A DNA stretch of 64,000 bases from positions 1 to 64,000 of the forward strand of contig NZ_SIRT01000018.1 of assembly GCF_004310325.1 (NCBI RefSeq). Direction: 5' to 3'. Each line of letters opens with the position of its first letter. Within the stretch, counting starts at the first letter, position 1. Both the position numbers and the translations under genes were made by a program. Origin of the DNA: Hyunsoonleella flava. Lineage in GTDB: Bacteria > Bacteroidota > Bacteroidia > Flavobacteriales > Flavobacteriaceae. The notes under the pieces are model-generated. The model was not told the DNA's origin. It saw only the letters and a program-made list of their open reading frames with translations, and did not search any database. Positions 1-64,000 of the stretch are shown here, piece by piece.

Positions 1-72
1 TTGATTGCTCGCATCTTTGCGGTTATACAAAGACAAACACCTTATGTGGATACATTAAGGTTCGTAGCTTAA
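1..72 (+). CDS. C-terminal end of a plus-strand ORF, possibly an IS110-type transposase
   Basis: The first 23 codons of the window form an open frame on the plus strand that ends with TAA at 70-72; the 5' part lies outside the window. The peptide has the pattern ARIFAVIQRQTPYVDTL near its end. This basic/aromatic tail resembles the C-termini of IS110-family (DEDD) transposases as I remember them, but 23 residues cannot prove it. It converges on nadK. In related genomes nadK is usually followed by a DUF6089 protein and uppS, so a mobile element here would be a break in synteny. An unrelated plus-strand gene is equally possible. Confidence 0.35.
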   Translation: MIARIFAVIQRQTPYVDTLRFVA

Positions 73-241
73 ATTTTAACAAATTTTTTTTGGTCGAATC
101 ATAGAATACGCAGTAATATCTGCTAGCTTTAGTATCTTATCCTAAATTTAGTTTTATCTAAACATTAACTAATACTAAAATCGCACTTAATATCTTTCGA
201 TCTGTTTAGTAGTTCCTCACTTTCGGGGGCAGTAGGGGTAG
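73..241. other. Convergent intergenic region, no gene seen
   Basis: This stretch lies between the end of the leftmost ORF and the end of nadK. It is AT-rich, with stops in the frames I read. A small near-palindrome (GCAG TAATAT CTGC, about 111-124) and a T-run at 85-92 are the only structure I see. If the leftmost ORF is an IS110-family transposase, the element's right end should lie here, but I cannot mark its boundary. Confidence 0.4.
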
Positions 242-1126
242 TTAATTTCGGTTATCCTCGCCCCACAACATTTTCTTGCGAAGTGTTTTTAAAAAGCTCT
301 CGTCAAGTAAATCAATCATTTTAATTTTAAAGTCGGCTTTTTTAACTTTTATAATAGTGCCATTATCTAAAGTTGCAATTCTGGAGTCTAACGAAACCAA
401 ATGTTGCTCTTCACGACCATCAACTTTTAATTGAATTTCGGTTGAATCGGGAATCACCAGAGGTCTTGCACTTAAATTATGCGGAGCAATAGGTGTAAGT
501 ACAAAACTGTTGGCACCAGGTGTTATTACGGGGCCACCACAGCTTAGGGAATAGCCAGTTGAACCTGTTGGTGTTGATACAATTAGGCCATCACTCCAAT
601 ATGAGGTAAGATATTGCCCGTCAAGAAGTGTCTCTACGGTAATCATGGAAGTGGTGTTCTTGCGGCTAACGGCTATCTCGTTTAAGGCAAAGTTTAAGTC
701 CAAAATATCATCATTTTCAGGTGACGTTTCTATTGTAAGTAAGCTGCGTTCTGAAATTCTATACTTGCCGTCAATAATATTTTGTACTGCTTTTTCAATA
801 TCCTCTACCTGAATTGTTGCCAGAAACCCTAACCTTCCAGTATTAATGCCAACAATAGGGATGTCTAAATCCATCACAAAGGTTATGGCTCTTAAAATAG
901 TGCCATCACCACCTATACTTACCAATAAATCGAATGATTCATCCAGGGATTTAAACGTTTCAAACGTACTATAAAAATCTCGTTTTGTTGAAACGGATTT
1001 TATGAGTTCCGAAAATTCAGATTCTATGTAGACTTCCACATCTTTTTGAGCAACATAGTTAAGGAGTGTGTCTACAGATATAAGTGTATACTTATTATTA
1101 AAGCGTCCAAAAACGGCTAACTTCAT
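242..1126 (-). CDS. nadK: NAD kinase
   Basis: ATP-dependent (or polyphosphate-dependent) NAD kinase that makes NADP in the cytosol. The 294-residue product has the usual length. It carries the diagnostic GGDGT motif at residues 72-76, followed by NTGRLGFL (95-102), the NE pair at 149-150, and the long conserved DGL..STPTGSTGYSLS..GGP block (179-199). The ATG at 1126 puts a beta strand (MKLAVFG) at the N-terminus, as in other family members. It lies 3 nt downstream of the CBS-domain gene on the same strand, so the two are probably co-transcribed. This nadK/CBS pair, divergent from pdxJ, is a conserved flavobacterial arrangement. Confidence 0.97.
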   Translation of the reverse strand: MKLAVFGRFNNKYTLISVDTLLNYVAQKDVEVYIESEFSELIKSVSTKRDFYSTFETFKSLDESFDLLVSIGGDGTILRAITFVMDLDIPIVGINTGRLGFLATIQVEDIEKAVQNIIDGKYRISERSLLTIETSPENDDILDLNFALNEIAVSRKNTTSMITVETLLDGQYLTSYWSDGLIVSTPTGSTGYSLSCGGPVITPGANSFVLTPIAPHNLSARPLVIPDSTEIQLKVDGREEQHLVSLDSRIATLDNGTIIKVKKADFKIKMIDLLDESFLKTLRKKMLWGEDNRN

Positions 1127-1129
1127 ACA

Positions 1130-1789
1130 TTAAATATTTAAATATTTTTTTAAATAGTCCGACCGTTCTTTTAAATTCTGTGTAAAACTATCTTCCTCGT
1201 GTCCTGATGCTATATTGTAGCTATAACGCCTGAATGTTTGAATAATATCATTAAGACTGGTATTTCCAATTTTTAAGGTAACCTGAACAATATCATTTTT
1301 CATTTTTGAAACAAACGCTCCGAGCAATTTACCGTTGTTGGACTCTACAATTTGGCTTATCTCGCTAAAAGAATAATCATTAATACCTTTTTCAACCACT
1401 AAAACACCTCCGGCTTCATTAAAAAATGGGGATTCGTTAAAAAGTCCTATCACATCATTAAGCTCATAATACCCCAGATAATCTCCTTTTTCATTCAAAA
1501 CAGGCATAATGTTAGCCGAGTTTTGGGCGAAAGCTTCCAAGACGTCTAGCCACATGGTGCTTTCTCGCACATAAAAATCCTCCAAACTATATAGGTAGTC
1601 GCTCACCAATTTGTTGCCATCAAAACAATGCACATCAGTCTCAAAAAACGTACCTGCAAAAACACCGTTTTCATCCTGAATAGGGATATGTGAATAAGTA
1701 AGCTGGTTAAAAAATTCTTGCAACTCACTTATTTTACTGTTAGTTTTTACTGGTTTTATGTCGTTTATAATAAATTCTGAAAGTCTCAT
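1130..1789 (-). CDS. CBS-domain protein (putative adenosyl-ligand sensor)
   Basis: The 219-residue protein has two CBS repeats in the first ~125 residues (for example PIQDENGVFAG and MPVLNEKGDYLGYYELND). A C-terminal ACT-like segment of about 70 residues follows (GVLVVEKGINDYSFSEISQIVE...). CBS pairs bind adenosine nucleotides and regulate partner proteins; there is no catalytic domain. Its position immediately upstream of nadK (3-nt gap) suggests a link with NAD(P) or nucleotide status, but that is inference. It is transcribed divergently from pdxJ across an 88-bp gap. The function of the family is not established. Confidence 0.85.
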   Translation of the reverse strand: MRLSEFIINDIKPVKTNSKISELQEFFNQLTYSHIPIQDENGVFAGTFFETDVHCFDGNKLVSDYLYSLEDFYVRESTMWLDVLEAFAQNSANIMPVLNEKGDYLGYYELNDVIGLFNESPFFNEAGGVLVVEKGINDYSFSEISQIVESNNGKLLGAFVSKMKNDIVQVTLKIGNTSLNDIIQTFRRYSYNIASGHEEDSFTQNLKERSDYLKKYLNI

Positions 1790-1851
1790 GTGTACTATTA
1801 ATTACATTGCAAATTAATCAAAAAAAACCTACCTAAGCCTGTTCTAGTTTG

Positions 1852-1859
1852 TATTTTTG
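1852..1859 (+). promoter_or_regulatory. Putative -7 box for pdxJ
   Basis: TATTTTTG matches the Bacteroidota -7 consensus TAnnTTTG. It lies 18 bp before the pdxJ ATG. No clear TTG -33 box stands at the usual distance. Confidence 0.45.
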
Positions 1860-1877
1860 TACTTTAAAATTGAATAG

Positions 1878-2591
1878 ATGACAAAGTTAAGTGTAAATAT
1901 TAACAAGATTGCAACCTTGAGGAATTCCCGTGGTGGTGATGTGCCAAACGTAGTGCAGTTTGCCAAAGATGTACAGCGTTTTGGTGCCGAAGGGGTGACT
2001 ATACACCCAAGACCAGACGAGCGCCACATACGTTACCAAGATGCAAGAGATCTAAAACCTGAGGTGTATACGGAGTATAATATTGAAGGTAATCCCATAA
2101 AATCATTTATGGATTTGGTATTGAGTGTAAAACCTACGCAAGTTACATTGGTGCCTGACGCTGAAGATGCCATAACAAGCAATGCAGGTTGGGATACTAT
2201 AAAACACAAGGATTTTCTAATTGATGTAATTGCAGAGTTCCAAAAGAATGGGATTAGAACATCTATTTTTGTCGACCCGATTTTAAAACAAATTGAAGGT
2301 GCTAAAGCAACAGGAACTGATAGAATTGAACTGTACACTGAAAGTTTTGCACATCAATATAATTTGGGAAATAAAGACGGTATTTTACCTTATACTGAAA
2401 GTGCTATTTTGGCAAACGACTTAGGTTTAGGAATTAATGCAGGACATGATTTATCATTGGATAATATTCAATTTTTTAAAGAAAATATTCCAAATCTGTT
2501 GGAGGTTTCTATCGGGCATGCTTTAGTTGCAGAGAGTTTGTACTTAGGCGTTGAGAATGTAATTCAAATGTATTTGCATAAATTAAAATGA
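1878..2591 (+). CDS. pdxJ: Pyridoxine 5'-phosphate synthase
   Basis: PdxJ condenses 1-deoxyxylulose 5-phosphate with 3-amino-2-oxopropyl phosphate to give pyridoxine 5'-phosphate, in the DXP-dependent vitamin B6 pathway. The 237-residue TIM-barrel length fits. Recognisable blocks are the N-terminal LSVNINKIATLRNSRGG, the HPRPDERHI loop (about residues 43-51), ELYTESFA in the middle, and GINAGHDLSLDN near the C-terminus, which holds active-site His/Glu and phosphate-binding residues. It starts 88 bp from the divergent CBS gene and is followed after 10 nt by an esterase gene, so the two probably share a transcript. Confidence 0.97.
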   Translation: MTKLSVNINKIATLRNSRGGDVPNVVQFAKDVQRFGAEGVTIHPRPDERHIRYQDARDLKPEVYTEYNIEGNPIKSFMDLVLSVKPTQVTLVPDAEDAITSNAGWDTIKHKDFLIDVIAEFQKNGIRTSIFVDPILKQIEGAKATGTDRIELYTESFAHQYNLGNKDGILPYTESAILANDLGLGINAGHDLSLDNIQFFKENIPNLLEVSIGHALVAESLYLGVENVIQMYLHKLK

Positions 2592-2601
2592 GGTTAAGTT
2601 T

Positions 2602-3378
2602 ATGACAGAAGATAGAATTTTACATTCAAATATATTAGGGGAAGGACAACCGTTTGTGATTCTACATGGGTTTTTAGGCATGGGCGACAATTGGAAAACT
2701 CATGGTAAAAATCTTGCTGAGTTAGGATATGAAGTACATTTGGTAGATCAGCGCAATCACGGACATAGTTTTCATGATGATGCTTTTAGTTATGAAGTGT
2801 TAGCAGAAGATTTGAAACACTATTGCGAAGCAAAACACTTAGATAAAATTATTTTACTGGGGCATTCCATGGGTGGGAAAACAGCGATGTTGTTTGCAAC
2901 GGAGTACCCAGAACTGGTTTCAAAATTAATAGTTGCTGATATTTCTCCAAGATTTTATCCTGTGCATCATGATGCGATTTTAAATGGGCTAGGCGCACTC
3001 GATTTTGATAGCATTAGAAGTAGAGGAGAAGCAGATAGGGCTCTAGTCAAATATGTACCCGATGTTGGTACACGCCAGTTTTTATTGAAAAACCTGTATT
3101 GGGTAGAGAAAGGACAATTAGGGCTTCGTATTAATCTGGAGATATTGCAAAATGAAGTTGCAGAAGTTGGTGAAGCGCTACCAAGTTATGCAAGATTTGA
3201 AAAAGACACCCTGTTTTTACGTGGCGATCGGTCAGAATATATTGGAGCAGATGATGAAAGGATTATAAAAAATCATTTTTCAAATGTTAAAATTACAACA
3301 ATTCCCAATGCAGGACATTGGTTGCATGCTGAGAATCCAAAGGCGTTTTTTGATGAGCTTATGGGCTTTGTGAAATAA
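2602..3378 (+). CDS. Alpha/beta-hydrolase, YbfF-like esterase
   Basis: The 258-residue alpha/beta-hydrolase has an oxyanion-loop motif (LHGFLGMGDNW, 21-31), the nucleophile elbow GHSMG (87-91, Ser89), and a catalytic His in GHWLHAENP (His239). An acidic member probably sits in the RGDRSEYI segment near residue 209. The family (E. coli YbfF) hydrolyses short acyl esters and acyl-CoA thioesters in vitro; the natural substrate is unknown. There is no signal peptide, so it should be cytosolic. It follows pdxJ after 10 nt and is likely in the same operon. Confidence 0.88.
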   Translation: MTEDRILHSNILGEGQPFVILHGFLGMGDNWKTHGKNLAELGYEVHLVDQRNHGHSFHDDAFSYEVLAEDLKHYCEAKHLDKIILLGHSMGGKTAMLFATEYPELVSKLIVADISPRFYPVHHDAILNGLGALDFDSIRSRGEADRALVKYVPDVGTRQFLLKNLYWVEKGQLGLRINLEILQNEVAEVGEALPSYARFEKDTLFLRGDRSEYIGADDERIIKNHFSNVKITTIPNAGHWLHAENPKAFFDELMGFVK

Positions 3379-3412
3379 TATTTACTTTTATTAAATAAAA
3401 TAATCTGTAACA

Positions 3413-3760
3413 ATGAAACTAATTATCAAACTTTTGCTAAATGCAGTAGCCGTTTTTATCTTAGCGCACTTACTTTCAGGTGTTAATGTAGATGGCTATG
3501 TAGGTGCACTTATCGTTGCCGTAGTATTGGCTATTCTTAACGTATTGGTAAAACCACTGTTAGTCATTTTTACACTGCCAGCCACCATTCTTACGTTAGG
3601 TCTTTTTCTATTAGTGATAAATGCCGTTATCATACTATTGGCGGACAAACTAATAGATGGTTTTGCAGTAGCTAATTTCTGGTGGGCGCTACTTTTCAGT
3701 ATCCTATTGTCTATACTACAATCCATATTGCATTCACTTTTAAAAGAAGATAAAAAGTAG
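3413..3760 (+). CDS. Small membrane protein of the phage-holin-4-like superfamily
   Basis: The 115-residue protein is almost entirely hydrophobic. Four predicted transmembrane helices lie at roughly residues 3-24, 29-50, 55-77 and 86-108, with a short basic C-terminal tail. This matches the widespread chromosomal 'phage holin family' (PF04020-type) membrane proteins. Despite the name these are usually not in prophages, and nothing phage-related surrounds this gene. Function unknown. It follows the esterase after 34 bp and ends before an inverted repeat at 3788-3822. Confidence 0.8.
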   Translation: MKLIIKLLLNAVAVFILAHLLSGVNVDGYVGALIVAVVLAILNVLVKPLLVIFTLPATILTLGLFLLVINAVIILLADKLIDGFAVANFWWALLFSILLSILQSILHSLLKEDKK

Positions 3761-3783
3761 CTCTAAATCAAATAATTAAAAAC

Positions 3784-3814
3784 TTTGTTGGGATGCAAAA
3801 ATGTACTAATTTTG
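3784..3814 (+). promoter_or_regulatory. tig promoter (TTTG-N19-TAATTTTG)
   Basis: TTTG at 3784-3787 and TAATTTTG at 3807-3814 are separated by 19 bp. This is an excellent match to the Bacteroidota housekeeping promoter (TTTG/TAnnTTTG, spacing about 19-21) and the only site in the window where I find both boxes well placed. It predicts a transcript start near 3820 and a 5' leader of about 60 nt before tig. The -7 box runs into the right arm of the inverted repeat at 3788-3822. Confidence 0.65.
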
Positions 3815-3822
3815 CATCCCAA
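3788..3822. terminator. Perfect 13-bp inverted repeat (terminator or operator)
   Basis: TTGGGATGCAAAA (3788-3800) and TTTTGCATCCCAA (3810-3822) are exact inverse complements around a 9-nt loop, followed by TTTTG. It could terminate the holin-like gene, although the U-tract is weak. It could equally be a dyad operator, because the -7 box of the tig promoter lies in its loop and right arm. Confidence 0.55.
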
Positions 3823-3880
3823 TTTTGATTTCGGGCCTATGCCCATTTGTTAATTGCCTAAACAGGCTTATATCATTACA

Positions 3881-5209
3881 ATGAATATTACAAGAGAAAA
3901 CTTAGATGCATTAAATGCGGTAGTAAAAGTAGATATCGCTAAAGAGGATTACAGCGATAAAGTAGAGAAAATTTTATCAGATTACCGTAAAACTGCCAAC
4001 ATTCCAGGATTTAGAAAAGGACACGTGCCAATGGGAATGGTAAAAAAGCAATACGGTAAAGCAGTATTAGTTGATGAAGTAAATAAGCTGTTGCAGGATG
4101 CGCTAAACAAATATCTTACTGAAGAAAAACTAGATGTTTTAGGGCAACCATTACCTAAGCCTCAAGACGAAATTGATTGGGATGCCGATGGTTTTAGTTT
4201 TGAGTTTGAATTAGGGTTGGCACCGGAATTTGACGTAAACTTAAAAAGCAAAAAAGCTATTACACACTATAATATTATTGCGGATGATAAGATGATTGAC
4301 GAGCAAATTGAGCGTATTCAAAAGCAATATGGCAAGTTAGTGTCTCAAGATACCGTTGAAAAGGATAGTGAAATAACAGGATCGTACAAGAACGAAGAAA
4401 AGGAAATAGATAACACGGTTACTTTAACTTTAGATAAATTCAAAGGCAAAACAACAGCGAAGAAATTTGTTGGTGCTAAAGTGGGAGATGTTATTACTTT
4501 GAAAACAAAAGGGCTTTACGAAGATGATCACGATTTAATGCATGCCTTAAAAGTAGGTCATGATGAAGCTCATGGTTTGGATATTGAAGTGAACTTCACA
4601 ATCACTGAAATTAACAAGCGTGAATTAGCAGATTTAGACCAAGAGTTATTTGATAAAATATTCCCTTCTAAAGAAGTAACTTCTGTTACCGAATTAAAGG
4701 AAAAGATTAAAGAGGACGCTGAAAAGCAATTCAAACAGCAATCTGACCAAAAATTATTGAATGATGTAACGGAATATTTGGTGGACAATACCAAATTTGA
4801 ATTACCTGCTGAGTTTTTAACTAAATGGATGCAGACTTCAGGTGAAAAGGAAATGGATGAAGCGCAAGCCAAGGAAGAATATGAAAAGTCAGAAAAGAGT
4901 TTGCGTTATCAGTTAATTGAAGGTAAATTAATTGAAGACAATAACATTCAAGTTACCATAGAGGACATCAAAGGGCATGCTAAAGAAATGATCAAGGCGC
5001 AAATGGCACAGTTTGGACAGATGAACCCATCAGATGAAGAGCTTGAAGGTATTGCAGCTAGAGTGTTGGGAAATCAAGAAGAAGCACGTAGAATTTCAGA
5101 GCAATTAATAAGTCAAAAATTAATTGAACTTTATAAAGAAAAAGCAAACTTAAAGGTAAAGGAATTGAGTTACGAAAAGTTTGTTAAAGAAGTATACGGC
5201 GACAAATAA
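3881..5209 (+). CDS. tig: Trigger factor
   Basis: Ribosome-associated folding chaperone. I start at ATG 3881 (442 residues, MNITREN...) because that is where homology to the family begins; an in-frame TTG 27 bp upstream adds only non-homologous residues. The ribosome-docking signature GFRKGHVP appears near residue 46. A substrate-binding/PPIase-like middle domain follows, then the long helical C-terminal arms (Lys/Glu-rich, from about 250). The leader carries the best promoter in the window, and a strong hairpin follows the stop. tig upstream of clpP-clpX is a very widely conserved order that couples folding and proteolysis of new chains. Confidence 0.96.
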   Translation: MNITRENLDALNAVVKVDIAKEDYSDKVEKILSDYRKTANIPGFRKGHVPMGMVKKQYGKAVLVDEVNKLLQDALNKYLTEEKLDVLGQPLPKPQDEIDWDADGFSFEFELGLAPEFDVNLKSKKAITHYNIIADDKMIDEQIERIQKQYGKLVSQDTVEKDSEITGSYKNEEKEIDNTVTLTLDKFKGKTTAKKFVGAKVGDVITLKTKGLYEDDHDLMHALKVGHDEAHGLDIEVNFTITEINKRELADLDQELFDKIFPSKEVTSVTELKEKIKEDAEKQFKQQSDQKLLNDVTEYLVDNTKFELPAEFLTKWMQTSGEKEMDEAQAKEEYEKSEKSLRYQLIEGKLIEDNNIQVTIEDIKGHAKEMIKAQMAQFGQMNPSDEELEGIAARVLGNQEEARRISEQLISQKLIELYKEKANLKVKELSYEKFVKEVYGDK

Positions 5210-5233
5210 ATCAAATAATAATTCATTATATTT

Positions 5234-5268
5234 ATGCGCTTGAATCCATCGGATTCAAGCGCATTTTT
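5234..5268 (+). terminator. Terminator after tig
   Basis: A 14-bp perfect stem (ATGCGCTTGAATCC, 5234-5247, with its complement at 5251-5264) around a 3-nt loop ends in TTTT. This is a strong rho-independent terminator. Confidence 0.8.
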
Positions 5269-5323
5269 AGTGAAACTCAATTTTGGGAAATCTCAAAATT
5301 TATCAAAATTGTAAGTTGAACTA

Positions 5324-5352
5324 ATCCCGCTTTTTTTTGCGGGATATTTTTT
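5324..5352 (+). terminator. Second hairpin between tig and clpP
   Basis: ATCCCGC (5324-5330), a loop of eight T, GCGGGAT (5339-5345), then ATTTTTT. This is an intrinsic-terminator-like hairpin 38 bp before the clpP start. It follows the tig terminator at 5234-5268, so it may be a leader element of clpP rather than a gene end. Confidence 0.5.
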
Positions 5353-5389
5353 AACATAACATCTTAATATTAAAAAGATATAGCTTATT

Positions 5390-6064
5390 ATGGATTACGC
5401 TAAAGAATTCGAAAAATTTGCAATTAAAGATCAAGGTATCAGTAGCACGTATTACGACAAAATTGTAAGTAGTATGTACCCTACCAATCTTACCCCAAAT
5501 ATTATTGAAGAACGCCAAATGAATATTGCCATCTTTGATGTGTTTTCACGATTGATGATGGATAGAATCATATTTTTAGGTACGGGAATAAACGATCAAG
5601 TTGCAAATATTATTCAAGCCCAGTTATTGTTTTTAGAAAGTGTTGATGCTTCTAAAGACATACAAATTTACATTAACTCTCCAGGAGGTAGTGTGTATGC
5701 CGGTTTAGGTATTTATGACACGATGCAATTTATTAAGCCCGATGTAGCCACAATTTGTACAGGAATGGCCGCCTCAATGGGTGCGGTATTGTTGTGCGCT
5801 GGAGAAAAAGGAAAACGCAGTGGTTTAACCCACTCTAGAGTAATGATTCATCAGCCAATGGGCGGTGCTCAAGGGCAAGCCAGTGATATTGAGATCACGG
5901 CAAAGGAAATCTTAACCCTAAAAGAAGAGCTTTATAAAATTATTAGTAAGCATTCAGGTCAGGATTACGACAAAGTATATGAAGATAGTGACAGAGACTA
6001 TTGGATGAAAGCCGATAAGGCGAAGGAATACGGCATGATAGACGAGATATTAGCTAGAAATTAA
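5390..6064 (+). CDS. clpP: ATP-dependent Clp protease proteolytic subunit
   Basis: Serine peptidase that forms the tetradecameric barrel working with ClpX. The 224 residues are slightly longer than E. coli ClpP because of an N-terminal extension. The catalytic triad is visible: Ser129 in TGMAASMGA, His154 in VMIHQP, and Asp203 in the DRDYWM segment. The oxyanion glycine block INSPGGSV is at 95-102. clpX follows 71 bp downstream on the same strand, so a clpP-clpX transcript is expected. Two hairpins lie upstream, and no clear TAnnTTTG box is seen right before the start. Confidence 0.97.
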
Positions 6065-6135
6065 AAAAAATCGTACTTTTACAAGTCCTAATAGAATAAG
6101 TAAAGTAATTTGCTTCTCTCAAATTTAACTGATTA

Positions 6136-7368
6136 ATGGCAAAAGAAGAATTAGAATGTTCGTTTTGTGGCAGAAAAAAGCCAGAAACAAACTTATTGAT
6201 TGCAGGCTTGGATGCACATATTTGTGATAGGTGTATTGAGCAGGCACATGGTATTGTTGTTGAAGAATCAAAACAAAACGACACTAATGATTTATCTGCA
6301 GAATTAAAGCTAAGAAAACCACAGCAAATCAAGGCGTTTCTTGATGAATATATTATTGGTCAGGAAATGACAAAAAAGGTCATGTCTGTTGCTGTTTACA
6401 ATCACTACAAGCGTTTATTGCAACCACCAACAAATGATGATATTGAAATCCAAAAGAGTAATATCATTATGGTTGGGCAAACTGGTACAGGTAAAACGTT
6501 GATGGCCAAAACGGTTGCCAGAATGTTAAATGTGCCTTTGGCGATTGTTGATGCCACCGTGTTGACTGAAGCAGGTTATGTTGGAGAGGATGTAGAAAGT
6601 ATTTTAACACGTTTGCTTCAAGCTGCGGATTACAATTTAGAGAAAGCTGAAAAGGGTATTGTTTTTATTGACGAAATAGATAAAATTGCACGTAAAAGTG
6701 ATAACCCATCTATTACCCGGGATGTTTCTGGTGAAGGTGTGCAACAAGCGTTATTAAAGTTACTTGAAGGAACTACAGTGAATGTTCCACCGAAAGGCGG
6801 AAGGAAGCATCCAGATCAAAAGTTTATCGAGGTGAATACCGAAAATATTTTATTTATCGCCGGTGGTGCTTTTGATGGTATAGAACGCGTTATTTCCAAG
6901 CGCCTAAATATGAAAGCGGTTGGTTATGCAGCTTCAATGTCTGATGAGGTTGTCGATCAGGATAACTTATTGCAGTACATTATTCCAAAGGATTTGAAAG
7001 ATTTTGGCTTAATCCCCGAAATCATCGGAAGACTTCCAGTATTAACGTACATGGATCCTTTAGATGCGAAAACCTTGAGAGCGATATTAACTGAGCCAAA
7101 AAATGCCATTATCAAGCAATATAAGAAGTTGTTTGCGATGGATGATATTGAATTCACGATAACAGATGGTGCACTAGGTTTTATTGTAGACAAAGCGATT
7201 GAATATAAATTAGGAGCTAGAGGACTACGTTCGTTATGTGAAGAAATTTTAACCGATGCTATGTTTGAGTTACCAAGTAGTAATGACAAAAAATTGAATG
7301 TTACTAAAGTTTATGCAGAAGACAAGTTAACAAAAACCACACTTAAAAAACTCAAAGCCGTTTCTTAA
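6136..7368 (+). CDS. clpX: ATP-dependent Clp protease ATP-binding subunit ClpX
   Basis: AAA+ unfoldase that feeds substrates to ClpP. The N-terminal zinc-binding domain has Cys8, Cys11, Cys30 and Cys33 (C-x2-C...C-x2-C). Walker A GQTGTGKT is at 114-121, the pore loop GYVG at 147-150 and Walker B VFIDE at 176-180; an RKH-type loop ([10 protein letters not shown]) and a C-terminal sensor domain follow. The 410-residue length is typical. A TACTTTTA sequence near 6072 could be a weak internal -7 box. A terminator hairpin follows the gene. Confidence 0.97.
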
Positions 7369-7392
7369 GAAACAGATTTATAAATTAATATG

Positions 7393-7427
7393 AGCATTCT
7401 AAATTTTATTTAGGATGCTTTTTTATT
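7393..7427 (+). terminator. Terminator after clpX
   Basis: AGCATTCTAAAT (7393-7404) pairs with ATTTAGGATGCT (7408-7419), 12 bp with one G-T wobble and a 3-nt loop, and is followed by a T-rich run. Confidence 0.75.
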
Positions 7428-7445
7428 TTTACAAAAAATGAACGT

Positions 7446-8072
7446 ATGTGTAGGTTTTTGTTGAATTGGTTCAAATCGACACCCAAAATAAAAGATCAAG
7501 ACCCCATGAAGAAATTTTTAATTGTTGGTTTAGGAAATATTGGTGAAAAATATGCTAAGACACGACATAATATTGGGTTTAAAATTTTGGATTTTTTTGC
7601 TAAAAAAGAAGATTTTTCTTTTGAAACACAAAAACTTGGAGACGTGGCTACCTATAAATTGAAAGGGCGTACTTTTATTTTTCTAAAACCTAGCACGTTT
7701 ATGAACCTAAGCGGTAAAGCAGTAATCTATTGGTTAAAAAAGGAGAAAGTACCCTTAGAAAATCTGTTGATAGTTACTGATGACTTAAACTTACCTTTTG
7801 GAAGCATTCGGTTAAAAACCAAAGGAAGTGATGGAGGGCATAACGGATTAAAAGATATTCAGGAAAAACTGAATACTACCAAATACAACCGTTTTCGGTT
7901 TGGTATAAGTGATGCGTTTAGTAAAGGTAGACAAGTAGATTATGTGTTAGGAGAATGGAATGATGATGAAATAGAAAAACTTCCTCAACGTTTAGAAACG
8001 TCGGTAGAGCTTATAAAATCTTTTGCCTTGGCGGGTGTAAATACTACGATGAATAGCTTCAACGGGAAATAA
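7446..8072 (+). CDS. pth: Peptidyl-tRNA hydrolase
   Basis: Recycles peptidyl-tRNA released by stalled ribosomes. The core starts at MKKFLIVGLGNIG, with the catalytic His at residue 41 (TRHNIGF) and conserved blocks FLKPSTFMNLSG, DDLNLPFG and GSDGGHNGLK. I keep ATG 7446 (208 residues) because flavobacterial homologues, as I remember them, carry a short basic/aromatic N-terminal extension. ATG 7506 would give a 188-residue protein of more classical length and cannot be excluded. The gene ends 10 bp from the convergent metalloprotease gene, and no hairpin fits in that gap. Confidence 0.95.
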   Translation: MCRFLLNWFKSTPKIKDQDPMKKFLIVGLGNIGEKYAKTRHNIGFKILDFFAKKEDFSFETQKLGDVATYKLKGRTFIFLKPSTFMNLSGKAVIYWLKKEKVPLENLLIVTDDLNLPFGSIRLKTKGSDGGHNGLKDIQEKLNTTKYNRFRFGISDAFSKGRQVDYVLGEWNDDEIEKLPQRLETSVELIKSFALAGVNTTMNSFNGK

Positions 8073-8082
8073 GGAAAATTGC

Positions 8083-10728
8083 TTATTTCACTACAATTCT
8101 TCTTGTATCTGTACTGGTCTCATCTTGCAGGCGCAAAATATACATTCCTGATTGAATACTATCGAGTGTTACAGTCTCATCAAGTCTTGACGTTTCTTCG
8201 AATTGTTCTTCATACACCAATCTGCCCCTCACATCAAATAGTTCCATTTTAATGTTTTTATTAGCATGGGCAGCGTCAATTTTTATGGTAAACTCGCCAT
8301 TATTAGGATTAGGAAATAGTTTAACATTTTTAAAGGAAAATTCGGTGATTTCCAACGCTGTATGAGTGGTTTGGCAAACCTCAATAAACCAAGAATTTAA
8401 GGTGCCAGTATCTCCTGGTTGAAAATCTCCTAATCTAATCGTCCAATCTCCGGCAGTACCTTCGCCATTAAAAATTTCTAGTAAATCATTTAAAGATTTT
8501 TGGTATAAGTTATTATCAGAATTGAAACAATTGAAAGCCACAGCGTCATCATCAAAAACAGCAATAATATCTTCTTCAGAATCACAATCACTTGAAGTTT
8601 TTAGTGTTACTGTTGTATTATTAGGACTCACAACTTCAATCCCTAAATCACCAATATAACTGTGGGTAATATTCATGCCAACGTTAATATCTGTTATAAT
8701 TGCATCATCTGGTATATTAATCACATGACTTTGTGTAAAAGCCTCAGTATTATCATCAATATCAATACCTAAATTGGTTGAAGAATTATACTGCGTACAT
8801 GTAGAGGTGACTTCAAAGTCAATAGCAAAATCTTCAGAATTAATGGCAAAGAAATTATTGTTGGTAGGTTCAATCATTAATCTACATTCAGGCGAAGGTG
8901 AGTTTGGAACAGTAAGCGAATAATTACCATTGTTAGGGATGTTGCTCACTATTTCATTATAAGTTTCGCCACCGTCAGTGGATAATAGAATATTTACGTT
9001 TGATGCTCCTGGTAAAGTATTGGTATTGTTTACATCCCAAGTAATGGTTTCAGTACTTCCGCTTGACCATGAAATACCAGTGGTACTTTGGGAAGTAATT
9101 TGAAACGGACCGAAGCTTGGGTCAAAAGTAACACGCATATCATCCTGATTATTATTGGCACCATTAGGTTTATTATCTCTCACAGTCAACCTAAAATCTG
9201 CAGTTCTACCCACATTAGGAACTTTTTCCCATTGGCTTGCATTTACTCCAAATGTTAAATCGGACAAGTTCGGAAAATATCTTGTGGGGCTTGTTGTGGG
9301 AGGAAAAGATCGTACCAAAACAGCATCGTCGCTGCCTAAATTTGGGTTAGGGTAGACGGTTGCGGCATTATTCTCGTCAATTTGCTCCCAGCAATATGTG
9401 ATAATGTCCCCATCACTATCTCCACCTGTGCCAGTAAGCTTAAATGCAGTGCCAATAGGAAGCGTTACATCATTTCCTGCATCGGCAGTTGGAGTCGTGT
9501 TTCCTGTGTTGGTTTCAGTAGCGCAAGAGGTTGTTTTTATAAAATTTGTGACTTGCTCTATGGAAATTCCATGAAAGTAAGGATCACTGTTAAGCTGTAT
9601 GTTGGCTGAAGCCGCAATACCAGCATAACCCATTACTGTTGTACCACTGCCGGGTTCTATTTGTACATTTGTACCCTCGTTACCGTCGTGTGTCCATGTA
9701 TGATTTGCTCCAAATTGATGTCCAATTTCGTGTGCTACTAAATCGATATCAAAATTAAACCCGTCAGGTATATCATCAGAAGCATAAGCACTACCTTTAA
9801 GTCCAGTTGTGCAAACACATCCAATACATCCAGCGTTACCATCAAAACCTATAGCTGAAAGTAAGTGGCCAACATCATAATTGGCATCGCCAATTTCAGC
9901 ATCTAAGGCGCCTTGTGCTTCCGTACCGTAATTGTTAAATCCAGAATAGGGATCGGTAGCCGCATCAAAATATATAACATTGTCATTGTTAGCAGCAAGT
10001 TGTAGAGAGACATTAAAATCGTTTTCAAAAACAGCATTTACATTAGTTAGTGTCGCCGCAAGTGATGCATTTACAAAAGGCAGGGTGCCACCATGAAAAT
10101 CAGAATATTCTCCAGTAACTGAAATTGCTATCGTATACAGCCTGTTAATACTGTCATCTGCATCTTTCAAGCCATTACTCTTATTTGATGCTTCAAAAAA
10201 GCTATCTATAGTCCTACAGTTAAACCCTTCTTTTTTATCCAAACTAGATTTGGTAAGAACTGTAAATTGTGATGTATTTTTAGTATCAGGTTGAAAAACC
10301 TCCGCTTTCTCCTTACCTAAGACAATGCCGGTTAAGCCTTTGTATGGAGAGAGGCTAAACCTTAAATACCCTGTTGGGGAATCAATGCCATACCCAATAT
10401 ATGATCTAATTTCGGGGTATTTAGCTTGAAGCTCAGGATGCATCACTGATGCTTCAACTATTCTATACCTTTCTAAAGAGCCTTTTAAGTTTGGGAAATC
10501 AATTATAACATCTGATGCTTTAGACGTATTTTTATTAGAGGCTTTCTGTAATGCAGCACTCAATTTGTTATAGTCAAACTGATATGTTGAATGTGATTCT
10601 GAAGTAGTTTTTAATGCGCTTGCTTTTTGCTGATATTCTATTTTTACAAAAAAGTTATCTTGCGCAGAAGCTGAAAAAGCAATTAAAAATATGGTTGTTG
10701 CAAAAACATAATGTAGTTTTGTTTTCAT
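8083..10728 (-). CDS. Secreted reprolysin-type metalloprotease with P-domain and T9SS sorting domain
   Basis: I start at the ATG at 10728 (881 residues), which gives a clean signal peptide ending ...FSASAQ. A pro-region of about 160 residues follows. Next comes a metallo-endopeptidase domain with the extended zinc motif HEIGHQFGANH at 333-343, preceded by a Cys-rich CIGCVC segment. Then follow Ig/FN-like repeats (AGNDVTLPIGTAF; SWSSGSTETITWDV), a proprotein-convertase P-domain (DNTEAF...IGDLGIEVVSPNNT...GDWTIRLGDF), and a C-terminal type A T9SS sorting domain (LFPNPNNGEF ... SGMYILRL). The protein should be exported across the outer membrane and degrade extracellular protein. It is monocistronic and convergent with pth. 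Confidence 0.93.
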   Translation of the reverse strand: MKTKLHYVFATTIFLIAFSASAQDNFFVKIEYQQKASALKTTSESHSTYQFDYNKLSAALQKASNKNTSKASDVIIDFPNLKGSLERYRIVEASVMHPELQAKYPEIRSYIGYGIDSPTGYLRFSLSPYKGLTGIVLGKEKAEVFQPDTKNTSQFTVLTKSSLDKKEGFNCRTIDSFFEASNKSNGLKDADDSINRLYTIAISVTGEYSDFHGGTLPFVNASLAATLTNVNAVFENDFNVSLQLAANNDNVIYFDAATDPYSGFNNYGTEAQGALDAEIGDANYDVGHLLSAIGFDGNAGCIGCVCTTGLKGSAYASDDIPDGFNFDIDLVAHEIGHQFGANHTWTHDGNEGTNVQIEPGSGTTVMGYAGIAASANIQLNSDPYFHGISIEQVTNFIKTTSCATETNTGNTTPTADAGNDVTLPIGTAFKLTGTGGDSDGDIITYCWEQIDENNAATVYPNPNLGSDDAVLVRSFPPTTSPTRYFPNLSDLTFGVNASQWEKVPNVGRTADFRLTVRDNKPNGANNNQDDMRVTFDPSFGPFQITSQSTTGISWSSGSTETITWDVNNTNTLPGASNVNILLSTDGGETYNEIVSNIPNNGNYSLTVPNSPSPECRLMIEPTNNNFFAINSEDFAIDFEVTSTCTQYNSSTNLGIDIDDNTEAFTQSHVINIPDDAIITDINVGMNITHSYIGDLGIEVVSPNNTTVTLKTSSDCDSEEDIIAVFDDDAVAFNCFNSDNNLYQKSLNDLLEIFNGEGTAGDWTIRLGDFQPGDTGTLNSWFIEVCQTTHTALEITEFSFKNVKLFPNPNNGEFTIKIDAAHANKNIKMELFDVRGRLVYEEQFEETSRLDETVTLDSIQSGMYILRLQDETSTDTRRIVVK

Positions 10729-10796
10729 AACTAAACAGGGGTCTTTTAAAAGCAAATCTAGCTTATTTTAGCGACATTAACAATTCCAAAACACCT

Positions 10797-11726
10797 ATGG
10801 GTAAGGTATTGAAAATTGAAAAATATAAATCTTCAGCATCCACAATAGTAACCATTGGAACTTTTGACGGTGTTCACGTTGGACATCAAAAAATCATTAA
10901 TCGTCTTATTGCTTTAGGTGAAAAGGAAGGTTTAAAATCTGTAATTCTTACATTTTTTCCTCATCCGAGAATGGTTTTGCAAAAGGATTCCAACATCAAA
11001 CTCATTAACACAATTGATGAACGTAGTGAGATATTAGATTCATTAGGATTAGACTACCTGCTGATAAAAAAATTTACAAAGGACTTTTCACGATTATCGG
11101 CAGAAGAATTTGTAAAACAGGTTTTGGTAGATAGACTAAACGCTAAAAAAGTAATTATTGGTTATGATCACAGATTTGGTAGAAACAGGAATGCGGATAT
11201 CAATGATTTGATAAAATACGGAGAGGCATTTGGGTTTGAAGTAGAAGAAATTTCAGCTAAAGATATTAATGACGTTGCCGTAAGTTCCACAAAAATTAGA
11301 AAAGCGCTTTCAGAAGGCAATATTCAAAAGGCAAATAGATATTTGGGCTATCCATTTATGCTGACAGGAACCGTTATAAAAGGAAAAGGTATTGGAAAGC
11401 AACTTGATTACCCTACTGCCAATATAGGCATAAATGAAGCTTATAAACTCATACCAAAACAAGGGTCTTATGTTGTAAAAACAACTATTGGTAAAGACAC
11501 CGTTTTTGGTATGATGAACATAGGCATGAACCCTACGGTTAGTGGTGAAACAGAATCCATTGAAGTGCATTTTTTCAATTTTGATAGCACCATTTATGGC
11601 GAAAAAATTCAAATTGATGTATTGGAGCGCATTCGGGACGAACAAAAATTTGAATCGGTTCAAGCACTTAAAGATCAGCTTCAAAAGGATAAACTTTTTT
11701 CATTGAATTTTATCAATAACTTATAA
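10797..11726 (+). CDS. ribF: Bifunctional riboflavin kinase / FAD synthetase
   Basis: Converts riboflavin to FMN and FMN to FAD. The N-terminal adenylyltransferase domain has GTFDGVHVGH (21-30), YDHRFGRNR (123-131) and STKIRKAL (164-171). The C-terminal flavokinase domain begins near residue 190 with GTVIKGKGIGKQLDYPTANIG. Length is 309 residues, as usual. The stop overlaps the next ATG by 1 nt (TAATG at 11724-11728), so translation of the HTTM-domain gene is probably coupled to it. The gene is divergent from the metalloprotease. Confidence 0.97.
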   Translation: MGKVLKIEKYKSSASTIVTIGTFDGVHVGHQKIINRLIALGEKEGLKSVILTFFPHPRMVLQKDSNIKLINTIDERSEILDSLGLDYLLIKKFTKDFSRLSAEEFVKQVLVDRLNAKKVIIGYDHRFGRNRNADINDLIKYGEAFGFEVEEISAKDINDVAVSSTKIRKALSEGNIQKANRYLGYPFMLTGTVIKGKGIGKQLDYPTANIGINEAYKLIPKQGSYVVKTTIGKDTVFGMMNIGMNPTVSGETESIEVHFFNFDSTIYGEKIQIDVLERIRDEQKFESVQALKDQLQKDKLFSLNFINNL

Positions 11727-13042
11727 TGTTGAATAGTTGGTTATTCAAACATATCGATAATTCACAATTAGTAGTTTTTAGAGTTTTTTTTGGTCTACTT
11801 TGTTTCCTAGAATCTTTTGGGGCGATACTTACAGGTTGGGTAAAACGTGTTTTGGTTGAACCAAAATTCACATTTACATTCATAGGTTTTGAGTGGTTGC
11901 AGGTATTTCAAGGTGAAGGGATGTACGTGTATTACGCCATAATGGCTGTTTTTGGCTTGTTGATTATGGTGGGATACAAGTATCGCTTAAGCATAATAAG
12001 TTTCACGTTGCTTTGGGCAGGAAGTTACCTGATGCAAAAGTCGTCATACAACAATCATTATTATTTGTTGGTTTTAATTAGTGCCATAATGGTGTTTATG
12101 CCAGCGCATCGTGATATGTCTTTTGATGCCAAATTAAATCCATCATTAAAAACCAACGCAATGCCCAATTGGTGCCGTTTGGTGTTTATCCTGCAACTTT
12201 TTATTGTTTACACCTATGCTTCTGTCGCAAAACTCTACCCAGATTGGTTGGATGGAACCGTTATGGAAGTATTAATGAAAGGAAAACAAGGTTACTATCT
12301 TATTGGAGACATGTTACAGGAAAAATGGTTGCAAAACGTTTTAACTTGGGGAGGCATTTTCTTTGACGGATTAATAGTGCCTTTGTTGTTGTACAAACCA
12401 ACAAGAAAATGGGCATTTATCATTTCAATAGGGTTCCATTTATTTAATTCGATAGTGTTTCAAATAGGTATTTTCCCTTATTTGGCTTTGGCTTTTTATC
12501 TGTTTTTCTTTCCGCCAAAAACCATTCGAAATATCTTTCTAAAAAAGAGAGTGTTTTATGATGAACGTGAAATAAAATATCCAAACTTTAAGAATGCTTA
12601 CATTATTTTGTTTGCTATTTATTTTGTTTTTCAAATAGTATTGCCACTGCGCCATCATGGGTTTAAAGATTATGTGTTATGGACGGAGGAAGGGCATCGT
12701 TTGTCATGGCGCATGATGCTTAGAGCTAAATATGGGAGAACAGTATATACAATAAAAGATAAAGCTACTGGTGAGCGTTTAAGTATAAATATGAACGATT
12801 TCCTAACCAAAAAGCAGCAGAAAAGCACAAGTACAAAACCAGATGTAATTTGGCAGTTTTCAAAATACTTAAAAGACCATTTCAAATCTAAAGGAAAAGA
12901 TGTAGAAGTTTATGTGGATTGTAGGGTAAGCGTAAATGGAAAGCCTTTAAAGCGGTTTATTAATCGCGACGTGGATGTTGCAAGCCAACCTTGGAAACCT
13001 CTAAAACATAGCGATTGGATTTTACCTTCAAAAACGGAATAA
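11726..13042 (+). CDS. HTTM-domain (vitamin K gamma-carboxylase-like) membrane protein
   Basis: The 438-residue protein has an N-terminal multi-pass membrane region of about six to seven helices (residues ~15-265) and a soluble C-terminal part (about 330-438). The opening (SQLVVFRVFFGLLCFLESF) and the membrane layout fit the HTTM superfamily, which includes vitamin-K-dependent gamma-glutamyl carboxylase. Bacterial members are uncharacterised. It is translationally coupled to ribF by a 1-nt overlap, which hints at a flavin or quinone connection; that is inference only. Confidence 0.75.
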   Translation: MLNSWLFKHIDNSQLVVFRVFFGLLCFLESFGAILTGWVKRVLVEPKFTFTFIGFEWLQVFQGEGMYVYYAIMAVFGLLIMVGYKYRLSIISFTLLWAGSYLMQKSSYNNHYYLLVLISAIMVFMPAHRDMSFDAKLNPSLKTNAMPNWCRLVFILQLFIVYTYASVAKLYPDWLDGTVMEVLMKGKQGYYLIGDMLQEKWLQNVLTWGGIFFDGLIVPLLLYKPTRKWAFIISIGFHLFNSIVFQIGIFPYLALAFYLFFFPPKTIRNIFLKKRVFYDEREIKYPNFKNAYIILFAIYFVFQIVLPLRHHGFKDYVLWTEEGHRLSWRMMLRAKYGRTVYTIKDKATGERLSINMNDFLTKKQQKSTSTKPDVIWQFSKYLKDHFKSKGKDVEVYVDCRVSVNGKPLKRFINRDVDVASQPWKPLKHSDWILPSKTE

Positions 13043-13059
13043 ATACTACCTAAATCATT

Positions 13060-13067
13060 AAATTTGT
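13060..13067 (+). promoter_or_regulatory. Putative -7 box for serS
   Basis: TAAATTTG matches TAnnTTTG and lies 17 bp before the serS ATG, predicting a very short leader. There is no TTG at the -33 position. Confidence 0.4.
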
Positions 13068-13084
13068 CGCTTAAATTTTAAACC

Positions 13085-14353
13085 ATGCTACAAGTTCCAT
13101 TTATTCGAGATAATAAAGCAGCAGTTATACAACGTTTGGCAAAACGAGGTATAGATGCCAGTAAAATGATTGATGAGGTTATTGCTTTGGATGAAAAGCG
13201 TAGAAATATTCAAACCGAATTGGATAATACTTTAGCAGAGTCTAACACCATTTCTAAACAAATAGGAGGCTTATTCAAGTCGGGTAAGGTTGAAGAAGCA
13301 AATGTGTTAAAGGCGAAAACGGGAGAATTAAAAGAAACTTCAAAAGCCCTGACGGATCAATTGAATGAAACAACAGATAACCTACAGGAACTGTTGTTTC
13401 AAATCCCAAATGTGCCACACGAATCTGTGCCTGCTGGCAATTCTGAAGAAGATAATGAAGAGGTTTATAATTGGGGCGATATTCCAACACTTCACGAAGG
13501 TGCATTGCCGCATTGGGAGCTTGCAAAAAAATATGATATCATAGATTTTGAGCTTGGTAATAAAATTACAGGAGCAGGGTTTCCTGTTTATAAAGGAAAA
13601 GGTGCAAAGCTACAACGTGCGTTAATCACTTATTTTTTAGATAAGAATGCTGAGGCTGGATATACGGAATACCAATTGCCATTATTGGTGAATGAAGCCT
13701 CTGGTATTGGTACTGGGCAATTGCCTGACAAAGAGGGGCAAATGTATCACGTAACTGAAGATAACCTGTATTTAATTCCTACGGCTGAAGTCCCAGGAAC
13801 TAATATTTTTAGGGATACAGTGTTGAATGAGAGTGATTTACCAATAGGGATTACTGGATATACCCCTTGTTTTCGAAGAGAAGCTGGAAGTTATGGTGCC
13901 CACGTTAGAGGTTTAAACAGGTTACATCAATTTGATAAGGTAGAAATCATAAGAGTAGAGCATCCATCAAAATCCTATGATGCTTTGGATGGAATGGTAA
14001 ACCACGTAAAAACTGTTTTGGAAGAATTAAAGTTGCCCTACAGGATTTTAAAACTGTGCGGAGGCGACACGTCTTTTGCATCTGCTTTGACATACGATTT
14101 TGAAGTGTTTTCAACTGCGCAAAATAGATGGTTGGAAGTCTCTTCTGTTTCAAATTTTGAAACCTTTCAAGCCAATCGCTTAAAACTACGATTCAAGAAT
14201 GCTAATGGGAAGAATGAGTTGGCGCACACCTTAAATGGCAGTGCTTTGGCATTACCAAGAATTCTTGCAGGTATTTTAGAGAATTATCAAACTGTGGATG
14301 GTATAGAAATTCCAGAAGTGTTGCGTGCCTATACAGGGTTCGCTAAAATTTAG
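13085..14353 (+). CDS. serS: Seryl-tRNA synthetase
   Basis: Class II synthetase that charges tRNA-Ser. The N-terminal coiled-coil arm spans about residues 25-105 (Lys/Glu/Thr-rich) and contacts the tRNA long variable arm. In the catalytic domain I see TAEVP (233-237), motif 2 FRREAGSYG (263-271), and motif 3 NGSALALPRILAGILEN (384-400) with the ATP-binding Arg. The 422-residue length is standard. It is preceded by a TAnnTTTG box and followed by a weak, imperfect hairpin. Confidence 0.97.
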   Translation: MLQVPFIRDNKAAVIQRLAKRGIDASKMIDEVIALDEKRRNIQTELDNTLAESNTISKQIGGLFKSGKVEEANVLKAKTGELKETSKALTDQLNETTDNLQELLFQIPNVPHESVPAGNSEEDNEEVYNWGDIPTLHEGALPHWELAKKYDIIDFELGNKITGAGFPVYKGKGAKLQRALITYFLDKNAEAGYTEYQLPLLVNEASGIGTGQLPDKEGQMYHVTEDNLYLIPTAEVPGTNIFRDTVLNESDLPIGITGYTPCFRREAGSYGAHVRGLNRLHQFDKVEIIRVEHPSKSYDALDGMVNHVKTVLEELKLPYRILKLCGGDTSFASALTYDFEVFSTAQNRWLEVSSVSNFETFQANRLKLRFKNANGKNELAHTLNGSALALPRILAGILENYQTVDGIEIPEVLRAYTGFAKI

Positions 14354-14377
14354 TCTTTTTCTTTCAAAATTACATGT

Positions 14378-14422
14378 AAAAATCGATTAAATGCATTTTA
14401 GACATGTTGATTAACGATTTTT
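14378..14422 (+). terminator. Weak hairpin after serS
   Basis: AAAAATCGATTAA (14378-14390) pairs imperfectly with TTAACGATTTTT (14411-14422), with one bulge and a 20-nt loop, and runs into T-rich sequence. It is a plausible but weak terminator. Confidence 0.3.
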
Positions 14423-14493
14423 TATAAGTTTGCTTGGTGATTTCCAATATATTTTAGAATATAGCTAGACCAAATCTATCAACCTACTTAACC

Positions 14494-14616
14494 ATGAAGA
14501 ATGTACTACGTATTATTCTGCTTTTAGCACTCATATTTATCGGGAGTAAAGTTTTGTTTTCAGATTTTAGTTTAGAAAAATCTGAAGATAAAACCTTGGC
14601 AGTTGTGAAAAAATAA
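14494..14616 (+). CDS. Small hypothetical membrane protein (40 aa)
   Basis: A 40-codon ORF starts at ATG 14494: MKNVLRIILLLALIFIGSKV, then a hydrophilic tail ending in VKK. It has one N-terminal hydrophobic helix (about residues 4-22) and a charged C-terminus, so it could be a small single-pass inner-membrane protein or an uncleaved signal-like peptide. Support as a real gene: an intact start, a membrane-helix-like composition, a possible -7 box TAAGTTTG at 14425-14432, and a strong terminator (14711-14739) that would otherwise have no gene. I do not recognise the family. Confidence 0.5.
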   Translation: MKNVLRIILLLALIFIGSKVLFSDFSLEKSEDKTLAVVKK

Positions 14617-14710
14617 GTTGTTTTAAACATACAAAGACTGTCCCCAATCGAGTGATGCTATCGTTTTTATTTTCGGTAGTTTAGTTAATAGAACTTTATT
14701 TTGGTTGGTT

Positions 14711-14739
14711 ATGCCCGAATGCAATATTCGGGCATTTTT
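14711..14739 (+). terminator. Terminator before the TPR gene
   Basis: ATGCCCGAAT (14711-14720) and ATTCGGGCAT (14726-14735) form a perfect 10-bp stem with a 5-nt loop, followed by TTTT. It ends the transcript carrying the 40-codon ORF. It also argues against any upstream extension of the following TPR gene. Confidence 0.8.
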
Positions 14740-14797
14740 GGTGTTCTTCAAGTTAGAAAAGGTATTGTGTTCAATTTATCTTCATTATATTTACTCA

Positions 14798-16573
14798 ATG
14801 AGATTGCTATTGTTTTTATTCCTATTTATTCCAGCGCTTCTGGTGGCGCAGGATGATTTATTTGCTAAGGAATACTACAAAAATGGTGATTTTGAAAAGG
14901 CATTGGTAGAATACAAGAAGCTTTATTCAAAATCAAAGTCAAACATAAGCTATATCAAGCAGATTATTGATATCCATCAACAATTGGAACAATATCAAGA
15001 GGCTGAAGATTTTTTGACAACAATAATAGGGAGAACCAAATATCCCGCATTTTATGTAACGCTCGGGTATAACTATCAATTACAAAATAAACCAGAAAAG
15101 GCTAATGAAAACTACACGATAGCCATAAATAGTTTACTGGTAAACCCCAATAACGCCTATTCTGTCGCTAGGACGTTTCAAGATTATGCATTGCTAGATC
15201 AGGCGGCAACCACTTATGAAAAAGCCATGGAGCTTAATCCAAAATTGAATTTAAAATTGCCTTTGGCTCAAATTTATGGTGAAAAGGGAGACATTGAAAA
15301 AATGATGTTGAATTATATAGATTTTGCAGAGAAAAACCCCATTTCGTTAGGCAACGTAAAGCGAGCGCTTAATAGTTTCATAAGTGATGATGGCAGCAAT
15401 GAGAGCAACATCATTTTACGAAAATTACTAATCAAGAAAATTCAGCAAGAACCCAATGTGCTATGGAATGAACTCCTAAGTTGGTTGTTCATTCAGCAAA
15501 AAGAGTTTAATAAGGCATTTGCCCAAGAAAGGGCCATAAATGCAAGAGTCCAGGAAGGACTAGAACGCATCATGAATTTAGGCAAAACTGCCGAAAGAGA
15601 TAAAGCTTATGAAACTGCAAAAACTATATTTAACTATGTAATTGAAAATGCTCAGGATAGCGATACAAAATTAGTGGCGTTTTATGATTTACTTCAAATC
15701 GAAACAAAAGAAGCTGATAAAGATTCCTTTAAAGAACTTGAAAATAAATACATAGAACTTTTTGACACCTATGGTACTTTCGCACAAACATTAGATTTAC
15801 AAATAGCTTACGCTCATTTTTTAGCCTTTTATATGAATAAAACAAAAGAGGCAACTGTGTTTTTGGAAAATGCATTAGAGTTACCGTTGAATGAAATTGA
15901 AAAGGCCCAAATTAAATTAGAACTGGGTGATATTTTGGTGTTAAAAGAGGAGTTCAATAAAGCTTTGATCTACTATACACAGATTCAAAGAAATTTAAAG
16001 AATAGCGAAGTATCACAAATGGCACGATTTAAAGTTGCCAAGGCAAGTTATTATAAAGGCGATTTTAAATGGGCAGAATCTCAACTTAAGATTTTAAAAT
16101 CTTCAACATCACAATTAATTGCCAATGATGCTTTAGATTTAAAATTATTGATAACCGACAATAAGTACGAAGACTCTCTTCAAACGGCCTTAAAGCGTTA
16201 TGCGAAAGCAGATTTGTTGGCTTTTCAAAATAGAAATGATGAAGCTATTATGTTACTGAGTAAGGTGCTCGAAGAACATAAAACCGAACCTATAATACCC
16301 CAAGCGCTATATAAGCAAGGTCAGCTTTTTGAAATTAAAAAACAATTTGAAAAGGCTGCAAATAATTACCAACAAATAATCGATAACTTCAGAGATGGTA
16401 TTTTAATAGACAACGCTATTTACAGTTCGGCAGAGTTATATTTATACCATTTGGATGCCCCAGAAAAAGCTAAAGGATTATACAAAGAATTGATTTTCAA
16501 CCATGCAGATAGCATTTATTTTATTGAGGCGCGCAAGCAATTTAGAAAACTTCGCGGAGATGCTATCAACTAA
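14798..16573 (+). CDS. Exported tetratricopeptide-repeat protein
   Basis: I start at ATG 14798 (591 residues), which gives a signal peptide MRLLLFLFLFIPALLVAQ; a longer frame from 14705 would read through a terminator hairpin. The mature protein is a helical array of TPR-like units (for example YYKNGDFEKALVEYKKLY near the N-terminus, YQLQNKPEKANENYTIAI, KKQFEKAANNYQQIIDNF near the C-terminus). It is probably periplasmic or outer-membrane-associated and serves as a protein-interaction scaffold. SemiSWEET follows 16 bp later. The partner is unknown. Confidence 0.82.
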   Translation: MRLLLFLFLFIPALLVAQDDLFAKEYYKNGDFEKALVEYKKLYSKSKSNISYIKQIIDIHQQLEQYQEAEDFLTTIIGRTKYPAFYVTLGYNYQLQNKPEKANENYTIAINSLLVNPNNAYSVARTFQDYALLDQAATTYEKAMELNPKLNLKLPLAQIYGEKGDIEKMMLNYIDFAEKNPISLGNVKRALNSFISDDGSNESNIILRKLLIKKIQQEPNVLWNELLSWLFIQQKEFNKAFAQERAINARVQEGLERIMNLGKTAERDKAYETAKTIFNYVIENAQDSDTKLVAFYDLLQIETKEADKDSFKELENKYIELFDTYGTFAQTLDLQIAYAHFLAFYMNKTKEATVFLENALELPLNEIEKAQIKLELGDILVLKEEFNKALIYYTQIQRNLKNSEVSQMARFKVAKASYYKGDFKWAESQLKILKSSTSQLIANDALDLKLLITDNKYEDSLQTALKRYAKADLLAFQNRNDEAIMLLSKVLEEHKTEPIIPQALYKQGQLFEIKKQFEKAANNYQQIIDNFRDGILIDNAIYSSAELYLYHLDAPEKAKGLYKELIFNHADSIYFIEARKQFRKLRGDAIN

Positions 16574-16589
16574 CTTTTAAAGTTTACTA

Positions 16590-16856
16590 ATGGGTTTTGA
16601 TGCATATGAAACAATAGGTTTTGCCGCAGCGGTACTTACAACAATTGCATTTTTGCCTCAAGTATATAAAACATGGAAAACTAAAGATGTTTCTAGTTTG
16701 TCACTACCCATGTTAATTTTATTTTTTATCGGTATAGTGTTATGGCTTATCTATGGGTTCTTAAAACATAGTCCTTCTATGATTTTTGCAAATTCTATCA
16801 CTGTATTGTCTGCAATATTATTGCTGTATTTCAAACTGAAATATGGCAAAAAGTAA
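16590..16856 (+). CDS. SemiSWEET-type sugar transporter
   Basis: The 88-residue protein has three transmembrane helices (about 6-27, 38-58, 65-84). The conserved PQ motif is in FLPQVYKTWKTKD (residues 22-34), followed by the Ser-rich turn VSSLSLPM. SemiSWEETs work as dimers of this three-helix unit and transport mono- or disaccharides down their gradient. It lies 16 bp after the TPR gene and is probably co-transcribed with it. The substrate cannot be told from sequence. Confidence 0.88.
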   Translation: MGFDAYETIGFAAAVLTTIAFLPQVYKTWKTKDVSSLSLPMLILFFIGIVLWLIYGFLKHSPSMIFANSITVLSAILLLYFKLKYGKK

Positions 16857-17067
16857 ACCTAACATGGTTCGATCGTTAATAACGAATAATACAACGAAAA
16901 CTCTGTTAAGCTGAAATGTTTTATGTAATTCCTAGCATATTGTTAAAATCGATATTGAAAATTCAAAAAAAATAACAATTCTCTGTTTATTTTCAATTCA
17001 ATATCTTAATATTGTACTCGTATTTCGTTTCTTAACCATAATTGTAATTTAACTTAAAAATTGAAAG

Positions 17068-18168
17068 ATGAAAATTGGTGTTCCTATTGAAATTAAAAAC
17101 AACGAAAACCGCGTTGGAATGACGCCTTCTGGTGTTTTCGAATTAACAAAAAGAAATCACACTGTATACATTCAAAAAGACGCTGGCCATAACAGTGGCT
17201 TCTTAGATGAAGACTACATTAAGGCAGGTGCAACCATTCTTGACACTATCGAGGAGATTTATGATATCGCAGATATGATAGTGAAGGTAAAAGAGCCTAT
17301 TGAGCCAGAATATAGTTTAATAAAGGAAGATCAGGTTGTGTTTACCTATTTTCATTTTGCATCTAGCGAAGTGTTAACCCAGGCTATGATTGAGAGTAAG
17401 GCTGTATGTATCGCATACGAAACTGTGGAGGACAAAGACGGGTCTTTACCATTATTAATCCCCATGTCTGAAGTTGCGGGTCGTATGTCAGTCCAACAAG
17501 GTGCTAAATATCTGGAAAAACCAATTCAAGGTAGAGGTATTTTATTGGGAGGTATACCGGGTGTACCACCTGCAAAAGTATTGATTTTAGGAGCTGGTGT
17601 TGTGGGGGTTCAAGCAGCAAGAATGGCTTCAGGATTGGGGGCAAATGTATTTATTTTAGATATCAATATGAAAGCGTTGCGCCATGTAAGTGAAACTATG
17701 CCAAATAATGTGATTAGCGAGTTTTCAAGTGAATATAACATTAGAAAGCATATCAAGGATTCTGATTTGATTATTGGTGGTGTATTGATTAAAGGAGCAA
17801 AAGCACCTAAATTGATTACAAAAGATATGCTAAAAGATATGCGTCATGGAGCAGTAATGGTGGATGTTGCAGTAGATCAGGGTGGTTGTTTTGAAACTAC
17901 TAAACCTACAACGCATCAAGACCCTACTTATATCATTGACGAAGTAGTACATTATTGTGTGGCCAATATGCCTGGAGCTGTACCATATACTTCTACTATG
18001 GGGCTAACTAATGTTACATTGCCTTATGTTATTAAACTGGCTGATATGGGATGGAAAAAGGCATGCAAGAAAAACAAATCTCTTGCAAAGGGACTCAACA
18101 TCGTTAATGGTAAAATAGTATATAAAGAAATTGCCGAGGCTTTTGATTTAGAATTTGAAACTGTGTAA
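17068..18168 (+). CDS. ald: Alanine dehydrogenase
   Basis: NAD-dependent oxidative deamination of L-alanine to pyruvate, or the reverse. The 366 residues match the family. Catalytic and substrate residues are in their usual places: Arg15, Lys75 in VKVKEP, and His96 in FTYFHFA. The Rossmann motif GAGVVG is at 175-180 with Asp198 at the end of the second strand. A 211-bp AT-rich upstream region contains no clear TAnnTTTG box. Ald genes are often controlled by Lrp-type regulators; one is encoded at 29941-30405, but a link is speculative. Confidence 0.96.
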   Translation: MKIGVPIEIKNNENRVGMTPSGVFELTKRNHTVYIQKDAGHNSGFLDEDYIKAGATILDTIEEIYDIADMIVKVKEPIEPEYSLIKEDQVVFTYFHFASSEVLTQAMIESKAVCIAYETVEDKDGSLPLLIPMSEVAGRMSVQQGAKYLEKPIQGRGILLGGIPGVPPAKVLILGAGVVGVQAARMASGLGANVFILDINMKALRHVSETMPNNVISEFSSEYNIRKHIKDSDLIIGGVLIKGAKAPKLITKDMLKDMRHGAVMVDVAVDQGGCFETTKPTTHQDPTYIIDEVVHYCVANMPGAVPYTSTMGLTNVTLPYVIKLADMGWKKACKKNKSLAKGLNIVNGKIVYKEIAEAFDLEFETV

Positions 18169-18248
18169 GCAAGTGAATCTGACAAAATTTCATGGGTTAG
18201 AATTGGCGTAATTATTGCTATATTTATTGTAAATTAAAAAATGAAATT

Positions 18249-18941
18249 ATGTTTGGATATTATATATTAATTGGTGCAGTAATGCTCGCTAGTTGGGCGG
18301 TAAGTAATACTTTAAAGCGAAAGTTCGCAAAGTATTCAAAAGTGCACTTGAGAAATGGAATGAGTGGTGCTGAGGTAGCTCAAAAAATGTTGTCAGACCA
18401 TGGTATTTATGACGTTGAAATTATCTCCACACCCGGAAAGTTAACAGACCATTACAACCCAAAGAATAAAACGGTTAATTTAAGTGAAGCGGTCTATAAT
18501 CAGCGTAATGCTGCTGCTGCTGCAGTTGCGGCTCATGAAGTTGGTCATGCGGTACAGCACGCGCAAGCTTACAGTTGGTTGCAAATGCGTTCTACTTTAG
18601 TCCCTGTGGTTAGCGTAACTTCTGGCATGTCGCAATGGTTGATTATTGGTGGATTAATTTTAGGCGGTGCCGCTGGCTTAGGTTTAGGTTGGTGGGTTGC
18701 GGTAGCTGGTTTAGTAATGATGGGAGCTGCGACATTGTTCAGCTTCATTACCTTGCCAGTAGAGTACGATGCCAGTAATAGAGCATTAGCTTGGTTGAAG
18801 AATAAAAATGTGGTTACTCCAGATGAATACAAAGGATCTGAAGACGCTTTAAAGTGGGCTGCCAGAACGTATTTGGTAGCTGCTATTGGTGCATTAGCAA
18901 ATCTATTATACTGGGCATTTCAAGTGTTTGGAAGAGATTAA
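18249..18941 (+). CDS. Membrane zinc metallopeptidase (YugP family)
   Basis: The 230-residue protein has an N-terminal helix (about 3-20), the zinc motif HEVGH at 96-100 within HEVGHAVQHA, two adjacent glycine-rich transmembrane helices (about 125-170), and a C-terminal helix. This is the architecture of the YugP/DUF (PF04298) neutral zinc metallopeptidases. These are integral inner-membrane enzymes of unknown substrate, possibly linked to membrane-protein quality control. It follows ald by 80 bp and is ended by a terminator hairpin. Confidence 0.85.
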   Translation: MFGYYILIGAVMLASWAVSNTLKRKFAKYSKVHLRNGMSGAEVAQKMLSDHGIYDVEIISTPGKLTDHYNPKNKTVNLSEAVYNQRNAAAAAVAAHEVGHAVQHAQAYSWLQMRSTLVPVVSVTSGMSQWLIIGGLILGGAAGLGLGWWVAVAGLVMMGAATLFSFITLPVEYDASNRALAWLKNKNVVTPDEYKGSEDALKWAARTYLVAAIGALANLLYWAFQVFGRD

Positions 18942-18961
18942 GACAAAACATTATAACTACA

Positions 18962-18991
18962 AAAGCTCTGAAGTCATTTCAGGGCTTTTTT
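18962..18991 (+). terminator. Terminator after the zinc metallopeptidase gene
   Basis: AAAGCTCTGAA (18962-18972) pairs with TTCAGGGCTTT (18978-18988), 11 bp with one wobble and a 5-nt loop, followed by a T-run. Confidence 0.75.
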
Positions 18992-19016
18992 GTTTATTTA
19001 CATTTTTAATTGCGTA

Positions 19017-20795
19017 ATGATAAATTCAAACCCTAAAGCATATTATAAAGAACATCTTGAAAGCTACGAGCTAAAATCAAAAGCACTATATAAGCGAATG
19101 ACAACATTAAGCATTTTGCGTGTATTGGTGTTTTTAGTAGTCGCTTTCGGAATTTATTTTTATTTCAATTTTTGGCAAGTAGCAGTATTACTAGCTGCTA
19201 TCGGTATTGGTCTTTTTGTGTATTTACTTTCAAAACATAGCGATGTAAAGCATCAAAAGGCCTTTTATGATGCTTTAATTAAAATAAATCAAGATGAGCT
19301 TGCCATAGCTTCAGGAAATTTTCACAATAGAGATCAAGGATTGGAATTTCAAGATCCTAAGCATTTTTACAGTCTGGATATTGATTTATTCGGTCGTGGT
19401 TCCTTCTTTCAATTTATTAATCGAACACATATTAATGAAGGGAAAAAGCAATTAGCTGATGCTTTAAAAGCAAATGAAACTAAGGATGTAAAGCTTCGGC
19501 AGGAAGCTATTAAAGAATTGGCTTCTAAACCAAAATGGCGACAGTTTTATGGAGCTAATGCAAGATTGGTTACTGTAGAAACTCCTGCAACAGCGATTGT
19601 CAATTGGTTGGGAACTTACAAATCGTTTTTGCCAAATCTCATGCAATGGTTGCCATTGGCATTTAGTTTATGTTCCATAGCTATTTTTATAGGTATCATT
19701 TCAGACGTTATTGCTAACCAAAGTGTTTTACTGTATTGGTTGTTTTTAGGTTTGGGGCTCACGGGAATATACGTCAAGAAAATCAACCAGCTTTCTTCCA
19801 ATGCTGATAAAGTAAAGGATACATTTCGTCAGTATGCTGTATTATTGGATATGATTGAAAACGAAACGTTTCAGTCGGAATTGTTGAAACAAAAGCAACA
19901 TCAAATTCAAACGGAAAAAGATAAGGCCTCATTAATTTTTAAAAAGCTATCAAGATCCTTAGATGCATTGGATAATAGGAATAATATTATAGGAGCCATT
20001 TTTGGAAACGGTTTCTTCTTAACCGATATAAAAAATAGTTACAGAATTGAGCAATGGATTGAGCAATACAATACCAAGGTTTCTGATTGGTTCGAGGTTG
20101 TATCGTTCTTTGATGCCTACAACAGTTTAGGCAATTTCTCATTCAACCACCCCGAATATGTATTTCCATTAATTAGTAAAGATGAACATATTATTAAAGC
20201 AGAAGGTCTTGGGCATCCACTTTTAAATAAAGATAAAAGGGTGGATAGTGATGTAGTTATTGATAAAGAGCAATTTTTTATTGTTACGGGTGCAAATATG
20301 GCTGGGAAAAGTACGTTTTTAAGAACTATTTCGCTGCATATAGTAATGGCTAATGTAGGTTTGCCTGTGTGTGCTAAGTCAAGTGTTTACAGTCCAATAA
20401 AACTAATTACCAGTATGCGTACATCAGATTCCTTAACTGATGATAGTTCGTATTTCTTTTCAGAGTTAACACGATTAAAATTTATAGTTGATACAATAAA
20501 AGAAACACCATACTTTATTGTGTTGGATGAAATCCTGAAAGGTACAAACAGTACTGACAAAGCTATCGGTTCTAAAAAGTTTGTTGAAAAACTTGTGGCA
20601 TCCAATGCTACGGGGATTATAGCAACCCACGATTTGAGTTTATGTGACATTGAAAAAGAACTAGAGGACGTTAAAAACTACTATTTTGATGCAGAAATCG
20701 TCAATGATGAACTGTTTTTTGATTATACATTGAAAGAAGGTGTTTGCAAGAACATGAATGCAAGTTTCCTTTTGAAGAAAATGGAAATAGTTTGA
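19017..20795 (+). CDS. Membrane-anchored MutS-like ATPase
   Basis: I start at ATG 19017 (592 residues); an upstream in-frame ATG would begin inside the preceding terminator tail. Two N-terminal hydrophobic helices (about 32-70) and two more near 210-253 flank a helical region. The C-terminal quarter is a MutS-type ABC ATPase: Walker A GANMAGKST at 425-433, the DSLTDDSSYFFSEL signature after it, Walker B VLDE at 502-505 followed by KGTNSTDK, and the switch His in ATHDLS. It lacks the mismatch-recognition domain (no N-terminal Phe-x-Glu motif). Membrane anchoring suggests a role other than classical mismatch repair; function unknown. Confidence 0.85.
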   Translation: MINSNPKAYYKEHLESYELKSKALYKRMTTLSILRVLVFLVVAFGIYFYFNFWQVAVLLAAIGIGLFVYLLSKHSDVKHQKAFYDALIKINQDELAIASGNFHNRDQGLEFQDPKHFYSLDIDLFGRGSFFQFINRTHINEGKKQLADALKANETKDVKLRQEAIKELASKPKWRQFYGANARLVTVETPATAIVNWLGTYKSFLPNLMQWLPLAFSLCSIAIFIGIISDVIANQSVLLYWLFLGLGLTGIYVKKINQLSSNADKVKDTFRQYAVLLDMIENETFQSELLKQKQHQIQTEKDKASLIFKKLSRSLDALDNRNNIIGAIFGNGFFLTDIKNSYRIEQWIEQYNTKVSDWFEVVSFFDAYNSLGNFSFNHPEYVFPLISKDEHIIKAEGLGHPLLNKDKRVDSDVVIDKEQFFIVTGANMAGKSTFLRTISLHIVMANVGLPVCAKSSVYSPIKLITSMRTSDSLTDDSSYFFSELTRLKFIVDTIKETPYFIVLDEILKGTNSTDKAIGSKKFVEKLVASNATGIIATHDLSLCDIEKELEDVKNYYFDAEIVNDELFFDYTLKEGVCKNMNASFLLKKMEIV

Positions 20796-20820
20796 TGTTA
20801 AATTTATAAATACAAAAATT

Positions 20821-21318
20821 ATGAAATTGAAATATATAATTCTAGTAATTTGGATAGCTAGTATTACCTCATGCGGAAGTAGTGAACGTGTAATTACTGA
20901 TAGTGGGGAGGTATACAAAGTAAAAGGGAATAAATTTTATAAAGAAGGTAAAGATGTTACTGCTGAACTTTCAGACTCAAGAAAGGAGTATATTAATGCT
21001 GTTTTAGAGCGCAGGCTTAAAGCCGAAAAGGAAGCTGAAGAACAGGAAGAGCGCATTAAAGGCGAGTTAGAAAAACTTCAAGAAAGGGAGAAAGCACTTA
21101 AGCAAAAGCAAAAACAGATTGAAGAAAAGACCGAAAAGCGTGAAGAGGCAAGGAAAGAATTTTTCAAGATTAAAGAGGATTTAGAAAGCTTAAAGAAAGA
21201 GTATAGTACAATTAAGGAAAAAGGGGAACTATCACCTAAAGCAAAGAAAAAGTGGGAAAAACGCTTGAACAAACTAGAACTGAAATTGAAAAAAGCAGAA
21301 CTTAAAATCAACAATTAA
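20821..21318 (+). CDS. Coiled-coil lipoprotein, paralogue of the next gene
   Basis: The 165-residue protein has a lipobox ending at Cys18 (SITSC), so it is probably a membrane lipoprotein. A short domain VYKVKGNKFYKEGKDVTAELS (part shown) precedes a Lys/Glu-rich coiled coil of about 100 residues and the end motif LSPKAKKKWEKRLNKLE. The same three-part order occurs in the gene at 21382, which has a cleavable signal peptide instead of a lipobox. The two are tandem duplicates that differ in anchoring. I do not recognise the family. Confidence 0.75.
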   Translation: MKLKYIILVIWIASITSCGSSERVITDSGEVYKVKGNKFYKEGKDVTAELSDSRKEYINAVLERRLKAEKEAEEQEERIKGELEKLQEREKALKQKQKQIEEKTEKREEARKEFFKIKEDLESLKKEYSTIKEKGELSPKAKKKWEKRLNKLELKLKKAELKINN

Positions 21319-21381
21319 TAGTGAATTCAACAAAGTGACTTTTTAGTAAAAATAGCGTCTAAATGACAAAGTATGTAAACC

Positions 21382-21885
21382 ATGAAAAATATAGTTAGAT
21401 TCTTATTATTGATAGTATTTGTAACGATAGGAATGTCATTGTCCGCACAAGAAATAAAAGTTAACGACAAGGTATATGAAGTTAAAAAGGGACTTATTTT
21501 CCAAGAAGGTGTGGATATTACCAATACTTTGAGCGTGGAAGAAAAAGCAAAAATTTTAGCTGAATTTGAAAAGAAACAACAAAACATAGCGGAAGCTGAA
21601 GCAACACAAAAGCGAATAGAAAAGGCAGAGAAAGAGCAGAAAAAAGCTGAAAAGGAACAAAGAAAAGCTGAAAAAAAGCGAAAAAAGGCTGAAAAAGCAT
21701 TAAGACAAAAAGAGAAAGCTCAATCTAATTATGACAAGGCCACCAAGAAATTTAAGGATGCCCAAAAGAAGTATGAGAAGCTAAAAAGCAAAGGCAAATT
21801 ATCACCTCAGGATGAAAAAAAGTGGTTAGAAAAAATAGAGAAATTAAATGCCAACGTTGCTAAGACAAAACAGAAGCTAAAGTAA
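21382..21885 (+). CDS. Exported coiled-coil protein, paralogue of the preceding lipoprotein
   Basis: The 167-residue protein has a signal peptide (MKNIVRFLLLIVFVTIGMSLSAQ). A short domain matches its neighbour (VYEVKKGLIFQEGVDITNTLS against VYKVKGNKFYKEGKDVTAELS). A charged coiled coil rich in KAEKEQ repeats (about residues 60-150) and the shared ending LSPQDEKKWLEKIEKL follow. It is probably periplasmic. It lies 63 bp after its paralogue and ahead of two hairpins. No known domain recognised; composition alone can mimic many coiled-coil proteins. Confidence 0.72.
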   Translation: MKNIVRFLLLIVFVTIGMSLSAQEIKVNDKVYEVKKGLIFQEGVDITNTLSVEEKAKILAEFEKKQQNIAEAEATQKRIEKAEKEQKKAEKEQRKAEKKRKKAEKALRQKEKAQSNYDKATKKFKDAQKKYEKLKSKGKLSPQDEKKWLEKIEKLNANVAKTKQKLK

Positions 21886-21896
21886 ATATAGAAACT

Positions 21897-21914
21897 AGAT
21901 TTATCTGTAAATCT
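21897..21914 (+). terminator. Small hairpin after the coiled-coil pair
   Basis: AGATTTA and TAAATCT form a 7-bp perfect stem around TCTG. No strong U-tract follows, so it is a weak or auxiliary structure before the better terminator at 21947-21984. Confidence 0.3.
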
Positions 21915-21946
21915 GGTTTGATTACTTCAAATTATATAATATCTTA

Positions 21947-21984
21947 AGAGTTCAAAAAAACTAAGTGTTTGGACTCTTTTTTTT
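21947..21984 (+). terminator. Terminator overlapping the start of the L-2-hydroxyglutarate oxidase gene
   Basis: AGAGTTCAAA (21947-21956) pairs with TTTGGACTCT (21968-21977), 10 bp with one wobble and an 11-nt loop, and is followed by a continuous T8 tract (21977-21984). It has full intrinsic-terminator form. Its right arm and U-tract are also the first codons of the next gene. Confidence 0.65.
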
Positions 21985-23186
21985 ATGATATAACAATTGT
22001 TGGCGGTGGTATTGTTGGTGCTGCTACGGCCTATAAAATTCAACAGAAATACCCTCGTTTAAAACTGGTTCTTATCGAGAAAGAGGAGAGTTTAGCTGCA
22101 CACCAAACAGGCAATAACTCAGGGGTGATACATTCAGGGTTATACTATAAACCAGGATCGCTTAAAGCTAAATTATGCTCAGACGGAAGAAAACAATTGG
22201 TGTCTTTCGCTAAACAGTATAATGTGGCTCATGAGGTATGCGGAAAAGTTGTGGCTGCAACTGATAAAAGTGAACTACCTTATTTGGATAAGATTTTCAA
22301 TAACGGACTTCAAAATAAAATAGAAGATATTGAGAAAATTAACTCAGATCAGGTTAAAGATATAGAGCCTTATGTGAAAAGTATTGGAGGTATTTGGGTG
22401 CCATGTACGGGTATCATTGACTTTAAATCCGCTACGGAGACCATGGCGAATTTGGTTTTAGGGATACAGCCCAAGAGTAAAATTGTGCTAGGAGCAGAAG
22501 CTATGAATTGGAACCATTCGTCTGAGACTTCAGTTTTAGTAACTTCAAAGCAAAAGTATAATACTAAATATGTTATTTTCTGTGGTGGTTTACAAGCGGA
22601 CAGGTTAGCAAAAAAAGATAACATAAATCTTAAACAACGGGTGGTTGGTTTTAGGGGAGATTATTACAATCTTACTGAAGGCGCAAAAGAAAAAGTAAAA
22701 AATCTTATATATCCAGTACCAAATCCAGCGTTTCCATTTCTTGGGGTTCATTTTACAAGGATGATAAATGGCGATGTGGAGTGTGGGCCAAATGCAGTAT
22801 TAACATTTAAACGCGAGGGTTACGGTAAAACCGATTTTAATTTGAAGGATACTGTTGATGCTTTAACTTACTCAGGAATATGGAATTTGCTTAAAAATAA
22901 TACCAAGTTTGCGGTGAATGAATATCGTCGTGCATTTTCAAAAACTATGTTTTTAAAGACATTGCAGCGTTTGATACCGTCATTAACTGCTGAAGACATA
23001 GTCCCTGGAAGGTCAGGGGTAAGAGCAATGTTGCTTAAAGAGAATGGAGAGATGCAAGAAGATTTTGAGATCGCCTACCAAAACAAAAGTATTCATGTGT
23101 TAAATGCGCCTTCACCAGCAGCTACAGCGTGTTTAGCAATCGGAGATAAAATTTGCGACATGGCAATTGCACATTTTGATTTATGA
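21969..23186 (+). CDS. lhgO: L-2-hydroxyglutarate oxidase
   Basis: FAD-dependent enzyme that oxidises L-2-hydroxyglutarate to 2-oxoglutarate, a metabolite-repair and glutarate-catabolism step. The N-terminal dinucleotide fold VGGGIVGAATAY (11-22) is followed by HQTGNNSGVIHSGLYY (45-60), the family signature for this DAO-type oxidase, and by a C-terminal GRSGVRA block. Length 405 fits. The start is a problem: homologous sequence begins at YDITIVGGG, the only in-frame start is TTG 21969 inside a terminator hairpin, and GTG 21965 would be in frame only if the T8 tract had seven T. The call for the enzyme is firm; the start is not. Confidence 0.9.
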   Translation: MDSFFYDITIVGGGIVGAATAYKIQQKYPRLKLVLIEKEESLAAHQTGNNSGVIHSGLYYKPGSLKAKLCSDGRKQLVSFAKQYNVAHEVCGKVVAATDKSELPYLDKIFNNGLQNKIEDIEKINSDQVKDIEPYVKSIGGIWVPCTGIIDFKSATETMANLVLGIQPKSKIVLGAEAMNWNHSSETSVLVTSKQKYNTKYVIFCGGLQADRLAKKDNINLKQRVVGFRGDYYNLTEGAKEKVKNLIYPVPNPAFPFLGVHFTRMINGDVECGPNAVLTFKREGYGKTDFNLKDTVDALTYSGIWNLLKNNTKFAVNEYRRAFSKTMFLKTLQRLIPSLTAEDIVPGRSGVRAMLLKENGEMQEDFEIAYQNKSIHVLNAPSPAATACLAIGDKICDMAIAHFDL

Positions 23187-23234
23187 GGTGTTTTAAGATG
23201 GTAAAGATTGTTTATAAGTTCTTATCTTTAAAGG

Positions 23235-24380
23235 ATGCAACATGCTTCTAAAATTCCCAACGTAGGTACTACCATTTTTACTGTTATGAGTGCTTTGGCA
23301 ACAAAGCATAGTGCCATAAATTTATCCCAAGGTTTCCCAGATTTTGATAGCGATCAAGAACTTATCGATTTGGTTAGTAAAGCCATGAATTCTGGATATA
23401 ACCATTACGCACCAATGCAGGGGAATTTAGAATTAAGAGAAGCTATTGCTGAAAAAACAGCTACACTTTATAACGCAAGTTATCATCCAGAATCAGAAAT
23501 TACAGTAACTGCTGGAGCTACTCAGGCTATTGCCACCATTATAACAACTTTTATAGGTAAGGAGGACGAGGTTATAGTATTTCAACCAGCTTATGATAGC
23601 TATCAACCAATGGTGGAGCTTAATGGAGGTAAAGTGGTTCCCATTCAAATGAAGGCATCCAAGAATTTTAAAGTTGATTGGCAAGAAGTGAAAGAGAGCG
23701 TTAATCATAAAACCAAAATGATTATCATTAATTCACCTCACAATCCAACGGGCTCAGTCTTTTCTGGTGAAGATTTAGTTAGATTACAGGAAATTACTAG
23801 AAATACGAATATCATTGTTTTAAGTGATGAGGTATATGAGCATATGGTTTTTGATAGCGAGAAGCATCAAAGTGTATGTATGTATCCGGATTTAAAAATA
23901 AGGAGTTTTGTGGTGGCATCATTTTGTAAAACCTTTCATAATACTGGTTGGCGAATAGGGTATTGTTGTGCTCCAAATGAACTTATGAAAGCGTTTTTAA
24001 AAGTACATCAGTTTAGTGTGTTTTGCGTACATCATCCTACACAAAAAGGAATTGCAGACTATATGAAAAACCCTCAGCATTATCTGAGTTTGCCTGAGGT
24101 TTATCAGAGGAAAAGAGACTTGTTTTTAGATTTAATAAAAGATTCAAGATTCAAATTTACACCTGCTAAAGGTACCTATTTTCAATTACTGGATTATTCC
24201 GAAATTAGTGATGCATATGATGTTGATTTAGCAAAACGATGGACTATTGAGCAAAAAATAGCCTCTATTCCATTATCTGTTTTTAATTCTAATGGCTCTG
24301 ATGAAAAGCTGTTGCGATTTTGTTTTGCTAAAAAAGAGGATACTTTAAAACAAGCTGCGGATATTTTAAACTCTATTTAA
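23235..24380 (+). CDS. Methionine/glutamine-type aminotransferase (YbdL-like)
   Basis: Fold-type I PLP aminotransferase of 381 residues. Asn170 (NSPHNPTG), Asp198 and Tyr201 (SDEVY), the PLP lysine Lys232 (SFCKTF) and Arg240 (GWRIGY) are all in place. The SQGFPDFD and NHYAPMQG segments are typical of the YbdL / kynurenine-glutamine transaminase K group, which transaminates 2-oxo-4-methylthiobutyrate and aromatic oxo acids, often with glutamine as donor. The next gene encodes the matching omega-amidase, which strongly supports that assignment. It lies 48 bp after lhgO. Confidence 0.88.
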   Translation: MQHASKIPNVGTTIFTVMSALATKHSAINLSQGFPDFDSDQELIDLVSKAMNSGYNHYAPMQGNLELREAIAEKTATLYNASYHPESEITVTAGATQAIATIITTFIGKEDEVIVFQPAYDSYQPMVELNGGKVVPIQMKASKNFKVDWQEVKESVNHKTKMIIINSPHNPTGSVFSGEDLVRLQEITRNTNIIVLSDEVYEHMVFDSEKHQSVCMYPDLKIRSFVVASFCKTFHNTGWRIGYCCAPNELMKAFLKVHQFSVFCVHHPTQKGIADYMKNPQHYLSLPEVYQRKRDLFLDLIKDSRFKFTPAKGTYFQLLDYSEISDAYDVDLAKRWTIEQKIASIPLSVFNSNGSDEKLLRFCFAKKEDTLKQAADILNSI

Positions 24381-24421
24381 ATATAATATCTGACAGATAA
24401 AAAACAATACAATTTAAGCAG

Positions 24422-25204
24422 ATGAAAGACGACTTAAAAATAGCTTTAGTACAAACCGATTTGGTGTGGGAAAACCCAGAACAAAATCGGTTAAACTTCG
24501 GTGAGAAAATCAAAAGCATTAAAGAGGAGGTAGATATTATTATTCTGCCAGAAATGTTTACATCTGGGTTTACCATGAATGCTAAAAGTGTGGCTGAAAC
24601 AATGGATGGAGTTACTGTATCTTGGTTAAAGGATATGGCAAAAACAGTGCAATCTGCTGTTGCAGGAAGTGTAGTGATCTCTGAAGATGGCAGTTATTTT
24701 AATAGGTTCTTGTTTGTAGAGCCATCTGGAAAATTATCATATTATGATAAACGGCACACTTTCACTTTAGCAGGGGAGCACAAGGTTTATACCGCAGGGA
24801 AAAGTAAGCTAATTTTGGACTATGAAGGATGGAGAATTTGTCCTTTAGTTTGTTATGATTTACGTTTTCCTGTATGGGCAAGAAACACTGAAAATTATGA
24901 TATTTTGCTGTACGTTGCCAATTGGCCTGTGCCAAGAATTGATGCTTGGGATGCGTTATTGAAAGCAAGAGCTATTGAAAATATGAGCTACAGTATTGGT
25001 GTAAACCGAATTGGCGTTGATGGAGCCAACATTGGATATTGTGGGAGCTCTGCCTGTTATGATGTTTTAGGTAAAAAAATATCTGAAATACCGATGAATA
25101 AAGAAGTTATTGAAATTGTAAACTTATCCAAGAATCATATTAGGAAATACAGAAACGCACTTAAGTTTTTGGAAGACAGAGATGAGTTTAATCTTTTAAT
25201 GTAA
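24422..25204 (+). CDS. Omega-amidase (YafV/Nit2-like)
   Basis: Nitrilase-superfamily amidase of 260 residues with the Glu-Lys-Cys triad: Glu44 (LPEMF), Lys110 (YYDKRHTF) and Cys144 (PLVCYDLRFP). The FTLAGEH segment after the lysine is typical of YafV. It hydrolyses 2-oxoglutaramate (and 2-oxosuccinamate) to the dicarboxylic oxo acid plus ammonia. That removes the product of glutamine-dependent transamination and makes the upstream aminotransferase effectively irreversible. Its 3' end overlaps the convergent Ig-like lipoprotein gene by 17 bp. Confidence 0.9.
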   Translation: MKDDLKIALVQTDLVWENPEQNRLNFGEKIKSIKEEVDIIILPEMFTSGFTMNAKSVAETMDGVTVSWLKDMAKTVQSAVAGSVVISEDGSYFNRFLFVEPSGKLSYYDKRHTFTLAGEHKVYTAGKSKLILDYEGWRICPLVCYDLRFPVWARNTENYDILLYVANWPVPRIDAWDALLKARAIENMSYSIGVNRIGVDGANIGYCGSSACYDVLGKKISEIPMNKEVIEIVNLSKNHIRKYRNALKFLEDRDEFNLLM

Positions 25205-26798
25205 AGCTGGTTTCATCATCCCATCCAGCTCTAACTTCAATAGATTTTTCAGAATGTTTGGTGATTTCTGGTTGTATTTTTTTTAGGTAGCTCCCTGTGT
25301 CGTAAATCTTATTGCCGTTGGCATCAAAAATTACTTTAATTAAATAATTGCCAGGACTAATGTTTAAAAAGTCAAATATTCTTTGCTCAGTGGCATATTG
25401 TTCATACTTAACATTTTCACTTTTATCTGTAAGTTGAACAATAATTGGGTAAACCGCATTATTAATTCTTAGGCGTAAATTCCCGTAACTGTCTTGTTTT
25501 TTAGTTCTTAAAGAATATTGGAGTGTGTCATTAGTGTTTTCAAAAAAGTCAGTAAAAGCTTCAGGAAAAACAGTCATATTATATTCGCTGTCCTCGGTTT
25601 TTTTAAAATCTAAGGCATAAGTGTTGGATAAAGAGTCGTATGATTTTATAGTAAACTCAACAGGCAATGAATCTTTGTCAATCAACTCAATTTTGGTTTT
25701 ATCAAATTTAGTGAAGGGGATGTTTCCAGAAATCTTGAAGTCTGCATCATAAGCAATAGTGCCGCTTGGTTCAACTTCAAGCATTAAGGAATCACGTTCT
25801 TTATCACGTATTCTTACGGTGTATTCCTTAGTTATTTGCGGGTGTTCAATATGCAAAATTAACGAGTCAACTTCTAGTTTAGGTTTGTACCAATAATATA
25901 GTGTGTCAGTTTCTTTGTTTTTAGAAATGCGATATTCAAAGTCCTCTGGGACTTCAGAAATCATCGAAAATCTTACACCTTCTGGATCTCCTTCATACCC
26001 AATCATAATTTTTTCACCATTTACAATTTGAGGTCTTGAAGGATTAAAATCTACCACTTCATTAAACAACCTTAGGCTATAGGTACTATCAGTTGGGAGC
26101 GTAATAAATTCCTTTTTAAAGGCAATTTGATCTGACTTTTGCTGATAAATATTATCGCCGTTTTTATCCTTTAATGCAACCAATAAATACTTGCCTGCCT
26201 TTGCATTTTCTATAGTATACGTAGTAAGACTATCGAGTGTGTTGGTAATGTATTTTGGAGTTTCTTTATAAATAATAGAGTCTGTAAAAGTAGAATCCAC
26301 TTCGTAAAGCATTACCGAAACAAAGGTTTCGGGTTCACGTTTAAATGCATCCGTAATATTTCCTGAAACCGTTAAAGAGTCAATAAAATCTCCAGTAGAA
26401 AACACGTAACGATAATAAGTGTAGGGATTGCCTTCGTTATTGTCCTCAATACTATTCCCAAAGTTAAAGGCATACGTAGTATTAGGAGGCAGTGTGTCAA
26501 AAATCTTTATTTTAATAGTTTTACTTGCGGCTCCCAAAGGCGTAATTTCAGGTTGGGTTTTCATGGGAGGCGAAATAATTAATTGCTTTTGTAGGTTTTT
26601 AATTTTAATATATTCATCAAACTCAATTCTTATTTCCTTCGCATTAAAATTGGTGGAGTAGTTTTCTGGAGAAGTGCTAACAATTACTGGAGGTGTCACA
26701 TCCTCTTCGCCACCTTCAGGTGTGCCTCTGTTGGCACAATTGATAAAAATACAGCCAACGGTTAGTGCCAAAAGAAAATTTAAAAACGTATTGCGCAT
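25188..26798 (-). CDS. Ig-like-domain lipoprotein
   Basis: The 536-residue protein has a signal peptide ending in a lipobox Cys (IFINC, residue 21), then a short GTPEGGEEDVTPP linker typical of surface-exposed Bacteroidota lipoproteins. A bacterial Ig-like domain (PPVIVSTSPENYSTNFN...) starts near 37, and several further beta-rich segments run to the end, including a DANGNKIYDTG calcium-loop-like motif near 490. This is a conserved flavobacterial gene of unknown function, probably at the outer-membrane surface. It lies 63 bp downstream of comF on the same strand, and its end overlaps the omega-amidase gene. Confidence 0.82.
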   Translation of the reverse strand: MRNTFLNFLLALTVGCIFINCANRGTPEGGEEDVTPPVIVSTSPENYSTNFNAKEIRIEFDEYIKIKNLQKQLIISPPMKTQPEITPLGAASKTIKIKIFDTLPPNTTYAFNFGNSIEDNNEGNPYTYYRYVFSTGDFIDSLTVSGNITDAFKREPETFVSVMLYEVDSTFTDSIIYKETPKYITNTLDSLTTYTIENAKAGKYLLVALKDKNGDNIYQQKSDQIAFKKEFITLPTDSTYSLRLFNEVVDFNPSRPQIVNGEKIMIGYEGDPEGVRFSMISEVPEDFEYRISKNKETDTLYYWYKPKLEVDSLILHIEHPQITKEYTVRIRDKERDSLMLEVEPSGTIAYDADFKISGNIPFTKFDKTKIELIDKDSLPVEFTIKSYDSLSNTYALDFKKTEDSEYNMTVFPEAFTDFFENTNDTLQYSLRTKKQDSYGNLRLRINNAVYPIIVQLTDKSENVKYEQYATEQRIFDFLNISPGNYLIKVIFDANGNKIYDTGSYLKKIQPEITKHSEKSIEVRAGWDDETSFTLKD

Positions 26799-26861
26799 TG
26801 CCTTAATTAAATTTTAAGCAAACCTACATAAAATTTGCCTTAAAAATAAACGATAAAACTT

Positions 26862-27536
26862 TTAGGCTATTGCCATAGTAGCAATACTTATTTTTATAAC
26901 TTTTGCCTGACTTAATGCTGAGGAACATGCCTCTAAAGTAGCGCCAGTTGTAATAATATCATCTACTAAAAGTACATGCTTGTTTTCAATTTTTATGATG
27001 TTTTTTACAGCGAAAATTTCATTGCTGTTATTCCACCGTGCTAAGCGCCCTTTTGTGGTTTGAGATTTTGTGTTTGAGATTTTTACTAAAACGTCGTCCA
27101 CGTATTCTGCATGTAATGCCTTAGCTATCTGTTGTCCAAATTTTGCTACCTGATTATAACCTCTTTTCTTTAGTTTCTTTGGATGCATTGGTACCGGAAT
27201 TACCATGTCTATGGTTTGGTAAGCTTCAACTTCACTGAGTTCACCACCCAACCAATCTCCCAAAAGTTCTCCAATAGGTTCGTAACCTCTGTATTTCAGT
27301 CCGTGGATGAGTTGTTGCACAGGCCCTTTTTTTTCAAAACGAAATAATGCCGTGGCGTGTTCAATTTTTGCTCTACCTCTTAGTACTTTTTTTACGGTGT
27401 CGTCATCGTTAAAGTGAAATTCGGTAACGGGTAAATCATGTCTGCAATTGATGCAAATTGTGGCTTCGTTATCCGATAGGTAATTGGAGCATGCATAGCA
27501 AACTTTCGGGAATAATAAGTTGATGACTGATTTCAA
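26862..27536 (-). CDS. comF: ComF-family phosphoribosyltransferase-like protein
   Basis: The 224-residue protein has an N-terminal zinc ribbon (Cys13, Cys16, Cys28, Cys31) and a C-terminal type I phosphoribosyltransferase fold with the PRPP loop VLLVDDIITTGAT at 188-200. The segment GLKYRGYEPIGELLG and the IPVPMHPKKLKKRGYNQ block are family hallmarks. ComF proteins are linked to DNA uptake; in Bacteroidota the exact role is not established. It is divergent from glyS across 112 bp and upstream of the Ig-like lipoprotein. Confidence 0.92.
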   Translation of the reverse strand: MKSVINLLFPKVCYACSNYLSDNEATICINCRHDLPVTEFHFNDDDTVKKVLRGRAKIEHATALFRFEKKGPVQQLIHGLKYRGYEPIGELLGDWLGGELSEVEAYQTIDMVIPVPMHPKKLKKRGYNQVAKFGQQIAKALHAEYVDDVLVKISNTKSQTTKGRLARWNNSNEIFAVKNIIKIENKHVLLVDDIITTGATLEACSSALSQAKVIKISIATMAIA

Positions 27537-27635
27537 AAGAGATTTTATTATAGCTGCTTTGTAAACTTAAGTAAAAAAATAACGCTAATGAGCTTAATTT
27601 TTTTCAAACTAGCTATACAGTTTACTACGGTTTTA

Positions 27636-27643
27636 TATTTTTG
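27636..27643 (+). promoter_or_regulatory. Putative -7 box for glyS
   Basis: TATTTTTG matches TAnnTTTG and ends only 5 bp before the glyS ATG. If used, transcription would start at or next to the initiation codon, giving an almost leaderless mRNA. No TTG -33 box is seen. Confidence 0.45.
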
Positions 27644-27648
27644 CACCT

Positions 27649-29193
27649 ATGGCAAATCAAGACGATACATTTAAGAAGGTGATTTCGCATGCTAAGGAAT
27701 ACGGATATGTGTTCCAGAGCAGTGAAATTTATGATGGTTTAAGCGCGGTTTATGACTACGCCCAAAACGGAGCAGAGTTAAAAAAGAACATTCGTGACTA
27801 CTGGTGGCGTGCCATGGTACAGATGAATGAAAATATTGTAGGTATTGATGCGGCAATCTTTATGCATCCAACAACTTGGAAAGCATCAGGACACGTCGAT
27901 GCCTTTAACGACCCGCTAATTGATAATAAGGATTCTAAAAAGCGTTATCGTGCCGATGTTTTGATTGAAGATTACTGCGCCAAGATTGAAACCAAAATTG
28001 AAAAAGAGGTAAAGAAAGCTGCAAAGCGTTTTGGGGAAGCCTTTAATAAGGAAGAATTCATCACAACCAATAGGCGTGTTTTAGGATATCAAAAAAAGAT
28101 TAATGAGACGTTGTCCCGTATGGCAAAATCTTTAGAAAATGAAGATTTGGCTGATGTTAAGGCTTTAATAGAAGAGTTGGAAATTGCAGACCCAATGACA
28201 GGAAGCAAAAATTGGACAGATGTAAAACAGTTCAATTTAATGTTTGGGACAAAGCTTGGTGCTTCTGCGGATAATGCGATGGATTTGTACTTACGACCCG
28301 AAACAGCACAAGGTATTTTTGTGAATTTTTTAAATGTGCAGAAAACAAGTCGTTTAAAAATCCCATTTGGTATTGCGCAAACAGGTAAAGCCTTCAGAAA
28401 TGAGATTGTTGCGAGACAATTTATCTTTAGAATGCGTGAGTTTGAACAAATGGAAATGCAGTTTTTTATAAAACCAGGAACACAGGCGGAATGGTATGAG
28501 CATTGGAAAGAAACCCGATTGAAATGGCATTTGTCTTTAGGACTGGGAGAAGATAACTATCGTTTTCATGACCATGAAAAATTAGCGCATTACGCAGATG
28601 CCGCGGCTGATATTGAATTTAAATTCCCATTTGGATTTAAAGAATTAGAGGGTATCCATTCTAGAACAGATTTTGATTTGAGTCAGCATGAAAAATTCTC
28701 GGGTAAAAAATTACAATATTTTGATCCTGAAGAAAATAAAAGCTACGTACCGTATGTTTTAGAAACCTCTATTGGTTTAGATAGAATGTTTTTGGCTGTT
28801 TTTTCAAACTCACTTCAAGAGGAAGCATTGGATAACGGTACTACTAGAACAGTTTTAAAGTTACCAAGTGTATTGGCCCCAGTAAAGGCTGCCGTTTTAC
28901 CATTAGTTAAAAAAGATGGTTTGCCAGAAATAGCTAGAAAAATTGTTGAAGACCTAAAATGGGATTTTAATATTATTTATGATGAAAAAGATGCGGTTGG
29001 TAGACGTTATAGACGACAAGATGCCAACGGAACACCATTTTGTATCACTGTAGATCATGATACTTTAGAGGATAACACTGTTACTATTCGTCATAGAGAT
29101 ACTATGGAACAAGAGCGCGTAAAGATCGAGGATTTAAGGGATATTATTAAGAAAGAGGTTGATGTACGCCATTGGCTAATGAAGATGAAATAG
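27649..29193 (+). CDS. glyS: Glycyl-tRNA synthetase (homodimeric type)
   Basis: Single-chain class II glycyl-tRNA synthetase of 514 residues (eukaryote/archaeal-like alpha2 type, sometimes named glyQS), not the split glyQ/glyS form. Visible blocks are YGYVFQSSEIYDGL (18-31), LRPETAQGIF (215-224), motif 2 FRNEIVARQFIFRMREFEQME (from 249), the GLDRMFLAV segment of motif 3, and a C-terminal anticodon-binding domain (LPLVKKDG...). The -7 box sits unusually close to the start. A bidirectional terminator follows. Confidence 0.97.
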   Translation: MANQDDTFKKVISHAKEYGYVFQSSEIYDGLSAVYDYAQNGAELKKNIRDYWWRAMVQMNENIVGIDAAIFMHPTTWKASGHVDAFNDPLIDNKDSKKRYRADVLIEDYCAKIETKIEKEVKKAAKRFGEAFNKEEFITTNRRVLGYQKKINETLSRMAKSLENEDLADVKALIEELEIADPMTGSKNWTDVKQFNLMFGTKLGASADNAMDLYLRPETAQGIFVNFLNVQKTSRLKIPFGIAQTGKAFRNEIVARQFIFRMREFEQMEMQFFIKPGTQAEWYEHWKETRLKWHLSLGLGEDNYRFHDHEKLAHYADAAADIEFKFPFGFKELEGIHSRTDFDLSQHEKFSGKKLQYFDPEENKSYVPYVLETSIGLDRMFLAVFSNSLQEEALDNGTTRTVLKLPSVLAPVKAAVLPLVKKDGLPEIARKIVEDLKWDFNIIYDEKDAVGRRYRRQDANGTPFCITVDHDTLEDNTVTIRHRDTMEQERVKIEDLRDIIKKEVDVRHWLMKMK

Positions 29194-29203
29194 AGCATGT
29201 ATT

Positions 29204-29230
29204 GACATGCTGAATTCATTTCGTCATCTC
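29204..29230. repeat. Solo copy of a dispersed 27-bp repeat arm
   Basis: GACATGCTGAATTCATTTC followed by GTCATCTC matches the right arm of the inverted repeat at 60915-60987 (read in reverse complement) at 24 of 27 positions. It lies just after the glyS stop and before the bidirectional terminator. Confidence 0.6.
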
Positions 29231-29241
29231 ATTAAATATAT

Positions 29242-29268
29242 AACCCTAACTTTTTAGTTAGGGTTTGT
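29242..29268. terminator. Bidirectional terminator between glyS and the OM barrel gene
   Basis: AACCCTAACT (29242-29251) and AGTTAGGGTT (29256-29265) form a perfect 10-bp stem with a TTTT loop. It separates two convergent genes and can serve both. Confidence 0.75.
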
Positions 29269-29289
29269 TTTGTAGATATATAAGTTGAT

Positions 29290-29844
29290 TTAGAATCTAT
29301 AACCTAAAGTAATACCGCCTTTACCAATAATTTCGTAATCAAGATCATTATTGTTAAAAAAGTTTCTACCAACACCAAAACCTAATTCACCAACAAAACC
29401 GCTTTTTGTTACCCATTTACCACCAATGCCTATACCAAGGGCAAAATCAGTTTTGGCTTCGTTCTTTTCTATAAAACTATCAGAAGTAAATTCTATATCA
29501 TAGCTTACGGTAGAGTTAAGCATTCCAAAACCTTCAACATAAAAACCTGCAGCATACTTTTTTCCAAAATAAAATCTATAATAAGGAGATACGTAATATT
29601 TTATTTCATCGCTTACATCGTCATCAATAGGCAAAAACAATGAAACTCCTGCTCCGGATTCCTCATTAAGCGTTCGTTCATAAGTAACTTCGAATGCCCC
29701 TAAAACTAAAAAAAGACCGTTAAGCTTGATTTCATTGAAGTTGGTTGAAGTGTCGTTTAAATCAATGCTGTTATTGTCTTCTTGTGCAAATGAAATATTA
29801 GAGATTAATAATGCCAAAATTGTAACAACGAATAGTTTTTTCAT
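29290..29844 (-). CDS. Small outer-membrane beta-barrel protein
   Basis: The 184-residue protein has a signal peptide (MKKLFVVTILALLISNISFAQ). Alternating amphipathic strands follow (GLFLVLGAFEVTYERTL, KYYVSPYYRFYFG, GIGIGGKWVTKSGFVGELGFGVG), and the C-terminal residue is Phe (LGYRF), the usual outer-membrane insertion signal. Size and pattern suggest an 8-stranded barrel of the DUF3575-like group. Its upstream region has repeated TGTAAT / ATTACA elements (about 29860-29893) that could bind a regulator. It lies downstream of the lrp gene on the same strand. Confidence 0.78.
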   Translation of the reverse strand: MKKLFVVTILALLISNISFAQEDNNSIDLNDTSTNFNEIKLNGLFLVLGAFEVTYERTLNEESGAGVSLFLPIDDDVSDEIKYYVSPYYRFYFGKKYAAGFYVEGFGMLNSTVSYDIEFTSDSFIEKNEAKTDFALGIGIGGKWVTKSGFVGELGFGVGRNFFNNNDLDYEIIGKGGITLGYRF

Positions 29845-29940
29845 AAAAGTCTAGTTTAAAGTGTAATGTAAACAATTACATGCTAGATGTAATTCTATTG
29901 CAAAGGTTGCGCAATTATTGTGCCTATTTTATGATTTTTG

Positions 29941-30405
29941 TTAGATTTTAACTTGGCGCTGTATTAATTGGGATAAAGAAATAAAAGTCTCTGTTCGAGA
30001 TACACCGTTTATTTCTTGAATGGTGTTCAACACTTCCATTAAGTGGTCATTGCTTTTACAGATAACCTTAAGGAAAACATTCCAGTTTCCCGTAGTATAG
30101 TGGCATTCCAATACTTCTGGCACTCGTTTTAGGAGTTTTATAATTAGTGGCGCATCCGCAGCTTTATCAAAATATACACCTACAAATGCCATGGTATCAA
30201 AACCTAAAACTTCAGGATTTACCACAAATTTTGATCCAGCCAGAAGTCCAGATTTTTCTAGTTTACGAAGACGTTGATGAATAGCAGCTCCAGAAATACC
30301 AACATTTCTTGCGATTTCAAGGATTGGTGTTCGGGCATCTTCCATTAAGGTGCGCAGTATTTTTTTGTCGATGCCATCAATCTCAGTTTGTTTCTTTTTT
30401 GCCAT
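29941..30405 (-). CDS. Lrp/AsnC-family transcriptional regulator
   Basis: The 154-residue protein has an N-terminal helix-turn-helix (about 24-56, DARTPILEIARNVGISGAAIHQRLRKLE) and a C-terminal RAM/ligand-binding domain (about 70-145, ending in SLSQLIQRQVKI). It is of the ordinary feast/famine type and should sense an amino acid. It sits between a saccharopine-dehydrogenase-family gene upstream and an outer-membrane protein gene downstream on the same strand; either could be a target. A TACTTTTA sequence upstream is a weak -7 candidate. Confidence 0.93.
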   Translation of the reverse strand: MAKKKQTEIDGIDKKILRTLMEDARTPILEIARNVGISGAAIHQRLRKLEKSGLLAGSKFVVNPEVLGFDTMAFVGVYFDKAADAPLIIKLLKRVPEVLECHYTTGNWNVFLKVICKSNDHLMEVLNTIQEINGVSRTETFISLSQLIQRQVKI

Positions 30406-30550
30406 TGGTATTATAGTTTAGAAGGTAAAAGTAATAATTTGATTGCAATTAGGAACATTTTTTTGATATGTGTGCTATTTAAAATTTAACAAACATAGAA
30501 GTGTATATTAACTAGGGCTGGTAGCTGTTTTAGGCAGATGAGTGCGTTAA

Positions 30551-30630
30551 GGACTGAACACTTCGACTGTGCTCAGTGCAGGCTAAATATTGGAGCTCCT
30601 GACGTAGGAGGAGCTAATAGTAAAAGCCTG
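30551..30630. repeat. Structured intergenic repeat (CACTTCGACT...CTCAGTG type)
   Basis: The gap between the saccharopine-type gene and lrp contains CACTTCGACTGTGCTCAGTG (about 30559-30578). This is a REP-like motif I remember as scattered through Bacteroidota genomes. Next to it is a nested hairpin: outer arms CAGGCT (30579-30584) and AGCCTG (30625-30630), inner arms AGCTCCT (30594-30600) and AGGAGGAGCT (30606-30615). It is noncoding. Confidence 0.5.
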
Positions 30631-30656
30631 ACCCCTCGCAGGTAACACCCATTATC

Positions 30657-32021
30657 CTAATTGTTTAACGGGTTATACCCCAAATACGGTACTTCTTTTT
30701 CCTTAAACAAAATCCCAAACTGCTGCAATTCCTGGAGAATAGGTTCATAAATTTCTTTTGTAATAGGGATTTGAACCCCAGCACTAGTGATTTTGCCATT
30801 GAGAATAGCTAGGGTAGCTATAGCAACTGGTAGCCCGACAGTTTTTGCCATTGCAGTGTACCGTTGATCTTCGCCAATAACCACCATATTTGCGTCTAGT
30901 TGATATTTTTTTCCATTCAGTTCGTAGCCAAATTTATGGTACATCACAATCATGTCCTTGTCGTCTTTACTCAAAGTCCAACTGTCCATAAGTATTTTTT
31001 GTAGTATTTGAGCTGGTGTGGCATTTTTAAGTACCACCTTTTTATCCGGATTGAAAATATCTAGTTCTACAAGTTTATCCCAAACAACATCATCCTGATC
31101 TATTTTTAATTCATGCCTTAGTTTTAACTCAACCGAATCTTTATGGCTGTATGGTAGAAAGGCGTTTGTAAAATCACGATAGCTCATGTTTTCGCTGTCC
31201 TCTATCGTGAAACTATCATCCGTCATTCCTAAAGTGACAAAAATATTCCAAGCACGACTGAAACCCACGCGACGCATTGTACCTCGATACAAAGTTCTAA
31301 CATTGCTTAACCCATATGCATTTTGATATTTTAACGAATCACGATTTGCATATGCCTCAAACCTGCCAAAACCCTCAATATCTAAAAATTCGGTGCGCCT
31401 AAACAAACGGTGATAAGGGATGTATTTATAGCTGTTTTCTTGTATGAACTTTGCGGTACCTCCTTGTCCTGCGGTAACCACATTTCTCGGGTTCCATGTA
31501 AATTTGTAGTTCCATAGGTTGTTGTCACTTTCAGGAGCAACCAATCCGCCAGTAAAAGACTCAAACAAAATAATGTTGCCACCTTTATCCCTAATCTTAT
31601 CTAAAACCTGCATGGCGCTCATATGGTCAATGCCAGGATCTACACCAATCTCGTTCATGAGAATGATGCCTTTGGATTTAGCTTTGCCTTCTAGAGCTTT
31701 CATTTCTGGACTAACGTACGATGCCGTAACCATATGTTTATTGTGGAGAATGCAATCTTTTGCTACCGTACCATGAAAACGGGCTGGCAGCATTGAAATA
31801 ACAATATCGGCATTCTTGATGGCGTTTGAGCGTTCTTTATCATTGAAAACATCGAGTTGTATAACATTTGAATTAGTATGATTTTTAAGAATACTTTGTG
31901 CGCTGCTTATATTGATATCTCCAACTGTTATAAATAGATTTTCTGAAGTAGATTTATCTAGTAAATATTTTAATAGATAAGATGTGGATTTACCGGAACC
32001 GATAACTAAAATCTTTCGCAT
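30657..32021 (-). CDS. Saccharopine-dehydrogenase-family oxidoreductase
   Basis: I start at the ATG at 32021 (454 residues) because the Rossmann motif KILVIGSGKSTSYLL begins there. The N-terminal half is the NAD(P)-binding domain (VISMLPARFHG, MNEIGVDPGIDHMSAM). The rest is the C-terminal catalytic domain of the saccharopine dehydrogenase/reductase family (GGLVAPESDNNLWNYKFTWNPRNV). It probably interconverts saccharopine with glutamate and aminoadipate semialdehyde in lysine catabolism. The direction and even the substrate are inferred. Glutaryl-CoA dehydrogenase and L-2-hydroxyglutarate oxidase elsewhere in the window fit that pathway. Confidence 0.85.
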   Translation of the reverse strand: MRKILVIGSGKSTSYLLKYLLDKSTSENLFITVGDINISSAQSILKNHTNSNVIQLDVFNDKERSNAIKNADIVISMLPARFHGTVAKDCILHNKHMVTASYVSPEMKALEGKAKSKGIILMNEIGVDPGIDHMSAMQVLDKIRDKGGNIILFESFTGGLVAPESDNNLWNYKFTWNPRNVVTAGQGGTAKFIQENSYKYIPYHRLFRRTEFLDIEGFGRFEAYANRDSLKYQNAYGLSNVRTLYRGTMRRVGFSRAWNIFVTLGMTDDSFTIEDSENMSYRDFTNAFLPYSHKDSVELKLRHELKIDQDDVVWDKLVELDIFNPDKKVVLKNATPAQILQKILMDSWTLSKDDKDMIVMYHKFGYELNGKKYQLDANMVVIGEDQRYTAMAKTVGLPVAIATLAILNGKITSAGVQIPITKEIYEPILQELQQFGILFKEKEVPYLGYNPLNN

Positions 32022-32038
32022 ATTTGTGATTTGTTGCC

Positions 32039-32046
32039 TAAATTTG
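32039..32046 (+). promoter_or_regulatory. Putative -7 box for the DUF423 gene
   Basis: TAAATTTG matches TAnnTTTG, 22 bp before the ATG, in the 47-bp divergent gap. Confidence 0.4.
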
Positions 32047-32068
32047 TTGAACAATTAAATTGTAAAAG

Positions 32069-32455
32069 ATGCATAAAATTATTTTGATTACTGGAGCTAT
32101 ATTAGGTGTTTTGGCTATTGTACTAGGTGCTTTTGGCGCACATGGTTTAAAAGCCCATTTATCTCCAGAACAGTTACAAACTTTTGAGACGGGTGTACGT
32201 TATCAAATGTATCATGCACTTTTTTTATTATTTATAGGAAGTACTACTGTGGTGACTTCTGGATATAAAACTGTCATATTTTACTCAGTTCTTATTGGTG
32301 TTGTTTTGTTTTCTGGTTCTATTTATGGCTTAGCAACAAATACCTTAACAAACTTCAATTTTAAATCTATTGGTTTTGTCACTCCCATTGGCGGATTGTT
32401 TTTAATTGCGTCTTGGGTGGTTTTAATTATTAATTTCGTAAAATTAAAGTATTAA
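32069..32455 (+). CDS. DUF423 (YgdD-like) membrane protein
   Basis: The 128-residue protein has four transmembrane helices (about 5-24, 43-63, 70-88, 103-124) and the family signature GAFGAHGLKAHLSPEQLQTF followed by GVRYQMYHALFLL. DUF423 proteins are small inner-membrane proteins found in most phyla; no function is established. It is divergent from the saccharopine-type gene and 73 bp ahead of pckA. Confidence 0.9.
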   Translation: MHKIILITGAILGVLAIVLGAFGAHGLKAHLSPEQLQTFETGVRYQMYHALFLLFIGSTTVVTSGYKTVIFYSVLIGVVLFSGSIYGLATNTLTNFNFKSIGFVTPIGGLFLIASWVVLIINFVKLKY

Positions 32456-32493
32456 AAATACGAATTTTATATTTTTAGTTAAAAATAATATCA

Positions 32494-32501
32494 TAGTTTT
32501 G
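32494..32501 (+). promoter_or_regulatory. Putative -7 box for pckA
   Basis: TAGTTTTG matches TAnnTTTG, 27 bp before the pckA ATG. The -33 region is AT-rich without a clear TTG. Confidence 0.4.
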
Positions 32502-32528
32502 CATAATAATTATTTTATCAGATAAAAA

Positions 32529-34145
32529 ATGATGAACCATAATTCGTCCACACAGCAGATTTCATTAGAAGATTACGGTATTAAAAATGCGAAAATGCAT
32601 TACCAACTATCCCCTGAAGATTTACATCGCATAACTATTGAGAAAGGGCAAGGTGTTGAGACGTTCTCTGGGGCTTTAGCAGTAAATACTGGAGAATTTA
32701 CTGGCCGCTCTCCAAAAGATAGATTCATTGTAAAAGATACTATTACTGAGGACAAAATTTGGTGGGGTGACATAAATATACCTTTTGCACCTGAAGATTT
32801 TGATAAACTTTATGACAAAGTAGTGGCATACTTATCTGAAAAAGAAGTTTTTGTTAGGGATTGTTATGCCTGTGCCGATAAAAACTACAAAACAAATATT
32901 CGTGTAATTAACGAGTATCCTTGGAGTAATATGTTTGCTTACAACATGTTTTTAAGACCAACATTGGAGGAACTGGAAGGCTTTGAAGCAGAATGGACTG
33001 TTATAAACGCCCCTGGGTTTATGGCGAATCCTAAAGTTGACAAAACAAGACAACACAATTTTGCAATTTTAAATTTTACAAAAAAAATAGCTCTAGTCGG
33101 TGGTACTGGGTATACTGGTGAAATTAAAAAAGGTATTTTTTCTGCCTTGAATTTTATATTACCCGTTGAAAAAAACACTTTGCCTATGCATTGCAGTGCC
33201 AATGTAGGGAAAGAAGGTGATACTGCAATTTTCTTCGGGTTATCAGGTACTGGTAAAACAACACTTTCTACAGACCCTAATAGAAGTTTGATTGGTGATG
33301 ATGAACACGGATGGACAAACGAGAATTCTGTTTTTAATTTTGAAGGTGGTTGTTATGCAAAAGTGATAAGCCTATCCAAAGAGAAAGAGCAAGAAATTTA
33401 TGATGCTATAAAAAAAGGGGCTATTCTTGAAAATGTAATTTTGGATGATAACGGTGTTGTAGATTTTGATGATACTACAATAACACAAAACACTAGGGTA
33501 AGTTACCCAATTCATCATATTGAAAATATTATGGTGCCATCGGTAGGTGAGAATCCAAAAAACATATTCTTTTTAACGGCCGATGCTTTTGGGGTTATTC
33601 CACCAATTTCTAAATTAACACCAAGTCAGGCTGCATATCATTTTATATCGGGTTACACTGCAAAAGTAGCTGGTACCGAGGCTGGTGTTAAAGAGCCACA
33701 GCCCTCGTTTTCTGCATGTTTTGGTGCCCCGTTTATGCCACTGCATCCCGCGAAATACGCTGAAATGTTAAGCAAAAAAATGATTGAAGCTGGGGTAAAT
33801 GTTTGGTTGATAAACACTGGTTGGACTGGAGGTCCTTACGGTGTTGGTAAACGTATGGAATTAAAATACACGCGCGCTATGATTAATGCAGTGTTAAATG
33901 GAGATTTAGGCTTATATAACTACGATGATTATCACATTCACTCAGTATTTGGTGTGGCGCAACCAAGAACTTGTCCAGGTGTGCCAACAAGTGTATTAAG
34001 TCCTCGACAAACATGGAATGATGATAAAGCCTATTATACAATGGCATTTAAGTTAACTAATGCATTTAGAGAGAACTTTAAAAAGTTTGAGGCCCACTGT
34101 ACTGAAGAAATAAGACGTGGCGGCCCACAACGGTACGCCTTTTAA
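32529..34145 (+). CDS. pckA: Phosphoenolpyruvate carboxykinase (ATP)
   Basis: Converts oxaloacetate plus ATP to PEP plus CO2, the entry step of gluconeogenesis. The 538 residues match the ATP-type family. Diagnostic are TGRSPKDRF (58-66, oxaloacetate site), the PEPCK-specific HCSANVG (221-227), kinase-1a loop GLSGTGKT (237-244) and kinase-2 LIGDDEHGW. It is followed by a strong terminator. A second, unrelated-looking putative PEPCK of PPi type is encoded at 53840-57298. Confidence 0.98.
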   Translation: MMNHNSSTQQISLEDYGIKNAKMHYQLSPEDLHRITIEKGQGVETFSGALAVNTGEFTGRSPKDRFIVKDTITEDKIWWGDINIPFAPEDFDKLYDKVVAYLSEKEVFVRDCYACADKNYKTNIRVINEYPWSNMFAYNMFLRPTLEELEGFEAEWTVINAPGFMANPKVDKTRQHNFAILNFTKKIALVGGTGYTGEIKKGIFSALNFILPVEKNTLPMHCSANVGKEGDTAIFFGLSGTGKTTLSTDPNRSLIGDDEHGWTNENSVFNFEGGCYAKVISLSKEKEQEIYDAIKKGAILENVILDDNGVVDFDDTTITQNTRVSYPIHHIENIMVPSVGENPKNIFFLTADAFGVIPPISKLTPSQAAYHFISGYTAKVAGTEAGVKEPQPSFSACFGAPFMPLHPAKYAEMLSKKMIEAGVNVWLINTGWTGGPYGVGKRMELKYTRAMINAVLNGDLGLYNYDDYHIHSVFGVAQPRTCPGVPTSVLSPRQTWNDDKAYYTMAFKLTNAFRENFKKFEAHCTEEIRRGGPQRYAF

Positions 34146-34150
34146 AAACA

Positions 34151-34187
34151 AAAAAGCGTTTTCAATTTTTTGAAAACGCTTTTTTTA
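34151..34187. terminator. Strong bidirectional terminator between pckA and hemD
   Basis: AAAAAGCGTTTTCAA (34151-34165) and TTGAAAACGCTTTTT (34170-34184) form a 15-bp perfect stem with a TTTT loop and a T-run on one side, A-run on the other. It serves both convergent genes. Confidence 0.88.
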
Positions 34188-34203
34188 TGATTTACTATAA
34201 GTA

Positions 34204-34953
34204 TTATTTTCCTTTGTTAACCTGGTCAATATACTTTTCCAGAGCCATGGTCATTGAAGGTGTTTCAGGAGTTGGAGCTGCAATATCAACACGTAATCCT
34301 TTTTCTTTAACAGCTTTTATGGTTGTGTTTCCAAATACCGCTATACGTGTATTGTTTTGTTGAAAATCTGGAAAGTTTTGAAATAAAGATTCAATTCCAG
34401 ATGGACTAAAAAATACCAAAACATCATAATATACGTTAGCCAAATCTGATAAATCACTTACAACCGTTTTATAGAATGTAGCCTGTTTCCAATCTACACC
34501 TAGAGCATCTAATGTCTCAGGAACTGCTGGTTTTACTTTATCTGTATTCGGTAGCAAAAATTTCTCATCCTTATATTTTTTGATCAAAGGTGATAATTCA
34601 GAGAACGTACGTTTTCCAACATATATCTTACGCTTTCTATACACAACATATTTTTGAAGATAGTAGGCTACCGCTTCAGATTGACAGAAATATTTCATAC
34701 TGTCAGGCACCTTAAAACGCATTTCTTCGGCCACTCTAAAAAAATGGTCCACCGCATTTCTACTTGTAAGAATTATAGCAGTGTAATTGTTCAAATCAAT
34801 TTTTTGGTGTCTTATTTCTTTAGCTGGAACACCTTCTACATGAATAAAAGGTCTAAAATCTATTTTAACTTTCTTTTTCTCCTGAAGGTCAAAGTAAGGA
34901 GAATTTTCAATTTTAGGTTCTGGCTGAGATACTAAAATGGTCTTCACTTTCAT
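34204..34953 (-). CDS. hemD: Uroporphyrinogen-III synthase
   Basis: Cyclises hydroxymethylbilane in haem and sirohaem synthesis. The 249-residue protein has the two-lobed HemD pattern, with weak sequence conservation as usual: NYTAIILTSRNAVDHFF (about 57-73), a hinge, and the second lobe with VLVFFSPSGIESLFQNF and RIAVFGNTTIKAVKEKGL near the C-terminus. It is 18 bp downstream of the DUF4271 gene, and the pair is conserved in flavobacteria. Confidence 0.88.
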   Translation of the reverse strand: MKVKTILVSQPEPKIENSPYFDLQEKKKVKIDFRPFIHVEGVPAKEIRHQKIDLNNYTAIILTSRNAVDHFFRVAEEMRFKVPDSMKYFCQSEAVAYYLQKYVVYRKRKIYVGKRTFSELSPLIKKYKDEKFLLPNTDKVKPAVPETLDALGVDWKQATFYKTVVSDLSDLANVYYDVLVFFSPSGIESLFQNFPDFQQNNTRIAVFGNTTIKAVKEKGLRVDIAAPTPETPSMTMALEKYIDQVNKGK

Positions 34954-34971
34954 AGGCGCAAAATAGTTTAA

Positions 34972-35616
34972 TTAAGCACTAAAAATCGCGTAAATAACTA
35001 CATAGGGTGCGATTTCGAGAGCGCAAAGATACAAAATAAAATAGAAAAAGTTATTTTTAATTTCATTTTGATACATTTTAAATGAGGTAAATAAACCACT
35101 GATATTCACTACAAAAAGTAATCCAAGAATACTATAAAGTAATGTTTTTGTTGGAGCTATACTAAATATTAAAATCGCATTAATTGGCAGAAGTAAAATG
35201 CCTAAATAATTTTTATAACTAATCTTTTGAAAAAGATAATTATCTATAATCTCATCAATTTCAAAAAGACTAGCAATTAAACGCTCTAGCAGTACTTTTG
35301 CAAGCATAAAAATACCAATACCAACAACGAGTTTAACGAGTAATGTGATGTTGGATTCTATTGAATTTGTTAAGTTTTCAATACAAATTACACTAAATAT
35401 TGCGCCAGATATGATAAGGTTTATAAACAGTAGGCCATCGTAATAATCTAAAAACTTTTGATCCTTACCATAAATCTTAAGATATCTTGAGTTAGAAATT
35501 ACCATAATGAACTCATTAAAGCGCCTTGGAGCTATACTTTTAGCGATGGCAATTGTTGCCAAACAACTTAGTAGCAAAAGTGTGTATAATGTATGGGAAG
35601 GTACTTCTCGAAGCAT
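34972..35616 (-). CDS. DUF4271 membrane protein
   Basis: The 214-residue protein has about six transmembrane helices and the conserved N-terminal stretch around residues 30-62 (PRRFNEFIMVISNSRYLKIY). It is a Bacteroidota-restricted family next to hemD, with no known function. It is divergent from the polyprenol-phosphate mannosyltransferase gene. Confidence 0.85.
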   Translation of the reverse strand: MLREVPSHTLYTLLLLSCLATIAIAKSIAPRRFNEFIMVISNSRYLKIYGKDQKFLDYYDGLLFINLIISGAIFSVICIENLTNSIESNITLLVKLVVGIGIFMLAKVLLERLIASLFEIDEIIDNYLFQKISYKNYLGILLLPINAILIFSIAPTKTLLYSILGLLFVVNISGLFTSFKMYQNEIKNNFFYFILYLCALEIAPYVVIYAIFSA

Positions 35617-35693
35617 GGGTTAAAATTATCATAAATTTTAAAGAAGAAAGGAATTATTACGAAATTTTTAAAAAAAAGAATATCTTAAAAATG

Positions 35694-35701
35694 TACATTT
35701 G
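35694..35701 (+). promoter_or_regulatory. Putative -7 box for the dpm1-pyrC operon
   Basis: TACATTTG matches TAnnTTTG, 18 bp before the first ATG of a tightly packed three-gene operon. Confidence 0.42.
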
Positions 35702-35719
35702 TCTTTGATATTATTTTAG

Positions 35720-36451
35720 ATGAAGGACGCTGTTGTAATCATTCCAACGTATAACGAGATTGAGAATATAGAGCTTATCATAAGAGCTGTATTTTCAGAA
35801 TCTAAAGATATACACATTCTTGTTGTAGATGACAATTCTCCAGACGGCACTTCCGATAAGGTAAAAGAGCTTCAGGGTGTTTTTTCAGGTAGATTGCACT
35901 TAAAACAGCGCAAAGAAAAAGCAGGTTTGGGTACGGCTTATATTTTAGGTTTTAAATGGAGTTTGGTTAGAAAATACGAGTATATTTTTGAAATGGATGC
36001 TGATTTTTCTCATGACCCAAGAGATTTGAAAAAACTCTATAAAGCTTGTGCCGAAGGTGGTGCGGATGTGGCTATCGGTTCGCGTTACATTACAGGTGTT
36101 AACGTTGTTAATTGGCCAATGAGTAGAGTGTTGATGTCGTATTTGGCATCAAAATATGTACGCTTTATTACAGGAATGAACATTAATGACACTACCGCAG
36201 GTTTTGTTTGTTATAAGCGTAAAGTATTGGAGGCACTAGATTTACGTAAAATTAAATTTATAGGATATGCATTTCAAATTGAAATGAAGTTTAAGACCTA
36301 TCTCAAAAAATTTAAAATCGTAGAAGTTCCTGTTATTTTTACTGATAGAACCAGAGGAGAGTCTAAATTGAGTTCAGGGATTATTTCTGAAGCGGTTTTT
36401 GGAGTTATCTCAATGAAATTTAAAAGTTTGTTTAAACGAAAAGATTTATAA
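35720..36451 (+). CDS. Polyprenol monophosphomannose synthase
   Basis: GT2-family glycosyltransferase of 243 residues that transfers mannose (or a related sugar) from a nucleotide donor to polyprenyl phosphate. It has the nucleotide-binding opening VVIIPTYNEIENI, VVDDNSPDGT (35-44), the metal-binding DAD at 93-95 (EMDADFSHDP) and the GSRYITG and TTAGFVCYKR blocks typical of Dpm1-like enzymes. It lacks the C-terminal membrane helices of longer homologues. Its stop overlaps the start of pyrC by 1 nt (TAATG). Confidence 0.92.
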   Translation: MKDAVVIIPTYNEIENIELIIRAVFSESKDIHILVVDDNSPDGTSDKVKELQGVFSGRLHLKQRKEKAGLGTAYILGFKWSLVRKYEYIFEMDADFSHDPRDLKKLYKACAEGGADVAIGSRYITGVNVVNWPMSRVLMSYLASKYVRFITGMNINDTTAGFVCYKRKVLEALDLRKIKFIGYAFQIEMKFKTYLKKFKIVEVPVIFTDRTRGESKLSSGIISEAVFGVISMKFKSLFKRKDL

Positions 36452-37797
36452 TGAAATTGAAAAGAACACTTATAAAGAATGCCAATATTGTTAATGAAGG
36501 CAAAGTTTTTAGTGGAGACATATTAATTGAAGGCGAATTTATAAAGCAGATTGATACATCCATCAGTGCAAAATCGGCAGATGTTGCCATCATTGATGCT
36601 GAAGGGAAATATGTTTTACCAGGAGCCATTGATGACCAAGTGCATTTTAGAGAACCTGGTTTAACGCACAAAGCTACTATTGAAACAGAATCTAGGGCAG
36701 CTTTGGCTGGAGGGATTACCTCTTTTATAGAAATGCCAAATACAAATCCGCAAACCACAACAGTTGAAAAGCTTGAGGAAAAATTTGAAATAGCTGCAAA
36801 AACATCCTCAGCGAATTATTCGTTTATGTTTGGTGGTACCAATGATAACCTGGATGAAATACTTAAAGTAGATGAAACGTCTGTTGCTGGCTTAAAGTTG
36901 TTTTTAGGCTCTTCGACAGGGAATATGCTGGTTGACGATCCAAAAGTTTTGGAGAAAATATTCCAAAACACTAATATGGTAATCTCAGTACATTGTGAGG
37001 ATGAAGCTACTATTAGAAAGAACCTAAAAGCACACATTGAGAAATTTGGAGATGATATTCCTATTGAAAAACACCCCATAATTAGAAGTGAAGAAGCGTG
37101 CTATTTATCCTCTTCAACTGCCATAGCATTGGCAAAAAAAACAGGAGCGAGGCTACATGTATTCCACCTTTCTACTGGAAAAGAAACCAACTTATTCACT
37201 AACAAAATTCCGTTAAAAGATAAAAAAATAACAGCCGAAGTATGTATCCATCATTTATGGTTTTCAGATGAAGATTATAAAACAAAAGGAACGAATATAA
37301 AATGGAATCCCGCTGTAAAAACAAAAACCGACAGAGAACAGCTTTGGGAAGCGCTTTTGGATGATAGGATTGATGTAATTGCTACAGACCATGCACCGCA
37401 TACTATTGAAGAGAAGAAAAACGTTTATACTAAAGCACCATCGGGTGGACCATTAGTGCAACATGCATTACCTGCCATGTTGGAAAAGCATCATGAAGGT
37501 AAAATTTCGATTGAGAAAATAGTTGAAAAAATGTGCCATAATCCAGCTATTTTGTTTCAAGTTGAACGCAGAGGTTATATTAAGGAAGGGTATTATGCAG
37601 ATTTGGTATTGGTAGATTTAAACAATCCATGGACGGTTAAAAAGGACAATATTTTGTATAAATGTGGATGGTCGCCTTTTGAAGGGACTACATTTAAATC
37701 AAGAATTACACATACCATTTTAAATGGTAGTTTGGTGTACCATAATTTTAAGTTTTCAGAAGTTAAAGCTGCAAAACGTTTAACATTTAACAGGTAA
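36451..37797 (+). CDS. pyrC: Dihydroorotase
   Basis: Amidohydrolase of pyrimidine synthesis, 448 residues, class I type. The blocks VLPGAIDDQVHFREPGL (55-71), GLKLFLGSSTGNM with the likely carboxylated Lys149, HCEDE (181-185), HVFHLST and ATDHAPHT are present. The usual metal-ligand pair His-x-His is Gln63-Val-His65 here, so the first His is replaced. I recall the same DDQVHFREP sequence in other flavobacteria, which suggests a lineage feature rather than a dead enzyme. It overlaps dpm1 and the DUF4296 gene by 1 nt each, so translation is coupled. Confidence 0.93.
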   Translation: MKLKRTLIKNANIVNEGKVFSGDILIEGEFIKQIDTSISAKSADVAIIDAEGKYVLPGAIDDQVHFREPGLTHKATIETESRAALAGGITSFIEMPNTNPQTTTVEKLEEKFEIAAKTSSANYSFMFGGTNDNLDEILKVDETSVAGLKLFLGSSTGNMLVDDPKVLEKIFQNTNMVISVHCEDEATIRKNLKAHIEKFGDDIPIEKHPIIRSEEACYLSSSTAIALAKKTGARLHVFHLSTGKETNLFTNKIPLKDKKITAEVCIHHLWFSDEDYKTKGTNIKWNPAVKTKTDREQLWEALLDDRIDVIATDHAPHTIEEKKNVYTKAPSGGPLVQHALPAMLEKHHEGKISIEKIVEKMCHNPAILFQVERRGYIKEGYYADLVLVDLNNPWTVKKDNILYKCGWSPFEGTTFKSRITHTILNGSLVYHNFKFSEVKAAKRLTFNR

Positions 37798-38297
37798 TGT
37801 ATAAAAAAGCGATAGTACTATTTTTGTTGTGTCTGCTGTTAGGGCTCTCTTCCTGCTACAAATACAATAAGCCTAAAAAGCCCAAAAACCTTATCCCAAA
37901 GGAGGAAATGGTTCATATTTTATTGGACTTAAAGTATATTGGTGCAGTTACAGGAAGGGATAAGAAAGTTTTAGATAGTGCTAAAGTTAATCCAGAAGGC
38001 TATATCTATAAGAAGTATAACATTGATAGCGCGCAGTTTGCTGAAAGCAATGCTTATTATGCCTATTATATGGATGACTATGCTGAAATTTATCAAAAGG
38101 TGAAAGACAGTCTTTCAAAACTAAAAACACATTACACGGAAATTCTAGATAAAGAACGAGAAGAAAAAAAGAAGGCAGATTCCTTAAAGGCTATTAAACG
38201 TGAACTTGAAGCAATAGAACTTGAAGATGAAGCAGATTTGGAGCAACTTGAACTTATTGAACCTGTTTCAGATACTGATCTGCAATCTCCGAAATAA
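37797..38297 (+). CDS. DUF4296 lipoprotein
   Basis: The 166-residue protein has a signal peptide with a lipobox (GLSSC, Cys20). The conserved DUF4296 region (residues ~35-115) includes NLIPKEEMVHILLDLKY and NIDSAQFAESNAYYA. A charged coiled-coil tail rich in Glu follows. It is Bacteroidota-specific, of unknown function, and always near pyrC. The start overlaps the pyrC stop by 1 nt; the 3' end overlaps the convergent SDR gene by 44 bp, so no terminator fits between them. Confidence 0.88.
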   Translation: MYKKAIVLFLLCLLLGLSSCYKYNKPKKPKNLIPKEEMVHILLDLKYIGAVTGRDKKVLDSAKVNPEGYIYKKYNIDSAQFAESNAYYAYYMDDYAEIYQKVKDSLSKLKTHYTEILDKEREEKKKADSLKAIKRELEAIELEDEADLEQLELIEPVSDTDLQSPK

Positions 38298-39267
38298 CTA
38301 ATTCTACAGGCTCAAACTTATAGTTTAAAGCTTTTGTTATTTTCTTGTTACTGTAATTTGTTTTGGTAGTTAAGGATTTGGTAAGTTGCTTCGTTAATTT
38401 TCTACGTTTTCCCGTAATTTGTCGTTTTAACCAATCCAATCGCCATCCAATTTTCAATATCCAAGGTTTTGCTAATTTTTTTGGAAGTTTAACATGAAGA
38501 GCCCTAGCCATAGTTTGTAAAAACGATTTGTAAGACCAATTTTCAGCAACTAAAATATAGCGTTCATTTTTTATATCACTTTTCAGTAGCTTAATCATAA
38601 TATTAACAACATCGGTAACAGATACTAAACCAATGTTGCCAGAAGTATAATAGTTAATACCATCATGTATTTTTTTAAATAGGTTGCCGCTGCCGTAGCG
38701 CCAAATGCCCGCGCCAAGGATAACGCCTGGATTAACAATTACAGCATCCAATCCTTCTTGGGTGCCTCGCCATACTTCCATTTCGGCACCATATTTTGTT
38801 ATGGCATAAACGCTATTGTCGTCTTCAGGATTCCAATGGGTTTCTTCAGTAATAACTTCATCTTCTTTTACAGGATTCCCAACAGTTGCTATGGAACTTA
38901 CATAACACATTTTTTTTACACCTTTGGCAATACAAACATTTACAACGTTGGCAGTGCCTTCAATATTTATTTGTCGTAAAAATTGGTACTTATCAGGTTC
39001 AAAAGAAACAAAAGCGGCGCAATGATACACATATTCAATTTCGTTTAATGCTTCGTTTAATGAAGGAATATCTAGAATATCCGCCTTAACCCATTCAATT
39101 TTGTCAAATAAAGCTGAATCGGTCTCACCATAGCAGGAAAAAACATTTTTAACGTTTTGAAGCTTACGTTCGGTACGGTAAATTGCCCTAACAGCTTCGT
39201 TGTCTGAAACTAATTTATACAATAAGTGAGCGCCTACTAAACCTGTTCCCCCTGTTACTAAAATCAT
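38254..39267 (-). CDS. NAD-dependent epimerase/dehydratase (extended SDR)
   Basis: The 337-residue extended SDR has the Rossmann motif GGTGLVG (6-12), YHCAAFVSF (81-89), and catalytic Tyr154-x3-Lys158 (YAITK) with the upstream VSSIATVG Ser. The GKRRKLTKQLTKSLTTKTNYSN C-terminal part is basic and typical of dihydroflavonol-reductase-like or 3-beta-HSD-like members. Substrate unknown. The 44-bp 3' overlap with the DUF4296 gene is conserved in related genomes as far as I remember. Confidence 0.85.
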   Translation of the reverse strand: MILVTGGTGLVGAHLLYKLVSDNEAVRAIYRTERKLQNVKNVFSCYGETDSALFDKIEWVKADILDIPSLNEALNEIEYVYHCAAFVSFEPDKYQFLRQINIEGTANVVNVCIAKGVKKMCYVSSIATVGNPVKEDEVITEETHWNPEDDNSVYAITKYGAEMEVWRGTQEGLDAVIVNPGVILGAGIWRYGSGNLFKKIHDGINYYTSGNIGLVSVTDVVNIMIKLLKSDIKNERYILVAENWSYKSFLQTMARALHVKLPKKLAKPWILKIGWRLDWLKRQITGKRRKLTKQLTKSLTTKTNYSNKKITKALNYKFEPVELVISEIADQYLKQVQ

Positions 39268-39320
39268 AGAACGAAATTAAAGAATTATTCAGAATCACTG
39301 CCTATGTCTGCATGTATTTT

Positions 39321-39328
39321 TATATTTG
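39321..39328 (+). promoter_or_regulatory. Putative -7 box for tyrS
   Basis: TATATTTG matches TAnnTTTG, 25 bp before the tyrS ATG. A CTG rather than TTG lies at the expected -33 distance. Confidence 0.45.
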
Positions 39329-39353
39329 CGCTAGTTTTCTAAAATTGAATAAA

Positions 39354-40649
39354 ATGGCTAAGAATTTTGTTGAAGAATTAACATGGAGAGGTATGATACA
39401 CACCGTAATGCCCGGGGCAGAAGAACATTTGATGGAGGGCATGAGAAGTGCGTATGTAGGTTTTGACCCCACGGCAGATTCTTTGCATATAGGAAACTTG
39501 GTGCCAATTATGCTATTGGCACATTATCAACGTTGTGGGCACAAACCAGTTGCCCTAGTTGGTGGTGCTACGGGTATGATTGGTGATCCGTCTGGAAAAT
39601 CAAGCGAGCGTAATTTGTTGGATGAAAAAACACTACGCCATAACCAAGAGGCTATAAAAACACAACTAGCTCATTTTTTAGATTTTGAAAGTGATGCGGA
39701 GAATGCAGCCGTTTTGGTGAATAACTACGACTGGATGAAGACGTTTTCATTTTTGGAATTTATTCGAGACGTGGGTAAGCACATTACTGTAAATTATATG
39801 ATGGCAAAGGATTCTGTGAAAAACAGAATTTCTTCAGACGACTCGGAAGGGATGAGCTTTACAGAGTTTACATACCAATTGGTGCAAGGTTATGACTTTT
39901 TGCACTTGTACAAAGAAAACGACTGTACCATTCAAATGGGTGGAAGCGACCAATGGGGAAATATTACCACGGGAACTGAGTTGATTCGACGTATTGGGGG
40001 AGGCAAAGGCTTTGCTATCACGTGTCCTTTAATTACGAAGTCTGATGGTTCAAAATTTGGAAAATCTGAAGGTGGAAACGTATGGCTGGATGCTAACCGT
40101 ACGTCGCCATATAAATTCTATCAATATTGGTTAAACTCTAGTGATGAAGATGCTGAAAAGTATATTAAAATATTTACGTTTTTAGGAGAGGATGAAATCA
40201 AAAGTCTTATAGAAGAACATACGAAAGCACCTCACTTAAGAATATTACAAAAGCGTTTAGCAGAAGAGATTACCACTATGGTGCATTCAAAAGAAGATTT
40301 AGATAATGCAATAAAAGCTAGCAATATTCTATTTGGAAAATCTACAAGTGACGACTTGAAACAGCTTGATGAAAATACGTTTTTGGATGTTTTTGAAGGT
40401 GTACCGCAAGCGGAAGTTGATAGGTCTGAAATTACATCAGGGCTAGATATGATCGGTGCATTGGCAGCAAAAACCAGTTTTTTAAAGTCAAACGGAGAGG
40501 CGCGACGTGCCTTGAAGGAAAATGCTATTTCAGTAAACAAGGAAAAGGTAAAGGAAGATTATAAAATTACCGATGCAGATTTAATCAACAACAAGTTTGT
40601 ACTACTGCAACGCGGCAAGAAAAACTACTTTGTTTTAACCGTAAAATAA
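39354..40649 (+). CDS. tyrS: Tyrosyl-tRNA synthetase
   Basis: Class I synthetase. I use ATG 39354 (431 residues); 14 upstream in-frame codons overlap the promoter and are not homologous. HIGH-type motif HIGN is at 45-48, KMSKS-type motif KFGKS at 234-238, and the tyrosine-binding GGSDQWGN lies around 196-203. A C-terminal S4 RNA-binding domain begins near 360 ([17 protein letters not shown]). A terminator follows directly. Confidence 0.97.
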
Positions 40650-40652
40650 ACA

Positions 40653-40678
40653 AAAGCCCAATCAAGAGATTGGGCTTT
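40653..40678 (+). terminator. Terminator after tyrS
   Basis: AAAGCCCAATC (40653-40663) and GATTGGGCTTT (40668-40678) form an 11-bp perfect stem with the loop AAGA. Confidence 0.8.
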
Positions 40679-40766
40679 CTAAACTAACCAACTTACTAAA
40701 ATAATCTTTCTTTATTCTTAGCTTTTGTTTTGTCGAAATTTGTTCCAACTACTTACAAAAACCAAG

Positions 40767-41216
40767 TTATTTTTTAAATTTAATCGTTTCCCAGTTTTCA
40801 TTGGCCATTTCAATTAACTCACTTTGGTTTTCTTTAATCCACAACTCTAATGTATTCGTGCCCCAAGCGTTATAAAATAAATACAGTTTTCCGTCTCTAA
40901 TTAAAAACGACTTCGGATTTATGGAAACTTTGGTGTTTTTTAGCGCAACTGCGTAAGCGCAATAACCGCCATACTGCGGCACATATGTTGTCGGATCTTT
41001 TAAAAAGGTATTTAGGTTTTCTTCTGAAGAAAATTTGTAATTAACACCGTCAAAAGTGGTTTTAAATTTCTTGTTACCTTCCTCTGCTATATTATCAAAA
41101 TATGCTACAACATCATAACCATTTGCGGCAAACCCTTTCTTGGTATTGTAATCAACTGTTTGGGAAAATAGGCCTGTACTGAGCATTATAAAAAAGACCG
41201 CTATTAGTTGTTTCAT
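40767..41216 (-). CDS. Exported YHS-domain protein
   Basis: The 149-residue protein has a signal peptide (MKQLIAVFFIMLSTGLFSQ). The YHS-type core contains NGYDVVAYFDN, KFKTTFDGVNYKFSSEENLNTF and PQYGGYCAYAVA. YHS domains are small metal-associated modules related to the TRASH fold. This exported group in Bacteroidota and Proteobacteria is common but uncharacterised; only one Cys (in GGYCAY) is present, so metal binding is uncertain. Convergent with tyrS. Confidence 0.85.
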   Translation of the reverse strand: MKQLIAVFFIMLSTGLFSQTVDYNTKKGFAANGYDVVAYFDNIAEEGNKKFKTTFDGVNYKFSSEENLNTFLKDPTTYVPQYGGYCAYAVALKNTKVSINPKSFLIRDGKLYLFYNAWGTNTLELWIKENQSELIEMANENWETIKFKK

Positions 41217-41282
41217 ATCTTCAACTTTAGAGTTAAGTCCGTAATTCTTAAAGTAGCTTACAATAGTACGGTGATAAGTTGC

Positions 41283-41813
41283 TTAACCTGCACATTCAAA
41301 ACAATCTAAAATCAAGTCAGAAATTGTTGAGTTCATTATCACACTGCCATCAAAGCTGCTAAATACGGCATTTAGCCTTAATTTATCTGCATCCCCATTC
41401 AAATTATCTTCAATTGTGCTTATGTCAAGAGAACCCGATATTCCTGTAAAAGTGGAACTGTTGTCTACATATCTAAGAGTAGCATAAAAAGACTTAGAGG
41501 TGTCTCCTATTGGGAATTTAGTACCATTAACTAGTGCCTGAAAAGTAGTGTCATTATCGACTACCGTTAAAGTTAGCTTGCCTCCGCTAGGACCTTCAGT
41601 ATCGGCAGTAATATTGATTGATAGTGTTTGGCTAGTTTCGTAGTAGTTGGAAATTGTAGCAACTATATTTTCCATAGCAAAGCCTCCACCATTTGTAAAA
41701 GCAATAGAAATCGATCCTTGAGTTGATTGCTGTTCATCTTCAGAACCGTCATTTTCAGAACAAGATAAAGTTAATACAGATACTAGAAGAAAAATAGTTT
41801 TAAGAGTTTTCAT
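41283..41813 (-). CDS. Hypothetical lipoprotein
   Basis: The 176-residue protein has a signal peptide and lipobox (LTLSC, Cys18), then a Glu/Asp/Gln-rich linker and a beta-rich domain (SISIAFTNGGGFAMENI..., GGKLTLTVVDNDTTF...). The C-terminus has a Cys pair (LDCFECAG). I do not recognise a family. It has its own AT-rich upstream gap of 111 bp. Confidence 0.65.
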   Translation of the reverse strand: MKTLKTIFLLVSVLTLSCSENDGSEDEQQSTQGSISIAFTNGGGFAMENIVATISNYYETSQTLSINITADTEGPSGGKLTLTVVDNDTTFQALVNGTKFPIGDTSKSFYATLRYVDNSSTFTGISGSLDISTIEDNLNGDADKLRLNAVFSSFDGSVIMNSTISDLILDCFECAG

Positions 41814-41924
41814 AAATTTTGATGTTTTAATTTTATACTACAGCATCGCGCTAATCATAAAATGTCATCATTAAATATGAAATTAAAATTTCTTTTTAAT
41901 TATTTAAAATGGGCTTATAAGAGG

Positions 41925-42905
41925 TTAAAGTACCATCAAATTACATCCTCTTATGTCAGAGTGGTCAAAACGTCCGATAACTTCAAATGAGTTATCATCA
42001 TACACCCGTCCTAAATCTTGAGTAGCAATAAATGAACATGAGTTTACATTCGCCAAATCTATGATGTTAATACCTCCGGCTTTGCCAGAATCAAGAAGCG
42101 TTAAAGGATCTTCTGTGTCACGGGTTAACACTTTCATCCATGGTGGACAATTAAAAATGCCATCCCCATTTGAATACGCTTGACTTAATAATTCCGTCAT
42201 ACCATATTCACTATGGATTGTCTTAACGCCAAAACCTTTTTTTAGTATGTTATGTAATTCGCTACGAATAAGTTCCTTACGTCGTCCCTTCATGCCACCA
42301 GTTTCCATCACTATAGTGTTTTTCAGGTGAAAAGTATGTTGTTCGATTAAGTCCAATAAAGCAAAAGAAACTCCGATCAGCAATACTTTTGCACCAGATT
42401 TATCCAGTTGAACAAGTTTATTTTTTAAATCTGAAAGGTTGTTTAAATAAAATCCACTTTTAGGAGATTTTGATTGGGCAATTAAATCATTCACCATATA
42501 GATTAAGGACGAACCTTCACGTTCCAAATAAGAAGGGAGCAATGCTAAAACCACATAATCCTCAATATTACCGTAAAATTCAGAAAACCCTTTGGTATAG
42601 CTATCTTGGTAGATTTTTAAAATAGAAACATAATGTTTGCTTGTGACGGAGCCAGTAGTGCCAGAACTGGTAAACACAGTCTCAGCTTTGAAGTTTTTAT
42701 TAATTACCTTACGGGATTTAAAAAACTCAATAGGTAAAAAAGGTATATCGCTAATAGTTTTTACATCGCTAGGATGCTTATATAGCAAGTCGCAAAATGA
42801 GCGATAAACGCTGTTGTTTTCAAACTGAAAATTAAATACTTTAAGAGCGGTATCTTCAAATTCAATTGGCGTAGCAATACTAAATATGGAAGCAGTGTCT
42901 ATCAT
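41925..42905 (-). CDS. LuxE-like acyl-protein synthetase / ANL-type adenylating enzyme
   Basis: The 326-residue protein has the adenylation P-loop-like motif TSSGTTGS (about 84-91), a central GGMKGRR segment, and HSEYGMTELLSQAY (about 236-249). These match the LuxE/phenylacetate-CoA-ligase-like branch of adenylate-forming enzymes. No luxCD genes are nearby, so it is not a bioluminescence operon; in Bacteroidota this orphan 'acyl transferase' probably activates an acyl group for an unknown acceptor. A TAnnTTTG box and the terminator of the preceding gene lie upstream. Confidence 0.83.
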   Translation of the reverse strand: MIDTASIFSIATPIEFEDTALKVFNFQFENNSVYRSFCDLLYKHPSDVKTISDIPFLPIEFFKSRKVINKNFKAETVFTSSGTTGSVTSKHYVSILKIYQDSYTKGFSEFYGNIEDYVVLALLPSYLEREGSSLIYMVNDLIAQSKSPKSGFYLNNLSDLKNKLVQLDKSGAKVLLIGVSFALLDLIEQHTFHLKNTIVMETGGMKGRRKELIRSELHNILKKGFGVKTIHSEYGMTELLSQAYSNGDGIFNCPPWMKVLTRDTEDPLTLLDSGKAGGINIIDLANVNSCSFIATQDLGRVYDDNSFEVIGRFDHSDIRGCNLMVL

Positions 42906-42918
42906 AAAGCGATAACGG

Positions 42919-42926
42919 CAAAATTA
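42919..42926 (-). promoter_or_regulatory. Putative -7 box for the LuxE-like gene
   Basis: On the minus strand TAATTTTG matches TAnnTTTG, 13 bp before the ATG and just after the upstream terminator hairpin. Confidence 0.42.
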
Positions 42927-42937
42927 TATAAAATAAA

Positions 42938-42962
42938 AGAGCATTGCTTTATGCAACGCTCT
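42938..42962 (-). terminator. Terminator after the T9SS sorting-domain gene
   Basis: On the minus strand AGAGCGTTGC and GCAATGCTCT pair (10 bp, one mismatch, 5-nt loop), followed by TTTATTTTA. Confidence 0.65.
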
Positions 42963-42996
42963 AAATATTTTTATGTGGTTTTGTATGTATCCTAAA

Positions 42997-43341
42997 TTAC
43001 CGTATGACTAATTTTCGTGTTTCGCTAATTGAGCCTTGAGTTATTTTAAGAATATAAACACCAGAATTTAAAGATGAGATATCCAACTCTTTTCTTGTAG
43101 ACACTGTGGCCTTTATTTGCTTACCTAGAACATTATATATTGCAACTTTCTTAAGAGCAATTTTATCCTTGCTAATAATGTATATAGTGGAGGCGTTACC
43201 ATCTACAGGGTTAGGATAAACCGAAAGCCCTTCAATATTTAGTTGAGTAGGCTCAGGAGGAGGATTTCCTTGTGCAAATCCATTTTGAATTGGCAGACAA
43301 AGAAAAACGATAAACATTAATAAAAAGTAGATGTTCTTCAT
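42997..43341 (-). CDS. Small exported protein consisting mainly of a T9SS sorting domain
   Basis: The 114-residue protein has a signal peptide (to about residue 24, ...QNGFAQ), a linker of about 15 residues with GNPPPEP, then a complete type A T9SS C-terminal domain (LSVYPNPVDGNASTIYI ... LNSGVYILKITQ ... TRKLVIR). There is essentially no cargo domain. It should be exported through the outer membrane by T9SS and may be anchored to surface lipopolysaccharide, but what it carries out there is unknown. It has its own terminator. Confidence 0.82.
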   Translation of the reverse strand: MKNIYFLLMFIVFLCLPIQNGFAQGNPPPEPTQLNIEGLSVYPNPVDGNASTIYIISKDKIALKKVAIYNVLGKQIKATVSTRKELDISSLNSGVYILKITQGSISETRKLVIR

Positions 43342-43511
43342 AAAACGCTTCTTATAAGATATAAAATTACTACAAAAGCTGCAAAATCCGTACCAAAATA
43401 GTGTTAAATATTTATGTTTTACATCGAAAAGTTAAATATGCCTATGGCTATGTTACCTAATTGTTATTTGTATTTTAAATTCTATAAACTAATGTTATTT
43501 AGTTTTATCTT

Positions 43512-43519
43512 TACTTTTG
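43512..43519 (+). promoter_or_regulatory. Putative -7 box for the two-component operon
   Basis: TACTTTTG matches TAnnTTTG, 26 bp before the response-regulator ATG. Confidence 0.42.
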
Positions 43520-43545
43520 GAAAACTAAAATAGTACCATTCTGTA

Positions 43546-44223
43546 ATGAATAAAAAAGATATTAAAATCCTTCTTGTTGATGACGAGCCAGATATTTTAG
43601 AAATTGTAGGCTACAATCTGTCCAATGAAGGTTATCATGTAATTACTGCTGAAAACGGAGCTGAAGCCGTAAAAAAAGCAAAAAAGGAGTTGCCGCAATT
43701 AATAATTTTGGATGTAATGATGCCAGAAATGGACGGTATTGAGGCTTGCGAAAACATAAGAAAGCAACCGGAATTAGAAGATGTAGTTATCACATTTTTA
43801 ACTGCTAGAGGTGAAGATTACTCGCAGGTAGCTGGCTTTGATGCTGGTGCTGATGATTACATTACTAAACCAATAAAGCCAAAGGTGTTGGTAAGTAAAG
43901 TAAAGGCGCTTTTAAGACGTTTTAAGGATGATGTAAAAAACACCGTTAAGGTTGGTAACCTTGTCATCAATAGAGATGAATATAAAATTGTGCTAAAAGG
44001 AAACGAAATAATTTTACCCAGAAAAGAGTTTGAATTACTATCTTTATTGGCGTCGAAGCCTGGGAAAGTTTTTAAGCGCGATGAAATCTTAGATAAAGTT
44101 TGGGGAAATGAGGTTGTAGTTGGTGGCAGAACTATTGATGTTCATATCCGTAAGCTACGCGAAAAAATCGGAGATAAAAGCTTTAAAACTGTCAAAGGCG
44201 TCGGCTACAAGTTTGTAGACTAA
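43546..44223 (+). CDS. OmpR/PhoB-family response regulator
   Basis: The 225-residue protein has a receiver domain (acidic pocket Asp12-Asp13, phosphoacceptor Asp56 in LIILDVMMP, Lys in DYITKP) and a C-terminal winged helix (from about 130: KEFELLSLLASKPGKVFKRDEIL...HIRKLREKIG). It should bind DNA and regulate transcription. The partner kinase starts 2 bp after its stop. It resembles the PhoB branch; whether it responds to phosphate is not shown by the sequence. Confidence 0.93.
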   Translation: MNKKDIKILLVDDEPDILEIVGYNLSNEGYHVITAENGAEAVKKAKKELPQLIILDVMMPEMDGIEACENIRKQPELEDVVITFLTARGEDYSQVAGFDAGADDYITKPIKPKVLVSKVKALLRRFKDDVKNTVKVGNLVINRDEYKIVLKGNEIILPRKEFELLSLLASKPGKVFKRDEILDKVWGNEVVVGGRTIDVHIRKLREKIGDKSFKTVKGVGYKFVD

Positions 44224-44225
44224 TA

Positions 44226-45269
44226 ATGCAGGTAAAATTTAAGAAATCTTATAAGTTCGCGATAAGTACATCGCTTTACATTACTATATGCTTTACACTC
44301 TTAATGAGTGTTTTTTTGTATTATTATTTTACCCTCAAATGGTTGCCCATTCTACTATTTGCTGTTTGTTTTTATGTTGTCTCTTTTATTATAATTCAAT
44401 ATAGGGTAGAACGCTATATCTACAGGCGCGTAAAAAGTATTTATGATGATTTAACGCTTTTGGAATCTACAAGTTTAACAAGAGGTGCAATTACCACCGA
44501 TATGGCTACCTTAACACAGGAAATTGACAAATTTGCCAGAGATAAAAAGTTAGAGATAGAAACCCTAAAAGTAAGAGAGCAGTACCGAAAAGAGTTTTTG
44601 GGAAACGTGTCACACGAATTAAAAACACCATTATTTACCATTCAAGGCTATATTTTAACCTTGCTAGATGGTGCCATGGATAATAAAAAACTTCGCAGTA
44701 AATACTTGGAACGTGCCAATAGTGCTGTAGAACGTCTAGCGTATATAGTTAACGATTTGGATTTAATAACAAAACTAGAAGCTGGCGATTTACGCCTACA
44801 ACCAGAAGTTTTTGATATTGTAGAGCTTATCAAAGAAGTATTTGGCATGGTGGAGATGCGCGCAAGCGAAAAGAAAATCACACTAACTTTTGATAGAGAT
44901 TACGATAAACCGGTAATGGTACGTGCCGATAAAGAACGTATTCAACAAGTTTTGGTAAACCTCATTATCAATTCCCTAAAATATGGACGTTTAAAGGGTA
45001 CTACAGAAGTAAGTATTGAAAACCTGATTAAAAACAAAGCCATTATCAGGGTTACGGATAACGGAGAGGGTATTGAAAGAAATCATTTGGAACGTTTGTT
45101 TGAGCGTTTTTATAGGGTTGATAAAAGCGGCTCAAGAAACCAAGGGGGATCTGGTCTGGGTTTATCTATCGTAAAACATATTATTGAAGCGCACGATGAA
45201 CGTATTTATGTTGAAAGTGAATACGGTGTGGGTAGTGAGTTCTCTTTTACTTTAGAAAAGGCGAAATAA
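44226..45269 (+). CDS. PhoR-like sensor histidine kinase
   Basis: The 347-residue kinase has two close N-terminal transmembrane helices (about 11-33 and 36-57) and almost no periplasmic loop, then a short linker. The HisKA domain carries phosphoacceptor His130 (GNVSHELKTPLF), and the ATPase domain shows an N box (NLIINSLKYG), G1 (DNGEGI) and G2 (GGSGLGLSIVKHI). No PAS domain is obvious. With no sensor domain, it probably senses through its membrane segment or a partner. Its last 18 bp overlap the convergent glycosyltransferase gene. Confidence 0.92.
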   Translation: MQVKFKKSYKFAISTSLYITICFTLLMSVFLYYYFTLKWLPILLFAVCFYVVSFIIIQYRVERYIYRRVKSIYDDLTLLESTSLTRGAITTDMATLTQEIDKFARDKKLEIETLKVREQYRKEFLGNVSHELKTPLFTIQGYILTLLDGAMDNKKLRSKYLERANSAVERLAYIVNDLDLITKLEAGDLRLQPEVFDIVELIKEVFGMVEMRASEKKITLTFDRDYDKPVMVRADKERIQQVLVNLIINSLKYGRLKGTTEVSIENLIKNKAIIRVTDNGEGIERNHLERLFERFYRVDKSGSRNQGGSGLGLSIVKHIIEAHDERIYVESEYGVGSEFSFTLEKAK

Positions 45270-46298
45270 CGCTTTGTAGTTAGCTCGGGTATTAAAACTT
45301 TTCAGGCCTTTATATTCTGAAATTTTGTCTAGTAAAAAAATGCTAAATTCCTTTTGTTTACAACTAGGAACAAACCCTTGTTGTGTCAAACGATTTGCCA
45401 AATACTCTTGCTCAGTTTGCCCAGGTGTAGGAATAAAAAATGCTTTTTTTTCCAATTTGGCCAAATCCATAATACTGGTGTACCCAGATCTTGACAGCAC
45501 TAACTTACTTTTATTAATCGTTCTTTCCAGACGATTAGAAGTCATGAAATTATAAATGGTCACATCCTGTTTTTGCTCAATCTTTTGTTCTTTTTCAGGA
45601 ATACCCCTAACAAAAACCACATGCCCTCCATAATTTTTTACTTCTTTAAGTAATTTGTCTTCAAGTAAGGAACGTTGTGGTTCAGGACCAGATAACAATA
45701 CCAGCAAATCTATAGTTTCCTCAATGTCCATTTTAGTAAACCTGCTTATTGGACCAATATATTTCGTTTTGATATTTAGCTGCCTTTTATGCCCTAATTT
45801 TCCAGATAAATTTAAGTCACCCTCGGCATCAGGAACCCAGCATTCATTAAAGTTAGCCATATATTTTTCGTGCAGTTTGGTACTCAACCAAGTAGTACTT
45901 CCACTCAAAACATTAAGTTGATGGGTAACAAAGGCACAAGGAGTATCCTTATCATAAACACCAAGTCTATTATCAGAAATAATCCCAGAAATATTATGAC
46001 TCTCAACGATGTCACGAGTAGCTATTTTTTCCGCCTTTATGGCCTTCAACATTCTTGGGGAGTCCTTTATAAGTTTCAATTTAAAATGACTTCCTTTTTT
46101 AGGGTAAGTTACATCGTAAGAAGGCAATTCTATCGAAGCAAACCTAGGGAATTCCTTACGCAACAAGTCCAATGCTATGCCATCACTAGCAATAATTGGC
46201 TGAAAACCATGCGTATGCAATGCTTTCATAATCGGTATACATCGGGTGGCATGTCCTAAACCCCAGTTTAGTGGTGCAACTAGTATTCGTTTTTTCAT
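45252..46298 (-). CDS. GT28/MurG-like glycosyltransferase
   Basis: The 348-residue GT-B enzyme has an N-terminal LNWGLGHATRC glycine-rich loop (9-19) typical of MurG/UGT-like folds, a middle linker, and a C-terminal nucleotide-sugar domain (LLSGPEPQRS; LVLSRSGYTSIMDLAKL; TPGQTEQEYLANRL). The last block (P-x-GQ.EQ..NA/RL) matches the donor-binding region of glycosyltransferase family 28. Acceptor and sugar unknown. There is no signal peptide; it is cytosolic or peripheral. Confidence 0.85.
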   Translation of the reverse strand: MKKRILVAPLNWGLGHATRCIPIMKALHTHGFQPIIASDGIALDLLRKEFPRFASIELPSYDVTYPKKGSHFKLKLIKDSPRMLKAIKAEKIATRDIVESHNISGIISDNRLGVYDKDTPCAFVTHQLNVLSGSTTWLSTKLHEKYMANFNECWVPDAEGDLNLSGKLGHKRQLNIKTKYIGPISRFTKMDIEETIDLLVLLSGPEPQRSLLEDKLLKEVKNYGGHVVFVRGIPEKEQKIEQKQDVTIYNFMTSNRLERTINKSKLVLSRSGYTSIMDLAKLEKKAFFIPTPGQTEQEYLANRLTQQGFVPSCKQKEFSIFLLDKISEYKGLKSFNTRANYKALFRLF

Positions 46299-46308
46299 TA
46301 AAATAATT

Positions 46309-46465
46309 TGGGCGTGCCCATAAGGGGTCGGGTCTGCCTGTCGGCAGGCTTTCGGCAGTCGCTTTTTTGCGTTGCATACCTACCTGTTGGCAGAAAGGCA
46401 AAGCAAAAAGAACTTCAACTAACCTGTACTCATTTTGTTGAAGTATGCCTCTATCCCTCACGCGA
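46309..46465. repeat. Dispersed intergenic repeat with palindromic core
   Basis: This noncoding stretch starts with GGGCGTGCCCATAAGGGG and ends with TATCCCTCACGCG, so the ends are loosely inverted (GCGTG / CACGC). Inside is GCCTG TCGG CAGGC (46336-46349) and a related CCTGTTGGCAG. I remember very similar 'GGGCGTNCCC...GGGTCGGG...ATCCCTNACGCG' elements scattered between genes in many flavobacteria. It lies between two divergently transcribed genes. No transposase is present, so it would be a MITE-like or structured repeat. Confidence 0.6.
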
Positions 46466-46560
46466 GTTTCAGCTAAATTCAAAAGTAAAGATATAAACCC
46501 TGTTGTATATTTCCTTAATTTTACCAATTCAAAAAAATAATAAGAAATAATTAGTACACT

Positions 46561-47238
46561 TTGGGCAGTAAAAATAAACTGAAGCGATTTAAGGAAAACG
46601 AAACATTTGCTAACGTATTTCAACCAACTAGAGAAGAACTGGTTGAAGGGAGTTACAGGCTAAAAGGTGCATGGAATTCTAAATACTTTAAAAATAACAA
46701 CCCAATTGTGTTGGAATTAGGTTGCGGTAAAGGCGAATATGCTGTCGCGCTCGCCCAAAAGTATCCCAATAAAAATTTTATAGGTGTTGATATAAAAGGA
46801 GCCCGATTTTGGCGAGGCGCAAAAACGGCGATTGAAGAAAACTTGCCAAACGTGGCATTTCTTAGAACACAAATTGAGTTAATAGACCATGCCTTTTCTA
46901 AGAATGAAGTAGATGAAATTTGGATCACCTTTCCAGATCCACAGATAAAATATAAACGTACCAAGCATCGTTTAACAAATGTGGAGTTTTTAAAACGTTA
47001 CAAACACATCCTGAAACCAGAAGGCGTTGTTAATTTAAAAACAGACAGCGAATTTATGCATGGTTACACCTTAGGGTTGTTGCATGGCGCAGGGCACGAG
47101 GTCTTGTATGCCAACCATAATGTTTACAAGCAAGAAGGAAGTCCCGAGGAGGTAACTAGCATTCAAACTTTTTACGAATCGCAATACCTAGAACAAAATA
47201 AACCTATTACCTTTATAAGGTTTAAAATAAACAGGTAA
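46561..47238 (+). CDS. trmB: tRNA (guanine-N7-)-methyltransferase
   Basis: SAM-dependent enzyme that makes m7G46 in tRNA, 225 residues. It has motif I LELGCGKGEYAVALA, the FIGVDIKGARFWRGA segment, and the TrmB signature ITFPDPQIKYKRTKHRLTN. The start is TTG at 46561: MGSKNKLKRFKEN is the conserved N-terminus, and no ATG precedes it. The next gene (LysE type) starts directly after the stop, and the alkyltransferase-like gene follows 3 bp later, forming a three-gene operon. Confidence 0.95.
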   Translation: MGSKNKLKRFKENETFANVFQPTREELVEGSYRLKGAWNSKYFKNNNPIVLELGCGKGEYAVALAQKYPNKNFIGVDIKGARFWRGAKTAIEENLPNVAFLRTQIELIDHAFSKNEVDEIWITFPDPQIKYKRTKHRLTNVEFLKRYKHILKPEGVVNLKTDSEFMHGYTLGLLHGAGHEVLYANHNVYKQEGSPEEVTSIQTFYESQYLEQNKPITFIRFKINR

Positions 47239-47868
47239 ATGAACCTCACCTTTGTTTTCTTTCTCGGACTTTTTTTTGCACTAATTGGTGTTATTCCACC
47301 TGGGTTGCTTAATATGACTGCTGCAAAAATTAGTTTAAAAGAGGGTCATACAAGGGGTATAGTATTTTCCATAGGCGTCTGTATTATCGTCTTTGTTCAA
47401 ACGTATTTGGCAGCAATTTTTGCTAGGTACTTAAGTATGCACCCAGAAGTTGTGGATATATTAAGAATGGTTGCGTTGGTGATTTTTATATTGATAACGG
47501 TCTATTTCCTATTCGTTGCAAAAGCATCTTCAAAACAACAAATTGAACCTAAAATTAAAAGTAAGCACAGTCGTTTTTTTCAAGGGATGCTCATGTCTGC
47601 TATTAATGTGTTTCCCATTCCTTATCAAGCATACGTTACAATTACCCTAGCGTCCGTTAATTGGTTAGATTTTGAACTTACTAGCATTATATCTTATGTG
47701 GCCGGAGCGGGTATGGGTACTTTTGTAATGCTCTATGTATATATTTTCTTTTTCGATAAAATTAAAAGCAAGTCCTTTACCTCCCAAAAAAACATGAACT
47801 ATATTATCGGTGGTATCACAGGAATTATTTCGATTATGACATTAATTAATATCATAAGGGATTTTTAA
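47239..47868 (+). CDS. LysE/RhtB-family transporter
   Basis: The 209-residue protein has six hydrophobic helices (about 3-23, 38-62, 71-92, 108-128, 143-167, 184-205), with the LysE-type opening LFFALIGVIPPGLLNMTAAKISLKEG. The family exports amino acids or similar small molecules. The substrate cannot be named. It abuts trmB (0 bp) and the alkyltransferase-like gene (3 bp). Confidence 0.85.
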   Translation: MNLTFVFFLGLFFALIGVIPPGLLNMTAAKISLKEGHTRGIVFSIGVCIIVFVQTYLAAIFARYLSMHPEVVDILRMVALVIFILITVYFLFVAKASSKQQIEPKIKSKHSRFFQGMLMSAINVFPIPYQAYVTITLASVNWLDFELTSIISYVAGAGMGTFVMLYVYIFFFDKIKSKSFTSQKNMNYIIGGITGIISIMTLINIIRDF

Positions 47869-47871
47869 AAG

Positions 47872-48201
47872 ATGAAGGCAGAAACCCTCAGTTTTTTTGA
47901 AAAGGTATACGAAGTTGCTCGACAAATTCCATATGGAAGAGTAACAAGCTATGGTGCCATTGCTAAATATTTGGGAGCAGCCAGAAGCGCGAGAATAGTA
48001 GGCTATGCAATGAATGGTTCAGGAGGAAAAGATGTGCCAGCACACCGCGTAGTAAATAGAAAAGGATTATTAACTGGGAAGCATCATTTCGATGGTACAA
48101 ACCTCATGCAACAGCTTCTGGAAAGTGAGGGGATTGTTGTCAAGGATAATCAAATTCAAAATTTTAATGGAGTGTTTTGGGATCCAGGGAAGGAATTGTA
48201 A
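47872..48201 (+). CDS. Alkyltransferase-like (ATL) protein
   Basis: The 109-residue protein has the MGMT DNA-binding fold: QIPYGRVTSYGAIAKYLG (18-35) and RIVGYAMNGS. The active-site motif is PAHRV at 56-60, where true methyltransferases have PCHRV; Ala57 replaces the acceptor Cys. It therefore cannot take up alkyl groups. ATL proteins bind O6-alkylguanine lesions and hand them to nucleotide excision repair. It is the third gene of the trmB operon. Confidence 0.92.
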   Translation: MKAETLSFFEKVYEVARQIPYGRVTSYGAIAKYLGAARSARIVGYAMNGSGGKDVPAHRVVNRKGLLTGKHHFDGTNLMQQLLESEGIVVKDNQIQNFNGVFWDPGKEL

Positions 48202-48319
48202 TTATTTCCTAATTTTTTAAAAATTTACAAATAATTACAGATCACAACCGATAACCAAACCCAATAATTACATCAATAAATCTTCTAACTTGCATCATCT
48301 GTCTTCTGTCATTATTGCC

Positions 48320-48327
48320 TATCTTTG
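48320..48327 (+). promoter_or_regulatory. Putative -7 box for the mrp operon
   Basis: TATCTTTG matches TAnnTTTG, 27 bp before the mrp ATG. The nearest TTG (48290-48292) is 27 bp upstream, a little too far. Confidence 0.42.
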
Positions 48328-48354
48328 CACTTAGAATGATTCTTAATAGGAAAA

Positions 48355-49491
48355 ATGAAATTAAATAAACAAGATATACTAAAGGCTTTAGAAACCATTA
48401 CTGTTCCTGGAGAAGGACAAAATATGGTGGAAAGTGGCGCTGTAAAGAATGTGGTAACATTTGCAGATGAGGTTATTGTAGACATTACTATTAAAAACCC
48501 AAGTTTACAGGCCAAAAAGCGTACTGAAGTGGATATCCTTAAAACCATTCATGAGAAAGTATACGAAAAGGCAAAGATTACAGTAAATGTAAAGGTAGAA
48601 GCACCAGCTAAACCTAAAACAAATGTTATCAAAGGAAAACCAATTCCAGGAATTCAAAATATAGTCGCAGTAGCGTCAGGTAAAGGCGGTGTAGGTAAAT
48701 CTACCGTTACCGCTAATTTGGCGGTGTCTTTATCCAAAATGGGTTTTAAGGTAGGTGTTTTAGATGCTGATATTTACGGGCCTTCAATTCCTATTATGTT
48801 TGATGTGGAGGCTGAAAAACCTTTGGCGGTAAATATTGACGGAAAATCTAAAATGAAGCCTATTGAGAATTATGGTGTAAAGGTACTATCTATCGGTTTT
48901 TTTACGCAACCAAATCAAGCAGTAGTATGGCGCGGGCCTATGGCGGCAAAAGCCTTAAACCAAATGATTTTTGATGCACATTGGGGCGAATTGGATTTCT
49001 TGTTATTGGATCTGCCTCCTGGAACAGGCGATATCCATTTAAGCATTATGCAATCGTTACCAATTACTGGAGCAGTAGTCGTTAGTACACCGCAGAATAT
49101 TGCTTTGGCTGATGCTAAAAAAGGTGTGGCGATGTTTCAACAGGATAGTATTCAAGTACCTGTTTTAGGAATTATTGAAAATATGGCGTATTTTACACCA
49201 GAAGAGCTGCCAGACAACAAGTATCATATCTTTGGAAAGAAAGGAGCAAAAAATCTAGCAGAAGATTTGAAAGTCCCATTTTTGGGAGAGATTCCGTTGG
49301 TACAGAGCATCAGGGAAGCAGGAGATGTTGGTCGGCCTGCAGCAATGCAAACCGCAACTCCTTTAGAAAAAGCTTTTGAAGCTTTAACCCAAAATGTAGT
49401 GCAGGAGGTAGTACGAAGAAACGAAAATTTACCACCAACCGAAGCAATAAAAATCACCACGATGGCTGGATGTTCAGCTGTAAAAAAATAA
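48355..49491 (+). CDS. Mrp/NBP35-type iron-sulfur carrier ATPase
   Basis: The 378-residue protein has an N-terminal DUF59/MIP18-like domain (1-80), a P-loop GKGGVGKST (109-117) of the deviant Walker A type, DADIYGPSIP, and LDLPPGTGD. It is thought to carry or transfer Fe-S clusters to apoproteins. The CxxC pair found in many Mrp proteins after ENMAYF is absent here (ENMAYFTPEELPDNKY); only one Cys remains near the C-terminus. The NifU-domain gene starts 3 bp downstream, which supports the Fe-S role. Confidence 0.93.
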   Translation: MKLNKQDILKALETITVPGEGQNMVESGAVKNVVTFADEVIVDITIKNPSLQAKKRTEVDILKTIHEKVYEKAKITVNVKVEAPAKPKTNVIKGKPIPGIQNIVAVASGKGGVGKSTVTANLAVSLSKMGFKVGVLDADIYGPSIPIMFDVEAEKPLAVNIDGKSKMKPIENYGVKVLSIGFFTQPNQAVVWRGPMAAKALNQMIFDAHWGELDFLLLDLPPGTGDIHLSIMQSLPITGAVVVSTPQNIALADAKKGVAMFQQDSIQVPVLGIIENMAYFTPEELPDNKYHIFGKKGAKNLAEDLKVPFLGEIPLVQSIREAGDVGRPAAMQTATPLEKAFEALTQNVVQEVVRRNENLPPTEAIKITTMAGCSAVKK

Positions 49492-49494
49492 GAC

Positions 49495-49737
49495 ATGACT
49501 ACAGAAGAAATCAAATCAAATGTTGAAAAAGCCTTGGATGAAATTCGTCCTTTTTTGCAAAGTGACGGAGGGGACATATCTCTATTATCAATTGAGGAGG
49601 ATAAATTGGTAAAAGTGCAATTGCAAGGTGCCTGTGTTGGATGTAGTGTCAATCAGATGACTTTGAAATCAGGTGTAGAAATGACCATAAAGAAGCATGC
49701 GCCACAGATTGAGAAAGTTATAAATATTGAGGCATAA
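49495..49737 (+). CDS. NifU C-terminal-domain protein
   Basis: The 80-residue protein consists of the NifU-like scaffold domain only, with the cluster-binding pair Cys47-x2-Cys50 in GACVGCSVNQMTLK. It should assemble or carry a [4Fe-4S] cluster as a dimer. It sits 3 bp behind mrp, and a ferredoxin gene follows after 116 bp. Confidence 0.93.
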   Translation: MTTEEIKSNVEKALDEIRPFLQSDGGDISLLSIEEDKLVKVQLQGACVGCSVNQMTLKSGVEMTIKKHAPQIEKVINIEA

Positions 49738-49802
49738 ACTGCGCTACGATTAAAATCCCATTACTTCATCATATTTTTTTAGAAAAATCCCAGAATAAAT
49801 AA

Positions 49803-49810
49803 TACTTTTG
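49803..49810 (+). promoter_or_regulatory. Putative -7 box for the ferredoxin gene
   Basis: TACTTTTG matches TAnnTTTG, 43 bp before the ATG. There is no TTG at -33. Confidence 0.4.
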
Positions 49811-49853
49811 GCACGCAAAATGTATTGCATCTAGCGTAACAATAATTTTTCAA

Positions 49854-50186
49854 ATGAGTCAAGATATAAATATCAAGATAACCGATAGAGATGGTGTAAC
49901 CCACGAAATTGTAGCACCCACGGATATGGCCATGAATTTAATGGAAGTAGTTCGTTCTTACGAGCTAGCACCTGAGGGTACCATTGGGGTTTGCGGTGGG
50001 ATGGCTATGTGCGCCTCTTGCCAGTGTTATGTGCATAGCGAAACTGAACTTCCTGAAAAGAGCGACGACGAAGAAGCTATGCTATCTGAAGCCTTTGGTG
50101 TGCGCGATAATAGCCGATTAGGTTGCCAAATACAGATGACGCCAGATATGGAGGGTCTTGAGGTAGAACTGGCTCCTGAGAGTTGA
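49854..50186 (+). CDS. [2Fe-2S] ferredoxin, adrenodoxin type
   Basis: The 110-residue protein has the cluster ligands Cys47, Cys53, Cys56 and Cys91 (C-x5-C-x2-C...C), in GVCGGMAMCASCQC and LGCQIQ. The spacing and the acidic region DDEEAML fit vertebrate/Proteobacterial adrenodoxin-like ferredoxins, used in Fe-S assembly or P450-type electron transfer. Position after Mrp and the NifU-domain gene favours Fe-S assembly. It has its own -7 box, so it may be expressed separately. Confidence 0.93.
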   Translation: MSQDINIKITDRDGVTHEIVAPTDMAMNLMEVVRSYELAPEGTIGVCGGMAMCASCQCYVHSETELPEKSDDEEAMLSEAFGVRDNSRLGCQIQMTPDMEGLEVELAPES

Positions 50187-50243
50187 TTTGCAGTGTGACT
50201 TCATAGCAAATTTTGTGTCATATAATTAATCGCATTCAGATTA

Positions 50244-50582
50244 ATGACATTTCTAAAAATTTATAAGGACAGATTTAATAATTACAGGTTTTATTTAAAA
50301 CCAAATAATCGCATCACTTTTTTTAGCGAACCTTATATTTCTAAACGCAAATGTTTAGAGAAAGCTGATTTTTTAAGAACACATTCTAGAGTGGATAAAA
50401 ACTATCAAAGACTAAAAGCCCAATGCGGGAGTCATTATTTTGTGTTTAAGAATCATATTGATGGTGAAGTAATTGGAACGAGTGAAAGTTATTTAAATGT
50501 TGGCGCAATGGAGCATTCCATTTCCTTAATTAAAATGGGCATCAATAAGGTTAAAATAGATAACGAGGTTTATGTCATGTAA
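50244..50582 (+). CDS. DUF1508-type protein
   Basis: The 112-residue protein contains two related units of about 45 residues (FLKIYKDRFNNYRFYLKPNNR...SEPYISKRKCLEKADFL; YFVFKNHIDGEVIGTSESYLNVGAMEHSISLI). This is the DUF1508/YegP layout, though divergent from the classical sequence. Function unknown. It is convergent with the DUF1853 gene. Confidence 0.7.
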   Translation: MTFLKIYKDRFNNYRFYLKPNNRITFFSEPYISKRKCLEKADFLRTHSRVDKNYQRLKAQCGSHYFVFKNHIDGEVIGTSESYLNVGAMEHSISLIKMGINKVKIDNEVYVM

Positions 50583-50626
50583 TACCGGGCTCTAGGTTTA
50601 ATTTCAACTAATAGCTTTCTGGAAGA

Positions 50627-51421
50627 CTACCACCAAACTAAAAATACTTTCTCAATGGTACCAGTATTGCGCTTCATCCAGCATAATGTGGAAAATTTTT
50701 GCTCAAAGTAATTTTTAGTTGTTTCTTTAAAAGTTTCAAAATTTAACCAATCAACGTTGCTGTAAGGTTCTATTAGCCAATCTTTTTTTGTAGGGATAAA
50801 AAATTTACAATCTTTAAAATTATTCAATTCATTCTTATTAACGTAAAATCCAGCTATACAATCGGTATTCAGGGTTTTGAGTTTCGTATTTTTATTGTTG
50901 TATGGTAAAAAAAGTTGTGCCTTAAAATAGACTTGCTGCGTCATGTCTTGTGCATCAAGATTAAATCTGTCCAAATACTTTTGGCAAGCATCAGAATAGA
51001 GCAAAGGTAGTTGCTTGTCCTTGAGTTTATTTAATTTTTCAATCAGGGAATCTTTCCTATTCGGACCAATAAAGTGTTCAATTTCCGAAGCGCCAATAGA
51101 AGTGTCATACAAATAGAATTTATAAATAATTTCTAAATGAATGGGCTTGTCGTCTTTTAAAAGCAAACAATCCAACTCACCCAGAGTGCCATTGTTTTTT
51201 TGAATTTGAATATTTTCGGCTACAACCTTAATGGCATCTTGTTGCCGTAATTCAAACGAAATTAAACGTTCTACATATTTTCCTAGACGTATGGTTTCAT
51301 CAATGGAAATATCAATTTTATGATGCAGGGAAGAGATTTCAAACTGCTTTAAACCGTGTACTGAATTATTATGCCAAAGGCAAGGTGTATTTAAAAAGCC
51401 TTTGTATCTTTTTTGAAGCAT
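50627..51421 (-). CDS. DUF1853 protein with nuclease-like motif
   Basis: The 264-residue protein carries the DUF1853 core: GTLGELDCLLL (79-88), PIHLEIIYKFYL (93-104) and FIGPNRKDSLIEKL. The Glu82-x-Asp84 ... Glu97-x3-Lys101 arrangement resembles a PD-(D/E)XK nuclease active site, but I cannot say it is functional. It starts directly at the stop of the metallophosphoesterase gene (no gap), so the two are translationally adjacent and co-transcribed. Confidence 0.78.
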   Translation of the reverse strand: MLQKRYKGFLNTPCLWHNNSVHGLKQFEISSLHHKIDISIDETIRLGKYVERLISFELRQQDAIKVVAENIQIQKNNGTLGELDCLLLKDDKPIHLEIIYKFYLYDTSIGASEIEHFIGPNRKDSLIEKLNKLKDKQLPLLYSDACQKYLDRFNLDAQDMTQQVYFKAQLFLPYNNKNTKLKTLNTDCIAGFYVNKNELNNFKDCKFFIPTKKDWLIEPYSNVDWLNFETFKETTKNYFEQKFSTLCWMKRNTGTIEKVFLVWW

Positions 51422-52321
51422 TTAATCGGTTTTGTAATCCTCCAATTTCCGTGGGCCTTCCAGCAACACTCTAACGATCTGCAAAGTACCATCGTCTTTG
51501 GTGGCAATCTGCCATTTAATCAAAGAGATTTCGCCATTTTCAATTTCCAGTCCTGTAATGCTTCTAGGGTGTACACAGCTTCCATCATTAAAAAATGCAA
51601 TGTCTCCAGGTTCTGGGAATCTTGGGCGATGTGTATGTCCAGCAATGGTTAAAAGGTTGCCGTTTTCAGCAATCCACTTTTTGGTTCTGCGCTCTACCTT
51701 AATAAGTTCTTTGTAGTTTTTCGCAGGACTAGTAGGGTCTGCAATTCCCATTACGTTTAAGGGTTTCCAAAGCACACGTACCATAAAACGACTCCATTTC
51801 CAAAATAGGTAATTCCACCAATCAGCTTGATGCCCATGTGTTAAAAATAATTCTTGTCCAGTAGAACAATGCTTTAAAACAATGCCTTCATGATAGGTGA
51901 TGTTTCCAAAAAGTTCAACATCTTCACCAACTTTTGGGTCAAAATACGTGGAAAGGTGCTTCTTTACATAATCAGGGTTTCGGTAGACCATATCATGATT
52001 GCCCCAAATCATGTGTAAACGATTATCCTTATGAAACAACTTCATTAACATGAATACATTTTTATGGGCATTTAAAATAGATTCAAACGATAGGTTTTCC
52101 CATAATTCGTCGCCATCGCCCAATTCGAAATACTGAAAACCTTCTGCATAATAATGCTTTAGTGCGTGAAAATAGATGTTGCGATTATTGGCAAAATCAT
52201 CAGCGAAACTATTGTCGCCACGGTGGCAATCACTAAACAAAATAAATTTACTCTCGTCATCAAAATCGACAACTTTAGCATTTTTGTATGCGTTATTTAA
52301 ACGTTTTTTAGAAGAAAACAT
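51422..52321 (-). CDS. Calcineurin-like metallophosphoesterase
   Basis: The 299-residue protein has the full set of metal motifs: Asp31-Cys-His33 (FSDCHRGD), GDGDELWEN (68-76), GNHD (107-110), THGHQADWW and GHTHRPRF. The family includes LpxH-like and nucleotide phosphodiesterases; the substrate is unknown. It is the middle gene of a GDSL-hydrolase / phosphoesterase / DUF1853 operon, 31 bp after the first gene. Confidence 0.88.
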   Translation of the reverse strand: MFSSKKRLNNAYKNAKVVDFDDESKFILFSDCHRGDNSFADDFANNRNIYFHALKHYYAEGFQYFELGDGDELWENLSFESILNAHKNVFMLMKLFHKDNRLHMIWGNHDMVYRNPDYVKKHLSTYFDPKVGEDVELFGNITYHEGIVLKHCSTGQELFLTHGHQADWWNYLFWKWSRFMVRVLWKPLNVMGIADPTSPAKNYKELIKVERRTKKWIAENGNLLTIAGHTHRPRFPEPGDIAFFNDGSCVHPRSITGLEIENGEISLIKWQIATKDDGTLQIVRVLLEGPRKLEDYKTD

Positions 52322-52352
52322 GCCTAAAAGTGTTTAGGCTAATATAGGTAAA

Positions 52353-53069
52353 TTAGTTACCATTATAGCCAATTTTTTCAAGCGCAAGAGGTAAAATACG
52401 ACTAACAAATTTTGAGTAAGCCAAGGTTGATGGGTGTAAACGGTCACTGGCTATTAAGTCGGGTTCATCTAAACCTTTCCTGGTAATATCCGTAATATAA
52501 ACGTATGTTATTCCGTTTTCGTTGCAGTAATTTTCGATAAAATCGTTGTATTTATCGATGCCATTGGATATGCTTTCTCTACCAGCACCATAAGGAGTGA
52601 AGGCATAGTCTGGAATGGAAACCACTATTAAGTTTTTCTTCACCCCTTTGGTATAGGATATGGCTTTATTGGCTAGCTTTGGGAACTGTGTTTCAAATTG
52701 CTCAAAGGGTCTGCCTTGAAACTGATTGTTAACCCCGATTAATAAGGTGGCCAAATCGTAATTTTCTTCTATAGTTTCTTCGTTTAGCGCATTTAGTAAA
52801 GCACTGGTAGTCCAGCCTGTTGTTGCGATAACTTTCAGGTCTATATCTGGATTTCCAGTTTTGTGTTTTATGCTATCCTTTAACTGCTCTGGAAACCTAC
52901 AAGTACTGCAAACGCTTTCTCCAATGGTGTAACTGTCACCCAAAGAAATAATCTTTAAAGGTGTAGTACTTTCCATTACTGGCTGGTCATTTTCTTGTGA
53001 GTTTGAAGTACAGCCCGCGCATAAAAAAAGGACTAAACAAAGGTTTAGAAGAAGATTTTTCAATTTCAT
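52353..53069 (-). CDS. SGNH/GDSL-family hydrolase lipoprotein
   Basis: The 238-residue protein has a signal peptide and lipobox (CAGC, Cys20). The SGNH catalytic pattern comprises block I GDSYTIG with Ser46, block II Gly (TTGWTT), block III GVNNQ, and the block V pair Asp209/His212 in SDRLHPS. It is an esterase- or acetylhydrolase-type enzyme, probably periplasmic or surface-exposed, and the first gene of the three-gene operon. Confidence 0.88.
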   Translation of the reverse strand: MKLKNLLLNLCLVLFLCAGCTSNSQENDQPVMESTTPLKIISLGDSYTIGESVCSTCRFPEQLKDSIKHKTGNPDIDLKVIATTGWTTSALLNALNEETIEENYDLATLLIGVNNQFQGRPFEQFETQFPKLANKAISYTKGVKKNLIVVSIPDYAFTPYGAGRESISNGIDKYNDFIENYCNENGITYVYITDITRKGLDEPDLIASDRLHPSTLAYSKFVSRILPLALEKIGYNGN

Positions 53070-53118
53070 TTTTTATTTTAAAGATACGGTTTTAAATTCT
53101 AAATTAAAACCAATAAAA

Positions 53119-53142
53119 AAGCGTTATAATATTGAAACGCTT
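53119..53142 (-). terminator. Terminator after the transporter-like pseudogene
   Basis: On the minus strand AAGCGTT pairs with AACGCTT (7 bp, 10-nt loop) and is followed by TTTTTATT. Confidence 0.5.
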
Positions 53143-53165
53143 CTTAACTGTGAGGTAAAACGTAT

Positions 53166-53770
53166 TTAATGCATGGCGTATTGCAACCCAAACATAAAGT
53201 TACAATTCTGTTTTAGCTGTATGCCGTTTAAGTCTTGATAAACGGGTGTGCTTATTTCCCTAGCAAATCTTAACCCTTTTAAATCACCATATTTGTTTAT
53301 ATAGTTTAATCCAAATCCAGAGTTTATAAAGGTTCCACCAGAGATTACAGTATCCGCAGTAGTTGCCATCATCGGGTTTAACAATGGGCTAGTGCCATCG
53401 ATCTCATCAAAAAGAGGTGCTTGCAATCTTATTAAAACACTTAAATTGTCTCCAGCTTTGGCAGCAATCCAGTTGTTAAAACTGTAGCGATTACCAAATT
53501 TATAGTCTTGGTCGTTATCTTTCAGGTTTATAAACCCCATTATCTGATGTCCTCAAGAAAATTTGTCGAATTGTCCTAAATAAGTCAATCCAAGTCTTGC
53601 ACCAAAAGATCCTGTGCCTATTTGCATAGGGTAAGGCAGTTGTACGGCATTACCAATAGGCGTTGGTAATAAGTTCTCTCAATACTTTCGGCAGGAATGT
53701 TCATGCCCAATTGCGTGTGTAATACTGTTCTGTTTTTATTAAATATACTTAGAACAATTGTTTGAGAAAA
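53166..53770 (-). pseudogene. Decayed outer-membrane transporter-like gene (5'-truncated, frameshift, stop)
   Basis: An intact ORF spans only 53166-53540 (124 codons), but homology-like sequence continues upstream. Reading on the minus strand, LPYPMQIGTGSFGARLGLTYLGQFDKFS runs (in two pieces) to an in-frame TGA at 53553-53555, where a Trp codon is expected, and then continues as GHQIMGFINLKDND. Further upstream KNRTVLHTQLGMNIPAESIE lies in another frame, so a frameshift falls near 53665-53690. No N-terminal half or signal peptide is found before the hairpin at 53773. It resembles the transporter/meta-pathway outer-membrane proteins. Sequencing errors could explain the two lesions, but not the missing 5' half. 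Confidence 0.68.
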
Positions 53771-53772
53771 AA

Positions 53773-53806
53773 TCTGGGTGATAATCTAATGATTATATCA
53801 CCCAGA
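53773..53806 (-). terminator. Terminator after the giant putative PPi-PEPCK gene
   Basis: On the minus strand TCTGGGTGATATAATC and GATTATCACCCAGA pair over 14 bp (2-nt bulge, ATTA loop), followed by TTTTTT. Confidence 0.8.
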
Positions 53807-53839
53807 ATACTAAAAAACTAAAAATCAATTAACTTCTTA

Positions 53840-56800
53840 CTAATTACTTTTTCTATACAGAGGGTCGGCTCCAATGGTACCTACTAAACTTTTTAGGTAG
53901 TCATCAGATTTCACTTCTGCATAAGATGCTTTTACAGATTTCAATTTGTCCTCAATTCGCATTTCAGAAACAAGGGTTTTATTGTCTTCATTAGCAATAA
54001 AATCCTCTAAATAACTTATTTGGGTGTCATAAAAACCAATATCTTTTTGCTGCTTCAATTTTAAACGTTCAGCATACCAATCACTCTTTACAACATAGTC
54101 TCTATCAAAGAATTTACGCAATTCTGGATCGCTAATATCTTTACCATCATATTCGCCATAAGCCATGATGTGCAATAAAATTTTCAGAGGAGGAATAGCA
54201 GCTTCAATACTACCATCAGCAAAATAGTTTAGTGCTACTTTTTGTTGTGCTTCGGTAATATTATTTATACCATCAACATAATCGTCCATACCTTGTAATT
54301 CTGGTTTCAGCATACGTTCACTAAATACCGCGGTAGGTTCATCAAAAATTCTATTTAAGCATAGTAAATTAAATTTCTCAGTAATTCTGTAACCTAATCT
54401 ACTAGCCAATACTTTTTGTCCGTCATACTCAAAATCCTCCAATTTTTCAAGAGCACCAACCTTAATTAGGTTAATAGGGTCTCTATCCTCAGGAGCCATT
54501 CTAGCCCATATTTCGGGTATCAATAAGCTTACGTCATGGTCTATCTTGTTTTCTGCACCAACATAACCTGCAGCGGTACTAAATCCGTTCGATTCTGTTA
54601 GGATGTGAGATAGTAAAGCATTATTTAAATCAGTTGTTGGTGTCAACATATTAAATGGAGCCTTTGTTAAAGCACCCTCGGATCCTGCACCTGTTGTTGA
54701 TGGTGATTTACCAGTTAAACTACAGATAAAATCCATAAATAATTCTGGAGTTTCTTGATAATGAATTGGGTTATAGACCGCTAAAGGTCTTATACCTGCT
54801 TTTTTATCTACAGGATTATTTCTTCTACCGGGTAACACTGCATTTACAGTATGGATGACTGGATCTTCTAATTTAATTTTTCGCTTTAAGCGCACACCCA
54901 TATCTGAGATGTAAGACGCCTCAGTTTCATTATAAAACTTGTTTGGCTCTAAATAACGTGGATTCTTAGTAGGTAAACCATCCTCAATAATTCTTGGGTG
55001 CGATGGTAATACAAACTGTATATCTTCATCATCGCTGTCAATAATTTCTTTTATGAAGTCTTGAACAGGTTGGGTGTATTTATCGTAATTGATAGTGTCT
55101 TCGTATATTTCAATAGCATCTTTTTTGGTTAACATTTCATAGTTAGTTAAAAATCTACCATCCGAAATAATATCTAATTCCGCACCTTTGTCATAACCAC
55201 GTACAATGGCTTCATCTGGTCTTTGAAATAAATGTGCTTCACAGTTTATAAGAACTTTTACACTTTTATTTGGATATTCGGGGTTTAAGTTTTTAAACTG
55301 ATTTCTTGGAAGCGTAATAGATGCTGAAATATCGTCTTCAGTTTGAATTTTTTCTGAAGCCGAAAAATCAGAGCGTAATTTATTTAACATCCAGTTGCCT
55401 TCTTGGTTAAAACCTATTCTTACATAACTTCCAACCACAGGGTTGTTATTATAAATTAAAGATGTGCCTTTTACACCGTTTATCGTTTCAACAGACATCA
55501 TGTCTTTCCAGTTTAGGTTAGCGCCATGGGCTTGTCTAAATAAACGTTTAACAAACAATATTAAAGAGCGCACATGTACTGGGATATTTTCTAACCATTC
55601 GTTAAATTCATCCGAGTTTTCTTCAGATGGTGTTAACAATTTTACGACAGAACCTAAGGTTCGTTTTTCACTTAATAATGATCTGGATTTTGGTCTTTTA
55701 ATAGTTTTATCTTTCCAGCGAGTTGAATAATTAAATTCTATAATTTCATCAGCCTTTTTAAAGTCTTCTTCTATATTGTGAATATTGAAGTTGCTATATG
55801 TAATGGCATTTTGCATGGATTTTGAAATCTCAGATTTACCACCACCAGAAACCGTACAAGGTTTATGACAAAACACACCTTCTGGGTAAGTCTCAATCAT
55901 ACGCCATAAATCGATGGATTTATGTTTTTCTAACCGAAGTTTATTGCCTGATGGATGTATATAAGTTTTAAAAGGCGATAGCTTTAATCGTTGTTCTTCT
56001 CCCTTGTAATTCCAGGAAATACTATTGGTGTTAGTATCAAAATAAGATGACTCAGGAATATAAATGATATTTGGGTAGGTTTTATCTATAGCATAGTTTT
56101 CTGGTTGTACCTCAATACGATCTCCTAATAAAGTTTTAACATCTTCAATGGTATGATCTAATCCGTAATACACTTTGTAATCTTCGCAATTAACGGTATC
56201 CCCCATCACACGTCTTGCGTAAGCTATGGCGCCACCAGCGTGTTCTTCTTCTAAAACACCATATAAGTTAGCGGAGTAGCTAATTTGTGTTTTAATCTCT
56301 TTTTTAGAATACCCGTAGTAGTTATCGGCAATCAAAGTAACTACGACTCCGCTGTCATCTCTACACGTAATTTTAAATGCACCGCCGTCATTATACAACT
56401 CATTTTCATCTTTCCAGCACATGCCATCCTTTTTTTGACGATCTGTAGCGTCATCAAAATGAGGTAATCCCACCTCTTTCTTTTTCAGCTTTAAAAGTTG
56501 AGGCGCTAAAATAATGCATCCTGTATGTCCTGTCCAGTGTTCTGGATCTAAAGCAGCATCATTATGTGCTAAATTTGGGTTGCCAGCATTACCAAATATA
56601 TTCTCAACGAAGTCTAAATTACTAGCTAAGTTTCCTGGTGTAAAAAAGCGCACCTCTAAAGATTTTTTGGTAACTACACCTTTTACTTCTGGGCAAACTG
56701 TTGGTCTTAAAAGCATAGACACCATGGTTTTTGCTTTTTCTTCCTGGTTTGATGTAAATGGTAACGTATTTAAATCATCCGAGGGTTTGAACGCTTCATT

Positions 56801-57298
56801 TATAAAATGTGCTAAAACTACTCGAGGCACTTCTTTTTTGTCCAATGGTACAGGCAATGGACCTTCAACAATATGAAACGTTCCTTTAGTAGTACGTTTA
56901 TCATGTAATGGGTTGTTCAAGATACCTTGTTTTAAGCGTTTAGAGTTGACTAAATCACTTTCAAATGAATTGCCATCAGGTGGTAGACTAACCTCTCTTG
57001 CTTGTCCTTTTTTAGAAAGTATTAGTGTGTTATTAGGTAATTTATAGGGTTTGTCAATAGATACATCTTTTAGATAACGGTCAATAAAGTTTTGAATCCT
57101 CGTATCAGCTGGTGATAAATGATCGGCTAACAGTCTTGACTTTTCCCGCAAGCTCATGATTAATGGCTTGGTAGTTTTTTCAAATTCTGGGTCACAGAAT
57201 TTAATCGCGCTATCATCTTTATCTTTGAAAGTAGGTTGCCCTAATGCGGCTAATTGTAGGTTGGTAAACTGGATAATGTCTTTTCTTGAATCTTTCAT
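53840..57298 (-). CDS. Giant (1152 aa) protein, putative PPi-type phosphoenolpyruvate carboxykinase
   Basis: The 1152-residue soluble protein has no signal peptide. I recognise it as probably the ~130 kDa pyrophosphate-dependent PEP carboxykinase family described in Entamoeba and some bacteria, which interconverts oxaloacetate plus PPi with PEP, phosphate and CO2. Supporting features are the length, the glycine-rich SGGGKSEISKS (484-494), and the TGKSPSTTGAGSEGALTK block (862-879). It shares no obvious alignment with the ATP-PEPCK at 32529. A TAnnTTTG box lies 48 bp upstream and a strong terminator follows. The gene upstream is glutaryl-CoA dehydrogenase. If the family call is wrong it remains a giant uncharacterised enzyme. 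Confidence 0.6.
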   Translation of the reverse strand: MKDSRKDIIQFTNLQLAALGQPTFKDKDDSAIKFCDPEFEKTTKPLIMSLREKSRLLADHLSPADTRIQNFIDRYLKDVSIDKPYKLPNNTLILSKKGQAREVSLPPDGNSFESDLVNSKRLKQGILNNPLHDKRTTKGTFHIVEGPLPVPLDKKEVPRVVLAHFINEAFKPSDDLNTLPFTSNQEEKAKTMVSMLLRPTVCPEVKGVVTKKSLEVRFFTPGNLASNLDFVENIFGNAGNPNLAHNDAALDPEHWTGHTGCIILAPQLLKLKKKEVGLPHFDDATDRQKKDGMCWKDENELYNDGGAFKITCRDDSGVVVTLIADNYYGYSKKEIKTQISYSANLYGVLEEEHAGGAIAYARRVMGDTVNCEDYKVYYGLDHTIEDVKTLLGDRIEVQPENYAIDKTYPNIIYIPESSYFDTNTNSISWNYKGEEQRLKLSPFKTYIHPSGNKLRLEKHKSIDLWRMIETYPEGVFCHKPCTVSGGGKSEISKSMQNAITYSNFNIHNIEEDFKKADEIIEFNYSTRWKDKTIKRPKSRSLLSEKRTLGSVVKLLTPSEENSDEFNEWLENIPVHVRSLILFVKRLFRQAHGANLNWKDMMSVETINGVKGTSLIYNNNPVVGSYVRIGFNQEGNWMLNKLRSDFSASEKIQTEDDISASITLPRNQFKNLNPEYPNKSVKVLINCEAHLFQRPDEAIVRGYDKGAELDIISDGRFLTNYEMLTKKDAIEIYEDTINYDKYTQPVQDFIKEIIDSDDEDIQFVLPSHPRIIEDGLPTKNPRYLEPNKFYNETEASYISDMGVRLKRKIKLEDPVIHTVNAVLPGRRNNPVDKKAGIRPLAVYNPIHYQETPELFMDFICSLTGKSPSTTGAGSEGALTKAPFNMLTPTTDLNNALLSHILTESNGFSTAAGYVGAENKIDHDVSLLIPEIWARMAPEDRDPINLIKVGALEKLEDFEYDGQKVLASRLGYRITEKFNLLCLNRIFDEPTAVFSERMLKPELQGMDDYVDGINNITEAQQKVALNYFADGSIEAAIPPLKILLHIMAYGEYDGKDISDPELRKFFDRDYVVKSDWYAERLKLKQQKDIGFYDTQISYLEDFIANEDNKTLVSEMRIEDKLKSVKASYAEVKSDDYLKSLVGTIGADPLYRKSN

Positions 57299-57346
57299 GA
57301 TACTTTATACTATTGAATGGTAAATGAATACAACGATATTCAAAAG

Positions 57347-57354
57347 CAAAAGTA
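57347..57354 (-). promoter_or_regulatory. Putative -7 box for the giant putative PEPCK gene
   Basis: Minus-strand TACTTTTG matches TAnnTTTG, 48 bp before the ATG. Just upstream an inverted pair TTGACAT / ATGTCAA (about 57356-57382) could bind a regulator. Confidence 0.4.
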
Positions 57355-57455
57355 AATTGACATTCCTTTAAAAAACATGTCAAAAGTCATGTTATAGCTA
57401 GAAAATATACTAAAACGATGTAGTGAAATTGATACTTCAAGAAGTAAAAAGAAGC

Positions 57456-58634
57456 TTATTTAAAAGCATTCAGTCCAGTAATATCCAATCCTGTAATTAA
57501 TAAATGAATATCATGTGTGCCTTCATAAGTAATGACACTTTCTAAATTCATGGAATGGCGCATAACGGAGTATTCTCCAGTAATTCCCATGCCACCAAGC
57601 ATTTGTCTGGCTTCTCGTGCGATATTAATTGCCATTTCAACATTATTGCGTTTTGCCATGGATATTTGTGCGGAAGTAGCTGTACCATTTTCACGCATTA
57701 CGCCCAATCTCCATGCTAGAAGTTGTGCCTTGGTAATTTCGGTAATCATCTCTGCAAGCTTCTTTTGTTGTAGTTGAAATTGGCCAATAGGTTTACCAAA
57801 TTGGATGCGTTCTTTACTGTAGCGCAAAGCAGTATCATAACAATCCATAGCAGCACCAATAGCACCCCAAGCAATACCATATCTTGCAGAGTCTAAACAT
57901 CCTAGAGGCGCGCCTAATCCAGATTTGTTGGGTAGTAAATTTTCTTTGGGCACTTTTACATTATCAAAAATAAGTTCTCCAGTTGCCGATGCACGAAGCG
58001 ACCATTTGTTGTGGGTTTCTGGCGTAGTAAACCCATCCATACCACGTTCTACAATTAGTCCATGTATTCTGCCCTCTTCATTTTTTGCCCAAACCACGGC
58101 AACCTGCGCAAAAGGCGCGTTACTAATCCAAAGTTTGGCTCCATTTAAAAGATAATGGTCTCCCATATCCTTAAAATTTGTTGTCATACCTCCCGGGTTA
58201 CTGCCATGGTCTGGTTCGGTTAATCCGAAGCACCCCATCCATTCGCCACTGGCTAGTTTTGGTAAATATTTTTGGCGTTGTTCTTCATTGCCATATTTCC
58301 AAATAGGATACATCACCAAGGATGATTGTACTGAGGCTGTGGAACGTACGCCAGAATCACCACGCTCTATTTCCTGCATGATTAAACCATAACTAATTTG
58401 GTCTAACCCTGCACCACCATACTCCATGGGGATATAGGGGCCGAAAGCACCAATTTCAGCTAAACCTCCAATAATCTGTTTTGGGAATTCTGCCTTTTGC
58501 GCATATTCTTCTATGATAGGAGAAACATCACGTTTTACCCAATCACGGGCAGCGTTTCTAACTAATTTATGCTCATCAGTGAGTAATTCATCTAAATTGT
58601 AGTAATCAGGGGCTTCGAATAAATCTGGCTTCAT
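57456..58634 (-). CDS. gcdH: Acyl-CoA dehydrogenase, glutaryl-CoA dehydrogenase type
   Basis: The 392-residue flavoprotein converts glutaryl-CoA to crotonyl-CoA in lysine/tryptophan degradation. The segment GDSGVRSTASVQSSLVMYPI with Arg97 and FGLTEPDHGSNPGGM match glutaryl-CoA dehydrogenases rather than ordinary acyl-CoA dehydrogenases, and the catalytic base is Glu371 in TYEGTHDIH. FAD-binding motifs WISNAPFA and RYGIAWG are present. It has its own -7 box and lies upstream of the giant putative PEPCK on the same strand. Confidence 0.9.
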   Translation of the reverse strand: MKPDLFEAPDYYNLDELLTDEHKLVRNAARDWVKRDVSPIIEEYAQKAEFPKQIIGGLAEIGAFGPYIPMEYGGAGLDQISYGLIMQEIERGDSGVRSTASVQSSLVMYPIWKYGNEEQRQKYLPKLASGEWMGCFGLTEPDHGSNPGGMTTNFKDMGDHYLLNGAKLWISNAPFAQVAVVWAKNEEGRIHGLIVERGMDGFTTPETHNKWSLRASATGELIFDNVKVPKENLLPNKSGLGAPLGCLDSARYGIAWGAIGAAMDCYDTALRYSKERIQFGKPIGQFQLQQKKLAEMITEITKAQLLAWRLGVMRENGTATSAQISMAKRNNVEMAINIAREARQMLGGMGITGEYSVMRHSMNLESVITYEGTHDIHLLITGLDITGLNAFK

Positions 58635-58659
58635 AATTTCGGATTCTTCAGGTTTAATG

Positions 58660-58667
58660 CAAATTTA
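58660..58667 (-). promoter_or_regulatory. Putative -7 box for the glutaryl-CoA dehydrogenase gene
   Basis: Minus-strand TAAATTTG matches TAnnTTTG, 25 bp before the ATG. Confidence 0.4.
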
Positions 58668-58741
58668 TTGAAAATATCGAATAAAAAACTTATTTTTTTA
58701 GGAATAGTTTAATAACGGTAACAGTGTCAAACCTAACTAGT

Positions 58742-59476
58742 TTACATTTTCAAATAGAAATCTTTCGTCAAATTAATATAGTCATTTGTATATTGATGCC
58801 GTTTGGTTTCAATGACTAAGCTATCAATTATAGGTTCACTTTTGCGAAACGAGAATTCTATTAAGCTTCGTTTTATATCGGAACTGGGATTGCCTTTTAT
58901 CCTAAGTATCTTCTTAGGAAATAGTTTAAACGTAGCAGCTAATTCAATAAAATACCCTTCCTCTTTAAATGGAATAACCACATTAAAAGTACCTACCTCT
59001 GATAATAATTTTGACACGCTTTCTATTAAGTGCCCAAATGGCATCGCGTCTTGAAACCTAGCTAAATCCCTTTGTTTGTTTTCTGTCTTAAAATCTTCTG
59101 AATAAAACGGAGGATTACAAATAATTAAATCATATTTATCCTCAATTTCTTTAGTAAACTCATCTAAAGAAGCATGGTAACAAAACAATGTATCTCCCCA
59201 AGGGGACTGCTCAAAGTTTTCAACACATTGCTCATAAGCGTTTTCATCAATCTCTAACGCATCTATAATCCCAACAGTTTCAGATGTAGCGCTACTTCTT
59301 TGCGCCAATATTAAGGATAAAACTCCAGTGCCTGCACCAACATCTAATATGGAAAACGGTTTTTTCTCCAAGGAAGTCCAAACACCTAGAAGCACGCTGT
59401 CGGTACCAACTTTCATTGCGCATCGGTCTTGGTTAACTCTAAATTTTTTAAATAGAAAGGGAGCAACGCTCATCAA
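58742..59476 (-). CDS. trmN6: tRNA1(Val) (adenine37-N6)-methyltransferase
   Basis: SAM-dependent methyltransferase of 244 residues (E. coli YfiC type) with motif I DVGAGTG (45-51) and the catalytic NPPFY (121-125) of N6-adenine methyltransferases. The opening FLFKKFRVNQDRCAMKVGTDSVLLG is characteristic. Two adjacent ATG codons (59476 and 59473) are possible starts; homologues usually begin with a single Met, so 59473 is equally good. Confidence 0.92.
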   Translation of the reverse strand: MMSVAPFLFKKFRVNQDRCAMKVGTDSVLLGVWTSLEKKPFSILDVGAGTGVLSLILAQRSSATSETVGIIDALEIDENAYEQCVENFEQSPWGDTLFCYHASLDEFTKEIEDKYDLIICNPPFYSEDFKTENKQRDLARFQDAMPFGHLIESVSKLLSEVGTFNVVIPFKEEGYFIELAATFKLFPKKILRIKGNPSSDIKRSLIEFSFRKSEPIIDSLVIETKRHQYTNDYINLTKDFYLKM

Positions 59477-59857
59477 AATAAGGTCTTAAGTAATACATGG
59501 TAAATATAACCTGAAATTCTCTTCGTTCTGTCTTTGATAAAAGGTAATTATTTAAAATTTTTATGCAGTTTAACGATAAAATATGGAGAATAACGATAAA
59601 ATCATTATATTAATGCTTCGATTCAGACGGTTTAATGAAATAGGAGGCTAATTTTATTTAAAAAGCGTTTTTCAAGCTTTACCAGCGCGTTTCTTGTCTT
59701 GGTAATTGGTCATCTCTTTTCATTCGTAAATAAGTAATGCTAATAATTATTGAATAGTATAGGGTGATTTGTAATTATCACTTTTACAATTGCTTTTTAT
59801 TATTTGAAATTGAAAAGAAGTTATCCCACTAAATCAACTAAAACTAAACTTAAAACT
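59477..59857. other. 381-bp intergenic region with a 12-bp direct repeat
   Basis: No convincing gene is seen. TAACGATAAAAT occurs at 59571-59582 and again at 59591-59602, 20 bp apart start to start (two helical turns), which suggests a pair of protein-binding sites. The longest ATG frame I read here (59583) has 22 codons and no recognisable features. It lies between two divergently transcribed genes. Confidence 0.55.
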
Positions 59858-60325
59858 ATGGCACAACAAAATCAAAACATCTGGCAACTTAATGAATTGT
59901 TGAAGATAAATCATATAGCTGAAAAATCGTATTTGGAAGCGCTTGAGGCAACTAGCAATGAAGAATTAAAGCAATTTTTTAGGGCTCGGGCTTTTGAGCG
60001 TAATGAATTTTGTAGGTATCTAGGAGCGGAAATTAGAATGATGGGTGGCATACCGGATTACTCTGATACAAACACAAAAATTAATTGGCCCGATTTTAAA
60101 AAGATTTTAGCTTCTAAAAATGCACGCTTTTTATTTACTGAAATAAACAGAATTAAAAGTATTTGTTTGACGCATTACAATAATGTTCTGAATAGTTACG
60201 AATTCCATGAAGGTTTGGTTAAACTTCTGAAAGAACAACGAAAAATAATTGGACGCTCTATAGGCTATATGAGATATAAAGACGGTTTGTCTAACACAAA
60301 CCAGCAACTTATTGCTAACCTTTAA
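59858..60325 (+). CDS. Four-helix-bundle protein (PA2169-type, DUF2383)
   Basis: I start at ATG 59858 (155 residues); an earlier in-frame start would add 18 non-homologous residues. It is all-helical, with a ferritin-like four-helix layout (LNELLKINHIAEKSYLEALEA; FFRARAFERNEFCRYLGAEI; LFTEINRIKSICLTHYNNVL; LVKLLKEQRKIIGRSIGYMR). Two ExxxR/H-like surfaces exist, but no clear di-iron set can be assigned. A paralogue is at 62920-63369. Such proteins are often stress-induced; function unknown. Confidence 0.75.
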   Translation: MAQQNQNIWQLNELLKINHIAEKSYLEALEATSNEELKQFFRARAFERNEFCRYLGAEIRMMGGIPDYSDTNTKINWPDFKKILASKNARFLFTEINRIKSICLTHYNNVLNSYEFHEGLVKLLKEQRKIIGRSIGYMRYKDGLSNTNQQLIANL

Positions 60326-60346
60326 AACAAGATTTTACATTTTTGG

Positions 60347-60375
60347 AAAGCTGCCTAAAATAGGTGGCTTTTTTT
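60347..60375 (+). terminator. Terminator after the first four-helix-bundle gene
   Basis: AAAGCTGCCTA (60347-60357) pairs with TAGGTGGCTTT (60361-60371) with two wobbles, followed by a T-run that reaches the convergent rimM stop. Confidence 0.6.
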
Positions 60376-60898
60376 AAATGTATAAATCAATCAAGCCCTC
60401 AGGTGCTTCAACTAAAATAGTTTTATTTGTTCGGTTTACCTCAATAATAAACTCATCATTCATTGGAATAAGAATCTCGGTTCCGTTTCTGTCAATTTCA
60501 AAAAGCGCCTGAGCGGTTGAGTCATTTATGGACTTAATTATGCCAACCTCGCCGAAGTTTTTATCTGTAATTTTAAATCCGATGACTTCATGAAAATAGA
60601 ATTTGTTACCTTCTAGTTTAGGTAATAAGTCGAGGGGCAGATATAACTCACTTTTCATAATGGCGTCTGCATCAGCTTCAGTATCTACGTCCTCAAATTT
60701 TAAACGAAGTAGCTCTGATTTGTGCAGTTGCGACCGCTCTATAAAAAAAGGTACTAGATTTTTTCTCAACTCCAAGAAAATAGCATCAAGGTTTTCGTAT
60801 AGTTCCGGCTGGTCAGTATCGAGTTTAGCCAGAACTTCGCCTTTAAAGCTGTATTTTTTTACAATTTTTCCTAAATAGAAGCAGTCTTCTTTTTTCAT
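60374..60898 (-). CDS. rimM: 16S rRNA processing protein RimM
   Basis: Ribosome maturation factor for the 30S head, which binds protein S19. The 174-residue protein has an N-terminal barrel (FYLGKIVKKYSFKGEVLAKLDTD) and a C-terminal PRC-barrel (NKFYFHEVIGFKI...LIPMNDEFIIEVN). rpsP lies upstream on the same strand, but a terminator and an inverted repeat lie between them, so the classical rpsP-rimM operon is loosened here. Confidence 0.94.
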   Translation of the reverse strand: MKKEDCFYLGKIVKKYSFKGEVLAKLDTDQPELYENLDAIFLELRKNLVPFFIERSQLHKSELLRLKFEDVDTEADADAIMKSELYLPLDLLPKLEGNKFYFHEVIGFKITDKNFGEVGIIKSINDSTAQALFEIDRNGTEILIPMNDEFIIEVNRTNKTILVEAPEGLIDLYI

Positions 60899-60914
60899 GT
60901 CAAATTAATAATTG

Positions 60915-60987
60915 GTCATCCTGAGTTTGTTTCAGGGTCTCTTTGCTCAGTAAAAAACAGGAGATGCTGAAATGAATTCAGCATGAC
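60915..60987. repeat. Dispersed inverted repeat with 27-bp arms
   Basis: GTCATCCTGAGTTTGTTTCAGGGTCTC (left arm, 60915-60941, first bases shown in part) and a right arm starting GAGATGCTGAAATGAATTC (60961-60987) are inverse complements at 21 of 27 positions, separated by 19 bp. A solo copy of the right arm, reversed, is at 29204-29230. This is the GTCAT..CTGAA..TTTCAG..TCTC repeat type that I remember as common between Bacteroidota genes. Confidence 0.6.
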
Positions 60988-61011
60988 ACAAATATGGATT
61001 TAAATAAAAAA

Positions 61012-61037
61012 CTCCGATATTTCTATCGGAGCTTAAA
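61012..61037 (-). terminator. Terminator after rpsP
   Basis: CTCCGATA (61012-61019) and TATCGGAG (61024-61031) form an 8-bp perfect stem with a TTTC loop. Read on the minus strand it is followed by TTTTTTATT. Confidence 0.75.
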
Positions 61038-61055
61038 AGTATAAAAAATAGTTTT

Positions 61056-61565
61056 TTATTCTTCTTCGTTCGAAGCTTCTGCTTCGGCAGCAGGAGCATC
61101 TTCCTCTGCTTCAACAACAGGAACAGCTGCAGCTATTCTTGCTTCATTTACCGCTTTTTCAGCAGCTAATGCATCGGCTTTTGCTTTTGCTTCGGCTTCA
61201 GATAGTCCGTCAGCCTTTGCTTGAATTTTAGCTTCTTTTTCTTCTAACCAAGCTTTAAATTTCTCTTCAGCTTGTTCTTCAGTTAAAGCACCTTTTTTAA
61301 CACCACCTGCAAGATGATTTTTTAACATAGCACCTTTATAAGATAAAAGTGTTCTAGCTGTATCGGTAGGTTGCGCACCATTTTGTAACCATTGTACAGC
61401 TCCATCAACGTTTAATTCTACAGTTGCTGGGTTGGTGTTTGGATTGTAAGCACCTAGTTTTTCAAGGTATTTACCATCTCTTTTTGAGCGTGAATCCGCT
61501 GCTACGATCCAGTAATAAGGTTTTCCTTTTTTACCGTGTCTTTGTAATCTAATTTTTACTGGCAT
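61056..61565 (-). CDS. rpsP: 30S ribosomal protein S16 with long C-terminal extension
   Basis: The first ~82 residues are ordinary S16 ([19 protein letters not shown] ... [13 protein letters not shown]). A further ~85 residues form an Ala/Glu/Lys-rich helical tail ending in [10 protein letters not shown], which doubles the protein to 169 residues. Such tails are usual in Bacteroidota S16. The leader contains GAGGT-TCCCG-ACCTC (61581-61595), a small hairpin that might be an autoregulatory site, and a TATATTTG box at 61613-61620. Confidence 0.96.
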
Positions 61566-61612
61566 AATAATTAATTATTTGAGGTTCCCGACCTCGGTTA
61601 TTAATGAGGGCG

Positions 61613-61620
61613 CAAATATA
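61613..61620 (-). promoter_or_regulatory. Putative -7 box for rpsP
   Basis: Minus-strand TATATTTG matches TAnnTTTG, 47 bp before the rpsP ATG, leaving a leader that holds the GAGGT/ACCTC hairpin. Confidence 0.45.
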
Positions 61621-61660
61621 CCATATTTTTTTAAAAACCAGTACTTTATTAAAAGCGAAT

Positions 61661-62719
61661 TTAAAATAATAGACAAACAGGTTCAGGAACCTTAAAATCA
61701 TGCAGGTAAGTAAGCTTGCCATTGCTTTTGTTAATACTAAAAACTGCAATATTTTCAGTTCTCATATTGGCTACTAATAAGAATTTCCCTGTTGGATCTA
61801 TTGTAAAATTTCGTGGCCAATCGCCATGAACGGACATACTTTGTATTTTGTTAAGTTTTCCATTTTTTGTATTGCGCTCAAAAACAGCAATGGTATTTTC
61901 ACCTCGGTTTGAGCCATAAATAAAACGTTCATCTTCAGATATGTGGATGTCTGCACATTTATTAAATTCAGTAAAACCTGGCTCTAGCGTATTGTCTTTA
62001 TCAATTTGTTTAAACCCTTTCTTCGTTCTTTTTATAGAAGTAATGGTAGCGCCATATTCATTAATAACATATATGAAATTACCGTCTTTTGTAAACTTAA
62101 AATGTCGCGGTCCAGGGTTGCCTTTAGTTTTAATAAGACCATCAGATTTTAATTGATACTGGTCGTTTTGCAATACATATTGAAACAAGGCATTTCTTCC
62201 TAAATCGGCTACAAACAGCTCATCCTTAAAAAATAAAGACGAATGCGCATGAGAGGCTCTTTCACTATTACTTTGATTAAATACCTGGGAGGCCTCGGCT
62301 AAACTCCCGTCTTCGTTTACTGAATATATGGCAATACTACCTCCTACGTAGTTCGATACAGATACTGCTTGTCCATCTTGCCGAATTGAGATATGACAGG
62401 GGCCTTTACCTTTGCTACTTACGCGGGTTAATAACTGCAAACTACCATCATCCTTTATTTTATAAGACGAAATAAAACCGCTTTCACTACCATTGGTAGA
62501 ATATAGGTACTTCCGGTCTGGAGAATACGTTAAAAAAGATGGATTGTCAATTGGGATAGCTAGTTTTAAATCACTTAATTCACCTGTTTCAGTATTAAAA
62601 TTTAATTGGTAAATGCCTTTGCTGTTTCCTTTGGTATAAGTGCCTACGTAGAGTGGAGATGTTTGAGAATAGCATTTCAGACAAAATACTAAAAGCGTTA
62701 GGTGGATTATGAATTTCAT
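61661..62719 (-). CDS. Exported lactonase-family beta-propeller protein
   Basis: The 352-residue protein has a signal peptide (to about residue 18, ...KCYSQ). A seven-bladed propeller follows with repeats such as PLYVGTYTKGNSKGIYQL, GPCHISIRQDGQAVSVSNYVGGSI, GPRHFKFTKDGNFIYVINE and WPRNFTIDPTGKFLLVANMRTENI. This is the 6-phosphogluconolactonase/PF10282 family; with an export signal it is unlikely to serve the pentose phosphate pathway and may act on another lactone. It is upstream of rpsP on the same strand, 96 bp away. Confidence 0.88.
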   Translation of the reverse strand: MKFIIHLTLLVFCLKCYSQTSPLYVGTYTKGNSKGIYQLNFNTETGELSDLKLAIPIDNPSFLTYSPDRKYLYSTNGSESGFISSYKIKDDGSLQLLTRVSSKGKGPCHISIRQDGQAVSVSNYVGGSIAIYSVNEDGSLAEASQVFNQSNSERASHAHSSLFFKDELFVADLGRNALFQYVLQNDQYQLKSDGLIKTKGNPGPRHFKFTKDGNFIYVINEYGATITSIKRTKKGFKQIDKDNTLEPGFTEFNKCADIHISEDERFIYGSNRGENTIAVFERNTKNGKLNKIQSMSVHGDWPRNFTIDPTGKFLLVANMRTENIAVFSINKSNGKLTYLHDFKVPEPVCLLF

Positions 62720-62821
62720 GGTGCTGTTAAATTTTAAACATCTAATTTATGATAAATTATCTTAAATGATGGCTGTAGGTGTTAATGAATCTTAAAACTA
62801 TCACAAACCCTGTTAAATCCC

Positions 62822-62850
62822 TTGACAAACCTGGTGTTTGCCCTTATATT
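62822..62850 (+). promoter_or_regulatory. TTGACA-N17-TATATT, sigma70-like sequence
   Basis: TTGACA (62822-62827) and TATATT (62845-62850) with a 17-bp spacer match the E. coli sigma70 consensus, not the Bacteroidota one. They lie 70 bp before the ATG at 62920. This may be chance in AT-rich DNA, or an alternative-sigma promoter. Confidence 0.3.
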
Positions 62851-62919
62851 AATGGTGTAGATGTGAAACAATACGCATCTTTAAAAAACTTATTGAAATT
62901 TAAAATGAAAATGATAAAC

Positions 62920-63369
62920 ATGAAGTACACTGAAGAAATTTCAAAAAAATTAAATGAATTATTAATTAAGAATTACGATGCTGAAAAAGGCTATAAAAAT
63001 GCAGCCGAAAATGTGGATAATCACCGACTAGAGAGATTCTTTGAAAGAATGTCAAAAGAGCGCAGTGAATTTGCCAGAGAATTAAAAGTTGAAATCGAAA
63101 GATTTGGTGACACACCAAAAGATTCTGGAAGTATTAAAGGTATTGTACACAGAAACTGGATGTCGCTAAAAAGCTTATTCGCTACAAATGATGAAGAAGC
63201 CATTTTGGAAGAAGTCATTAGAGGTGAAGAAAACAGTTTAGATGCATATTATGATATGTTACGAGACAGATCATTACCAGCGACAATTGATGCGCTATTA
63301 TTTAAGCAGCGAAACGCTATAAAAACTACTTTAGAGTCTGTTAAGAGACAAGAAGAATTAGTGTCATAA
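62920..63369 (+). CDS. Four-helix-bundle protein (PA2169-type, DUF2383), second copy
   Basis: I start at ATG 62920 (149 residues, MKYTEEISKKLNELL); ATG codons at 62905 and 62911 are alternatives, while a frame from 62779 runs through probable promoter DNA. Four helices: TEEISKKLNELLIKNYDAEKGY, RLERFFERMSKERSEFARELKVEI, EEAILEEVIRGEENSLDAYYDML, TIDALLFKQRNAIKTTLESV. This is the better match to the PA2169/DUF2383 family. It is a paralogue of 59858-60325 and is followed by a terminator. Confidence 0.82.
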   Translation: MKYTEEISKKLNELLIKNYDAEKGYKNAAENVDNHRLERFFERMSKERSEFARELKVEIERFGDTPKDSGSIKGIVHRNWMSLKSLFATNDEEAILEEVIRGEENSLDAYYDMLRDRSLPATIDALLFKQRNAIKTTLESVKRQEELVS

Positions 63370-63390
63370 ACATTATTTTGGTTAGTAAGC

Positions 63391-63424
63391 AAAAAGCCTT
63401 CTCCGTTTTGGGGAGGGCTTTTTT
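63391..63424 (+). terminator. Terminator after the second four-helix-bundle gene
   Basis: AAAAAGCCTTCTCC (63391-63404) pairs with GGGGAGGGCTTTTT (63410-63423), 14 bp with two wobbles and a 5-nt loop, followed by T. Confidence 0.8.
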
Positions 63425-63517
63425 AATGTAAAATACCTAGAATCAGGTATGTTGTGTTATTGGTAAATCTATTAGTTTTACACTGCTATTAATTAGTTCT
63501 TATTGAGAATTATAAAT

Positions 63518-63554
63518 AGTGTCTTTACTCACTAAAAGTTAAGGCACTTTTTTG
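63518..63554 (+). terminator. Second hairpin in the gap before dnaE
   Basis: AGTGTCTTTACT (63518-63529) and AGTTAAGGCACT (63537-63548) pair with one wobble and one mismatch, followed by TTTTTTG. It has terminator form but no gene ends before it, so it may belong to a leader or a small unrecognised RNA. The rest of 63424-63663 shows nothing I can name. Confidence 0.4.
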
Positions 63555-63663
63555 TTCACAACTCTTAATAACTCCACTTTAAAAAAGTAGAAATTCTACC
63601 TATTTTTATAAGCTCGATATTTACGACGCAACAGTTACACAATTCAACTAACAAACTTAAAGA

Positions 63664-64000
63664 ATGTACTTAATCTTCGATACTGAAACCACAGGTTTGC
63701 CAAAGCGTTGGGACGCACCTATTACCGATGTTGACAATTGGCCAAGGTGTATACAAATTGCATGGCAATTACACGATGCCATGGGGAATTGTATCGATCA
63801 GCAGGATTATTTGGTAAAACCAGACGGGTTTAATATTCCATATGATGCCGAAAAAATTCATGGTATTTCTACCGAGTTGGCTGAAGAACAAGGTGTGCCG
63901 TTAGATGAGGTTTTAGAGAAGTTTAATGAAGTTTTAGGGAAAACCAAGTTTGTGGTTGGTCAGAATGTAAAGTTCGATTTAAATATAATGGGTGCGGAAT
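63664..64000 (+). CDS. dnaE: DNA polymerase III alpha subunit, N-terminal exonuclease part (partial)
   Basis: The gene starts at ATG 63664 and runs off the window after about 112 codons. The sequence MYLIFDTETTGLPK has the exonuclease I motif Asp6-x-Glu8 of DEDD proofreading enzymes, and GQNVKFDLNIMG is exo II. In flavobacteria this N-terminus, with WDAPITDVDNWPRCIQIAWQLHD, belongs to the ~1500-residue replicative polymerase (exonuclease-DnaE fusion). A stand-alone exonuclease cannot be excluded from the part visible. Confidence 0.82.
   Translation, partial: MYLIFDTETTGLPKRWDAPITDVDNWPRCIQIAWQLHDAMGNCIDQQDYLVKPDGFNIPYDAEKIHGISTELAEEQGVPLDEVLEKFNEVLGKTKFVVGQNVKFDLNIMGAE

Follow-up and report, generated by a model that had tools for sequence, protein, structure and literature searches.

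A putative PPi-dependent PEP carboxykinase of Hyunsoonleella flava and a promoter element apparently shared with pyruvate formate-lyase genes of Flavobacteriaceae

Analysis of a 64,000 bp stretch of the genome of the marine bacterium Hyunsoonleella flava (contig NZ_SIRT01000018.1), hereafter the window, revealed an ORF between 53840 bp and 57298 bp that encodes a 1152 amino acid protein. It was assigned to the PPi-dependent PEP carboxykinases (PPi-PEPCK; EC 4.1.1.38 family) by phmmer against the PDB and by Foldseek. The ORF lies on the minus strand with its start codon at 57298 bp; a preliminary description of this DNA, which gave no strand, had its position and length right. Pfam identified an acyl-CoA dehydrogenase gene (57456 bp–58634 bp, minus strand) as the conserved upstream neighbour and a metallophosphoesterase gene (51422 bp–52321 bp, minus strand) on the other side. 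Across 92 PPi-PEPCK loci, with genome G164 represented twice, the genes most often found nearby encode acyl-CoA dehydrogenase, TrmN-like, RimM-like and metallophosphoesterase proteins; the acyl-CoA dehydrogenase gene was present in 40 of the 92 and was located 1–2 genes upstream of PPi-PEPCK in 38. A functional link through an operon or neighbour was not upheld, with no PEP- or PPi-linked partner apparent by eye among the 92 loci. The frequent neighbours mark a shared locus, not a pathway.

A phmmer search of the PDB aligned residues 7–1147 of the protein with 8e1u (1050.6 bits) and residues 14–1146 with 6k31 (1032.9 bits), and a profile search gave 1319.5 and 1318 bits. Three short phmmer matches (E 0.67–0.89) and two hemagglutinin chains in the profile search (E 0.04–0.06) were taken as chance. 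The AF2 model of the protein was of medium quality (mean pLDDT 69.3, pTM 0.69). Foldseek matched its fold to 8e1u (E 5.5e-92, TM 0.84) and 6k31 (E 2.9e-89), the TM scores by query length being 0.82–0.85 over approximately 1150 columns. The P-loop-like SGGGKSEISKS (residues 484–494) and the segment TGKSPSTTGAGSEGALTK (residues 862–879), both positioned as previously claimed, fall in parts of the model with pLDDT <50. Alignments showed both to be identical in 8e1u and 6k31; among 28 aligned sequences SGGGKSEISKS was unchanged in all 28 and the TGKSPSTTGAGSEGALTK segment varied only at residue 873. No Pfam or NCBIfam model matched the protein at E 0.01, including those for ATP-PEPCK (PF01293 and TIGR00224), which fits the earlier remark that the family is normally annotated as hypothetical. 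A search of the organism's own genome gave one match, indicating a single PPi-PEPCK copy.

Judged by sequence and modelled fold, the protein is a member of the PPi-PEPCK family, a known but rarely annotated enzyme, as the preliminary description had proposed; neither an absence of similarity to PPi-PEPCKs nor the lack of a PEPCK fold, the outcomes it had named as refuting, arose in these searches. With approximately 44% identity to two solved members, it would be expected to catalyse PEP + CO2 + Pi <=> oxaloacetate + PPi. PPi-PEPCKs are reported to be homodimers (PMC10441589).

The closest comparison is 8e1u, the Propionibacterium freudenreichii PEP carboxytransphosphorylase (EC 4.1.1.38), which matches the window protein over its full length in sequence and fold at approximately 44% identity and has the same two segments. 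AiPEPCK (6k31), which we take to be Actinomyces israelii PPi-PEPCK, likewise matches over its full length in sequence and fold (approximately 43% identity). Both source organisms belong to a different phylum from H. flava, and the promoter pairing with pyruvate formate-lyase (PFL), a classic enzyme of anaerobic fermentation, described below was examined in Bacteroidota only. By published description alone, the Entamoeba histolytica enzymes are of the same family; Entamoeba is described as having three PPi-PEPCK copies as its only PEPCKs (PMC8100219), whereas the H. flava genome encodes one together with two ATP-PEPCKs. Methylotuvimicrobium alcaliphilum, likened here by description, is a bacterial carrier that also has PPDK and PPi-PFK, but it is a methanotroph in which PEP formation is itself inferred (PMC6860931). 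A distant structural kinship to ATP-PEPCK (PF01293) was indicated by Foldseek (1os1, E 3e-3), the ATP-PEPCK motif SGTGKTTLS aligning with SGGGKSEIS of the PPi-PEPCK P-loop. However, there is no sequence-family match between the two and the window protein is twice as long; a sequence-profile link, with just 14 columns aligned at 2% probability, was rejected.

The window does encode the classical ATP-PEPCK previously noted, a 538 amino acid pckA product on the plus strand (32529 bp–34145 bp; PF01293, 721.2 bits; TIGR00224, 697 bits against a cut-off of 590). The coexistence of two PEPCK types therefore stands, but it had been understated, as the genome contains a second ATP-PEPCK as well as PEP carboxylase and PPDK. 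Also encoded are an H+-pumping and a soluble pyrophosphatase (PPase), and PPDK, a PflA-like radical-SAM gene and pflB are neighbours. As carriers of PPi-PEPCK are described as usually having ATP-PEPCK beside it (PMC8100219), the mere presence of both is not new; the new part is the evidence on the role of PPi-PEPCK.

The family is not confined to "a few bacteria", as had been stated, since a relative was encoded by 117 of 119 pattern-matched stretches (one scan; best 80 kept). In a phylum sample, PPi-PEPCK was found in only 10 of 395 genomes; 12 rows matched, and the two weakest (short matches, E about 1e-3) were set aside as chance. Among 60 relatives of H. flava, PFL was present in 11 of 12 PPi-PEPCK carriers versus 2 of 48 non-carriers (Fisher p 2.6e-9, uncorrected for kinship). 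Within the genus the two genes occurred together in 8 genomes and were both missing from 4, and 39 of 50 further carriers had PFL. The exceptions, by the PFL cut-off, were G014, G164, six of seven Winogradskyella searched, three other Flavobacteriales and two Mariniphaga among the further carriers, and eight phylum-sample carriers of other families. Some carriers in which PFL did not pass the cut-off have glycyl-radical relatives below it. A kinship-aware test on a single-gene tree covering 38 of the 60 genomes yielded four independent pairs, in which PFL changed the same way as PPi-PEPCK in 2.8 on average and never the opposite way; with kinship corrected, the link was not significant. Co-occurrence with PPDK was unsupported in this test (0.6 same way and 0.2 opposite, of four pairs).

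Upstream of the PPi-PEPCK start codon, on the minus strand, is a TGAC-N4-GACA dyad (57378 bp–57389 bp), a putative Crp/Fnr-type operator that recurs at orthologues, pflB and PPDK. It is followed 23 nt downstream by TACTTTTG (57347 bp–57354 bp, minus strand), a putative -7 box of the type TAnnTTTG, which we take to be the Bacteroidota consensus. The composite pattern, TGAY-N4-GWCA-N23-TAnnTTTG, had its sole match with ≤1 mismatch in the window at 57347 bp–57389 bp (0.14 expected; at least one match in 10 of 100 shuffles of the window). The dyad alone was not enriched (7 matches with ≤1 mismatch versus 14 expected), so only the composite carries weight. The canonical FNR box TTGA-N6-TCAA was rejected, with no exact occurrence in 80 upstream regions and, with one mismatch, 20 of 80 versus 15% in shuffles, a slight excess at most.

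Of 49 flavobacterial PPi-PEPCKs, from which the dyad had first been recognised, 39 are preceded by the exact composite; their second half-site is often GACA and not GTCA. The exact composite also preceded 26 of 43 flavobacterial PFL genes, the 25 of 42 that belong to other genomes serving as an independent test; shuffled and Markov controls gave zero exact matches. PPDK upstream regions contained it within one mismatch in four of seven cases, five of six sites ending in TTTA instead of TTTG. As the sites were picked by pattern, their per-column information content is partly circular, and the argument rests on the counts and the constancy of the spacer. The element was absent from the PPi-PEPCK upstream regions of G014, G025 and G164 and from all eight PFL genes of Marinilabiliales and kin, and its exact form from the PPi-PEPCK loci of all 32 non-flavobacterial records. 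These alignments and counts show a shared predicted promoter architecture at PPi-PEPCK and pflB, and less exactly at PPDK, in a large group of Flavobacteriaceae.

Such a pattern would also arise if PFL co-occurrence reflected shared ancestry only and the element were a generic promoter used by many genes in Flavobacteriaceae, as the few independent pairs and the retention of PPi-PEPCK without PFL in most Winogradskyella searched might suggest. We regard this as very improbable. In 1.545 Mb of DNA chosen around PPi-PEPCK and including no whole genome, 40 of 43 exact matches were upstream of PPi-PEPCK, one of pflB and only two of other genes, and PPi-PEPCK and PFL differ in their 23 nt spacers apart from a T-rich stretch following the dyad.

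Crp-like factors generally read TGA-N6-TCA dyads, and activators in the class II position bind a dyad centred near -41.5. The centre of the TGA-N6-TCA-like dyad here is 29 nt upstream of the TAnnTTTG box. The composite was found in none of 11 ATP-PEPCK upstream regions of the genus, and upstream of the window pckA the best site had four mismatches. An element common to PPi-PEPCK, PFL and PPDK and not to the ATP-PEPCKs of the genus is suggestive of a regulon of the Crp/Fnr type, perhaps an anaerobic one, and of fermentative PEP carboxylation instead of gluconeogenesis driven by PPi. The element is not exclusive to PPi-PEPCK, as it occurred within one mismatch upstream of 7 of 41 ATP-PEPCKs of relatives. 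This last count, the general use of such dyads by Crp-like factors and the exact element kept at PPi-PEPCK in five of six Winogradskyella without PFL would also suit a reversible enzyme that buffers PEP, oxaloacetate and PPi in oxic-anoxic shifts, its promoter responding to low energy charge and not anoxia. That reading, which is compatible with a fermentative role, seems to us unlikely, as PPi-PEPCK and PFL go together in the genus, which speaks for anaerobic use.

The best explanation, to which we give a probability of roughly 60%, is that PPi-PEPCK belongs to an anaerobic regulon with pflB and PPDK and carboxylates PEP in fermentation. A dimeric activator of the Crp/Fnr type, probably anaerobic, would bind the dyad in the class II position and turn on the three genes jointly once oxygen is exhausted. 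Carboxylation of PEP to oxaloacetate would then feed malate, fumarate and succinate as electron sinks while retaining the phosphoanhydride as PPi. This could be used by PPDK (PEP + AMP + PPi -> pyruvate + ATP) or, alternatively, by the H+-pumping pyrophosphatase, and ATP-PEPCK, without the element in the genus, would retain the gluconeogenic task. The Propionibacterium enzyme is described as pyrophosphate-generating and linked to an H+-pumping pyrophosphatase (PMC7650540), and Flavobacteriaceae of sandy sediments are reported as facultative fermenters (PMC10939381, PMC8443593). The soluble pyrophosphatase of the genome counts against this explanation, as it would hydrolyse PPi.

The preliminary description had instead favoured opposite directions for the two enzymes, with biosynthetic PPi driving oxaloacetate to PEP and ATP-PEPCK acting in reverse or as a backup. 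The reaction is reversible, and PEP formation from malate in M. alcaliphilum extracts, which also tells against fermentative carboxylation, was attributed to malate dehydrogenase and PPi-PEPCK (PMC6860931). Additionally, G004, G006 and G011 have neither PEPCK type, as though both served one purpose; in G006 and G011, whose DNA is largely collinear with the window, each gene is absent from its own site, the two lying approximately 20 kb apart, and the empty PPi-PEPCK site has the metallophosphoesterase gene on one flank. However, the promoter element is common to PFL and not to the ATP-PEPCKs of the genus, PPi-PEPCK presence follows PFL, and both PPases would compete for biosynthetic PPi. Gluconeogenesis driven by PPi therefore has, in our estimate, a low probability; the promoter and co-occurrence data point toward fermentation without proving it, and regulator, direction and activity are our inferences.

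More tentatively, and at somewhat less than even odds, many Flavobacteriaceae may have a PPi-based PEP node in which one Crp/Fnr-type regulator induces PPi-PEPCK, PFL and PPDK anaerobically, PPi being converted to ATP by PPDK or to proton motive force by H+-pyrophosphatase. The element common to pyruvate formate-lyase offers a direct and cheap test of the role of PPi-PEPCK in cultured marine bacteria. As the searched Pfam and NCBIfam releases gave no match, annotation and flux models can easily overlook PPi-PEPCKs. Permeable coastal sediments are reported to be dominated by facultatively fermenting Flavobacteriaceae (PMC10939381, PMC8443593), so a PPi-conserving carboxylation that has gone unnoticed could matter for their energy yield and products. 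If true, the PPi node would be a built-in, energy-saving fermentation branch in a family that reportedly dominates coastal sands.

The open reading frame at 53840-57298 (minus strand, start at 57298) encoded a protein of 1152 amino acids, and the two motifs cited in the preliminary description, which had proposed a PPi-PEPCK, were located at residues 484-494 and 862-879. No Pfam or NCBIfam model matched the protein at E 0.01. A PDB sequence search run to E 10 returned five chains, of which the PPi-PEPCKs 8e1u (1050.6 bits) and 6k31 (1032.9 bits) matched end to end; a 28-sequence profile raised these scores to 1319.5 bits and 1318 bits respectively. The three remaining chains were short (E 0.67-0.89) and were discounted. 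In a structure search that started from a medium-quality AlphaFold2 model (mean pLDDT 69.3, pTM 0.69), 8e1u and 6k31 occupied ranks 1-10 (TM 0.82-0.85, query length) and ATP-PEPCKs trailed far below (best E 3e-3). Membership of the PPi-PEPCK family is settled, the catalysis itself being predicted. The closest named relatives among the matches listed were from Hyunsoonleella pacifica (92% identity) and H. ulvae (91%).

The genome encoded one PPi-PEPCK, two ATP-PEPCKs, PEP carboxylase, PPDK (the PPi-using enzyme between PEP and pyruvate), a proton-pumping pyrophosphatase (H+-PPase) and a soluble PPase. The co-existence of both PEPCK types, claimed previously for the window copy of ATP-PEPCK (32529-34145), thus held. 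The second ATP-PEPCK (L119:9766-11379, on contig C1) was 66% identical to the window copy and adjoined a citrate-transporter-type gene (PF03600). PPi-PEPCK was found in 12 of the 60 relatives, own genome counted, and in 10 of the 395 phylum-sample genomes, two further rows of the original 12 being short matches (E about 1e-3) that were not counted as carriers. ATP-PEPCK accompanied it in 12/12 carriers among the relatives and in 8/9 other phylum-sample carriers, G441 being without any. A review likewise states that most PPi-PEPCK carriers also have ATP/GTP-PEPCK (PMC8100219, citing Chiba et al. 2015), so the presence of the gene in H. flava is nothing new; the protein adds one more member to an already known family. 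A literature search at the level of titles and abstract openings, with subscription literature mostly outside it, found no account of PPi-PEPCK in Flavobacteriaceae or of a link to pyruvate formate-lyase (PFL).

A FastTree protein tree of PPi-PEPCK (92 rows, midpoint root) placed a large Flavobacteriaceae group beside Marinilabiliaceae/Prolixibacteraceae sequences. A second, separate group, with 52-57% identity to the window protein, comprised Balneicella, a Brocadiia MAG, the f31/f60 genomes, and L012, the locus of G014, which belongs to the same family as the window. Two lineages within one family would suggest horizontal transfer, but as the G014 assembly is 80% complete and its PPi-PEPCK lies on a 7.7-kb contig, this copy may be a binning error. 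Around PPi-PEPCK, an acyl-CoA dehydrogenase gene was common to 40/92 loci (1-2 genes away in 38), and a DUF1853 protein (PF08907; 50627-51421 in the window) was a neighbour in 18/92. Immediately 3' of PPi-PEPCK, 53166-53762 (minus strand) held the remains of an outer-membrane-type gene (345-347 amino acids); N-terminal matches were absent and the remaining part was split over two reading frames. PF13557 was present in a longer relative.

Some genomes of the window's genus lacked the gene at an otherwise conserved site. About 30 kb around both PEPCK sites was collinear with the window in G011, and likewise in G006 with some inserted genes; in both, ATP-PEPCK and PPi-PEPCK were missing from the two sites, which are about 20 kb apart, and tblastn at these sites found no remnant of either gene. 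The PPi-PEPCK site was closed in both genomes, and the ATP-PEPCK site was closed in G011, whereas in G006 other ORFs occupied it. Both genomes also lacked the genes flanking PPi-PEPCK, a lipase gene and an outer-membrane-type gene. G010 had ATP-PEPCK and lacked PPi-PEPCK, all on one contig, so this absence is no assembly gap. G004, in which the region was more rearranged, had neither PEPCK type. In an H+-PPase tree (38/60 genomes, a single gene with deep paralogues and nine open forks) G006 and G011 were sisters and G004 was placed elsewhere. No match to either PEPCK type or to PPDK was found in G004, G006 and G011; were PEP synthase also absent, these three would have no route from C4 acids to PEP and would perhaps be dedicated sugar users.

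The PPDK gene of H. flava adjoined an MFS gene, a PflA-like radical-SAM gene and pflB, which prompted a test for PFL (TIGR01255, above its cut-off) across the 60 genomes. PFL was present in 13: 11/12 PPi-PEPCK carriers versus 2/48 non-carriers (Fisher p 2.6e-9, uncorrected for kinship). Within the window's genus, eight genomes had both genes and four had neither, one of the latter (G010) being 87% complete. A second set comprised 50 of the best 80 PPi-PEPCK loci (117 relatives matched). Of the 30 omitted, 9 came from already-counted or same-genus genomes, and most of the other 21 were MAGs or additional Marinilabiliales. Here PFL was found in 39/50 carriers (Flavobacteriales 30/39, others 9/11), and not in 6/7 Winogradskyella carriers. 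The carriers G014 and G164 and eight other phylum-sample carriers had no PFL above the cut-off; glycyl-radical relatives below it were present in G014 and in 4/8 of the others. A kinship-aware test yielded four independent pairs on well-supported branches (six on all branches), in which PFL tracked PPi-PEPCK in 2.8/4 on average and opposed it in 0; with just four pairs the link cannot reach significance once kinship is considered.

A conserved dyad was spotted 5' of PPi-PEPCK, pflB and PPDK of H. flava. It was counted as a composite element of TGAY-N4-GWCA, 23 nt and TAnnTTTG, spacers of 21-25 being permitted. The window contained a single composite at ≤1 mismatch, which was exact (57347-57389, minus strand; 0.14 expected). 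Flavobacteriales PPi-PEPCK upstreams, which served to recognise the dyad and so are no independent test, had it exactly in 39/49 and with ≤1 mismatch in 42/49, all 42 with spacer 23. Flavobacteriales PFL upstreams had it in 26/43 and 31/43 respectively (30 of the 31 with spacer 23); minus the own genome these form an independent test, with 25/42 exact and 30/42 within one mismatch. PPDK upstreams gave 1/7 and 4/7. Shuffled controls had no exact composite and 0.1-1% at ≤1 mismatch, and first-order Markov controls had 0 exact and 6/1470 and 3/1290 at ≤1 mismatch. In 1.545 Mb of DNA chosen around PPi-PEPCK there were 43 exact composites (spacer 22-24): 40 lay 5' of PPi-PEPCK (L020 and L112 are the same genome, which thus counts twice), one 5' of pflB and two elsewhere. 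An exact composite with spacer 22 (L114:4035-4076, in G003) lay 28 nt 5' of a 378-amino-acid gene resembling, by eye, an Mrp/ApbC-type ATPase.

The composite was absent from PFL of Marinilabiliales and kin (0/8, not including a ninth located at a contig end), from PPi-PEPCK upstreams of G014, G025 and G164 (0/3) and, in exact form, from 32 non-flavobacterial PPi-PEPCK loci. ATP-PEPCK upstreams had it exactly in 0/23 and 1/18 (pooled 1/41) and with ≤1 mismatch in 4/23 and 3/18 (pooled 7/41), with 0/11 in the window's genus. Five of the ATP-PEPCK composites within one mismatch were in non-carriers, G013 (L231), G012 (L230), G029 (L235), G026 (L248) and G036 (L251), where ATP-PEPCK may take the same role; the carriers G164 (L233) and G014 (L253) also had one.

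We take TAnnTTTG to be the Bacteroidota -7 box. The TGA-N6-TCA-type dyad, centred 29 nt 5' of this box, fits the position rule for class II Crp/Fnr-type sites and is a putative site of this kind. As PFL is active solely without oxygen, an anaerobic activator would be the simplest candidate regulator. A gene encoding a cyclic-nucleotide-binding domain protein (PF00027; one copy scanned, L032:9605-10177) was found in 9/92 neighbourhoods, directly 3' of PPi-PEPCK in 7/9, and is not general; its product is a possible Crp/Fnr regulator candidate.

PMC7650540 names the Propionibacterium enzyme as pyrophosphate-generating and ties it to a proton-pumping pyrophosphatase, with P. freudenreichii itself described there as without one. 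Sandy-sediment Flavobacteriaceae are described as facultative fermenters whose isolates include Lutibacter (PMC10939381, PMC8443593); Lutibacter was among the PPi-PEPCK carriers listed (L040, L043, L049), with PFL in 2/3. An anaerobic activator could place PPi-PEPCK, PFL and perhaps PPDK in a joint regulon, which would favour a fermentative role in which PPi-PEPCK carboxylates PEP and PPi is conserved.
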